From: Pegea sp. RAD2-039
Lineage: Eukaryota; Chordata; Thaliacea; Salpida; Salpidae
Assembly: GCA_034620365.1 (NCBI GenBank)
Contig: JAQGEQ010000255.1
Coordinates: 310,001-374,000 of the forward strand
Reading direction: 5' to 3'
Length of the DNA stretch: 64,000 bases
Positions 1-64,000 of this stretch are shown one piece after another (the first letter of the stretch is position 1; each line of letters starts with the position of its first letter). The translations under genes were made by a program, and so were the position numbers. Below the pieces are notes generated by a model. It saw nothing but the letters and a program-made list of their open reading frames with translations, did no database searches and was not told the origin of the DNA.

Positions 1-40
1 CTAAATCTTTTTTATTTTTAAAATCAATCTTTTACATCTT

Positions 41-180
41 TGTGGTTGTAACGCCAGCTGGGCGTACCTCCATAAATCCGCTGCATACCTTAATAAGTCC
101 TACTGCTAAAGCAACAACTGGATCTCTATAGTATCTACCCTGGCACACATTAACATGGTCGTTCTCGGCCAAAGCAGGCC
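41..180 (+). repeat. SINE, 5'-truncated copy (3' body only)
   Basis: This stretch matches the distal body of two fuller copies at 34893-35290 and 61851-62240. Shared phrases include 'acgccagc', 'tgctgcata', 'caactggatctctatag' and 'tctaccctgg'. The tRNA-like head is missing, so this copy is 5'-truncated. It lies just before the first visible integrin exon, that is, inside an intron of that gene. Confidence 0.7.
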
Positions 181-257
181 AAAAAAAATAGATAAATGCT
201 TTATAAAAAATGTTACAGTTTTGTCATCTGTAGACTTAAAAAAATGGTTAATTTCAG

Positions 258-589
258 ATTATAACATGTGGAGATAAAAACCGAATCTTTTACGTTTCGG
301 ATTTCATTTCTTTAGATGAAGTTTTAGACGAGTTGGAACAGAAAATAAATTTGCTTACTCTTGAGGGTGAGAAGTTTCTACAAAAGTAGTTTTTAAATAT
401 TTCAGTTTAATTACATTCAACTTTTTTATAAATCAAAATCATAGAAATAAATGTTTTTAATTCTAATAAATTTTATTATTAGGAAAGGATAAAGAAAATG
501 ACTCAAAATCTTTTGTTTATGGAACTGAATTTGCTCAAGTAGGAATCTCATCAACAACTTTAAAAGTATTTTTTGAAATTTATTTTTAA
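258..589 (+). CDS. Integrin alpha-like I-domain protein, 3' end only (gene 1 of an inverted pair)
   Basis: Two exons are visible, 258-366 and 483-589, and the gene enters from the left edge. Exon 1 follows a clear acceptor (tttcag) and encodes the last strand and helix of a vWA/I domain (RIFYVSDF, ending LLTLEG). Exon 2 encodes the integrin segment just after the I domain (GTEFAQVGISSTT), the place where vertebrate alpha-I integrins read 'MSQVGFS'. Both exons match in size, phase and sequence the last two exons of the minus-strand gene at 2353-5309; the first exon is 109 bp in both. Exon 2 either ends at the in-frame TAA at 587-589 or is spliced at the GT after 565. No further propeller, leg or transmembrane exons exist before the oppositely oriented partner begins, so the product must be truncated. 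It could be a short secreted or decoy protein, or a decaying duplicate. Confidence 0.6.
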
Positions 590-2352
590 ATATAATGATG
601 TTTATCTAAACTAAACTAAAAATAAATTAGCTGTAAGTTTGTGAGTGTATGTGTGTGTCTGAGCTCTTCATCGTCAAATCCGAGCTTAAAAAGTTCAAAA
701 GGAATTCATCAAGGTTTGAACTCGATCAGATAACAGTAAGTTGAATAATTTTAACATTAAAGTTCTTTAACTTGTTGTTTTATTTGATTTCTTTTAGATT
801 TACATTTGAAATAAAGCATGAAAGTTGATACTGTAAAAGGATTTATTCTAAATTTTAATTTCTTTAACTCAAGCCCTGGTTGCTGTGGAGGTTTTTTTTG
901 AATCTACAAAGTTTCAAATAAGTTTTGAAATGTAATAAAATTCAGCAGAAAAAGATATTGTTGCATAATATTATTTTAAGTTGTAAAAAGTTGAATATAC
1001 AAACGCATAAATAAAATATCATTCAAAGATTATTTGCTGATCAAAGTTGTTTTCAAAAAATAAAAAAACTTCTTTTAAACTTTTAGCTTAAAATTTTTGA
1101 AGTTTTACTTTTTTTAAACCTCTCCAAAATTTGTTTAAAATTCAATTTTTTGTTTTAAAAATGTTTATATATTTTCTTACTAGCTACTATGAACAAGGCT
1201 TAAAAATTTAATTTATATTTTAACAAGGTAACTTTAATTTTTACTTCTTAGCTGTTATTTTGATAATTTCATCTTTTTAGATTAATATTCAATTTTAATA
1301 AATCTATTAATTTCTAAAATTATTAATATTAATCATTTCTCAATTAAATAATAAAAAGAATTTTTTATTAAAATATTGGAAAGATTTCTTAAAGCTTGAC
1401 AAAATTTCTTTCTCTTTATTAATGTTTTCAATAAACTAAATCAAATTGAAATTTTAACTTTATTTTTAGCAAAAGCATTTTCAAATTTATAAAAAAGCTA
1501 GATTTTACAATGAAAGCTTTTACTTTAAGTAGATTTAAAACATCTTTCACTACAATTGAGTTTAGATGTTCAATCTAAAGACTAAACAAAAAAGAGCTAT
1601 TTTCTTCTACTTTAGAAACTATAACAATAGGTTCCAAGTCAGTTCAGAAAAATTTGAATTTAATTTGATATATTAGCTTATAGGAAGTTTCCACAAAAAT
1701 ATATTTAGATAAATAATATTATTATCCTTTTTCTAATTCTAAATTAATAACTAGTTCTGAAAAAGCTGTAGATGAACAAAGATTCAATTTAAAAAGTAAA
1801 ACGAAAAAAGCAAAAATCTTCTAATAATTTTTTTTTGATTATATTACAACAGAATCAATCTTTTAGATTAATAATATTAATAATTTATTAAATATTTTAT
1901 TTTACAAATTATTGAATAGTGTTTATGAAGAGAAAGAAAAATTTTAAAAAGTTTTAAAATTGCTTTAAATATTAATTCATCAATTATATAATCTTTCATA
2001 GATAAAGATTTTAAATGAAATCAGAAGAATATGATATAAAATGTAACTTTAAAAAAGTTGTTTTAAACTTCCTCTAATTTCAAAATATTTGTGACAAAGA
2101 TAAAGAAAAACAAATAGTTTAAGAGACTAAATGAAAGATTTTTTGCTATTATCATTAAATTATCATATCTAAAGGTCTGTTTAATAAAATAAGTAATAGC
2201 TTGATTTAGTTTATATTCTTTTAACTAGTTAATCAAAAAGTTCACCAACCTTATGTAGAAGATGAAGTCAACATCCGGTTATCTTCTTCGATATCTTCAA
2301 GTCACACACACTCTTACACACTCACACATTTACAAACTATTTCATCTTACAA
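590..2352. other. Intergenic, between convergent integrin-like genes
   Basis: AT-rich sequence with no open frame worth calling on either strand. A GT/AC-rich patch at about 635-660 (plus) and one at about 2296-2330 (minus sense) look alike. They may be the diverged 3' flanks of the inverted duplication. Confidence 0.5.
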
Positions 2353-5309
2353 CTATAAACTAGGTTTGAAAAATAAAAATACTTTTGATGTTGTTGATGA
2401 GATTCCAAGTTGAGAAAATTCTGTTCCCAAACTTGAAGATGAAGTTTTGCTGTTTCCTATAAAAAGAAATCATAAAGATCTGGTTTTAAAGACATGATTA
2501 TTCTTTTAATGCTAAAATATAGAGTTTAATAATTTTTTTTCTATTCCTGGTTAATCATTCAAAAGGAATAAACCATGATACTTAAAGAGTTAAACTTGAT
2601 ATTTATACTTTAGTCTCTAATTGAACTGAACAAAAGTAGCAAAATACATTTATCTAAAAACAAGGAAGTTAAATGAATAAGTCTGTCAAAAAAGTTTAGT
2701 AAAGTGTTTTAGAATTTAAGTTCTATTTAACTTAAGGTCTTAGCGAACTATTTAAACATCTTATTAAACGTTTTATGTTTAACTTACAACTCAAAAATTA
2801 TGAAAATTAAATGGATCAATCTTAAAACCAAAATAAAACTTTATTACTTATAAAAACTAATAATCCTTTAAACAACATGAGTATTACAAACTCGTTTAAA
2901 CATATTTTTTGGATAAATAAGTAACTTTTTAAACATATAAAATTAAAAAAGAAACCTTCAAGACTTAATGAGATAACTTCATCTTTTAACTGATCAATAA
3001 TTGTTTCCAAATTGTTGAAATCAGAAACATAAAAAATCCGCTTTGTATCATTTTGTGCAACTATCTGAAAAAAATCAAATATTAATTATATTTTAATTTG
3101 AAAGTTTACTAAAATAGAAACGAGTCTTAATCATAAATATTTTTATTGAGGTTTCGAAATAAACAAACTTTAAGTTCTTTCTCATCTGCTTCACCGACTC
3201 CAACTGCAAATGTTGTGATTCCAAGTGATTTAAGATAGTCAGATGTTGCAGGAAGGTCTTTACGATGATTTGATCTTAAGATGATTTTACTTTAGGATAA
3301 GATTTTTCACAATTTCTTACTTACTTTCCATCAGTCAGCAAAATGAGAACTTTATTAGTAGATACAGAATTATATCTATTTGAAGATTTAAAGTCGTCAA
3401 CTGTTTTGTTTAGTGCATGAGCTGTATAAGTCGTGTATCCTTGCAGCTTTATTCCATCTAAACGTTTCTACAAAAAGTTCTTTTATTGAATATCTCTAAA
3501 GATTATTCCTCAAGTTATAACAATTACAAAATTTTAGATAAATTATAAAATTTTAGAAAATGATATCAATTAAAAACTTACATTGAAGTTAGTCAAGTTA
3601 GAAATCTGTTGTAATTTTATTTCTGTCTTCATGTAGGGCTGGTTGTTTTCGTTCCTTAATTATTAAAACTGTAAATAAATGTTTTATAGAAGCTTATACC
3701 ACCTTGGACCTTTGTAATAATGAGAATATTGTACGACTCCAATTTGAGATTTCTTGTCAAATTTATAAAATTGTGAGATTATGGCTTTTGTCCAATTTTT
3801 CACAATTATAAAGTTTTCTTTTCCAACAGAACCAGAGCCATCCAATACAAACATTATGTCCAGATCACTTTTTGAACAATCTGTACAAATATTTAACATT
3901 AAAATCGAATTAAAAGCATCTTTAATAATTCATCTTTTATTTTATAAAGATTAAGATAATTAAATTAAAATCTTTAGGTCTTATTTTAAAAAATTTAAAA
4001 AATCAATTGTCAAGTTTTTTTTTTTAATTTAAAAGCTTTAATTCGAATACTTTAGTTTTTGATAATTAATAGAATTCTAATTTCTTGATGAATGAAATTA
4101 AATTGTTTTATGCAAACCATGATATGATAAATTTAAAAATAGTTGTCACTTAAACGTGCTTTGAACTTATTATTTTTAAAACAATCTCACCGAAAATTGA
4201 TTTATCAACTTGTTGTTGCCAGGTTTTTCCATCATTGTTGCTGTTAAAACAAACTCCAGGTAGTAGATCAAATTGACTACAAAGTATCGGTGTTGTTGGT
4301 GAACAAATCTAGGAAGATATAGTTATAGAGTAAAAGTATTTTTCTTTTTCCTGATTTAATTTCTATTAAAGGAAGTTTACTTTCATCTGATTGTCTTGTG
4401 GCTTGATAACATTCAATCCGAAGTTTTCTCCTTCAACTGAATCAGGTAGTTTGGATTTGCAACTTGAAGAATTATCGATATTGAAGTTTGTTGTACATTC
4501 TAATAATCCACCAACCACTGAATATAAAATTAAATACAAAAAATACAGATTATAACAACTGATTTGTAATTTTTGTGACATTTACTAATAGTATGAAAGT
4601 AATTCCGTTAATTTAAGTAGCAATCAAGAAAATACTAAAAAAGTGACCTTGAGAAAAACCAAAAAATTATTTGCTAAAAACATTTTAAAGTACCGTTCAA
4701 TCTAACTTATTTTAACACTACTACATATACTGTCAATATTTATATATAAATGTAAAGTGTATTATTACTTTATTAATACCATTAGATATTATAAATGAAA
4801 GATGCAAGATACATTTTGTTCAAATCACTTTTAAATTTGCAGCTTAAATAGAATAAATAAACGAAAACAATAAAAAAAGTTTTATAATAATAAAATGTAT
4901 TATTTGAGAAATATATATTTCTTTATTTAATGTCTATAATCATATTTAATAATAGCTCATAATGATTAATGTTCCCACAAACCTTTTAATTCATCTTCTC
5001 CTGAACTTTTTCGTGTCTTTTTTGGTGCTCCAACCAATAGTTTACTTCAACATATAAACAAGATATTTATACTTGTTATCTATTTTACAAAAGCATCTAT
5101 TAAATAACTCACTCGTTATTGTAAAGAAAGTCGTAACCAAAATATCTTGGAGCAGTTTCGTTTGGATAAGTTTTAAAAGACTCTGAGACTGTTTCTTCTG
5201 TATAAGATTCTGGCTGAATCAATTTCGGTGAGAAACGACTTTCAATATTGAATGGATAGACTACAGATATTGTTGCAAAAAATTGCAAAAGTAACAATCG
5301 AAATTTCAT
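2353..5309 (-). CDS. Truncated integrin alpha-like protein with I (vWA) domain (gene 2 of an inverted pair)
   Basis: Ten phase-consistent exons: 5113-5309, 4983-5044, 4381-4517, 4191-4308, 3703-3880, 3582-3654, 3325-3467, 3169-3274, 2956-3064, 2353-2456 (408 aa). The order is: signal peptide (hydrophobic 1-20), first FG-GAP-like blade (YFGYDFLYNN, KLLVGAPKK), a cysteine-containing linker, then a complete I domain. All MIDAS elements are present: DGSGS in the first loop, a Thr in GYTTYTAHAL and Asp in LLTDGK. A post-I-domain hairpin follows (TEFSQLGISSTT). That is the N-terminal quarter of an alpha-I integrin. The rest of the propeller, the thigh/calf domains and the membrane anchor are absent, and there is no room for them because gene 1 converges from the left. 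The last exon may instead be spliced at 2383. The protein is likely secreted and able to bind divalent cation and ligand. Alpha-I integrins are known from tunicates and vertebrates. Confidence 0.72.
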
Positions 5310-6294
5310 CTTACAATCGCTGACTAAATTTATAAACCTATATCAGCTTTCTTCTTTCGTTTTAAAAAAATATATTTTTAGATTTCCTTATGAAAGCTTT
5401 TACAAGAGATAAACTAAAAAAAAAAGCTGAAACTTTATTTTACCTTTATCTCTACTATCTTACCAATAACTACCAAAAGTAGATTGCTAACAAACGTTAT
5501 TTTATAAATGATATTTAACATTTAGATTAACCTCATGAAATGTTTCAGTTACAATTTTTGGCCAACGTTATAAAAGAACATTTTTTATTGGCAACACTTG
5601 ATAAGAATAAAGTCACGATTTAATCATTTACAAGAATTCAAAATTAACTTGAATGAATGAAAAATGAGCTTACTGGTTTGCATAATTATATTTATCATCA
5701 TTCAATAACTGGATCTTTAACTAATTAAAGAGTTTTTATTAAACGCTTTTTTACCAACTTCAAATAACTAAAATTTTTATTAGCATTGGTAAAAAATTGA
5801 AAACTTTAGAAGTACAGAAATTATTTATTCGAAATATATTCTAAATATTGAATGAAATTAATTATTATTGATATTTATTTTGGTTACTTAAAGTTATTAT
5901 CAAACTTTTATTTATTAATGAAATAATATCTTTTAGTATAGTTTTAAAAATTATCAAATTGAATCAAAAGTTTCTGAATTATTTGACTTTTTACAAACTC
6001 TGATAAAGTTTTTATTTCAAATTATCACGACTTCAGTTTTAATTTAAGTGTTTTTGTGAAACGTTGATGTAAAAATTGTTTTAAATTTCTTTATTTCATT
6101 AAAAGTTTCGTTTTTTCTTCAAAACCTTAGATCAGATATCAGTTTTGTCTTCATTAGATGGAAAGAACAGATAAAACTAGACAACAAAAGCAGAAGATAA
6201 AACCAATAAGAAATAAGAGTAAAAAGAATACTGAATATTGAATAAATCCAAATCAATAAGTAATTCTACACTCAGCATTCAAATAACTGAATAA
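5310..6294. other. Intergenic spacer
   Basis: AT-rich; holds the upstream region of the minus-strand integrin-like gene and the 3' flank of the IRF gene. No coding frame or recognisable RNA seen. Confidence 0.5.
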
Positions 6295-8132
6295 TTAATC
6301 ATTTGACAAATCAAACAATTGATCATATTGTTCTCTACCATCTGTTGTTTGTTGAATATCTTTTACGACAATTTCTTGCTTCAAACAAATTAAATCAAGA
6401 CTACCGCCGCTGCTGCTACTGTTAACCCATATGTTCTATGTTTGTTTTCAAGCAGTGTTAAGTTGCTAATAAAAATCTGTTAGAAATAAAATTTATTGTC
6501 CAATCACCAGGATGTGTTTTCAAAACCACTTGGAAATAAAAGAGTCTCAGCAGAAGGAAGTTTTTGAATTTCTGATCTTTCTGAAATGTCTTCATTGATG
6601 TGGTAATTAAAAGATGAAGACCAATCGCAAGAATTGTAACTCCTGGACGGTGTGGATTCTGAAAGATATTTTTTTATTAGGTTTGTTCTGGGCCAGATAA
6701 AAAATTGACCAAAATGTTGGTCAAGTTACGATTAAATACTAACTTTTTAAAAAAGCAACTTTTGAAGAAATCAAAATAATTTAAAAAATCAAACAATAGT
6801 TTCACCTTCCTTTTGAAATCTGTTTTGTGAATGATAACTTTCCGGGAATCCCCAATTACACGGTTGAGTAATCGAACTAGCATTATGCAAAGTTTGAAAC
6901 TCATAAGAGTCCATCGTAGTAGAAGCTGTTTCCATAGCAACTGATACATCATGATTGAAACCAGTAACTGATTGATATTCGTAAATTTCTATTTGGTTTG
7001 AATCTTGAAAGGAATTATCTAGATGGTTACTACAAGGATGATTATCAGATGTGACGTGACTGTAAGTATTGTGGTCAGCACTTGTGTACATGACGTCACT
7101 TGCCAGTGCTGACACAGCAGGTGTGACGTAAGATACATCGTAGTAAATATTTTCATCATAATTGCAGTGATTAGGTTCCTGGTTTGTTATCTGATGACTG
7201 TGAGAGGTTGATGGTATGCTAACTTTGCTATCAGTGATTGGATAAAATGGCGTTTCATCGTTTTTGCTAAATGATTTTTCTGCTACTGATATGTGAAGAC
7301 TTTGAGGACTTCTTACTCTTCTATGTCTTGAAACTCTTTTTCTAATCCATTCTAAATAGAATTTTAAAATATTTATTTACAAACCATATTGAGACCTATC
7401 TACTTACTGATAGATTAAAACAGATTATTTAATTAATAAGTTAAATAATTAGATTATTTAAAACAAAAGTTTTAATCAATATTCTCACTGTTAGGATTTC
7501 TGTTTCCTTTATCTGATAGTAATTGATAAACCCGGTAGGCATCATCACCTTTACGTTTGCACAATAGAGGGATCTTTGTAACATCTTTAAGAGAGTTTAA
7601 CGCGCATCTAAAGTTTGCTTTGTGCTGCTTAATGTCACGTGGCATTGCTCCTAAAACAGAAAAGTTTGAAAAGTTATTTTGAGATCTTGAAATACTTTTT
7701 TACCTGTATGTTCTGACCACTCTCTAAAAAGTCTTGCATCTTCTTGTTCTTTCCAACCATGTCTTGCTCCATGCTTCCAAGGAATTCTGAAGATTCTTCT
7801 TGGTTTGTCTACCCATTCTAATCCGGGATATCTGGAGTTTCCGATCCTCATCTCTAACCAATCACGTAATCTAAGTATCAAAAAAGTATTTCTCAGATTT
7901 TCTTAACTGATTTTAAAACTTAATCAAAACTTGATATAAAATAAAAGCCAAATATTTTATATTAAAAAAATAAAAAGGAATAATTATTATTTAATATTAT
8001 CGCTGACTGTATTAAATTATACATATTGATGCAAACTTTTTGTGGCTACATCTTTCAGTAGCTATCATTGTATATCAAACTCAAATGTTACCTCAGTCGT
8101 TTATGGTCATCTCCATCGCTTTCAGGATGCAT
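6295..8132 (-). CDS. Interferon regulatory factor (IRF) family transcription factor
   Basis: Six phase-consistent exons: 8092-8132, 7704-7870, 7489-7650, 6806-7351, 6508-6658, 6295-6418 (396 aa). The DNA-binding domain (about residues 14-125) is unmistakable: RLRDWLEMRI, PGLEWVDK, IFRIPWKHGARHGW, DARLFREWSEHTG, then HKANFRCALNSL and a basic RKGDDAYRVY. The five-tryptophan repeat is intact. The extra Trp seen in vertebrate 'TWKANFRC' is His here, and the loop between the fourth helix and that strand is several residues shorter than usual. A basic stretch (WIRKRVSRHRRVR) may be a nuclear localisation signal. The C-terminal two thirds are Ser/Thr/Asn/Gln-rich with acidic patches and show no recognisable IRF-association domain, so this resembles an IRF1/2-like or invertebrate-specific IRF. 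Expected in the nucleus, regulating defence or developmental genes. Which vertebrate IRF it corresponds to cannot be told. Confidence 0.9.
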
Positions 8133-9682
8133 ATTTAAGATCATTAAGACTTAATGATTTACTAAGTGAATAATGTACTCTTTTTAAGGTAGCTTCGACA
8201 TTTTATACATTTCCACAGCGATAAGTAAACAATATAGTTCAACTTCTTTTGTTCTTTTATGTTGACTTTGTGTTATTTACAAACTCCATTCTCATTAAAG
8301 ATGGAGAAGCAGATGGTGGTGGAGCAACTACCAACATCGATTTGTCGATGAGAACCTTTATAGTAGCTTATTTGTTTTAATCTTAAGATTTTTCTTCGTT
8401 TGTTTTTGTTTATTTTAAAATTCTGTAACAACTGTTTCTAAAAACGTTAAAATGATTATTATATATCATTAAACCAGATAAAAATAGATTGTGTTTTTTA
8501 AATGATTTATTGTTAAATTAGGATTAAAAAACCTACATTGTGATGATTATTACTAAAAGAAAAATTTGGATTTAACCAAAAGTACTTTTGATGTTATCAT
8601 TTTAATCTATTACACCATTGCAACGACTCAAAAAGGTTTTTTTTATGAATTTGTAAATATTTTGTAAATTGATATTTTATATCTTATCTCGATTAAATTT
8701 TTACAATCTTAAGTTTAAAATTTAGTGTAAATAAAATGTATTTTTACAAAAACGGAGTATGAAGGAATTGCCCCTTATAACTTTTTTTTTGACTTGAAAT
8801 TTTCAGAAAACGACAATATTCTACAAACAATTTACAACATTTAAAAAAATTAAGCAGCAACATTTGGATAACCACTGGACCAAGATTAAATTAGATTTTT
8901 ACAAATTGATGACTTTTATACACATTTGCGGTAAAACTATATATATTTTTATACTAATATATACTTATATAAATACTTATATATTACTATACTACTATGT
9001 TTCATCTTTTGGTCTATTGTCACACTCTTTGGAAAAAACTGTTTGTAAAAAAATTATTGCGTCGTTCTTTGTCTGATTTTTTTTAATGAATTCGTGAATG
9101 TGACGTGGTTCTCTTTGGCTTAAAACAACTGATAAGTTACTTTTTAATCTTGCTCTGTTAGGTAAATTAATGACTAATAATCAGAATAAATTAATAGTAG
9201 GTTGATGACTAACAAGTAAGTACTTCAATAATCGAATTCAATAATAAGTCAATAAAAACCATAATTTTTATTTTAAAAAATGTTTGTTCAACTAAATGAG
9301 TGATAAAAATCTTGAGTAAAATATTTAGTTAATAGATAGATCTCATGTTTGAATATTTTGGGTAAATAGTATACATAAGAGCGTGTGCTTATAGTCTTTA
9401 CAAAGGTGCTTTGTAACTTAAATGTTGTAAAAGTAATACTTCTTAAGAGTAAAAGTATTTTTACTAAGTAAATTATTATTTAAACTAAACTTTGCAACAA
9501 TTGTTGACAATTTGTATTTCAATCAAATTTTAAAAGCAAAGTTTTATTTTTAATATATTATCTTGTTTATTAGACCAATTAAATGATAAGTAACGTCAAT
9601 AAGTAAAAATTACGGTGGATTTATTTATGCCCTAGTAATAGTTGCTTAAATTACAGTTACATTTAATAATGTATTGGATTCT
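8133..9682. other. Intergenic, IRF upstream region
   Basis: Contains the presumed IRF 5' UTR and promoter. A GC-richer patch at about 8295-8365 could be a noncoding first exon (minus strand). A 70-codon open frame at 8864-9076 is Tyr/Ile-rich low complexity and not called. Confidence 0.4.
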
Positions 9683-9748
9683 AATTTGTGAGAATGTGTG
9701 TTAGCGAGAGGTGCTCTTTTTAGGCACCCTCCTTCACATTTATTGTAA

Positions 9749-9780
<32 letters not shown>
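9683..9780 (+). repeat. LINE 3' end with (AAAT)n tail
   Basis: Carries the family-specific 3' terminus 'gaatgtgtgttagcgagagg' and 'gcaccctcc', followed by 'atttattgtaata' and a tandem AAAT tail. The same terminus ends the LINE copies at 36991-37673 and 54700-55880 and, in reverse, 52930-53780. Severely 5'-truncated, as is typical of target-primed retrotransposition. Confidence 0.8.
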
Positions 9781-11156
9781 ATTTTTAAAACAACAAAGTT
9801 GCTTTCATTCTTCTATTAATAATATCGCTATTAAAAACAGCAAGTAAAAATATCTTTCAAAAAGTGAAACGTTTTCGTTTGAAGAAAAAGATGATTGAAA
9901 AAGCATTAGGCTCCTAAGTAATTTAATACTCGTTGAAAGACTGGTTCAAAACCCCTCAGTTAGTTTCTAAGTAACCAGCCAAAAAAAGCATGTATAGTTT
10001 TTAAAGCTCTTCAAATTTTATTTTTTAATAGTTCTAATGTAAATAGTAAAATTCTTCTTGGTTAAATAGAGTCAGTTTCAATAAGAATAAATGAAGAATT
10101 GAATTATATGTGTAAAATAGTACATATACATTAGCGCAAGCAAAAAAGCTGAGAATAAACAAAGTATACAGGATAAATAATACATTTTCAGACATGTCTT
10201 AAAGAAATTTGCAGAAAATTGTTATCTGTTTTTCTTTCTTGCTTTATTTTAAACTGAAATTTTATATCTGATATATTTTGGTGCTACTTATTGTTTGCAT
10301 ATGCGCCACCTTGTGACAACATTTTAATTTCGACAGCTCGATGAAAGTATTGTAGTAGGCCTAGGTAAATTTTCCATTTCTTTAAATGCCCTTTTTGTCG
10401 TTCAGCTTTTTTTTTTTACTTTCTTAGTTTTTAGTAGTTAACTGTTTAAAAAAGTTAGTTTTAATTATTTTTTTCTAAATTCTGGCTATTTTTTTAATAT
10501 CTTCAAACAATTCTGCATGTTAGTAGTTGTTATTTTTTAAGTAGCCATAGAAAATGTTTTTATTTTTGAAATTTTAATTACTAACCGAAAGTATATTAGA
10601 AATTAATTATGAATCATCAATTTTTTTTTTGCATTATATTCTTATTTGTATATTAATTAGCTTACTCAGACTTTCATTTCTATAAAAGTTTTATATATTT
10701 TAGAAATTTATTTTTGTATATTTATATATATTTTAGGAATTATTTAGAAATATTTTGCTAAATTAAGTTTCAATACAAATATGTTGATTATTTTTAATAT
10801 TATTATAATATAGCTTTTTTATTAGTAAAAACTTCTAATAAATAATTATGTGAATATTTTTATTTCAATTTGTAAAAAAGTTTTTATACAAATATTATAA
10901 ATTATATCATTATAAATTTATTTATTTAAGCTTTGGCTATTTGTATAATCATATATTTTATTATTTTTATAAATAATGTTATTGACTTTTATAAATATTT
11001 TGTTCTATATTTTTTATTTTTATGGTTATAGACTTATTTATATAATTTTCCAAAATTTTTCCAAGTTAATGGGATAATAATATTAACTTTTTTATATAAT
11101 TTTATATATTTAATAAATATTCTTTGACTTTAAATAATTATTTTAATATTTTACAG
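9781..11156. other. Upstream region of the ETFA operon
   Basis: AT-rich. A less AT-rich island at about 10300-10364 ends in 'gcctag' followed by a good donor (gtaaat at 10365). It could be the noncoding first exon of ETFA, spliced over an intron of about 790 bp to the acceptor at 11150-11156. This is inferred from position and splice signals only. Confidence 0.35.
11150..11156 (+). other. Splice acceptor before ETFA ATG (5' UTR intron or trans-splice site)
   Basis: The sequence 'ttttacag|g' lies 21 bases before the ETFA start codon after a T-rich tract. Either cis-splicing from an upstream noncoding exon or spliced-leader addition would explain it. Confidence 0.5.
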
Positions 11157-11177
11157 GACACATAATTAGTTATTAAA

Positions 11178-12182
11178 ATGCTGGTGGCAGCTAACCGTTT
11201 TATATCTGCTGGAGCTAAAAATTTCCGGAACATAGCTCTTCGTTGTAACAGTACATTAGTTGTAGCAGAACATGACAATGCAAATATCAACCCAATAACT
11301 CTGAATGCTATAACTGCAGCTTCACAGATTGGAAATACAGTTACTGGCCTTGTAGTTGGATCTAATTGTTCTGAAGTTGCTAATAAATTAAGCCAAGTTG
11401 CTGGAATTTCAAAGGTTTTGGTTGCTGAAAATGAGGAATTTGTTGGAAATATGCCTGAAACTTTAGCACCAATTATAACTAATCTACAAAATGAACATAA
11501 TTTTTCTCATATAATGGCAGGAGCAAGTGCTTTCGGTAAAGGTTTATTGCCTAGGGTTGCAGCTAAGTTAGATGTTGACCCTATTAGTGATATAACTGAA
11601 GTTGTATCTAATGATACTTTTGTAAGAACAATATATGCTGGAAATGCTCTTCAAACAGTCAAAAGTAATTCATCTGTTAAAGTAATTACTGTCAGAGGCA
11701 CTTCATTTGAGGCAGCTGATATAGATGGAGGAGAAGGGTCTGTTGAAACTATTGCAGTTGGTTCTGCAAGTGATTTGTCTGTTTGGATTAGTGAAGAGCT
11801 AAGTAAAAGTGATCGACCAGAACTTACAGCTGCCCGTGTAGTTATATCTGGAGGTAGAGGCATGAAAAATGGAGATAATTTCCAGTTGTTGTATAGTCTT
11901 GCTGATAAATTAAATGCTGCCGTTGGTGCTTCCCGTGCTGCAGTAGATGCAGGGTTTGTACCTAATGATATGCAAGTTGGTCAAACTGGTAAAATTGTAG
12001 CACCTGATTTATATGTTGCTGTTGGCATATCAGGGGCTATTCAACATTTAGCTGGCATGAAAGATTCTAAGGTTATTGTTGCTATCAATAAAGATCCAGA
12101 AGCTCCCATATTTCAAGTCTCTGATCTTGGTTTAGTTGAGGATTTATTTAAAGCTGTGCCACAACTAACAGACAGTTTATAA
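11178..12182 (+). CDS. ETFA: Electron transfer flavoprotein subunit alpha, mitochondrial
   Basis: Single-exon gene, 334 aa, against 333 in human. It carries electrons from fatty-acid and amino-acid dehydrogenases to ETF-ubiquinone oxidoreductase in the mitochondrial matrix as a heterodimer with ETFB. The N-terminus ([17 protein letters not shown]) is basic and Ser-rich, consistent with a transit peptide. The C-terminal FAD-binding domain is nearly identical to the family: [74 protein letters not shown]. The start is the first ATG after a splice acceptor. First gene of a probable three-gene operon: NHP2 starts 162 bases after its stop, with an AATAAA-like signal at about 12222 in between. Confidence 0.97.
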
Positions 12183-12320
12183 ATGTGACATTTAATTGTA
12201 TAAATCTTCAATATTATTTCTAAAATAAATATGATTGCTTATGTATAAATATCAGCTGTAATTATCTTGTGAACTTAAGATATTTTTTTTAATTTTTAAA
12301 TTAAATATTGATTATTCTTC

Positions 12321-12327
12321 TTTCCAG
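12321..12327 (+). other. Probable trans-splice acceptor for NHP2
   Basis: A pyrimidine run and 'ttctttccag' lie 17 bases upstream of the NHP2 ATG and about 145 bases after the ETFA stop. In so short an intergenic space an acceptor without a visible upstream exon is best read as a spliced-leader site. Confidence 0.55.
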
Positions 12328-12344
12328 ATCGTGTAGAAATCAAA

Positions 12345-12788
12345 ATGGTTAAAAAATCAGCTAATTTAAGTGTTGCTTCTGAATCTGGTGATGGCAAAAC
12401 ATATAATGAATTGCTGAAGTTTGTCAATCCAATTGCTAAACCATTGGCTGGGAAAAAACTGACCAAAAAGTTGTTCAAGTGTGTGAAGAAAGCTTCAAAA
12501 GAAAAGTCTCTTTGTCGTGGAGTTAAAGATGTCCAGAAGAATTTGTTGAAAGGAGAAAAGGGTTTAGTTGTATTTGCTGGTGATACCCAACCAATTGAAG
12601 TTATGTGTCATCTCCCGATTATATGTGAAGATTCTAATGTGCATTACTGTTACATTCCATCAAAACATAGTCTTGGTGAAGCAATAGGTTCAACTAAGCC
12701 TACTTGCTGTGTTTTAATAAAGAAAAACAAAGCTTATGAGGAGACTTATGGAGAATGTCTATCTGGTGTTCAAGAAATTTCAACATAA
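12345..12788 (+). CDS. NHP2: H/ACA ribonucleoprotein complex subunit NHP2
   Basis: Intronless, 147 aa (human 153). An L7Ae/NHP2-family RNA-binding protein of H/ACA snoRNPs, acting in the nucleolus and Cajal bodies for pseudouridylation and, in vertebrates, in telomerase RNP. Seen: basic N-terminus, KKLTKKLFKCVKKA, SLCRGVKDVQKNLLKGEKGL, VVFAGDTQPIEVMCHLPI, CEDSNVHYCYIPSKHSLGEA and SKPT-like GSTKPTCCVLI. These cover the kink-turn-binding loop and the L7Ae core. It sits between ETFA and SRRT on the same strand with spacings of about 160-170 bases, which suggests co-transcription. Confidence 0.96.
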   Translation: MVKKSANLSVASESGDGKTYNELLKFVNPIAKPLAGKKLTKKLFKCVKKASKEKSLCRGVKDVQKNLLKGEKGLVVFAGDTQPIEVMCHLPIICEDSNVHYCYIPSKHSLGEAIGSTKPTCCVLIKKNKAYEETYGECLSGVQEIST

Positions 12789-12921
12789 AGATAAACTGAT
12801 CATTTGAATTTAGATAAATTTTTGATTCTTGATTTTAGTCGTTTTTTAAACTTAGTCAAATACATTTATTTAAAAGTAAATCGTTTTAGTATGATGGGTT
12901 TGTGAACAGTGTCCAACTTTG

Positions 12922-12928
12922 TTTGCAG
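12922..12928 (+). other. Probable trans-splice acceptor for SRRT
   Basis: 'ctttgtttgcag' ends 31 bases before the SRRT ATG and 140 bases after the NHP2 stop. Same arrangement as at NHP2 and SLX4. Confidence 0.5.
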
Positions 12929-12959
12929 CTGAAAACTTTTCTATATTTAATTAGTCATA

Positions 12960-15900
12960 ATGGCTGACAGTGATGATGAAAACAGCGCTCAGCGCCGCGA
13001 GAAGTTTCAACGAGAACGTGACCCTCGTAGTGAACAATTTGAAAGAAGAGTTCGTGATCGAGATTGGAATCAACGTGATCGGTTCGTACCTCCGAAATAA
13101 TCATCTTTGAATCGATTTAATTTTAAAATTTCTAATTATTTAAGATCTCATGGTTGGAGTGGTCAGTCAACAGGGATGAATGCTGAGATGAAATCAATGC
13201 AAAGAGCACCACTAGGTGGACCTAGTGAGCCCCCTCGTCGTCGTCCAATAGATTATCCTCCTCATATGGATATGAAAAGAAGATATAGTCCTGATCATGA
13301 CGCTGACATGCGTGGTCGAAAACGTATCAGAGGCGCTGAGCATGCCATGAACTGGACCAGACCCATCCGTACCAGTTATGAACCACGGGCAGAACTGGGA
13401 CATATGATGAATCCTCCCCCACCTCCAATGGAAGATGAAATCAACAGCTCTGTGATGCTTCCGTTTAAGAAATGGCTTTTAATACAAGTAACTACCTCTG
13501 TCGTTGTTGCTGATTCTTTTTATTAAATTTTATTTATGAAGAATGATGATATAACTGATCAAGAAGCGGTTGAAAATTACGCCAAATACAAGATCAACTT
13601 CCGGAGACAACAACTCCAAGACTTTTTTATTGCTCATAAGCAAGAAGAATGGTGAGTCTCATTTCAAATGATTTTTATTTCATCATTTTCATTTTCTACA
13701 ACTGACAACAGGTTACCATTTGGTGGAGGTCCTAAGTTTAGATTAGAATTTAGAAATGATATTTTTGAAACAAACAGATTTTAAGTTAGACTTTTTTTTG
13801 GACGGCTTAAATGTTTTTTCTGATTTCAGTGATTTAGTTAGGGCAAATTATTTTACTGATATCATAGACAGTTATTAGATTGAAACTTTTTATGAAGAAC
13901 TTGTTAAAAGGTAATTGGCTTTTTCATATTTAATTCTAAATCTATAGGAATCTCATTTCAGTTTAAAACAACTTTTTATAAAAACTTTTATTTGGAATTT
14001 TCAAATAACTCCAACCTTCAGACATTAGTTCATCTTTACAAGTTCATTGTTGCTGATTATTTCAAACTAAACCTTCAAGATTGATTAATTATCAAAAATT
14101 TTAGGTTTCAGCAGAAATATCATCCTGATTTGTCGAAGAAATGTCTCGAAGAACAGCGAGAAAGAGTAAAAAATCGCGTTGAAGTCTACAAGAGATTAGA
14201 AGAGCTTGGATTCTTCAAAAACACGAGACTTGATCTTGTGAATGAAACTGCTATCATTAAATTGATGGATTCTGGTGAGATTAAAGATCTTTCTCATCAG
14301 ATCTTATTTAAATCTCTTTTTAGCTGTGATCTTAATGGAAGGAGGAGGTGAAGAAGACCTCAAATCTTTAGATGATCTTCATCTAGAGGTAGACATCAAT
14401 TAACTCTTGGATTTGTTTCATCTTTTTTCTACAGGAAGGAGATGATGAAAGTAGAAAAATTGCTGAAGTAGAAACCTCCAAGTGCAATGAAGATGTCACT
14501 AAAGGTGAATGATTACAAGATGAGACTTTGAGGGGTTTAGGGGGTGGTTTATTATCCCCAATAATAATTTAAATCTGATATTTGTGATCTTAGCTTTAAA
14601 TCAAAACTGGAAATGATCTTTTGTTTGTTTTTGTTGTTGTTTCGTCTCGAGTTTGTAATCTTGCTTCAAATCCAACAAAAACCACCAATTAAGCACCTTA
14701 ACTTGTAAAAACTCCACGCCAACTCGATTCTGATCAACAAATGTCTAATCAAAACTAATTTTAGAAAAAGAAGAAGAGAAAAGTGAGAAGATGGAAAAAG
14801 ATGCGGCTTCGTCTACAGAAGGTAAGTGTCATCTCGACTATATGACGTCATGATCAACTACAACTTGCTCACTAGATGTCAGTAAGGAGCAGCAAGTCAC
14901 AGAAGTAAGCAAATGATCCAATGATCTTCTCTCTAATCTACATCTAGCTCTTACAGGACAAAGAAGCAAAGAAAACGCGCGTGCTTCATAAAACTCACTC
15001 CATTTTCATGCGCAATCTCACAGCTAACATCACCAAACAGGAAATCGTGAATTTATGTAAAAAATTCCCTGGATTCATTCGCGTCGCCACCTCACTTCAA
15101 GACAGCATGTCAGTTGATGACGTCATGAGCGCGCGTGCTTCAATATTACTTTGCAGTCGATTTATGCGGCGATGTTGGGTTAGCTTCGATCGTGGAGTTA
15201 ACATCAAGAAGATTTGTTGGGAGCTGAATAAGATCCGAATTCAGGATAATGAAGAAATCTCTGCCGTTGTGAATCGCGATTTGACGCGTCGCGTTCGCGC
15301 TGTTTCCGGCATCTCACTTCATACGTCATGTGCACGTCACGATCTTCGTAACATCGCGCGCTTGATCGCTCATCTGGACGCGAAGTGGAAGTTGTGGGAC
15401 GATGTCTCGGGAGAGAATCCGTGGACGAAGGATATCTCCGAGTATCTGGTGGATGAGAAGAACGCGGAAGAAGAAGAGTTGCTAGGTGATGGAGTCGAGA
15501 AAGATGCTGAATCCCAAGTAGTTGAGATCAGTCGAGATGAAGACCTGATCGAGATTGTGGATCGACTTCTTTATTATCTTCGAGTTGTTCATTCAGTTGA
15601 TTACTACAACGCGAGTGAGTATCCATGTGAAGATGAGATGCCTAACAGGTGAGTTGATGACGTCATTGATCATATCTGATGACATCATTTAAAAGATGCG
15701 GCATCATACACGCACGCGGACCAATCCCGCCCAACTCCTTAACCAACAAAGACATAGAAGACTTCCAGAAACGCTTTAATGACAAGCTAGTCAACATCTT
15801 GAACTTCAAGAGCAAATTGAGTGATGAAGAGGCGAAGAAATTGGGTCCCAAAGATGAGGATGCAGAAGTCGAGAAGTTTATCGCCAGCAACACTCAAGAA

Positions 15901-16524
15901 ATTGAAACTAACAAATGGTTGTGTCCTCTAAGTGGAAAGAAATTCAAGGTTTGTTCACTCGCGTTGTTCGCTGTGATGACGTCACTCTGTTGTTGTGGTT
16001 ACAGGGTCGCGAGTACATCCGCAAACACATCTTGAACAAGTATATGGATAAAGTGGAAGCTGTGAGAAGTGAAGTTCAGTTCTTTAACAACTATTTGATG
16101 GACCCGAGACGCCCAGGACCGCCAACTAAACCAAACCAGCCCCGTTCTCAACCAACCACCCCAAATGTGCCCCAATCTTCACCCTACGCTCTCAATCGCG
16201 GATACGCTCCGCCCGGTATTTCACCTCAGTTCAGAGGTCACTTGCGATGACGTCATAACGTCGAAATTTAAAGCGATTTGATGTTACAGGAAGAAGCCAA
16301 TTTGTCTCACCACCTTATTATCAGCGACCACCAGGTGGTTATGGAAACGGACGTTCTCATTCTGCTAAAAACATTCGAGAAATGCGCCATAATAGGTCTG
16401 TAATTGATCCTCATCTTCATCCTCTTAATCTTGATAATCTTTTAGTTCTGGAGGTGATTTTCGTTCACGAAATCGAATTGCTTATCAAGATTTAGATGCT
16501 CCAGAAGTCGATGACTTCTTTTAA
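12960..16524 (+). CDS. SRRT: Serrate RNA effector molecule (ARS2)
   Basis: Fourteen phase-consistent exons: 12960-13081, 13145-13487, 13542-13651, 14105-14274, 14324-14388, 14435-14504, 14765-14821, 14876-14904, 14957-15108, 15157-15648, 15696-15948, 16005-16236, 16290-16395, 16446-16524 (759 aa; human about 876). ARS2 links the nuclear cap-binding complex to microRNA processing, snRNA/histone RNA 3' processing and RNA turnover. Conserved blocks: an N-terminal RERD-type segment, [19 protein letters not shown], an acidic/Lys-rich insert, [15 protein letters not shown] (RRM-like), [52 protein letters not shown], the zinc-finger core [20 protein letters not shown] and the C-terminal tail [13 protein letters not shown], which in human contacts the cap-binding complex. 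The last His of the human finger region (NKH) is Tyr here. The 48-bp intron 15109-15156 has no stop and stays in frame if retained. Third gene of the probable operon. Confidence 0.96.
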
Positions 16525-17391
16525 GGTCTTCGCTTACCCACAATCGGTTCTATTAGAAAGTTCTTTGCTGTAAACTTAGTTTTCTTTCCTCCTAAAACCC
16601 CATCTGATGCGGAGTTGATGGTGAAAGTTTTTCTTTTAAGATGTAAAATAAATAAAAAGTTCAAAAGTTTTATTTCAAGTCTCGTATTTCATCAACTGAT
16701 TCTTCTGGCTTCAATAAGATGTTCAAGTTTTCTCAAAACTCATTTCTAAATTTCTCAAACTTTCTGTTTCAATTTAAATATATTTCGATAATTCTCATTC
16801 TTGCTTTTTTCATTTCAAAAAGCTAAAAAATTCTACTTTAAAGTTATCGAGTTTTAGGATCAAATTTTAGGCTTGATGATGTTCAAAGTCTCTGCAGATC
16901 AAAATTTGTGTCTTTAACGATTTCAAAATCTCATTTTCTTCTTACTTAAAGTTTGAAGTTTTTTAACTTAAATAAGTTTCTTAAGATGAAGTCATCAACT
17001 CTAACCAAAAGTATTCAGACATCAGAGTTCGTTTTATACGAATATATATTTGTGTTTCAGGCATTTAATAAACAAACAAACTTAAAAGTTTATCAATTTA
17101 AAGTTGGTTTACAACCGCTTCAACTTATTCTATTTTTACAGCAGATAAATTTGTCATTAATACTATTAACAGCAGAACTGTAAATTGGTTTGCTTTCATA
17201 GAATCATTATATGTTCTTTAGAAAACAAGCTTAAGAATGAATAAAAATAGATAAAAAATGTCTTTTAACTAAAAATTAAAAAAGAAGTAACAAACGGATA
17301 TAATAAGAATTAAAAATCGTTTATACTAGGAGAACTTTGTTGAACAAATCAATTGGAACATTATAAAAGTGATTTTAGAAACATATGATTA
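16525..17391. other. Intergenic, convergent 3' ends
   Basis: 3' flanks of SRRT (plus; AATAAA at about 16648) and the reeler gene (minus). AT-rich; no coding frame supported. Confidence 0.5.
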
Positions 17392-20300
17392 TCATTGTTG
17401 TCGTTTTTTTCTGTTTTCATTTCTATTTTTTTTGTGCTTTTTTTGTTTCTTCTTTTTTTTAGGTCGTTCATTTAAGCCAACTGCATCTAGAATATTTCTT
17501 CCTCTTTGTCGGCTGTCTTTCGATCTCTTTGTAGAATTATTTTTTCTTGGCTTACCCTCACCTTAAAAAAACAATTTTTATTCAACTTTTAGGAGGTATA
17601 TTGCAGAAAAGATCGAAATCTATTTGATCAAAGTATCTTTTGATCATTAGAAATTACACCTGGTAGCTTTAAATAAATAAACAATTAAACAAAAACTAAT
17701 TTGATATCTATTTATCTATTTGATTTAAAAAAAACATTTAAAAAATAATCACAAAATTATCAAACTTTCAGCCCAAAAATTAAACTCTTTTAAACTTACT
17801 GACGATAGGAAGTTCTCCTCTTGGAATATGAAGCTGAGGACTCATGTAACAACAAGATGCATACGCTCTTTTACAATTCTTCGTGAAGACACGATACCTA
17901 GTAATTTCATAACCTTATCAACACAACCACCATAAGTCTGATTTCAACCTGTAGTTTTTATTTGCTGAGTAATCACTTGCTTCTCTGTCACATTTTTTTA
18001 GGTTAACTTTTCCTGATTTGCTTTTTCTTTTCTTTATTCCTTGCCTCGTATAAGCAGCGTAACAACAATCAGTTGAAATCCAGGATTTTGTTCTAGTCTT
18101 AAAACTAATCTCTGTAAATTAGAACTCTTATTAGAATCAGGACTTTCATATAAAGAAGAAATTGATGAAAGATCCTCAAATAACAAATTGTGTCTTACTT
18201 GGTGAATGATTTCTGAAAAAATAATTTCAATTAAAAAGAAATCTTGAATCAAATTACAAGAAAAGTCTTTTACGCCTATCTATTGAATAAACTTTCAACA
18301 AACCTATTTTTACTTGAAGGTTTCACACACACAGTTTTCAGTAAACTTCGATTGACTCTACTAGTAATTGGAATATTACTCAAAAGTGCAGAATCCAAAT
18401 AACCAACAGTATTTGTTTGGTCTACAACAGCTACACTACAAAAAACAAAAGTTTAAAACCAATTTTCGATTCAAAACTTTAACTGCTTCTAACCTGATGT
18501 AAACGCAGCCACAAGATGGTGCTACCCATTCAGCTAAAGCCACCGACTTATTTGTTCGTCCATCAGCTTCTATGGCCTGTGTGGGACAATGTGGAATGGG
18601 GCGGATGTGTACTGGGGTATTTTGGGACTTTTTTCGTTTTCTGAAATCATTAAGTTCACCAGCTCCACAGTTACTTGAGTTTTGATCTGCTTTTTATGAA
18701 TAAAAATTGAGTTTTTTGGACATTTGTTCAATTATTATTTATCTTAAAGTCTTTATAACCTGAGTTTCTGCTGTGTATTGAAGATGCTGGTTTAACAGTG
18801 AAAAGAAAAGCTCGAAATGGTAGAGCTCGTTTATTAGCTTTTAAAGAAACTGTAAATTTCAAAAGTTATTTTATTAAATACTTCACTTTTAAATATTCTA
18901 AATTATAAAGTTTAGTTTTATTAAAAGAAAACTTTAAAGACTTTAATAAAACAAACAAAAGTGCTAAAAGTACTTCTAAACCTTTTCTTAAACTTTATTT
19001 TTTTAGAATTAATTTATAACTTTTAAAATTGGAAACACTTTTTCACTTTTATAAGTTCGTTCAGGTTCAAATCCTCGTCTCAGTTTACCAATAGATAATT
19101 TATATTTCGATTTCTTCTTAGTTAAAGCATTTGAGCCATGATTCATTTGCTCTCCATCTAAGATCTCCGTTGGATTCGGACATGGATTTTCATTGACTCC
19201 ACCTTAGAAATAGAATCCTAGAATTTATAAAGATCTACGAGTCACGTGATAACTACCTGAAGATACCAGTTTGTCGCGAGGATTTTGTAAATGCGGACCG
19301 GAAATTGAAGGATTTTTAGCACATTCGCACTCAGCACATCCGGTTAGGGGGTTTACCACCAATTTTTCACACTCAAGATCTTCTGGAGTACAATTAAGAT
19401 CAGGACAGTCTACCGGGGGAGGAGTCCTTGTAGATGTCAGAGTGATTCTGGGATCTGCATCATCTGGAGCGGGAACAATCGGAAGATTGATAGAGATTGA
19501 ACTCTTTGAAGATGTTCGAAGATTGAGTCTTGTAGTTGTAGTAGCTCCTTAAAAAGATCTTTGAAATCATTTGATCTTTTAAGCAAGTAGGGATCACCTT
19601 CATGTTCACATTCACAAAGAGTACATCCCTCTTCCGTCTTCTTAAGACGTGATCCTGAACATCTAAGGAGCTCTACTGTGCATCCATGGAGTTGACATGG
19701 ACGGTCTGAGCTTGCTGTCATGTCTACAAAGAGGAAGACTTCTTAGCTGGATTTTTGAGGATGTTGATCTTACTTTCACACTTGCAGAGCAGACATCCAA
19801 GATCGTTTTTGTACAAACGTTTGCATCCGAGTCTTTGAGGAGTGCAGGGGTTGAAAGGACAATCACTACTGCTGTTGTTGGCGCTTTTTATAGTTGGCAA
19901 CCCTGAAATTTGTAGCAGAGTTTCCAAATCGTTTTTTTTTAAATATTTACGAAAAAAAATTGAAACAAATAAATTATTTTTTTTATTCAGTTTTCTCGTT
20001 TCAATATTTTCTCAATTTATTCTCGAAATAATTGAGTTTAAGCTCAATAAACTTTCTAATATCTACAAGATTAATGCTGATATCAAAGTTACAATATCTA
20101 TCATCCTAACTTTTCTAAACTTAAGTGAGAATTGTAGCAGAGTATTTGATGACGTAAGCCATCATCTATGTTAAATTGTCCATTTTCAGAATAAATGTAA
20201 TACATGTTAAAGATAATTGACGATAAATTACTTTTAATTAAGCATCTAGAATCCTTAACATTTTTAAGTGCTTAAAATCTAAATAAATAGTTGTTAAGGT

Positions 20301-21666
20301 AATTGTTTTCTGAAAAACAAAATTGATCGGAAAACATATTGATAACAGATAAAATTTAAAGATACTTCGACAAATAAATTGAAAAAAATAGTCTTTTACT
20401 TTCTATAAACTTTTTTTAAGTTTTTTTTAAGATGCCAATATCATTTTGAAAATATTACAAAAATTATCTTAAAAAGGAGACAAAAAGTTCTAACCACATC
20501 TACAGTATCATATATTGTTGGATTTATTTCGGCTTTTCAATAGCAACTTTTAAAGATGACCAGACAGAAAGTTTTAAAAGAAACTTAAAAATATTCTAAA
20601 GTGACTTAAAGTTAAAGAGCTGAAAATTCAGAAAAGTTTTTATCATCTTAAAACTACAAACTGCGGTGATTTGTCTACTAAAAACATCTTTCAAAAAAAA
20701 GTTTGTTTCTAACACAGCTTTACATGCTCAGTTATTAGATAGTATTCTGTCAAGCCTAAGGCTTTTAGTTGGATCTGTATAATAGATTACATAAAATAAG
20801 AACATTCTGTGTTTACAGCCTTGCATAATTGTAGCTTACAAAATCAAACCATCAAACAATTATATTGTAAATTAATAGAGTTTAAAAAATACAAAATATT
20901 GAATCTTTTCAAATTGATCTAGTTACAGATAGGGTTTTAGCTGAGTTTTATTCTTGGATTACGATCAAAATTGATAAAAAAGTTTATGACAGACAATGTT
21001 GACAGAATCGTTTTTTATACATTCACTAAAAGTTTACTTTTCTAAATTACAATGTTTGATTTAGAGGCAAAATTCATAAGAAGCAGTTTATTCGAATAAA
21101 CTATTAAAAATTGGTGTTAAGTCCGTAGTAAAAACTAAGCTTTAAAAAGATGTATAAAAAAAATTTTTTTTGGAATTCAAAGTAAATTTTATCGCTATTA
21201 AAAAATGACTTGTCTACTTCAAAACTTTATTAATTTTTTTCTTTGATTATGTAATTGTAAAAGTCTAAAAAAATCATTAAATTGAAGATTGTTAACAATA
21301 GAACTAATTTGGTGTTCGTGTATAATGTCAGGAATAAAAAAATAATAGGAATATTAAGTTTCTATATCAAGTTATAAAATTTTAATCTTAAGCCTTAAGG
21401 TATATATTATTTCTAGGGTTTGACTTTTTAAACAAGTTTAACTATTAGGATTTCTTTGCAAACAAAATCACATGAGACCTGATCGAATTAACATTTAAAT
21501 ATCAATCATTATAAGAGCATTCTAAAAAAACTTTTAAAATTATATTTATTTTTTGATGATTAAGAATTGATTTTTATGAAAACTAACCATTCGTATATCC
21601 AATAGAAAAAATTATGGTAGTAATAAAGATAGAAAGATATTTACTCCTTTTCCATTTTAATTCCAT
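17392..21666 (-). CDS. Secreted protein: three antistasin-like repeats, reeler domain, Lys-rich tail
   Basis: Twelve exons whose phases all close: 21588-21666, 19774-19902, 19598-19723, 19257-19547, 19047-19202, 18760-18849, 18494-18686, 18314-18435, 18045-18212, 17949-18012, 17800-17897, 17392-17561 (561 aa). Exon 1 encodes a signal peptide (basic start, core YLSIFITTIIFSIGY). Three cysteine-rich units of antistasin type follow: CPFNPCTP...GCLLCKCE, CQLHGCTV...GCTLCECE and CPDLNCTP...GCAECECA. About residues 215-390 then read as a reeler domain: FEPERTYKISLK, PFRAFLFTVKP, HCPTQAIEADGRTNKS, EWVAPSCGCVYISVAVVD. A further Cys-containing region (CKRAYASCC) precedes a very basic C-terminus (KKKKKQKKHKKN), which would bind heparan sulfate. 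Exon 9 uses a GC donor (18044). Antistasin units are protease-inhibitor folds; reeler domains occur in reelin, F-spondin and insect defence proteins. The function of the combination is unknown; an extracellular-matrix or defence role is inferred. Confidence 0.75.
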
Positions 21667-23822
21667 TGTATTTTCCTAACACCTAATTAGTAGACTTACA
21701 AACATCGCTGCAAAGTAATTAAGGATAAAATGGTTAAAAACATTATTGACTTTTTAATAATTTTCTATGAATCAATAATCATAATAAACAGAGAGTAAAA
21801 AAATAACTTTTATTATCTGTCAAATATACCATAAATTTCGATGAATAAAATCGTAAAAATTAAATTCAGAGTTATAAATATAATTTTAGTAAATTTGAAA
21901 AAGTTTAAATAAAAACGAAACTAATTTATCAAAAATTACTTATGTTTCTTTTTGTTGTCTACAGAACATGGCTATCATATTTGTGTAAACAGTTCAAAAT
22001 GTAAAACAAAAAAGGTAAACGAAGCATGCAAGTAGACAGAATTTAATAATAAGAAAGTTTTAAAGTAACAAAAATACTTTTTCGTTACCAGCATTGTTAA
22101 AAAATCAACGATTTTTTAGCATACTTTCTCACGGCTGTTATCCTACTACAAATAAGCTTATAGCATTATTGTGCAACCTGAGAAATATATTGCAAAGAAA
22201 GAACTAAAAAAATAGTTTCTCTTATTTCCAACAATAATCTTTTGATTCTAATATTACAATTAGATTTAGTTTCAAAATGCTCTTTAAATAATATTGAATC
22301 TTACTTTTATTCAAAGTGTCTAAGAACAAAAAAAAGACTTAAATAAATAAAATGACAAAGTTTAAATGAATAAAGTTATTGAAGAGAAAGAGAGAGATCT
22401 TTGAAACACGTCTTTGAAACAAATTTTTTCTATATTCAAACATTTAGACAGAAATAATAAAAACTTAAAGATCTTTTTGAAATAGAAATGTGTTTGAATT
22501 GCGACATTTTATTCCGGCTTGTTTGCAATACAAAAAACAGTCATTTTCTCCTTACTCTTAATGGTAAAAGTAACAAAATCAAAATTTGAGTTTATCAAAA
22601 GTCGGCTACTGAAGTTGAATATATTTTTAGTACAAACTCAGTTTTTTTAACTCGTTACTTTAATGTTTATGGAAGCATAAACTTTTATTGTGCAATACAA
22701 AATAATGCTGGAAAGATTATTAACCTGAAATACTATCGCGTTAAAGGATTTAAAAAGATTTCTTATAAATAGCTGGTTTTTGAAAACTATCATTTTCTAC
22801 GTAAAACTTGAAAAGGAAGTTCTGTAATTCATTAAAGTCAACAATTTTTAATATACAAATAAATACAAGTATTATAAAAATTGTATTATACTTAATTAAT
22901 TTCTTTTGCATTCATTTGAAAAATATTAATAAAATAATGAAAAAAATATTTTCAAAGCTTTTTCAGTCGAATATTTTAATCGTAAATGATATTAATTATT
23001 ATTACTTATTTAAGTTTTTAAGCTTCCATATTAATTTGGAATTTTATGATAAGATATTTATAAATACTTAAACTGAAACAAAGACATCCTAGTATATAAA
23101 CAGCTAGATTTAAAATCTTTTAATCAACAATAAGCACTTAGTACAGACTGAATATTCAAATTAAAACTGCAAGTCAATATCTAACTCACTTAACCTTCAT
23201 GAAAACTTTATCAAATCTTAGCGATAAACGAAGTTAAAAAAAAAACATTATTTTTTCTTTTTTCTCTCTTTTTAATCTTGTACATTTTAAGGAATAATTT
23301 GTGTTATAATAAAACAATTGATTTAAATGTAAATATCACAACGAAAAAAAAGTTATGGTTTTAATAAAAACTTTTTAAGTTATTAAGAAATTAAAAATAA
23401 AAATTGTGTTTAACCTTTGTCAACACTTTAGGCTGAAAAGTAATAAAACGTTCATTTGAATAAAAGGTCAGAAAAAGTATTTTAGACTTTAATTTATCTT
23501 TAGTATTTTACTTTTCTTTATTAATCACATTTTCACTTAGGAAATATTCCATCAAATGCTTGTGTATTTAGCGAGCTTGGAATAAACTATATTGAATCAT
23601 ATTCAAAGTTTTAAAAGTCCAAAATCCAATAGCGAGACACTTTCAGAGTTGGTGACAATAAAAAGACTAAACAACTTCAAGTGGCTCTCTAATTATCTCA
23701 CGTAGTTCTGTGTAACTAATAATGTGTAGTGTGTCTGTAAGTTGTAGAATGGTACAGAAAGAAAAGCTGAAACAACCTCGACTATTAAAATGACGTAATC
23801 AGTTTGTTTTGGCTTTGACGCC
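21667..23822. other. Intergenic AT-rich region
   Basis: Very AT-rich with A/T homopolymer runs. An 87-codon frame at 22808-23071 is Ile/Asn/Lys/Phe-rich low complexity and not credible. From about 23640 the base composition becomes less AT-rich toward the candidate first exon. Confidence 0.45.
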
Positions 23823-23880
23823 ATGGAAACGCTTGATCAGTCAAGCGAAACGGTAGCGATAGAACTCGAGGTGCTGTTAG
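23823..23880 (+). CDS. Candidate first coding exon of an unidentified gene
   Basis: A GC-richer island in an AT desert contains 'gccATGG' followed by 19 open codons (METLDQSSETVAIELEVLL) and an excellent donor (g|gtaagc). The upstream flank (tgacgtaatc, about 23791) looks promoter-like. No downstream exon in matching phase was found before the MICOS-like gene, so the rest may lie in a long intron system or the signal may be fortuitous. Confidence 0.35.
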
Positions 23881-26800
23881 GTAAGCACTGATCACAAGTT
23901 TTACATTATTTAGATAAGTCTTTAAGTTATTTTTTCGTTTATAGTAAAACAAACATTACACTGCTATCTATAATAACTTAGAACTTTAGTAAGTTGTTAT
24001 GTAATGTACATCTAATCAAAAAATAGTAATTAAAATATTATCTTTAATTTAAAAAAATATAAAAATCCCTTTTTGATTACAAATTTATACTAAATATAAT
24101 CAATCAAAATAGTTATTCGATATTAGTAACCTTTAAATTCATTCAAATAAATTCGACAGAATCTTTCTAGAATAAGTAAAATTTTGCACAATTTCCTATA
24201 TCGAAAATAAACTTATATCATCAAGTTGATAGATTAAAAAAGTTTAAGCAAATCCTTTGAGAATTTCACTAGTCATAAAAGAAAAAAGCTATAATGCAGA
24301 ATTGTATAAGAGAAAATTCTTAAATGTTAATAACCTGTGATAATATTTCAACAGCGGCATTAAAAAATGGATTTTAGCTTATTTGCATTGTAAAACTTTT
24401 TGTAACAAATCTTTTAACAAAAGTTTTTTTGAAGTTTATAAGCTTTTAAGCAGCAAATATCAATCATTAACTGATAACTTAAAGTAACATTTAAAAATAA
24501 TAATTCACTAGTCTCAAAGTTTAATTGAATCTGCATTAAATGACTTTTGTTTATTTTTATAAGTATATGTAAACAACCATCTACCAGTAATTTACAAGTA
24601 ATTAGATAAATTAAGGGAAATCACCAAATCGTGAAACGAGTATTTAATTTAAGATTTGATATTTTCAGACAGCTGTTGTTGATACAGTGGTCAAAAATTG
24701 TCTTAATGAAATTAAATTACTTCTATAAAAATAAATTAGAAAGTTTTATTTGTTAAATTACTTAAGCTAGCAGTTTGGCCTGTAGTTTATCTGAACTTTT
24801 TAAAGCAAAATTTTACTTTCTTGCTAGTTAAGGACTAAGTTTTATCCAACATTTTGCAAAATTAAAACTATTTTCTTCGATATAAGTTTAAAAACAATTT
24901 TTTTACAGATTGATTAATTTATTCACGCTATACAGCATACAAAGGCTGAAATATTTCATCATATCTTCTTTCTTTTATCTTATTTTAATCAACAAGTATT
25001 GCAACTTATCTTTATCTTATCTCTGTAGATTATTGAAGACTTTTGCAAAGCTCTTTAAAGTCTACATTTTTTATCTTTACTAACTATTTGCACATTTAAA
25101 AAGATTAAACACAAAAGTGCACGCATACCAATAGACTCTTAATCAATTATCAAATGTCTTTTATGTGTCAAGGAATCAATATTTTTGAAAAGATTTTGAG
25201 GCAAAAATGAATTTTATTGTTACAAATTCTGGGCATTTAGTTTTTTGCATTCAAAAGAGGTTAGTGGAGAAATTCTGCATCATTAAAAGCAAATTTAGTT
25301 TTAAAAACAGATTTGTTAAATAAAAAATGTGTTATTATAACAAACAATTAGTGATAATCATTAACAAAACTTTTACAGTGATTATTTTATCATCAATCTA
25401 GTTTTTAAAGCTTGTTTAATTGATCATATTCACATCCCTACTTTTCAAATTATTTTATAAACCTTTTAAAATATCAGTTTCAATGTTTTTTTTTTAATTT
25501 TCAAACAAAAAGTAAAAAATTTGAACAAATAAAGTTATTTTCGAGAAACTATTTCAATTAAATGTTAAACTAATATTAGCAGAAAATAGATTTTTAGAAA
25601 TTGGTTGAAAATTTTCAAATAAAAGTTGATAAACTCATTTTAATTAAACTTCTGTTTTTATATCAATTTTTCAACTACCACCTACATGAAAACCACAAAT
25701 AAAAACGGTATTTTATGGGAGAAGTTCACACGATTGTAATCAGTGTTTTGAATAGTAAGATAAAAATGTTGTTTTAATTCAAAAAGGAGATCTTTGCTGA
25801 TGAAAGTCAAAAAAGGTACTAATAAACCGAATTAAAAAAACAAAAATTCAAAAGCTTGAATCTTTAAATGAACAATGATTTAAACGACAGATGATAAATT
25901 TGTTAGTTTTGTTAAATTTCCTGATTTTAAATTTAACTTGACAACCAAAAATGTTTAAAGACTGATACAACAGCTTTTTCAAGGTTTAATTAATTACATT
26001 TATCGTAATTTACAAAAATTGTTTTAATTTGCATTTTTGTAACAATCGTCAAAGCTAATTATCTAATTCAACTTGTTTATAAGTTTACATAATCATTTTC
26101 TACTTGTAAAATATAAGCAAGCAAATAAAGTAAGAAAAAAATACTTAATTCAATATGGATAGAAAAAACATCTATGTTTACTTGGTTTAAATTCTATTAA
26201 AAAGTAATAAAGGAGCTGCATAAGAAAATATTAAAATTATTAGGAAAAATAACAATTACGATTTGGGCCAGTTTTGTCGCAATGTTTTCTTATTCATAAA
26301 TTAAATGAAATTTGAAACATTAATTTATTTTTCAGTTGTTTCTTTTGTCTATTTTGTTTTAATACTTTACAAGAGATTAACCTTTGAACAAGTACTTACT
26401 ATTTTATTTCACGTAAGTTTGTTTAATAAAAATAAGGTTTGTTTATCAATGATTTAGCATCAAGATAAATTGAAATTAAAGAAAAGGTATTTATTGAAAA
26501 AATATGCAACATTTATGATTAAACAAATTAGAATTAAATTAAAAAGTTTAATTTATAAAATTTTAGATTTATATTTATTTTATACAGGTATCAAATAAAA
26601 TTAAGATGCTTAAGTTTGCTGGCTGCAAACAATTTTTTAAGATTAGATAGGACAAAATTACATTCGGGCAAAATTGGCATTTTTAATTATCCGTATAATA
26701 TATATTTTACTTATAATATACATTAATCTGCTACTTGATAAATTGTCGCAGATTCGTACGTCAAAGCCGAAAAATAATTACATGTAATTTAAGATTAAAC

Positions 26801-28379
26801 ATTTCTTTAATTATATTTATTTAAAAAAATAAACAATTATAATAAAGGTTTTAAATTCTCAATCTAAAAACGTAATTTTCATAAAATCTTGTTGTTTCAA
26901 TTATTTTTTCATTAATCATACTTAGCATTAGTTATATATTATTAAAACATGCAAATATTGTACAATTTATATACAGCAATTTAAAAACTATCACAATAAT
27001 AAACAAACATGCTTTTTGAGTTTAATTTTTTTAAAGATTGTTTTATAAATGATACAAACACTGAAAATTAATCATATATAGGGAGACGATCGAGTTAGCA
27101 GCAGACAAGTATCTCTAGTTAATCTCAGTGAGCATAATAAACTTCTTGTGATTATTGCATACTTACTGTACATTAATCTCTTATTTTCGAAAGTTGCAAA
27201 TATTGTAAAAATGAGTTATAACTATTGGGATCGCCGAAAAAATCCTGAGAACCACTGTTTTAAAGTAATAAACTATTTTCAAAAGTTTATAAGCTCTTGG
27301 TAAAAATACGGAGATAAAAGTTTAGTTGAAAGCATTTAACGAAAGAATAAAAAATTATAATATTTAAAGTATACTTTTGAAAAACATTTTTATTGTATGT
27401 TAACAAAATAAATAAAACTGAAGTTATTTAAAAAATATAATTAGAAGCTCTGATTTTAAATTGAAAATAAATAACTCAACATTTGCATGAAAATAGAGTT
27501 GTTAGTTTCGTAAAAGTCTTTTAAAGGTCGATATCTATTTGTTGCTTATTAAAATACTTAAATTGTTCTTGTTAATTCAAAATTAAATATTATTTATACT
27601 AACATTTCTTACCTTAATGGTTTTTTATCAAAAATTATTACTCTTAAACAAGTTGAATATTGTAACACTGAACATTTAATGGTTTGTTTACAAAAACTAA
27701 TCTGAAGTTCATATATCATATTAAAAATGTATTTACTGATGTTAATATCTTAAAACAAGTTTTTACACTGTCATGGTATTTACATATTTCTATATATCAT
27801 CAAATTTAGTTTACATATATTTATCTAATTATCTAATTTTTGTTATTAAATCTGCTGTTTTAATTTTTAATATTATATATTTTTAATTGATTATTCTTTG
27901 ACAGATTATTTTTTATAATGATTATAATAATAATGATTTTTTGTTACATTATTGTTTTTAATTTTATATTATATATTTATTATATTTATAAGGCCTTTGC
28001 TATGTACTGTAAAATCATGAAACTATATAAATATTTATTTAATTTACTTAATTGGTCTACTTTAATTTTGTTATTAATTCTTTTCCACATAATTTTTATA
28101 GGTGTTGTATCGGTTTATTTACTGATAATATTAATGTAATATTTTTTAAATAATTGTAATAAAAAAATTGACATTTTTCAATCTTGTTTTATATTTTTTC
28201 TTAATGTTTTTACAATATGATTATTAAATTTGAGTTTATATATATTTTTTTATTGACTTATAATTTATTTATTTCCATGAATTTTATATTTTTTAGTTTT
28301 AAAATGGTGTAGTTAGTTTTTGTCTAAATTTGTACATAACCGTCTGATTATCATTTATTTGAGTGCTTAAAAATTCAAA
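23881..28379. other. AT-rich intergenic or intronic region
   Basis: About 4.5 kb with no supported gene. A 75-codon frame around 27080-27302 and a 73-codon hydrophobic frame at 27918-28139 are composition-driven. One end of a possible hAT element is listed separately. The last 100 bases hold the presumed 5' UTR of the MICOS-like gene. Confidence 0.4.
27228..27258 (-). mobile_element. Possible hAT-type transposon terminus
   Basis: Read on the minus strand, the sequence begins CAGTGGTTCTCA and continues with a T-run and 'cggcgatccc', similar to terminal inverted repeats of hAT (Charlie-like) elements. The partner terminus and target duplication were not found, so this is a weak call. Confidence 0.3.
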
Positions 28380-29747
28380 ATGCCTAAAAAACCTGTAACA
28401 GATCTCTCTATATATGAAGAAGAGAAAAAAGAATGTAAAGAACCTTCAAAACAAGTGAAAAATAATTACTTTAGTCCAGGTACTTTGTTGATGAGTGGTT
28501 ATACTAAGGTAAAAAGTTTAGCTGCCTCAACTAAGGACTTTGGTAATTATTTAAATACTCGTGAAGGCAAAATTAAAGTTGGGTCAATTCTATTAACACC
28601 TATAGCCAGCTTTTTATTGGTGAGAAAACGTTGTAGTAGATTAGTTAGATATGGGACCCCCATTCTTACTACTGGTATTGTGAGTAGTATTCATTATCCA
28701 AAAGAGATGCATTCTTTATATTGCTCAAGTACAAGTCAATCACTTGATGTATATGATAAAGTTTCAAAAAATCAATCTAGACTTTGGACTCAATTGCAAG
28801 ATTCTACGGTAATGTATTATTGACTGTATATATTTATTCAATTATATAAAATTTAATAATAATTTATAAATTTTTTTACTTATGTTGATTATATAAATGT
28901 AATTTAAGTGTTACTATTTAATCAAGTAAGTTGAAATGGCTTAAGAAATTCAAAATTTAGTTTAATAATTGAAAGCAATATTAAGTTTATCAATAAATTG
29001 TTATCAACTTATAACTAGTTACTTCTGTAAAGCATATATATAATAATGTTTACTTAAAAACCACTCTTATAAAGTAAATAGATACAATAATAATAACTTT
29101 AGTTAATTATTATATTATTTAGATGTTAATATTTATATTTTCATTTATAGAAAATTGGAATAAAGACTGATGAACAAAATCAAAGTTCTGGAAGTATCAA
29201 CTCTCAATGTAATACAGCTGATAGTGATGAGCTTGATGAGCTTGATGAACAGTTGCTTTATAAAGAGAATTCATCATTTTTTGATACAGATGATGAAGAA
29301 GTCATTATTAGTTGTAATAAACCATCAAATGAAGATGATGTTAAACCATCTTTTGATGAAGATTATAAACCATCTGATGGTGATTGTAACAATCCATCTA
29401 AAAATCCTATTTCATCTTCTGATCCAATTGATAAGAAGCAAAACGATCTTGATGATTCATCAAATAAACTTGAAGCTGCTTTTAAATCTAAAGCTGTTGC
29501 TGATGGTATCACAAAACACAAGATTCTAATTCGAATTGAACCAAATCAAACCTTAAAATGCGAATGTGAAGAAAACAGAAAGAAAGAAAAAACAGAACTA
29601 CCGGGAGTTCGTTGCACTAGTGCTGATGAAGACTCCTTGGAAGTTGTTGATGTGTCTTTCAATAACAATCTTTCTAAACAGACTTCAGATTATGGCCAGT
29701 CTATTGAAGAAGATGATGATATGTATTCTGCTCGAGAAAGAGAGTGA
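28380..29747 (+). CDS. MIC26/MIC27 (APOO/APOOL)-like MICOS subunit with long acidic C-terminus
   Basis: Two exons, 28380-28808 and 29151-29747, phase 0 junction, 341 aa. Residues about 30-142 follow the apolipoprotein O family plan: FSPGTLLMSGYTKVKSLA, an amphipathic stretch, then the hydrophobic pair VGSILLTPIASFLLVRK and YGTPILTTGIVSSIHYPKE, with the family's arginine-rich linker and 'YP'. MIC26/27 proteins sit in the inner mitochondrial membrane at crista junctions and modulate cristae and cardiolipin. The second exon adds about 199 residues rich in Asp, Glu and Ser, repeating 'KPS(N/F/D)' and ending in an acidic tail; vertebrate homologues (about 200 aa) lack it. There is an in-frame stop just upstream of the ATG, fixing the start. 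If the second exon belonged to another transcript, retention of the intron would end the protein after 147 aa. Confidence 0.6.
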
Positions 29748-31406
29748 ATTATCACCTGTTTTTAATTTGTGCTTTAATTTATTGTAATGTAATTTGTTTG
29801 TCTTGAATAAAATATATTATTTGATTTTGTCATATTAATTGAAGTAACAAGTAGTGAGCTGTTTAATCTATTTCCACTGCAGCTTTAGTCTATAATAATA
29901 ACAATTGTGTTAATTTGAATGCTAAGATGAGAGAGTATAACTGATATCTCAACTAATTACAAACATGAGTTCTAGTTAAATTTGCGTTTTGAAATGTTAA
30001 TAGTTAAGAAGAGTTAAACCGGTATTTAGAAAATTGTAAATCAAGATATTTGTTCAATTAGAAATAAAGAAAGACTCACTTTTAACAAATAAGAATCTTC
30101 TACTAGATAAACTCTTAATCAAAGAAACACTCAGATTATCGCTGAATTAATTCAGGATTTTTTCTAAATATTTTTTTCTACCTCTTAGATTAAAGCTAAT
30201 GAAGCTTCACAAAGAGCTAAAAAATGTTAATACATCTTGTTTATATAAGTATAATTAATTTACGATCTCAAAATTTTAATTTGAAAACTATTCAATTTTT
30301 AAAATAGGCTAAACGAAATTGATAAAAAGTTTTAGGAATTGCTTAGTCTGCTCTGTTTGATTAAAACCACAGACCTTATAATATACTAAGTAAAGCTTTT
30401 ATAAGCTATTTCAAGATTACGTTTTTTATTTAATATTCTTTTAGTTTAAAGTTTTCTTAAAATAGTTTAAAGTCTAAGTTTTCGTCTAACAGCGTTATCA
30501 GAACTTAGTTTTAGAAAAAGCTGATGAAGATGACTCGAGATATACATAAATTAAAAAAAAAATGTATAAGCTGAGCTTGCAAAAAACTCAAAACTATATA
30601 AAACTAATGACAAAACCAAATCTTTAGCTTAATTACATTAATGATACCGTCACTACCTAGACTAATTACATATAGCTTGAATTTTTTTGAATAGATAAGG
30701 AGGGCTCACAACGAAAAAATATCTTAAGGGGCCATAAGCAATAAATATAATTTTTACATTTCTCTATTTTTTGCTTTACTTTGTAGTTCAAAACAATTTT
30801 GTGAAAACCTGCTTAAGCTTGATATTTACACTATTTTAGATTATTGATAGCCCTTAAAGATCGTTTTAACATAGGTATATATATAATTGAAATTTAAAAT
30901 TCAGAATTCTAAACTTATATTTACATTTAAATTAGTAGTTTAAAGCATGACTAAAAAAGTAAATTCCTTTTTATAGATTTTTATAACTAATTTTGTATTA
31001 TATAATAAGCAAATGAACAAAGTTATTAATTTATTTTCCAAAATTTTCTTGTAGTATAAACTTACTTTATAACTAAATAGCTTTATCTTTCATTAAATGA
31101 ATAATTTGCAATGAAATTGTTCATAAATACAGTAAGTCGTTGGCTACTTTTTTGATGCTATTTTGTTATCTATAGGTTTTATTTAAAAATAATTAATTTT
31201 TTTCTATTGATTAGTGACGTAAAAAAATTAAAAATAAATGATTTTATTCATAATATTTCACAAAGAATGAGAAGAAAATAACTTAACTGCTTGAGTCATT
31301 GTAGAAAAATTGGTTTTTGACATGTTAGTATCGGGTATTGCCTTTTTGCTGTACAAGTCAACGTTTAGGTTTTTCTATAACTATTCTTGAATTTTGGTTA
31401 TAAAAT
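29748..31406. other. Intergenic, RPSA upstream region
   Basis: AT-rich; nothing coding. A less AT-rich stretch at about 31310-31406, just before the RPSA start, is the likely promoter and 5' UTR, with pyrimidine-rich 'cctttttgctg' that could serve as a TOP-like start. Confidence 0.4.
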
Positions 31407-33639
31407 ATGTCAGGAGGTAAATAAAAAGTTTTTTTTTATTGATTTTACTAAAAAGTTTAGATTTTTTATTCGATTTTTATATTTTTTCTTCAGTTTAAGT
31501 GCAAAGCTTTGTTTTTAAAGTTATAATTCTTAGCTTTTTCTCATCTGATTCATTTTATGTTTTTAAATTAATTATTTTATTCTATTTGATCGATTATTGA
31601 ATCATTTTTTTTAGGTTTTATAATAAATTAACAATTTAAAGTATTATAATTTTAAGAACTTAACATATTGTTAACTTATTACTTTGAATTAGTTTTTTAG
31701 CTTTTAAAATATTAATTTATTATTTATTTGTGTTCTAAAATGTTTTATTTAGTTTCTTTCTAGATTATTTTCATTTAGTTATATGTTAATTTTTTTCAAT
31801 AAATTGATTTTTAAATTTATTTTTGTGAATGATTTATAAAAAATACAACTTAGTTAATCAAATTCATATTTCTTTAAAATTATGAATTATATTTTTTATT
31901 GTTGTCATATTTAACATTTGTTTAACATTTAGATAGAAATATTTAAAAGAATTTTAGTGAATTAAGAATGTATAAATTATTTTATTTTAATGGTTTTATG
32001 AGATTCAATTTTTATGAATAAACTTATAAAATATTAATTTATTTTTATAAACAGTTATTTATGGATATTAACTCAATAAGACCATTTCATAAATTATTTT
32101 AATTCTTTTTATTTCTATTATTTTTTATATTTTAATTCAGCTGAAGTAAATCAAGTATAATATGATTTAGATTTTTATATTTATTATAATTTATTTTACT
32201 TAATGTCATCATTTTTATTTAATCTTTAAATTTTCAGGACTTGATGTTTTTGAACTCAAAGAGGATGACCTCTTAAAGATGGTTTCAGCTCATGTGCATT
32301 TGGGCTCTCAACAATGTGATCATCAGATGTTGCAATATGCTTTCAAAGCTCGCCAACAAGATGGAGTTCATGTTATTAATCTTCGAAAGGTTTGTGAATT
32401 TTACATTTTTTATCTTTGAATTATATTTAAATTTTACTCTCTAGACTTGGGAAAAAATCCTTTTCGCAGCCAGAGCTATTGCTGCTGTAGAAAACCCAGC
32501 TGATGTTTGTGTCATCTCTTCAAGAATTAATGGTCAAAGAGCCATCTTGAAGTTTGCTGCAGCAACTGGAGCTACACCAATTGCTGGTCGATTCACTCCT
32601 GGAGCTTTCACCAATCAGATTCAAGTAATTTAAAGACTTTTTTAATCCATAAATTTTGATTTTTTACAATATTTTCTTCCAACATTTGTTAGTTTTTTAT
32701 TTATATAAATTCTCATCTATAAAATATTTTGTGAATCCATTTGTGAATTTGTTTATATTTCTTTTGACTACTAAAGAGTTTGAAAAGCTACTTGAGTCAA
32801 ACCTTCTTAATCTAAGTGGAACTTACTGCAATAAATTTAAAAAGAAAAACTTTTAATATCTACCTTCTCATTAAAATCATATTTTATCTTTACCATCTGG
32901 CTTTAACTTCCCAAATTTCACAATTCCTAACAACCAACAATTTATCAGTTTCTGAAATAATTGTAAAGTGTCTCCCACTAGCTCCTTTAAATCATATTCC
33001 TTGATTTTATCATCATCTAATCTTCCATTCATCTTTCAGGCCGCTTTCCGTGAACCTCGTCTTTTGATTGTCACTGACCCAAGAGCCGATCATCAACCAA
33101 TCACTGAGTCAGCTTATGTCAACATCCCTCTTATCGCTCTTTGTAACACCGACTCGCCTCTTCGCTACGTTGATATTGCAATTCCATGCAACAACAAAGG
33201 AAAACATTCTGTCGGTTTGATGTGGTGGCTCTTGGCACGCGAAGTACTTCGTCTCAGAGGAACTATTCCTCGCAACCAAGAATGGGATGTTATGTGCGAT
33301 TTGTACTTCTATCGTGATCCAGAAGAGATCGAGAAAGATGAACAACAGGTTAGTGTGACGTCATCACATCGTGAAGCTTTGATTTTATCGATTTGTTTAC
33401 AGTTGGCTGCTAAGGAAGTTGAGGAAGTCCCTCAAACTGAATGGACTAGTGAAGCTGGTCCCACAGATTGGGCTGATGCAACTGCTGCTGTGGCTGCCCT
33501 TGCTATTTCAGCTAATGCAGAACCTCTTCAAACTGACGACTGGTCGGCTGCTACACCTGCTCCAAAGGAACCAGCAACAGGTGATTGGAAACCTGCAACT
33601 GAAGATTGGGGAGCCACTGCTCCTACTGGTAGCTGGTAG
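31407..33639 (+). CDS. RPSA: 40S ribosomal protein SA (uS2, laminin-receptor precursor)
   Basis: Five exons: 31407-31416, 32238-32389, 32445-32624, 33040-33348, 33403-33639 (295 aa, same as human). It is a structural component of the small ribosomal subunit needed for 18S rRNA maturation, and in vertebrates also a cell-surface laminin-binding precursor. Exon 1 encodes only MSG plus one base. The uS2 core is near-identical: [100 protein letters not shown]. The C-terminus carries metazoan-type acidic Trp repeats (TDDWS, TGDWK, TEDWG). The 54-bp last intron (33349-33402) has no stop and is a multiple of three, so its retention would add 18 residues. Its stop lies 132 bases from the convergent gene on the minus strand. 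Confidence 0.98.
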
Positions 33640-33770
33640 AAGATTTCAATGAAATAAATCTTTAAAAACATTAAATGTTGTTGAGATTTTATTTGATGTA
33701 GTTATACAAGCAGAATGTTTTTGTTCAAAGTTAAAAAATTAGAAATAGTTGAAAAAAAAGTTCCTGATCT

Positions 33771-36116
33771 TCATAATCCGTTGTAAAGAATATCTTCAAA
33801 ATATCTGTAAAAAAAAAACAGTTTTTATCGAGAAGTTTGTTGATTTGTGTCTTTACTAACCAAATAGTAAAAAGTAGCTGATAGAAATATGATCCAACTA
33901 TAGCCAGGCAGGTTTCTCCTACAGTTGTTACCTAGATAAAATGACAATCAATAGGACAGGACCTAAACTTGAGGTGGTTCTTGGACTAATTGAAGAAAGA
34001 TATCTCTATAGTGATTTACTCGGTTTAACATCTAACTTGACAAATGTAAATAAAAACCATTTCAGCTAAGTGATGATTATATTAGAATCGAAAGCAAAGA
34101 TATTTCTTCATTTTACATCAACAGACCATTTTCATTTCTCTATCAAGTCCTTATCTTGCAAGGGAGTCACTAAATAAATTCACCTGTAAGTGCTCTTTGC
34201 TGCATCTTGTAAGGTTCATAATTTGCAAAAATTTTCATAAAATTCCTCATTACTCCTTCTACCTCTGTTTTACTAATAATATTTTCTCCTTTTCTGACAT
34301 AAACAAAACCAGATTAAATTAAGAATTATTCTACAAATACCTCACTTCATCAATAACAAGAAGCCAACAAGAAGATTTTTCGGATTTTTTAGGTCAACCT
34401 TATGATGAAATTTTTGTTTATCTGTAAAATTCCAAGTTTCATTCATTGAATGGCCCCAATTAGTGGCAACCATTTCACTTTTTCTTGAACCCCAAACCTT
34501 TCAAAGACAATTTTTAGCAACAAATCTACAAAAACTTTGATCTAACAGACTTACTTTACTGCCGCAGTTAAAAAAAAGCTCTGTATAGGTTGGTTGGAAA
34601 CCTCCATATGCTGTAAACAGACTGTATCGGCATTTTACTGTATCAACTTCAATAGAATCATGATAATATTCAATATTTGATCTTGGAGTAAAGAGAGAAG
34701 AGTATGTCTACAATTAACAGAAGTAACAAATAACTCATCTTTCAAAAAGTCTTAATATTGAAATGAAAAAGTTTCATTATTTTTATAGATATATTTTTAG
34801 TTATAATTAAACTGTTCAATAAACTAATTAACCAGGTTTTATTAAATTTTTTTTTGGAAAGCTTTGTATGGTGATATTATTATAACTTGTCCGTCTCCGT
34901 AGTGAAATGGTTGTCACGACCCCTAAAACATACAAAGTCCTGGGTTCGACTCCAAGCAGACAAATATTTGCGACAAGGAAAAGTCCATAAAAACCCGGGT
35001 AGAAGTGTTAATTTGTTTTCTGACTTCTAGGAGACGCAAAACTCTGAATTTAAAGCCGGAGTTGAAGTCTCATAGACAGTTCGTCGCTGTACTCAGCATC
35101 GTTCTGGTAGTTCCTGTGATGCCAGCTTGTTGTAGCTGCATCAGTTCTTCTGTTCCACTGCAGAACCTTGTTGGTGTGAAGAGCAGGATCCTGCTGTATG
35201 GGCAACAACTGGATCTCCATAATTTCTGACCTGTCTCACATTATAACCATTCTTGACCGAATCAGGTCAGTCATTACAAATGATTTTACAGAACTAATAA
35301 AGGGGTCGTTATATAACAAACATATAACCGATAATTATTTTGAGTTAGTTATAGCTTTTCATTAGATGATATACACATTTGTTAGCGCCATAAATAAAAT
35401 CTAAAGAAAAATTATATTGTCAATAACTAATGGTTTACCAGCAAGCTAAACTGTTTGATAATTTCATTTGAGTTTTGAATCCAAAATAGAAGAATAAAAG
35501 GCCAGCCTGATGCAGATCCAACATCAACACCATTATCATAATTTCTTTTGTATCAGTGAACAAAAAAATGTTAATCAAAATTTACAACAAAACTGATCAA
35601 GTATAATTGTATAATAATTATTAGTTAATAATAAATTTACATCAACAGGCCTACCTGTAAATTTTATTGTAAAATATTTTATTTCCTGTTTGTATTTTGT
35701 CTAACTTTGTATAGTAACCAATCTATGAAAAATAAAATATATTCTGATTAAGATAGATGTAGAAAAACAATTCACAAAAATGCCTTTTTGATTTATAGTC
35801 TGGTTATAAGAGACGATATATTTTCAAGATAAGATTTACATACATTATTCCCACCATCAAATACATATGGGTTTCCTCCACGTAATATATAAGTTGCGTT
35901 TTCACCCATATCATATGAGTAACGATAAAAATTAGGAATGAGTTTTTCAGCTGAAGCTTGAGCTTTTCTGACTGCTGAGATTAAATCTTCAAATTTTATA
36001 ACTGCAAATAAAAAATATTTAAGTTTATAAGTTTATAAATAGTTGTAACTAGGCTTACTTGCTGATATGATTCCCTGACTAAATATAATCAACAATAGAA
36101 CACTCTTTAAAATCAT
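33771..36116 (-). CDS. Unrecognised secreted protein, multi-exon (model incomplete)
   Basis: Exon 1 (36059-36116) encodes a signal peptide (core SVLLLIIFSQGIISA). Exon 2 (35844-36001) encodes FEDLISAVRKAQASAEKLIP and a Gly/Asn-rich turn (FDGGNN). Further exons: about 35439-35551 (NYDNGVDVGSASGWPFILLF), 34555-34707 (contains CRYSLFTAYGGFQPTYTE), 34346-34497 (VWGSRKSEMVATNWGHS, then VDLKNPKNLLVGFLLL), 34184-34293 (KGENIISKTEVEGVMRNF), 33918 down to 33857/33861 (GETCLAIVGSYFYQLLFTIW) and possibly 33771-33804. Phases agree for exons 1-2 and from 35439 onward. Between exon 2 and the next exon one small exon or another junction is missing, and the 3' end is one base out of phase with the attractive last exon. 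No known domain was identified. A SINE (34893-35290) lies in the intron between 34707 and 35439. Expected extracellular. Confidence 0.55.
34893..35290 (+). repeat. SINE with tRNA-Val-derived head
   Basis: The first 72 bases (34893-34964) resemble a valine tRNA (tctccgtagtg, ggttgtcacg, gggttcgactcc, gcagaca), with a decayed anticodon stem. A tRNA-unrelated body follows (gagacgcaaaactc, taaagccggagttg, ctcatagacagttcgtc), shared with 61851-62240 and the tail at 41-180. It sits inside an intron of the minus-strand secreted-protein gene. Confidence 0.85.
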
Positions 36117-36990
36117 CTTGAGATTAGTTAGAAGTTATCTTTAGAGTTAAGCTTATTAAACAATTGAAGAAAATATTTATTCTAAGATATTAAAACTTTT
36201 CAGAACAATAATAATAAATTATAAAGATAAAAAAATGAGTTTTAAAGATGAAGCATTAAATCAAATTAGAAAAAGAATGGCTTCATTAATAATATCTGAT
36301 GATATCATTCTACAATTGCTGGTAGAAAATTACCGGAAATTACATCATTAATTATTTCGATATTAATCGGTGTAAAGACGCATGACGCTAAAACTGTAAA
36401 AAATGTTAAAAGGGATTCTATACAAGTTCCAAGAAATCTCTTAAAATAAAAATTATTCATACATCAAATAACACACGTGACAAAATAGAGATGAAAAAGT
36501 ATATAATTTATATTATAAAATATTATTCATTAAAAATATTCAAATTAGTCAACGTTTTAAAACTAAGCAAATACAACCACCTAAAAAATCAAATTTAAAA
36601 TAACTAACTTTCGATGCTTTCTTCAAATTAAAATAACTCTAACAAAAGTTTATTTTGTTTTTAACAGTTCTTAATAATCTTTATAAACTGCATTAAAAAT
36701 TCACAAACTAACAAAACCATTTACTAAAATTGATATTAAAATATTTTATCTTAGAAATCATCTTACAACATTATCTTATATTTGTAATTTTCTTATTTTT
36801 TACATATCAGAAAGTTAAATTAAACTAAGATGACCTAAGTCAATTTTTCTTTTCCATCTTTAAGATAACTTGTGACTGACAACTTTGCTTAATTGTTTTA
36901 TATTTAAAAAAATATTTATGACTCATATTCAAACTGACTAAACATGCTTATTCATAAGTGATTAATTTCTATTTATTGTTTTACTTTCAT

Positions 36991-37559
36991 ATTAAATATG
37001 ATAGTTATAAACATCGTCTTAGCTTCTTAAATTCAGATGCTTTAAAAATTCTACGAGTTAAATGCGACTTAATTCTTATTCTTAAAGTTATCCACAATTT
37101 AGTTGACCATTAATTCGATGATTTCTTTTCCATTAGTCCTCCCTCAAGTTGTATTAACTCAGACGACACACATTACATCTTAATAAGCCCATATCACCTG
37201 GTACATTGGTCAGGGCGAATTTTTTCTCATATCACAAAATTAGTGCTTGGAACCAGCTGCCATCAGACATTGTCATGTCAGAATCACTCGTGTTGTTTAA
37301 AAAGAAGTTGAACCGTTATAATATTGCCAACACTGTCATTTCTAAATTGTGATTTTTTCCTTTTTGTATATTATTAGCAATCTATGTAATTGTTTACTGT
37401 TATATGGTTTGAAGGTTATCGAAATGCCACGTGTTACATCTTTTGTTTTCTGTATTTCTAACTTTATAGATGTTATTTGTGGGAATGTGTGTTAGCAAGA
37501 GGTGCTCTCTTCAGGCACTCTTCTGTGCATTTACTGTAGTAAATAAATAAATAAACAAA

Positions 37560-37646
<87 letters not shown>

Positions 37647-37673
37647 ATGAATAAATAAATAAATAAATTACTT
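36991..37673 (+). mobile_element. 5'-truncated LINE (Jockey/CR1-like) with long (AAAT)n tail
   Basis: Nucleotide similarity to the LINE copies at 52930-53780 and 54700-55880 covers the last coding part (translates to pieces like LNKPISPGTL, WNQLPS, LFKKKLNRYNIAN, with frameshifts and stops) and the common 3' end 'gtgtgttagcaagaggtgct'. The tail is about 130 bases of AAAT repeats (37537-37671), the longest in the window, which suggests either a young insertion or repeat expansion. Confidence 0.8.
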
Positions 37674-39802
37674 GTGAGTCTTTTAGAATATATAAAAATA
37701 ACTTTGTCAAAAGAATAATGTTTTATTACACAATGTTTTATAGTACAAACTCATACGTATTATTAGATTATAGGATTATAGACTTTAATTTATTTTCTTC
37801 TGACTGTACTTACGTACGACTTGTTGAAATATATTCATCATAAATTTTCTAAAGATATTTTTATCCGTTTTGCAATAGTTCTTGTAGTAATGAACAATTC
37901 TTAAAACTACAGTTACAAAAAGTGATTCAATTTTTCACAATTTTTAATATCCAGAAGCTACTAAAATGGCTTTTATCAATAAAATAAAGAAAATATAAAA
38001 ATTGATTTACTAAAGTTTATAAAAGTTAGTTATTCAAAGTTTTTGATTAGCAGTCTATTAAATTAACTTCTAAAGATCTTTTATCATCGAGATAAAAGCC
38101 CTTTGCTGGTTAACTTGCGATTTTAAGCATCATGTAAAACTGAAAGTAAGATTTATTTGCAAAAAATTTGACCGGCAAGATGTTATTTAGTAAATATATT
38201 TTCAAATGTTAAGGTGCCTTATCAGCCTAAAATTGAGATCTTATTCAAAGCTCATATGTATATATGAATACATAAACAAGGAGCTTTCCCATAAAACTAT
38301 TTAGAATCATTTAAGAGCAGGAAACGGTTTCAAGAAAAATTTTCCATTCACAAAAGTTGGTAAGAAAAATCCGATTTCATTAAAAAGCAAAAATCTTTTA
38401 AACAGATTTAAAGAAAATCAGATATAGTATACTAACATCTCAGTAGATTTAGTAACTAAAAGAATTCTTTACTTAAAGTATGGCGTTACAAATCCGTCGT
38501 AGGTACGCGACAAATCAGAAATAATGAAGATAAAGATTTGGAAAAAGTAATAAAGTTAACTTCAAGTTTATTTTAAAGTAAAACAATTTTTTTTATCTTT
38601 TAAAACTAATCGCTATCAGACTTAAAAAAACAAGTTTTAATAGATTAAAAAATAGAGTAAAAGGCAGATACTATATGAAACTATTTGATGAAAAGCACAA
38701 GAAAATAAAAGATATTTTCACATCAAAATAGACAATGTTTAAATATCATTAAGTTGCCTAGTAAGAAAAATATTAAAGTATTATACCTAAGGGCGGATTA
38801 CAAAAGTTTTTAATCCTTATTTACCTTTTCATTAAACTTTTTTATGAGGTTTCATTCGAGAACCTAATGATTTATGTTACGAAAATAAGGGACTTGTGAT
38901 TATGCCAAAATTACTTTCGCGGTCTTTTGTTTGACGGACTGAAAATTACATCGTTTGCATATAAAACAATTATTTGGAAATATTTTGCTATCACGTAATG
39001 TACTTGCATTTTATCTTCTTGGTTGCGATAAATTCTATAGCTTTTATAGCAAACAAAAAGAAACAATGCGATCGGAAAGACAAACTGAAAACATTTTCTG
39101 AATTTTTTGTAATATTTCATTTGCTAAGAAAATTACTTAAACTATAATTTCTAACAAATTGTAAAGAAAGGTGATAGATTATACTTTAAATTTATTTTAT
39201 TAAACTTTTTGGCTTTTGTAATGTTGATACAGTAAAGGCTGTTTGATAGTCAAGATATATTAAAAATACATCGTAACTTTGATATTAAACAGTTAAGATT
39301 AAAAGAAATTAAAAACTCTTAGTGATGTCTAACAGCTTTTTATAAACATAATTATTGGAGTTACCCTTTAATTTTACTCTTTTCTTAAAGTTCTGTTGCA
39401 ATATAAGTTATGTTAAAAGATAGTTTTTTTATTCTAAGCTTTGTTTTTTATTCGTAGTGTATATTTTTCTATAGTGATATATAGGAATTTTTCGAAAATG
39501 TTTAAAACCCAAGCCGTATTAGAAATACATTTATAAAAAAATATATAATTTAAATAATACAATAATTAAAAGAACATTTTTGAAAAATTTTTTGCTTATT
39601 TTTAGTTCATTAAATTCATGAAAATAATAAGTTAAATGCATGTATATTCATTATACTATATTAGCTATTTCCAATTTTTACATTACGAAAGCAAAAAGGA
39701 TCAGATTTTGTCTGTTTTTTGCTATGAAATTATAAGTTCCATTTTAGTCACGATTGTAAATTGTGAAATTTTAAACTTTATTTTTCTAAATCATTTAATG
39801 TG
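37674..39802. other. Intergenic AT-rich region upstream of E2F
   Basis: No gene supported. A 69-codon minus-strand frame at 38911-39120 has a basic N-terminus and a hydrophobic segment like a type II membrane anchor, but no splice or homology support. Confidence 0.4.
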
Positions 39803-39834
39803 TTGGCGCGAAATTTTAATGGATGGTTCGCGCG
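39803..39834 (+). promoter_or_regulatory. Two E2F-binding-site-like elements upstream of the E2F gene
   Basis: TTGGCGCGAAA (39803-39813) fits the E2F consensus TTTSGCGC; its reverse complement reads TTTCGCGCCAA. A second TTCGCGCG occurs at 39827-39834. They lie in a short GC-richer island in an otherwise AT-rich region, about 1.15 kb before the E2F start codon. This is plausibly the promoter and noncoding first exon, with the following intron ending at the acceptor at 40913-40919. Vertebrate E2F1 promoters are autoregulated through such sites. Confidence 0.5.
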
Positions 39835-40979
39835 TTTATTACATCGTCACCAGTGATGTCGTACCTACTTTGTTACGTCTGTTAACTGATAACCATGAGC
39901 ATATTTGATAAAAATTTAAATAGATTTAATTATTAATAAAATAAATGTTTTTTTGTGTTATATTTTCACAACTTGTAAAAAGTTTGTAATTTATTGCAAC
40001 AATTTATTTGTATTTGATATTTATAAAGATAAAAGATAAAAATCATTATTATTTTAACATTAGTTCATCTTCAGACTTTTATTTTAATCTAATTCTTCAA
40101 AAGAAAAAGTTTCCGAAATTTTTTTCATCAAAACAAAAGAATGTCATTTTTTTTCAAACCTATTTATGCTGTTATTTAATTGATTGATTTTAGTTTCTAA
40201 AAGTTGTTCTTCTAAACATGTTTATTCATTTTTCAAGTTTACGTTAGAATATTTAGAAAATTATTTTAGAAAAATATAAATTTTTTACTTTCGCCTTTTA
40301 CTAGTTTCAAAAGTTGATCTTAAATTATTTCAAATAAACTACTTTTTTATTATCAACTTTTTCTCACTAAATTTCCAATCTTTTAAATCGATAATTAAAA
40401 TTTGATAATTTATTTTACTTCAAATTTTTTCTTTTAATTTTTGTTATTTTTTTGGGATTCTAAAATTTTTAAAAACATTTTGTTTTTTCAAAAAATTCAT
40501 TAATATTTTTATATCTTTTCTGACAATAAGAACTTTTTTATATCAACATTGATTTTCAATTTTTTGTTATTAAATAAACTTTTGGTTTTATAAAATAGTT
40601 AATCAGGTTAATCAAATTATAATTTGCTTTAAACATTGTTATCTTTTCAATCAAACTGTTATTTAATGTTAGTTTTAGATAATCATACACCTTTAGATAT
40701 TTGTTTTGTAAGAAGTGTTTTATTTATATAAAACTTTTGTTTATCTAAAACTTTTAACCTTACGAAATGTTTATTTATAAATAAGTGATTGATTTGTTTA
40801 TAAATAATTATTTTATCATTTTATAATCTATAAAATTTAGTAAAAGAACTTTTCATTCTTTAAATTCTTCAAATAATTGTATCTTTTTGAATTAATAAAG
40901 ATTTTCACAATTTTAACAGGGTTTATTTAATATTTCACTTTACAACTTGTGAATAAGTGTTTTTGATAGAAATTTTATT

Positions 40980-42850
40980 ATGTCTGATGATGAAAAACGA
41001 TTTTTTTCGACTACTTTAGCTCGGCAAAACTTTGCTCAAAACCTTGAATCTGTTCAACCTGCTTTTCAGAACAGGTTTTTCAATTAATCTAAAATTTTAA
41101 GTATATTTACAACAATTTACTTTTTAGCTCTAATATCCTGAAGCCAGATGTATCTTTAGGATATTCTGCTAGTAATCTTCCAAATAGCCCGGAGAACCTC
41201 AACCCACCTCTGATAAGACCGGTAAATAAACTTTAAAAACTCTCAAAGACATTTGTGTTGAATGAATCACTTACAGGCGAAAAGAAGACTAAATTTAGAT
41301 GATGCAAATCTTTGGTGTAACAAACAAGTAATCAAGAAAGCAAATTCTGCTTATCTACCTTGCAAAGCAAACGTAACAAAAGTAAGACATCATTTCATCT
41401 TTAATATTCCTAAAGAAATTTCTCATCTAGAGTAAGAAAAAACCAACAAAGAAAGAGTCATCAGTGAATTCTCCAGCAGAGAAATCTAGATATGACACAT
41501 CACTAAGTCTGCTAACTAGAAGGTCTTTAAACTAATCCCAAATCCTTTTATGTAGTGTGTCTTTTACAGATTTATTGAGCTCATGGATAACTCACCACAA
41601 GGTATCATCGATTTAAACAAAGCTGCTCAAGTTTTATCAGTTCAAAAACGACGCATATATGACATCACTAATGTCCTCGAAGGGATTAAACTGATTGAAA
41701 AACAATCCAAGAACAATGTACAGTGGATGTGAGTGGATTTTTACAACAATTTTCTTGAAACATTTTGATTTAATGATAAAACCAGCACCTTGACTTGTAA
41801 AAACTCCTCGCCCAGCAACAACACTAAGTCTATCTTGGTCAAAGTTGCTGAGGACTAAAAAGTCTTTCTTCTTGACTTCCGAAACATTTCATTTTTCGAT
41901 CTCTCTTCATTTTCGGAGACTTCAAATCTTCATCTTTTAGAGCTTCAAAGACCAGCAGCGAATCGAGCGCTTCTACCGCGAGTCATGTGGAGTTTTTAAA
42001 GAAGGAATGTAGTCAGCTTCAAGAACAAGATCATCTTCTGGATGAACTGATCCTTGATCGTCAAATCGATCTCGAAAGACTCTCAGAGAAGGATTCTGAA
42101 TACTCTTACGTGACGTACCAAGACATCCGAAACATCAGCGCTTTTCAAGATCAACTTGTAATTTGTGTCAAAGCTCCTCAAGACACAAAACTGGAGGTTC
42201 CTGATCCCGGTAAAAACGGAGGAGTAAGTTAGATTTATCGCCCTCTAGTGGCCGAAATTAACAAAATCTTCATCTTACAGCAAATTCAAATGATGCTGAA
42301 GAGCACTAAAGGGGTGATTGAAGTCTTATTTTGTCCAGATAATCAATCAAAAGACACTAAAGAGGATAATGCGGAAGATTTTGATGTAGATTCTCTTCTG
42401 GAAGACACTTACACTAAAAGTAACTCTCACCAACGCCATCTAGTGTTTAAACTCACTCTTCAACATCTTTCAGGTCCTCCTGCTCCTACATCACAAGTAT
42501 CTACGTCATCACGGACGTCACAACAACCTCAAGAGTCCCTAAGCAAAGATTTGATGCCTTTGCCGGAGTTTGCCTACTTTTTGGACCCTACCTCTTCTTC
42601 AAGTCAACTTGTGACGTCATTTCCGCGTGAGCAGCCTTCCACTGCAGAGTCCTCGTTTCCATTTTCATCGGATGAACAGTTTGGATCATCTCAGGGAGGA
42701 GATTCGGCTTTTATCGAAGATGAAAATCAGTCTTTCATACAAATAAGTGCTTCTGATCTTAACTGTCCATCGTATTTATCTAATCTTGAAGAAAGTGAAG
42801 GTATCTCTGATTTATTTGATATTCAATCAAATGATCTTTCATCAAAATAA
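40980..42850 (+). CDS. E2F transcription factor, activator class (E2F1/2/3-like)
   Basis: Seven phase-consistent exons: 40980-41074, 41128-41221, 41277-41381, 41431-41522, 41570-41728, 41941-42223, 42281-42850 (465 aa; human E2F1 437). Activates S-phase genes as a heterodimer with DP and is restrained by RB. The full activator-E2F architecture is visible: cyclin-A-binding motif KRRLNLD (about residue 65), DNA-binding domain ([60 protein letters not shown]), leucine-zipper and marked box ([44 protein letters not shown]), a Ser/Pro-rich linker and the RB-pocket-binding C-terminus [12 protein letters not shown]. The RxL motif and RB-binding site argue against E2F4/5 or E2F6-8 types. Introns 1-4 are only 47-55 bp. 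The acceptor at 40919, 60 bases before ATG, indicates an upstream noncoding exon or trans-splicing. Confidence 0.95.
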
Positions 42851-44486
42851 TGTCTTCTTCTTATTATGATTTCTCATTTTATTTTGAACCAATCGTGAAA
42901 GACTAATTTGTTGGCATCCATCTAATCTTTTGATTGTCTCAGATATCGTGTTGAAGCTTGCTATTGTGATTTAGAGTAAAATTTTGTTTGACATTTTTGA
43001 AATGAAATTTACATCTATCTTTACGGATCTTTTTACACAAGAATTCTTTTAAAAGATTTTTAAGATTAAATCAAACTTTCTAGCTGTAATTTTGTGAATC
43101 ATAAAAGACTTAGCAACGATCATATGTTTTATTTAACCAAATTCAATATAAGAAAGTTTGTACAAAATTTTTGTGGTCTCATCAATTACTTCATCGTCAG
43201 TCGTCAGGCAAAGTTCGATTTAAACTCAATTTAATTCAGAATATTTCTTAATTTGAATATCTTCTTTAAATTCATTTATACCAAGTTTAGTTATTTCCAC
43301 GTAGGTAATGTTTAATCTATTTTTTTATTACATCTGTAAAAAATAAAGCTGGTAGTAGAAAATGTTGAAATAAAATTCTGAGCTACATATTCAGCTCGTA
43401 AAGAATTTTGTTCTCCAAAAAATTACAAAGAAGGTTTAGTGTTTTGTAAATATGATTTTTTTTGGTATGTAACAAGCAAATGAGAATGAATAAAGAAAAC
43501 CTGTTCAGAAAAATGAGTTTGCGACGTAAAGAATCTATGTAGGTCAAAAGAAAGAACTTTTTGAAGTTATATAATTGTGAAGTTATCCAAAATAGTCGAG
43601 GAACAAATCGTCCTATACATAAAGCTCTGTAAAGTGTTTTTTTTACCGGCTAGCGGACTTGGAATTGATTAAACAATAAAATAGTAATTTGTACTAAAGT
43701 GGTGTTTTACATAAAAGGCCGTTATTTAAAGACATATATAAAAATAAAAGTTATTGTGATCAATCAACCTTTGTTCAGACAAGTTATACAAAAATATTTT
43801 TTTTTAATTAACAATTTTCTGCGAGTTCACAACATTTTAAAATAATCTTCAAGAAAGTTTAAACAAGAAACTTTAAAATCAATTTTTATGTAGGGGGTAC
43901 TGACTAAAACTATTTATGTAAAAAAGAACAAAGCCGATCAAATTTAGCAAAATGTTGTGAAATTATAAAAATCTTTAAGAATTTACTAACAAAACTCAAC
44001 TAAATATTTGTTACAAATGTTAATTCTGTCTAGAGAACTAATAACTTGTGGCAAAAAGTTGATTGCCACATGGGAAATATTCTTGGATTAATTGATCTGT
44101 TTGTAGACTTTAATAGACAACAAAATTTTACAATCATGTAGAAAAAATGCTTGCGTAAGTTAGAGAAAATGGCCTTTTTGAAAACAGCCATTAACATAGT
44201 TGGCGCTATTGCACCAGTTTAGTAAATCTTTATAAAAATATTTCTAACTAATTCACTTCGTGAAAGAAATTCAAACTAGATAATTTCATTTTTGAAGTTT
44301 TTAATAAAAAAGTTCATAAATCTTTTCTTTACAATAAAGATTGTATTAAGACGTAACCAAGGTAAAAAATATTTGAAGTAAAAATTTCCAACAAAATCAG
44401 TTCAAACTAAGGATAACTTCAAAAGTTAATGCTAAAAAACATTTGTTTTTTATTCAGAATTAAAAATCTTTTTAATAATTTTGATT
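42851..44486. other. Intergenic, convergent E2F and TIF1 3' ends
   Basis: AT-rich. Holds the 3' UTRs of both genes; no coding frame or RNA gene seen. Confidence 0.45.
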
Positions 44487-51362
<6,876 letters not shown>

Positions 51363-52399
51363 TCCTATTTCTTATAAGTTTTTTAGCAGCCAGAAAAACT
51401 TAAATCTAAAACAACTTTAAAAAAACAAATTTATTATCATAGCTTTATATAATTGATAATCTAGTATATATTATAGAATTTAATTGGAGATGTATATAAG
51501 ATTAAACAAAAATATAAATTATAAAAATTAGTTTTTAGCTAAGATTTTATATACTATATAACAAGAAAAATTTTTAGCACAAAATTATAAAAAAAAATTT
51601 TTTTATAACTTTTCACTATTGCATCTTTTCAAAAAATACTTTATGAATTAAAGTAAAAACACCTAATCCATAAATATCAACTAAAAATCAGTATTTTTAT
51701 TAGAAATATAATAAATTTAAACAAAAAAATAAATTTATTTTAATAAAATACAAATAATATTTAGAATTTGTAAATATTATTAGAATATTTAATAGGGAAA
51801 AAGATAAGTTTATAAAATAAATATTTAAACAAAATAGATTTTGATTAAAAAGATTGCAGTAAGCAACTTATTCAGCAAAACTCAAAGGTACAACAAGAAT
51901 GTAAAAATTGTAATTATATTAAATGACTAAGCAACAAAAATCCCTACGAAAAGGAACGCTAAAAAACAAAAACTTTGTTTACTAAATTTTGTAAACCTAA
52001 ACTTAAAAAAACTTTCAATTTAGAAACAAACAAAAACTTTTAATGTTGGTGGCAACTGATATTTAAACTTTGAGCGGACTGGCAGTTATACTCATTGATA
52101 GAGCGAAAAAATCACAGATAAAAGGTTGTTTTTAAGAAAAGTAACAAAAATAAAGTTTATCAAAATTGTACTTTATTTTAATTATAGTTAATTCTTTACT
52201 ATCATTTCTAGCTTTGGTGTAAAATGTATAAATAATATGTCATTAACATATCATTAAGTCTATTTAGTTCAATCATTTTTTCATTATGAAGATTCGATAA
52301 ACCCGAATATATTCTGAATTATAAACGCTTATAAAAATCAAAGTATTTATGATTGTTTTAAATTTCAAATACATCAAGCTCTAGTTTATCATTACTCAC
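51363..52399. other. Intergenic, TIF1 upstream region
   Basis: AT-rich. The 30 bases before the TIF1 ATG contain 'acttataag|aaatagga', a possible acceptor. Nothing else called. Confidence 0.4.
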
Positions 52400-52699
52400 C
52401 TATAAGTATATCCACTGAAACATGGTTCAACGTTCCATACAGTGTTTGGTCCAGAATTGTAAAGACTTAAATAGTCGATACAACGCTTTATATATTGTCT
52501 TACCCACACGCCCTGTTTAAAGATTACATAATGCCCTTTTATCCACAGAACAATAAAGTTGAGTACTTACACGCTTAAAACAATCACTATAACGGCCACT
52601 ATTATCAATAGGAATGTCGCTTCTACAGAACTGGGGCGTTGCCAGCAAAGACTCAATTGTTAAATCGAAAAACATGAAGTCCCAGAGTTTGATGAAAAA
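52400..52699 (-). pseudogene. Orphan coding exons of an unidentified protein, beside a LINE
   Basis: Two exons with good splice sites and matching phase: 52571-52699 (contains FFIKLWDFMFFDLTIESLLA, ATPQFCRSDIPIDNSGRY) and 52400-52512 (contains GVWVRQYIKRCIDYLSLYNS, NTVWNVEPCFSGYTYR), followed by a GTGAG donor. Composition (Trp, Cys, Tyr, Pro) is protein-like and quite unlike the surrounding AT-rich DNA. No downstream exon is found in the next kilobase. Upstream, a possible exon at 52728-52770 would leave a 28-bp intron, too short, and a LINE begins about 160 bases further. Probably a remnant of a gene broken by duplication or insertion, though a living gene with distant exons is possible. Protein family not recognised. 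Confidence 0.45.
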
Positions 52700-52929
52700 C
52701 TTTTATTACTCTTAAAGATTTTTATACCAGATTGCCATATTTCTTTGAGCATGTTCTATTATAATTGTGTCTTTTAGAGTGTCATCACTGTATAAATTAA
52801 TCTTGAAATTCTTAAATACACTGCCCTTGGCTAGGCGTAGCAAAGTTTTTTGTAAGCCTGATATAGTGCAAGAGCGATTAGTTTTTTACTTTTCTATGCT
52901 AGCTTCGCTTTGCAAAAAAATGTCTTTGG

Positions 52930-53780
52930 CTTGTTTATATTTATTTATTTATTTATTACAATAAATCTGAAGGAGGGTGCCTAAAGAGAGCACCTCTCGC
53001 TAACACACATTCTCACAAATTAGATCTATTTGACGTGTAAACGAAAAAGCATATGACAATGAAGAATTGCACAGAATCATAGTATTGTAAAAGAGAAAAA
53101 TTCACAGTTTAGAAATGGCAATGTTGGCAATATTATAACAATTCAGTTTTTTTTTGAACAGCACAAGTGATTTTGACATGACAATCTCTGATGGCAGATT
53201 GCTCCATTTACTGATTGTGCGGTATGAGAAAAAACTTAATCTGGTTAACGTAGCTGGTGGAGTGGGCTTATTAAGATGTAATTTATGTCTTCTAAGTTGA
53301 TATAACTTGAGGGAGGGACTAATGGAGAAAAAGTCATCAAACTGAAGATCAATTAGGTTGTGAATAATTTTAAAAATCAGAATAAGGTCGTATTTAATTC
53401 TTCGGATTTCCAAAGTATCTAGATTGAAGAAGCTGAGACGATGCTTATAACTCTCGTATTTGATATTAAGTTTCCTGCAAACCAATCTCGTAAATGTTGC
53501 CTGAACAGATTCGATTTTTCTGATATCACCAACTTGATATGGCATCCATGCACTGACATTGCATTCAAGAATAGGGCGTATGTACAGTTTGAAAAGGTTG
53601 ACGAAAAACCATGGATCTTTAGAATTAAAAGTCTTTATGATGAGGTGCTTGATAGATTTTCCAAAGATTCTGGAATAACTCTACTCAAACGTCGCTTCAG
53701 CATTTATATGCTGGACAGTAAGTCAGAGCAATTATACGGCTGGGGTCGTACAACTAACAAGCGCAACCAATGTCCTTAAA
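52930..53780 (-). mobile_element. LINE (Jockey/CR1-like), 5'-truncated, minus orientation
   Basis: On the minus strand an open segment (53102-53545, 147 codons) encodes the C-terminal end of a non-LTR retrotransposon polyprotein (MPYQVGDIRKIESVQ, RRIKYDLILIFKIIHNLID, YRTISKWSNLP). Downstream is the common 3' end (ttagcgagaggtgctctc) and an AAAT tail at about 52938-52960. Homology to the copy at 54700-55880 continues upstream to about 53780 with disruptions. Non-functional copy. Confidence 0.85.
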
Positions 53781-54699
53781 TTGATTCCTAGCTTGTGGAG
53801 GATACTGGCAGAACATTTCTTCAAAATAAAATGGACTTAACTGTGAAGAACTGAATTATGAAAACAAAAGTAATTCTAAATCTCTCTTTTTCAATCACCG
53901 ATTTGTCTTTAACCTAACTCTCATATGAAAACAAAAAAATCATTACAGTTAAATTTTATACCCGGGTTTGTTTCTCAATCTGCAATATAAGTTTCTAATT
54001 TATAAAAAGCATTTTTTTCGTCACTTTTTTGTTTTTTACATAAGCGTTTGTTAAACAAGAAACTTTACATTTTGCTGAGTTATTGTTTAACTAATAATTC
54101 AGAGTACTGGTCAATAGCTTACTATATACTTCCTACCAGGGCAACAACTTTCTTTTAATACCAATTTAGGTCAAATTGCACTTTTGATTTTTGCTACCTT
54201 AATACGGCGACGGGATGGGTTAGCAAATTAATAAAATAGTTCAAAAACGTACAATCTGCTGACTATAAAGTCACTGTTGCAGGTCACTGAGCCGTATCAC
54301 CGAATAACGGATTAAAAACGCACCTTACTCCCCACTATAATCGAGGCATGGGGAAAGTATGTGAGTCAACACCCCTAACAGTTTTATTGATAGTGGCGGA
54401 AGTTGACATCCGAAAGTCTGATTCTACTTATAGGCAGTCTAGGATATGAATTGTCTCCGCGCGATGCAGATGGTGTTTGACAGTGTCTTCTCTACGAAGT
54501 CAGTTGTCGAATGAAAACGTGAACTTAATCATCATTAATATCTTCCAAGGAAACTTAAACTTTTGTTGCCTGAAGATCTATTCAAAGGTTAGCACATAGC
54601 ATGATATCTAATAACACTTGTTTGCAGATTACTAACTTCAATCATTTTCAAATCAAATGAGTCAAGAGAGATCTTTACCAAATTTCCTTTTTCAGTCTT
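53781..54699. other. Intergenic with a GC-richer segment of unknown origin
   Basis: About 54190-54540 is noticeably richer in G and C than its surroundings (e.g. 'ggcgacgggatgggttag', 'ctccgcgcgatgcagatgg') and has no long open frame. It may be the 5' untranslated part of the LINE that follows, or a separate repeat. Confidence 0.4.
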
Positions 54700-55880
54700 C
54701 TAATTGTTCATTTTTTTATCTACTCCTGGTTAAATCACCAGTGGTGTTCCTCCGGGTTCTGTTCTGGGTCCCCTTCTCTTTTTAACTTTCATCGAAGACC
54801 TCATCAGAAGACTAGTAGCAGTAAATGATGCCAGAGTGTTTGTGTATGCAGATTATATCAATCTATTATCTTGTAATCCTTCAAAACTTCAAACTGCACT
54901 ACACACTGTATAAGACTGGTATACGAATTTGCAGCTCAGAATCCAGCCCATAAAGTCTTAACTTATAACTTTTTCTCGTAAATCAGCGGTAAATTCCTTG
55001 AACCAATACTCCATCAATAGATTTATTATTCAACGTATATTTTTTTCGGTCCTAGACCTTGGCATTACTTTATCATCTGACTTTAAATGGCGCAATTATG
55101 TTTCCAAAATCTTTGAAAAATCAATCAACCTTGTTTTCCTTATTATAAAGACATTTAATTCTAAGAACCCATGATTTTTATCAATCTTTTCAAATTGTAC
55201 GTACGTCCAATTTTTGAATACAATGTCAGTGCATGGATGCCATATCAAGTTAGTGATATCAAAACAATTGAATCTGTTCAGGCAACATTTGCGAGATTAT
55301 TATGCAGAAAACTTAATATTAAATATGATAGTTATAAACACTGTCTCCGTTTCTTCAATTTAGATACTTTGGAAATTCGAAGGATTAAATGCGACTTAAT
55401 TCTTGTTTTTAAAATTATCCACAATTTAATTGACATTCAGTTTGATGATTTCTTTTCTATTAGTCCTTCGTTCAAGTTATATCAGCTCAGACGACACATA
55501 TTACATCTTAATAAGCCCATATCACCTGGTACATTGGTCAGAGCAAATTTGTTCTTATACCGCACAAATAGTACATGGAACCAGCTGCCATCAGATATTG
55601 CCATGTCGAAGTCACTTGCGTTGTTCAAGCAGAAGTTGAACCGTTATAATATTGCTAACATTGTCATTTTTAAACTGATTTTTTCTCTTTCTTATATTAT
55701 TAACATTCCATGTAATTGTTCACTGTTATATGCTTTGAGGACTACTGAAATGCAATGTGTTACATCTTTTGCTTTCTATATTTTTGACTAAATAGATGTT
55801 ACTGATAAGAATGTGTGTTAGCGAGAGGTGCTCTCTTCAGGTACCCTCCTTCGCATTTATTGAAATAAATATAAATGTTG
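54700..55880 (+). mobile_element. LINE (Jockey/CR1-like) with degenerate reverse transcriptase
   Basis: Contains the reverse transcriptase motif GVPPGSVLGPLLF near 54745 and a YADD-box position mutated to YADY near 54850, with stops and frameshifts between. Then comes a 206-codon open segment (55171-55791) covering the conserved C-terminus (LFKLYVRPIFEYNVSAWMPY), and the family 3' terminus 'gtgtgttagcgagaggtgct' at 55812-55831. The active-site change and stops indicate an inactive copy. Confidence 0.88.
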
Positions 55881-56369
55881 ATTATTGAATAATCAATTTA
55901 TATATTTTCAAACCTTGTAAATGGATTTTTAAACTAGTGTGAAAATTTTACCATTTCTAATACTAAGTCAATTAACTTCTTATCAGAATGAAGAAAAAAA
56001 TAATCAAACGCAAAACCATAAAATGAACACAACAAATAAATACGAAAATCGTATTTTAAATTTTATAAAAAAGGAAATAAGTGATTACAAAATAAGAAAA
56101 AAGTCATTTGCGGATACAAATAAGATGCAGTAAACTTGTAGCTTTGTTCAAAAGATTTGATGATCAATACTTTACATTAAGATGACAGAATCATCAAAAT
56201 TCTTTGGAATAAAGATGAAAAAAGAATGTTCTATTCAAATTTGTATGAAAATATTTATCTTAAAGTATGATCAGTTGAAGAAATCGTAATTTTTAAATGA
56301 AAATATTTAGAGGTGTTTTGTAGTCTGGTATTAAAAGAGATGGCAATAAAAAAAAAGTCCAAAAAAGTG
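55881..56369. other. Intergenic spacer
   Basis: AT-rich 3' flank of SLX4 (minus strand). A 64-codon Lys/Asn-rich frame at 55939-56133 is low complexity and not called. Confidence 0.4.
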
Positions 56370-58548
56370 TCAGTTTTTCTTCGCCTTTCTTTTTCTACAT
56401 CGTCTATTTACTTGAACCTTCTCATCAGCATTAGTATAACATATTCCCTGAACACACACCAGCTGATTAGAGATCCCTACGAGGTCATCACTTACTTGTT
56501 TATCCAAATATTCCTTCAGGATATTATCGCTGCATTGAAAACCGTTTTCACTCAAAAATATCCGAAATTCGGATAAATAAATCGGTTTTCCCCCAAGTAT
56601 TTTCAAATATAGCGGAAGATGATCTTTAATGACTTGATTTAATTTGTCAACTACGTCATCAACGCTCTTCAACCGGATTCGTTTACTAGGAGGGGCGGGC
56701 TTACTGTGAAAGAAAACGTTTTTAGGGCAACAACAGATGATGTAAGGAGAAAGTCACCTGCAAGATGCCGGTGAGGTCCTTTTAGAAGATTTGTTTGAAG
56801 ATTCAACATCTGTAGAAAGATTTATCGATGAATCTGATTAATATCAACTTGTATCATCTAACCTGGATTTTCAGTACTTGTTTTTTGATACCGATTGTAT
56901 ATCTCTATCTTTGAAAGGATTAACCTCTTTTGTTTCAAACTTAAAGATCTTTTCAATCCATAAGACTCCGCCTGAAGTTGAATCAAGTTGAAATCTTTGG
57001 GGCGAAACTTTCAAACTCACCCTTGTCTCAATATCTTCAGCAGATAATAGTTTGAAGTAATCCGATTGAGGTCCAAACTTCCTCTTCAAGTCTTCCATCT
57101 GAGCATCAATCGAAAGCGACGGATCAGAACAGAGATCTTCTTCTAATCTGGATAGATCTGCTCCGAGCAAATCTTCTTCTGGCTCGGAAAGACCTTCTTC
57201 TAGTTGGGGGAGAACTTCTGGTCCGGGAAGATCTTCTGGTTCGGGAAGATATTCTGGTTGGGGAAGATCTTCTGGTTCGGGGAGATCTTCTAGTTGGGGA
57301 AGATCTTCTGGTTCGGGAAGATCTTCTGGTTCGGGGAGATCTTCTGGTTCGGGGAGATCTTCTAGTTGGGGAAGATCTTCTGGTTCGGGAAGATCTTTAA
57401 AAGTTTTAAAACATATTTCAGCTTTTGACGATTTTTAAAATCGAATCAACTCACTTGCATCTGAGGTTGGAAGAAGTGATTGATCTTCAGCAGAAGTCAG
57501 AGGACTAATAGGGGATGCAGCCGGGGCTTTAGGACATACAGAAGTAGTCTCGTGGAGGTGAGAGCTGAGAAGTGGCTTCGGAGTCAGCGGGAAGATTTGC
57601 AGCAGCTTATTTGTTGATGACGTCAGTTGATGGTGATCTTTAAGACCTCCATACACGATCTTCAAGAAATTGATGATTTGTGTCTTGGTAAACTTCGATA
57701 GATACAGGTTGTTGACGCTGGATTCGGCACGCTGTTGGTCAAATTTAAGTTGAAATTTGATGAAAAGTTTTCTCTACATCAGAAATTTGAAGAATAAACC
57801 TTTAATAGACTTCGACAGCGGACAGAAAGTACGATTTTATGCAAATAAATCACACCTTCTTCACAAATCAACTGACAATCACTTGCATATGGATTGTTAA
57901 CCATCTTTAAGTAACAACTTGTCAAATCTTCTTCCTTTTCAATTTGCAAATCCTAAAATTTAAAGACTTTTTTCATGAAAGTTTTACAAACAAATCAGGA
58001 AGCTCACAGATGGAGTGTCTGGTGGAGTAAAGATGTCTTCATCTGTAAAAGAATCAAATTACAGAACTTATTTAAAATAAAGAAAAATAAATGAAACAAA
58101 CCAAAGAAGATTTTAAATTAACTTAAAAACTTTTTAAAGTTTTAATAAATGCAAGAAAGAAGTTACCACCATTTCTCCAATTCACATCATCTTCATCTGA
58201 TCTATAAATTACAACAAATTTCATTTGAAACACTTCAATTTAATACAGATATTACCTTGCAGATGTTGTAGCGACATCTTGTGGCTGAAAAACATCACCC
58301 TTGTTCTGTTCTTGATTACTTGAACTCATGGCACTAATATTTTTAGATTTAAAACCATTAGTAAACTCCTGGTAAGAGGTTAGTTCACTTTGATTGAATT
58401 TACTACAAAGGTAATAGAAGTTTTTTTGAGGTTGAAGTTTATATACAGTTCGAATGCCAGCTTTTGTAGGTTGCTGTATCATTTTGTAACCAGCTTCAGA
58501 AAGGCTTTTACCTTTTAAAATATCTTCTAACTTTACTATAAGGACCAT
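56370..58548 (-). CDS. SLX4: SLX4-like structure-specific endonuclease scaffold (short form)
   Basis: Nine phase-consistent exons: 58256-58548, 58167-58201, 58008-58042, 57800-57952, 57455-57731, 57021-57394, 56863-56971, 56758-56809, 56370-56703 (553 aa, against about 1830 in human). SLX4 scaffolds SLX1, MUS81-EME1 and XPF-ERCC1 nucleases in crosslink repair and Holliday-junction resolution. A BTB domain (about residues 122-235) shows NNPYASDCQLICEEGVIYLH, KIVLSVRCRSLL and YLSKFTKTQIINFLKIVYGG. The C-terminus matches the SLX1-binding domain: LPLYLKILGGKPIYLSEFR, FLSENGFQCSDNILKEYLD, then CYTNADEK and a KRK-rich end. The UBZ zinc fingers and long N-terminus of vertebrate SLX4 are absent. An acidic-proline 18-bp repeat (PEPEDL) lies between BTB and C-terminus. 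The ATG is 87 bases after the MARS2 stop, with an acceptor 13 bases before it. Alternative: another BTB protein, but the C-terminal match favours SLX4. Confidence 0.78.
57180..57395. repeat. Coding minisatellite in SLX4 exon 6 (18-bp unit)
   Basis: About twelve tandem units of 'ggaagatcttctggttcg', with an alternate 'tctagttggg' form, encode EDLPEP / EDLPQL on the minus strand. Two sub-types alternate irregularly, which suggests recent unequal exchange or slippage. Confidence 0.9.
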
Positions 58549-58560
58549 TAGTTATTTTTG

Positions 58561-58575
58561 GCTGGAGACAGAAAA
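58561..58575 (-). other. Probable trans-splice acceptor between MARS2 and SLX4
   Basis: On the minus strand 'acttttctgtctccag' ends at 58562, only 13 bases before the SLX4 ATG and about 73 bases after the MARS2 stop. The gap is too small for a normal promoter. Confidence 0.55.
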
Positions 58576-58635
58576 GTAATTACTCACAAAAAATAAATAG
58601 TTCAAGGAATTAAATAGATAAAAATAATTGAAAAA

Positions 58636-60815
58636 TTAAATAACATCTTTCGCAGTCTTTTTTGGAGATTTTCGTTTTTGGTTTGGCTTTTTTTTATCAG
58701 ATAAAATAGTTTTAAATAAAACTGATTTATCTTTAATAATTTTTCTTCCACAATTTAAATCTGTTATTCCATCTATTACTTGGAAATTGTTCTCAATATC
58801 TTCCCATCTTCTCTTATCAACAGGAATTGAAATCTTATCTAAAAGATGTTGAGAGATTTGATGATTGAAAGGTTGAAGTAGTATCCCAGTAACTCTTAAA
58901 GCCTCAAATACACAATAAAGTTTAGTTTGAAGAGATAACATTTCTTCTTCGTTCGTTTTATGAAGTTGCCATAATAAATTCCGGTGGACAAGTTGATTGG
59001 TTTTTCGAACTATATTCATAATTTCATTTAAAGCAGATTTATACTGAAAAGATTTGGAAAATTTATCAACAATTTTGGGCAACTTTTTAACTTCTTTAAC
59101 AAACTGTTTGTCTTCACGTGAAAATCCTAAAGGTCCTTCAAACTCTTCAAAAACTCTTTTGTAAAATGTTGGGTAAGTATTATCAGGATTTAATCCTTTA
59201 GATAAAACTCTATTGAGACAATTTCCCAGGTCGTTAGAAAGATCTCCATTAATAACATCCAACACAAGTTGATCTGTGTAACTACAGTTATGTTCCAAAA
59301 CACTTTGCCGAAGTAGAAAGTATTTAAATCCATGAAAAGTAAAAGCATCTTTAGCAACTAAAGGATCTACTACATTTCCTTTACTTTTCGACATTTTGTA
59401 CCCATCATATGTCCAATGCGAATGCACAACAATATTTTTAGGCAATTCTAACCCACAAGCTAATAAAATAGCTGGCCAGTAGACAGTATGAAACTTTAGG
59501 ATATCAATACCAATAAATTGGACATCTGGAGGCCATATGCTTTTGTAACTTCCATCTGGAAACCCAGAAGCGGTCAGATAATTAGATAAAGCATCGATCC
59601 ACACATATATCACTTGGCTATCATCTCCGGGTACTGGGATACCCCAAGGAACACGTGTAGAGCTTCTAGATATTGAAAGGTCTTCTGTATTTTTCAGCAT
59701 TTCAAGAACTGTTTCTTGATGTGCAACTGGGTATATAACTTCTGGGTTTTCTGTTAACCATTTTTCAATTAAGGGTATAAAATATGAAAGTTTGAACATA
59801 TAATTCATCTCTTTAATCCATTCTAATCGATTCCCTGTGTCTTTGTTGATATGATATTCATGATTAGTGATTGGATCAACCTTTTTTTCAACTTGAAAGT
59901 TTGAAATGAATGTTTCATCTGAAGTACAGTACCATCCTTCATAAGAGTCTAAAAATATTTTAAACTAATTGAATCAGTTGATGAAAAAACTATAAAAATA
60001 GAATCAATTTCTTTAAAAAACAATTAAAAAGGTAGATGTAGAAAAAAAACTTTTATAAATTACAATATAAAATTATTTCAGGTTTACTTCCATTTCAATC
60101 TTAAAACTAGTGATAAGGATCTTAAACTTTTTTTCTGCTTTTGCAAAGATCTTATCATTAAAACAGGATCAAAAAAAGCTTGGTTTTTGTTTAGGTTTAT
60201 AGAAGTCTGATTTTTAAATTTAGTTGAAACAATAGATGATAAATAAATAGCTAGCTGTTATTTGATGGTATACATTAAAAATATAAAAAAGTATTTAGAT
60301 ATAAAAATAGATTATTTTACAAAAAGTAAACAACACCTTTGTAGATGAATCCATTTCTATCTAATCTATTCCAAATTTCATAAACAGTTTTTTGATGTCT
60401 ATCTTCAGTTGTACGTATAAAATCATCATATGATATTTGATAATCATCAAATAAATCTTTAAACCTTTAAAAAATGTTTATAAGAAATTAAAACCTGAAT
60501 AGGTTGAAGTTTTTACCTTTTAGAAATAGAATTACAAAACTTTTTTGTTGGAATAGAGCTTTTTTGAGCAGCTTGAAAAATTTTCAATCCATGTTCATCT
60601 GTACCAGTGACCAATTTGGCGTCCCTTGTTCCATTTCTTAAATTGTTCCACCTCTTACATGAGTCAGCTAACGTTGCTGTATATAAATGCCCAATATGAG
60701 GACTTGAATTAACATAGAATATTGGGGTAGTAACAAAATAGCTTTTTGTCCTTAAGCTATTGAGATAAAATCTTTGAGATCTTATAAAAATGTTGTCAAA
60801 ACGTTTAAAGAACAT
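58636..60815 (-). CDS. MARS2: Methionyl-tRNA synthetase, mitochondrial
   Basis: Three exons: 60517-60815, 60337-60464, 58636-59948 (579 aa; human MARS2 593). A class I synthetase that charges mitochondrial tRNA-Met. The start adds a basic presequence (FFKRFDNIFIRSQRFYLNS). Signatures: HIGH box in SSPHIGHLYTATLAD (residues 40-43), GTDEHGLKIFQAAQ, YEGWYCTSDETF, VPWGIPVP, IYVWIDALSNYLTASGF, HSHWTYDGYKMSKSKGNV (KMSKS at about 327-331), then the anticodon-binding helical domain. Four-cysteine zinc knuckles of the cytosolic enzyme are not seen, as in mitochondrial and bacterial type-2 forms. The Lys-rich C-terminus (KKKPNQKRKSPKKTAK) is unusual. An acceptor-like 'ttatatag' lies about 15 bases upstream of the ATG. 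Upstream gene of the MARS2-SLX4 pair. Confidence 0.96.
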
Positions 60816-61850
60816 TAGTGGTTCCTTATTCTATATAATAAATTTAATTATTAGTCCAGTATATAATCATTAAAAAAATCACTAAACCAACATTTTAAGT
60901 TGAACCTATTTTTCAAAATATATAATTTTATTTTAAATAACAAAAAAAATATCTTGGAGTCAAGTGTATCACAAAATAAGTTTTAATAAAATCTTTATAA
61001 CTATATCTTTGGAAATATAATTTTATACTTTTTATAATAGTTTCTTATTGAAACTATTGAATGAATTGGTCGAATTAAAAAATAATTTAACAAATATTTT
61101 TGCTACTACTTTTTCTTTATTGAATATTATACAAAGATTTGAATAACATCTTTCAACGAAATTTATATAACAAAAGTTAATAACATCAAATGATACAATA
61201 AGCAACATAAATAAAAACAATTACAACTGTTGTAAAATCTGAATTAAAAAAAATCATAATAATTTGAAAAAAATAACTGAAAACTGACAAAAAATAAAAT
61301 AAAATGTTCCAAGACACGATTAAGATTGAGAAAAATGGGAAAAGTAAAAAAACGTATGTCACATGTGAAAATAATCATTTACATAAGATTTTTTTATCAA
61401 TTATTTTATATATTTTCCATCAACTTAAATTTTTGTTAAACATTTTTATGAATATAAAATATATTTTTTCAATTATTTTTAGATAGCATTTATAACTTTT
61501 AATACGAATGCTTTGCCCGCTGTTGCTGATAGCACTTCGGCATGTATAGATAGATCGGTTTAGGTACTTATAACAATAAAGATTTTGTCAAAACTGTTCT
61601 AAAAACTGTCCACAACTTAAAAAAAAATCTCTTAAATTAAATCTTTTATTTCTAAAAATATTAATGACCTGGCCAAGGGGCTATGCAGGGTGTGATCTAA
61701 AAACAATGTCAAAAACAAAACACGGTAAAATCAAAAAGTTTTAACAGGTTTTTAAATATAAAATCAACTAGTAAATTATGGTTATAGTAAAGAACGAATC
61801 AAATTATTTTCAACTTTGGTATGTTACATTGTAAAGAACGAAAAGCCTTT
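60816..61850. other. Intergenic, MARS2 upstream
   Basis: AT-rich; no coding frame supported (short Ile/Lys/Phe-rich frames only). Confidence 0.45.
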
Positions 61851-62240
61851 GTCCCCGTTGTGTAGCGGTTACCATGTGGCCTAGCACGCGAAAGGTCTCG
61901 GGTTCGAGTCCGGGCAGACACATACTTCAGAAAATTTCTATTAAAAACCCGTGTGGCAGAGCCTGGTTTGTCTGGTTAATGATAATACCTCTAGGAGACG
62001 CATAACTTTTCATTTAAAGCCGGAGTTGCAGCCTCATAGACAGTTTGTCACTGTACTCAGTGCCGTTCTGACAGCTTCTGTCACGCCAGCAGGGCGTGGC
62101 TACATCAGTCCGCCTATTCTGCTGCATAACCTAGTTGGCGTAGAGAGTGGAATCCTGCTGCATAGGCAACATCTGGATCTCTATAGTTTCTACCCTGGTA
62201 TATAGCATGGATTGAAGCACGCCATATTTATTTGTCCCTT
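61851..62240 (+). repeat. SINE with well-preserved tRNA-Val-derived head
   Basis: 61851-61922 keeps the tRNA box A-like 'gtgtagcggttaccatg' and box B 'ggttcgagtcc', plus a 3' 'cagacaca'. The cloverleaf is closest to tRNA-Val, with the anticodon region reading 'cctagcacgc' where valine tRNAs read 'cctaacacgc'. The body (taaagccggagttgc, gtttgtcactgtactcag, caacatctggatctctatag) matches 34893-35290. The best-preserved of three copies. Confidence 0.88.
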
Positions 62241-62769
62241 ACATAGGATTCAAAGTAAGGTTTAGTTTACAAACTAAAACTGATAGTGGGAATGGTTTAA
62301 CTAATCAATCTAAAAAATACCATAAAAATAGTATTTCAGTTTTATTGCGCGTCTGTGCGATTAAACAGTTAAGTTTCTGCGTATTGTTTTTACTTCATTC
62401 TTATAACATTTGAAGAGTTTATCTGATTAGCTCAAAGCACCATGAATTATGTCTTGAATGACAACTTGTAATGTTCAAAACTAATTATTTAAGGCGTTAG
62501 TTCTTAGCTGCTGTAGTTGAAACGTTCTACAAGCAGTTGTAGAGCTTGATGTCATTATTGTGTAATGGAACAAGAAAAAAGGAGCATCCAACATAAGTAG
62601 ATAAGATAATTTCCATTTAAAACTAAATTTAAAAACTATTTTGTAGCTAAATCTGATTAAAAATTGATTGAAATTCTATAAAAGCTTGATATTTTTGTAT
62701 AAATCAAAATTTCTTTTGTATTTCGATAAATTTCATAAAATTCAATTAATAAAACATATTTAGAAACTG
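62241..62769. other. Intergenic spacer
   Basis: AT-rich 3' flank of the ZC3HC1-like gene; nothing else seen. Confidence 0.4.
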
Positions 62770-63943
62770 TTAAGTCGAAGTCCAAGAATCAAACAATCTC
62801 ATAGCTTCTTGGACTGCAAGAAAAGGATCTTTTTTGGTTTTAGACTTTTCTACAGGACGTTTAACTTTTTCCAAATTGTAACGTTCAAAAAGAAGTTTCT
62901 TGACGACCAGCCAGCCTGGACTTTTGTTACTGTCCCTGGCATCAGTTAAAGGATCTTCCTGTAAAAGATAAATTTTGAAATGTAGATGAATTTAAAAATA
63001 TAATTTAAACAAAAAAGGAATTATTAAGGAGTTTATTTAGAACAATTATCAGATTAAAGCTTTGTTTTAAAGTACTTTGTAGGATAATGAGAGATTAGTT
63101 TAAAGATTGGAATGAACTTACACAAAGTTTAGAAAACAACTTTGAATTTAACAAAACTCGCCAAGGAGACCAAAGGTAATGTTGCCTTAAAGGGTTGAAA
63201 AGCTCTTTGGAAGACTCCTGTGGAAAAGATGTTAGTGAGATTTAAATAAAAAGATGAAGATAAACCTCAGAGGTATCTTGACTTCTTGTCTTTCTACGCT
63301 TCTTTTCAGGCTCATTGTTTGCAGACAAATGTCGAATACCATCAACTTTTTCTTCCTTTATTGAATGGAAATTCCATAAGCCAATCATACGCGTGCTCTC
63401 TTCACAAACAAGACTTTTCATTGGGCGATTTTTACTGTGGAATAAAATCTTTAAAAAATTCTAAACCTATTAGAACATTTTACTTTTTATTCCAACCGCA
63501 CAGAGATAAAACTACAGAAGAAATCTGAACTTCATCTGAATAATCTACATCTACATCATCTTCAATCACTTCTTTATCATTTTTCAAATTTTTGTAAATT
63601 ATCAAAGCCTTCTCTCGGTTTAAATCCTGGAAATAATTTTGATTAAAAAAAAGTGGAATTTGTAGAACAATTTGTATACCAATTCAACGAGTTGATCGTC
63701 TGTTATAAAAGGTAAACTAAGCTGAAGTTGTTGAAGAGATGTAACTCTGGAAGCAAATTTCTTCATTAGATTTGTTTTATCTTCATCAGAAAGATATGCT
63801 TCATCAAAAGGAGAGATCTTTGAGTGTAAACTGAGCCAAGGACAAATCTTTAAGTGATTCTTTTTCAAGCTTTCAAAGTTTCTTTTCACTTCCTGTGAAT
63901 CTGAAATATTTGGAAACTTTTCAACAAACTCAACAGAGAAGGT
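62770..63943 (-). CDS. ZC3HC1: ZC3HC1/NIPA-like zinc-finger protein, 3' part
   Basis: Five visible exons, phases consistent: 63680-63943, 63484-63626, 63266-63434, 63122-63217, 62770-62958; the 5' exons lie beyond the right edge. NIPA/ZC3HC1 (yeast Rsm1/Pml39 relatives) is a nuclear-pore basket protein also described as an F-box-like cell-cycle factor. Seen: the end of the C3HC finger (SLKKNHLKICPWLSLHSKI), then the second, Rsm1-type unit with VVLSLCGWN, CEESTRMIGLW, a basic nuclear localisation-like EKKRRKTRS, and FNPLRQHYLWSPWRVLL, ending GWLVVKKLLFERYNLEK. In the second unit the usual Cys of the H-x3-C-P-W motif is Ser (SPW), and the first Cys pair is incomplete, so this zinc site may be degenerate. 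The 63943 boundary is the best acceptor; one at 63900 is also possible. Confidence 0.72.
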
Positions 63944-64000
63944 CTTAGAAGATTAAATAAAATTAAGAACCAAATATTTAGTGAGGAAACTGACAGTGTT

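Follow-up and report, generated by a model that had tools for sequence, protein, structure and literature searches.

Short alpha-I integrin genes of the salp Pegea sp. form a multi-copy family that ends behind the I domain and probably encodes secreted heads

The two integrin-like genes that face each other at the left end of the window (the whole stretch of 64,000 nucleotides analysed here, from Pegea sp. RAD2-039) belong to a multi-copy family that, on balance, we take to encode short integrin heads, likely secreted and MIDAS-dependent and with diversified loops, which would serve as soluble recognition proteins or decoys. The gene structure of this family, its shared end point, the intactness of its members and the location of their variation are described below from direct observation. 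That the two window genes are more than a chance resemblance is confirmed by Pfam VWA matches in both deduced proteins (E 6.3e-37 and 6.5e-35) and by the presence of 15 full-length copies on C58, the contig carrying both genes.

The minus-strand gene, a member of subfamily B, comprises ten exons between window positions 5309 and 2383, with GT-AG borders in 9/9 introns and a frame that opens with the ATG at 5309 and stays uninterrupted until the stop codon, whose last base is 2353. Exon 1 (5113..5309, minus strand, as are all the following) contains the ATG, a signal peptide recognised by eye and the start of blade 1, which continues in exon 2 (4983..5044) with the motif KLLVGAPK; exon 3 (4381..4517), with two cysteines, leads from blade 1 to blade 2, and exon 4 (4191..4308), with three cysteines (ICSPTTPILCSQFDLLPGVC), belongs to blade 2. 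The I domain starts in exon 5 (3703..3880), with the MIDAS motif DGSGS and loop L1, and continues in exon 6 (3582..3654), which holds the strand past the variable hairpin (L2) and forms a single exon with exon 5 in the A copies. Exon 7 (3325..3467) contributes the MIDAS Thr (loop L3) and LLTDG, exon 8 (3169..3274) loop L4 and TTFAVGVG, and exon 9 (2956..3064) the end of the domain with the intrinsic-ligand Glu (LSLEG); the original prediction had read the MIDAS of this gene (DGSGS, Thr, LLTDGK) correctly. The last exon (2353..2456) encodes a blade-3 linker (GTEFSQLGISSTTSK), followed by a donor-like GT at 2382, the tail VFLFFKPSL and the stop. Behind it lies a TG-rich region (2253..2352, limits approximate), presumed to be the 3' UTR and 3' end, which is conserved among the four B copies until about 130 nt beyond the donor-like GT.

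Residues 62-396 of the deduced protein match residues 24-340 of integrin alpha-X in a single continuous alignment (E 1.5e-26), showing that the proteins contain blades 1 and 2 and not the first blade only, as had been proposed. With its hydrophobic N-terminus and short tail, both judged by eye, the predicted product would be a protein of about 400 residues with signal peptide, blades 1-2 and I domain, and without a membrane anchor.

The left gene, from subfamily A, was expected to enter the window from the left, and its remaining seven exons were indeed found at C58:307961-309986, outside the window, so that the gene is whole. It has nine exons, GT-AG borders in 8/8 introns and 411 residues without a frame break. 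Its exon 8 (258..366, plus strand) encodes the end of the I domain, with LEG, and its last exon (483..589, plus strand; GTEFAQVGISSTTLK) runs through 483-565 to a donor-like GT at 566, the tail VFFEIYF and a stop; an AATAAA-like signal and a GT-rich block follow on the same strand (618..670, limits approximate). The penultimate exon measures 109 nt in both genes, and the last exon 83 nt in the left gene versus 74 nt in the minus-strand gene. Both genes thus stop directly past the I domain, at positions that had been predicted almost to the base, and their stops lie 1763 nt apart. The sequence reported as a shared GISSTT hairpin is shared, although what it reflects is homologous last exons in opposite orientation (53 nt, 88.7% match). 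RNA families gave no match in the window at the gathering score, and a search by mitochondrial COX1 to place the organism had no match either. Likewise, what had been described as an inverted gene pair is a junction within the 15-copy family on C58.

These 15 copies have one architecture and fall into subfamilies A (11 copies) and B (four copies), with one additional fragment at C58:262212-262589. Six cysteines are invariant in 14/14 intact C58 copies, and the MIDAS residues DxSxS and Asp are present in 14/14 and the Thr in 13/14, being Ser in A_390246. The intrinsic-ligand Glu of LEG occurs in 14/14 intact copies and also in three more copies, on contigs C21, C113 and C132, which end at the same exon border as the C58 family and have different tails. 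These three and the 15 on C58 make up the 18 copies whose last exon was read; outside this count stand C35, where I-domain exons are present, and C245, C42, C237, C141, C236 and C57.

A longer alpha-I integrin gene lies on C215 and continues past the I domain into blades 3-7. Its homologous exon has the same phase and ends at a GT, behind which come SAVGSFDNTG and the FG-GAP blades. At the splice site used by the long gene, the short ones read on into a variable tail and reach a stop 1-14 codons beyond the GT. A 5' splice-site-like AAAAGTATTT is found in the last codons of 15/15 C58 copies, the GT is retained in 18/18, and the residues behind AAAAGTATTT vary between copies. In a midpoint-rooted tree, in which few forks are supported, C215 falls outside the group of short copies.

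In all 11 A copies the gene is followed by a hexamer (AATAAA, AATAAG or ATTAAA) and by a GT-rich block. The strict criterion for such a block fails in all four B copies, of which a single one contains a hexamer, and this lies beyond the block. Behind the stop, the B copies show the conservation level of exons and not that of introns 2, 4 and 9. Within 200 kb, 11/13 GT-rich clusters lie at ends of short-integrin genes and 2/13 elsewhere. The block is therefore peculiar to this family, which rules it out as a genome-wide 3'-end signal and, together with the result for the B copies, counts against short heads.

Differences between copies are not evenly spread. Residue variation in the MIDAS-face loops versus other positions was 0.244 versus 0.100 in A and 0.270 versus 0.056 in B, for loop limits drawn with the alignment already seen; the mask shifted along the domain equalled the loop excess in 3 (A) and 4 (B) of 204 shifts. 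We also used 17 positions set by the contacts of human CR3 with iC3b given in PMC9005620 (residues 142-147, 178-179, 205-209, 244-246 and 276), of which three segments are also named in PMC5802769. At these positions variation was 0.288 versus 0.114 in A (4/203 shifts) and 0.275 versus 0.097 in B (12/203 shifts); the differences between copies concentrate at the positions that in human CR3 contact iC3b. The blade part of subfamily A is also variable (0.168). Among the regions computed, which exclude 'rest', 'linker2' and one loop, loop L4 is the only one where pN is above pS in A as well as in B; in other loops, some of them among the variable ones, synonymous change is elevated too. Simple positive selection in the loops is not supported by these figures, and the elevated synonymous change means that gene conversion, exchanging blocks between copies, may account for part of the pattern.

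The original prediction had set a selected short protein against a decayed tandem duplicate. That these genes are functionless, decaying duplicates of integrin genes now seems very improbable, even if a donor site has been lost from one C58 copy (A_263980), a fragment exists and pooled pN/pS reaches 0.65 within A and 0.66 within B. The damage to frames or splice sites that a pseudogene array would show is confined to 1/15 copies; intron borders and open frame are kept in the other 14, and 115/116 borders of the inner introns are intact. Between A and B, dN is 0.42 and dS 1.25 (dN/dS ~0.34), and a neutral simulation with 0.2 substitutions per site left open frames in 0/5000 cases. Because 14/15 copies are intact, a decayed pair is rejected, and the selected short protein stood up to the comparison.

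It also appears unlikely that transcripts splice from the conserved terminal GT to an exon farther downstream, which would encode a tail, an anchor or a common constant part, the apparent stop being intronic. The constancy of AAAAGTATTT on C58 and of the GT in C21, C113 and C132, with no conservation of the codons behind, would suit a donor still in use, which counts against short heads, and C215 uses exactly this border as donor; besides, splicing might be enhanced by a TG-rich block that follows a donor. To our knowledge, moreover, no stable fold is known for two propeller blades alone, which counts against short heads as well. Yet the missing exons were not found elsewhere on C58. FG-GAP (blades 3-7) had no match there at E 0.001, and tblastn of the C215 blades 3-7 at E 0.05, over 38 loci including C58:235001-435000, none on C58, C21, C113 or C132; blades 3-7 were found behind none of the 18 short copies. 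The leg-domain model Integrin_A_Ig_1 matched nothing on C58 at E 0.001 and had matches only on C21 and C6, although it also missed C215, whose leg was seen by eye only. Furthermore, about 100 nt past the stop are as conserved as exons among the B copies, and after the first 130-200 nt the four share nothing in 2.5 kb, save 38 nt that match in two copies. Secreted structural proteins of tunic, house or another matrix, with an I domain that serves adhesion in general, would fit tandem gene amplification, as abundant matrix proteins do, and VWA proteins occur in tunicate matrices, for instance oikosin 35 of Oikopleura as described in PMC3390340. Such a role does not predict variation on the MIDAS face, and the Pfam search revealed no further matrix domain in either window protein; we consider it improbable.

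We thus favour soluble, diversified, MIDAS-dependent binding proteins that may act in immunity or self-recognition. Most likely they have a single origin, in an alpha-I integrin gene whose end shifted to the exon following the I domain. With the 5' splice site of this exon read through, the ancestral short gene would have had its stop and 3' end within what had been an intron, the exons behind the I-domain end would have been lost, and the family would then have expanded via tandem and inverted duplication. From the genes we infer transcription, secretion, a ligand and a role: the proteins would most likely be secreted and bind their ligand through the I-domain metal ion, with MIDAS-face loops that differ per copy, and might act in soluble recognition or as decoys for what full-length alpha-I integrins bind, with C3 fragments of complement as the first candidate. 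A bolder and rather doubtful proposal is that the head of a complement-receptor integrin became a tunicate multigene family of soluble recognition proteins, in which selection and gene conversion focus diversity on the C3-contact loops; the products might be opsonin receptors, decoys or self/non-self labels, and the conserved donor might permit cis or trans splicing to other tails.

We found no description of a family of short soluble integrin heads in open-licence PMC papers. If correct, our interpretation would imply a new route from an adhesion receptor to soluble molecules of recognition, would have consequences for the way tunicates discriminate self from non-self, and would mean that two propeller blades and an I domain need no beta subunit to work.

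The short heads share with alpha-I integrin alpha subunits (Ciona, Halocynthia; vertebrate alpha-X and alpha-M) the order of signal peptide, blades 1-2 and I domain, which lies between blades 2 and 3 and agrees with the alpha-X alignment, as well as the MIDAS, the intrinsic-ligand Glu and a counterpart of the linker EMAQEGFS. They lack blades 3-7, leg, transmembrane and cytoplasmic parts and do not have the seven-bladed propeller with Ca-binding FG-GAP repeats, whereas Ciona alpha chains have a well-defined transmembrane domain according to PMC1145181. Known tunicate alpha-I integrins are described in PMC5465252 as membrane receptors, those of blood cells being proposed complement receptors. 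Soluble receptors made by intronic polyadenylation, such as sFlt1 as presented in PMC5928244 and PMC5610261, likewise arise when a terminal exon extends beyond a 5' splice site into intron sequence, which yields a shortened, secreted product ending in a new tail, and comparison with the C215 border places the last exon of the short genes past the homologous splice site up to a stop. Unlike these, the short heads are a gene family of their own, with downstream exons gone and no long-form exons found on C58. In the I domain of CR3 (CD11b/CD18), the iC3b contacts listed in PMC9005620 coincide with the variable positions of the short heads. CR3 is a membrane heterodimer, unlike the predicted short heads. 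Ciona also possesses vCRL1, a variable complement-receptor-like protein made of CCP modules and not related to integrins. Cited in PMC5465252, it offers a tunicate example of a variable protein tied to self-recognition.

The minus-strand gene of the window comprises ten exons running from 5309 to 2383, with its stop at 2353, and the plus-strand gene enters from the left edge, so that only its final two exons, at 258-366 and 483-565, lie inside the window, followed by a stop at 589. Both frames are open, all introns are GT-AG, the predicted products have 408 (minus) and 411 (plus) residues, and VWA is the sole confident Pfam match in either. In a comparison with solved structures, residues 62-396 of the minus-strand product gave a single continuous alignment with residues 24-340 of integrin alpha-X, spanning blades 1 and 2, the I domain and the beginning of the linker toward blade 3. 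Exon models, frames, introns and matches thus bear out the two facing truncated alpha-I integrin genes of the original prediction, except that the N-terminal part holds two blades, not one.

These genes are members of a family and not, as had been proposed, a pair. The genome (105.7 Mb in 387 contigs) was searched, and tblastn of the exons against C58:235001-435000, on the contig containing the window (C58:310001-374000), retrieved 15 full-length copies plus one fragment (262212-262589). Eleven copies, with nine exons each, form subfamily A, and four, with ten, form subfamily B, whose additional intron interrupts the I domain. A head-to-tail row of seven A copies extends from 276654 to 307961 or just before, the most regular of them ca. 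5.1 kb apart; the plus-strand gene is the final member of this row, which the minus-strand gene, a B copy, faces. A second cluster occurs at 387-416 kb, mostly on the opposite strand. Inner introns are all GT-AG and the frame is kept in 14 of the 15 copies, the A copy A_263980 having lost the donor after exon 2. The two clusters (262-310 kb and 387-416 kb) flank ca. 70 kb with largely mirrored strands, and the 3' ends of A_263980 and of another A copy, A_390246, are nearly identical, suggesting that most of the window is surrounded by a large inverted duplication. Genome-wide, a protein search gave at least 117 matches (a lower bound, with 105 of 140 candidates scored), those listed beyond C58 including contigs C132, C113, C245, C35, C21, C141, C237, C42, C236 and C57; of four places read, those on C21, C113 and C132 have the complete exon set and that on C35 I-domain exons only. 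Upstream of the ATG of the B copies, by ca. 10 nt, there is a short conserved TTTTGTCAG resembling an acceptor for trans-splicing, a process that occurs in tunicates.

Each of the 15 C58 copies ends in TTxK followed by GTATTT (compared as DNA for the broken A_263980), with a stop 4-14 codons further and differing tails (VFFI, VFFEIYF, VFNFCLILHKIFVM, VFLFFKPSL and others); the copies on C21, C113 and C132 share this end position, each with its own tail. The donor-like GT at this border (window 566 and 2382, plus 16 other copies) is kept in 18 of 18 copies read, and the codons that follow are not conserved. Contig C215 carries a longer alpha-I integrin gene, in which the homologous exon has a phase 0 end directly ahead of a GT, and SAVGSFDNTGALFTY and FG-GAP blades follow; its leg region was recognised by eye only, and the Integrin_A_Ig_1 model matches on C21 and C6 with no match on C215. 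The FG-GAP model matches on C21, C6, C19, C215 and C284 and has none on C58. Likewise, tblastn with the C215 blades recovers, besides C215, the integrins of C21 and C6, with no match on C58, C21:2226-2233k or the C113, C132 and C35 stretches. Similarity among the four B copies disappears 130-200 nt past the border, save for one 38-nt match. Taken together, the C215 exon border, the lack of blades behind the short genes and this loss of similarity indicate, at the sequence level, that the short genes run past a former 5' splice site to a stop.

Several signals favour a transcript end shortly behind the border. AATAAA, AATAAG or ATTAAA occurs 52-76 nt behind it, and a GT-rich block 68-92 nt behind it, in all 11 A copies; in the B copies, the stretch behind the stop is as conserved as the exons whereas introns 2, 4 and 9 cannot be aligned, although introns 1, 3 and 8 are likewise well conserved, so that this contrast is not uniform. 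Against such an end, the GT-rich block is family-specific rather than a general signal (of the 13 clusters on the two strands of 200 kb, 11 are at family ends), none of the four B copies passes the strict test for it, and just one of the four has a hexamer, located beyond the block. The conserved donor-like GT with its unconserved following codons also counts against it.

Subfamilies A and B differ by dN 0.42 and dS 1.25, with pooled pN/pS of 0.65 within A and 0.66 within B, and dS between the left gene and other A copies is ca. 0.4; in neutral simulations at 0.05, 0.1 and 0.2 substitutions per site, 171, 12 and 0 of 5000 frames, respectively, stayed open. The 14 intact C58 copies all retain DxSxS, the MIDAS Asp, the Glu of LEG and six invariant cysteines, and 13 of them the MIDAS Thr. 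Midpoint rooting of a tree built from 19 I domains separates the C215 gene from the short copies on C21, C113, C132 and C58, which fall together, with A and B each forming one group. The simplest interpretation is that the short form arose once, but this is not proven, because a single inner branch exceeds both support limits and the branch leading to C215 is very long.

On C215, the FG-GAP matches form two mirror-image sets of equal score beside VWA matches (C215:6001-14000 and C215:22789-27350), and thus two alpha-I integrin genes in inverted arrangement. Two very similar integrin alpha genes without an I domain, on C21 at 1470k and 1483k, each consist of one open frame, 1113 and 1068 residues long; the alpha-I genes of the same genome have many introns. 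In the window, an intronless electron-transfer flavoprotein alpha gene (Pfam; 11166-12785, plus strand) is followed after ca. 130 nt by a short frame, NHP2-like, and next by SRRT/ARS2-like ones, up to ca. 16247; together they are possibly an operon. A long Gln/Asn/Pro-rich reading frame with repeated SPRNQQQP units lies at 46670-47647 (minus strand), and two similar opposed frames, 53105-53680 (minus) and 55165-55788 (plus), resemble by eye the terminal part of a reverse transcriptase gene from a retroelement. At C14:74494-74718 there is a GH6 exon (E 1.2e-4, above the cut-off of Pfam) that matches what is expected of the GH6 portion of cellulose synthase in tunicates. Together with the reported distribution of alpha-I integrins, this exon makes a tunicate source likely; a mitochondrial COX1 search gave no match. 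In a different phylum, such a family would be still more unexpected.

Mean pairwise residue difference is 0.244 in four MIDAS-face loops vs 0.100 in the rest of the I domain in A, and 0.270 vs 0.056 in B. The loop limits were set after the alignment had been seen, and shifted masks equal the excess in 3 (A) and 4 (B) of 204 shifts, figures that are indications and not probabilities because the copies are few and related. The test was repeated with just the 17 CR3-iC3b contact positions, placed by alpha-M numbering, which gave, again as indications only, 0.288 vs 0.114 in A (reached by 4 of 203 shifts and 4 of 10000 random sets) and 0.275 vs 0.097 in B (12 of 203 and 63 of 10000). Synonymous change is raised too in some loops, suggesting that blocks were exchanged between copies, and the blade part of A is variable as well (0.168).

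The short heads would be secreted as monomers or oligomers, the I-domain metal ion of each binding a carboxylate of a ligand through contact loops individual to each copy; that they keep the intrinsic-ligand Glu while lacking a frame that bears a beta subunit could mean that they touch a beta subunit. Sections 3 and 5 of PMC4237329 record alpha-I integrins in tunicates and vertebrates and not in lancelets or echinoderms. Since the full-length relatives that tunicate blood cells carry have been proposed as complement receptors, according to an excerpt of PMC5465252, soluble heads could act as competitors for C3 fragments, label particles or join in self-recognition. As far as the excerpt of PMC9005620 goes, the CR3-iC3b interface consists of residues 142-147, 178-179, 205-209, 244-246 and 276, the same places as the variable MIDAS-face loops of this family. 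The short genes also have the same build as soluble receptors produced by intronic polyadenylation, with the difference that here it is fixed as genes.
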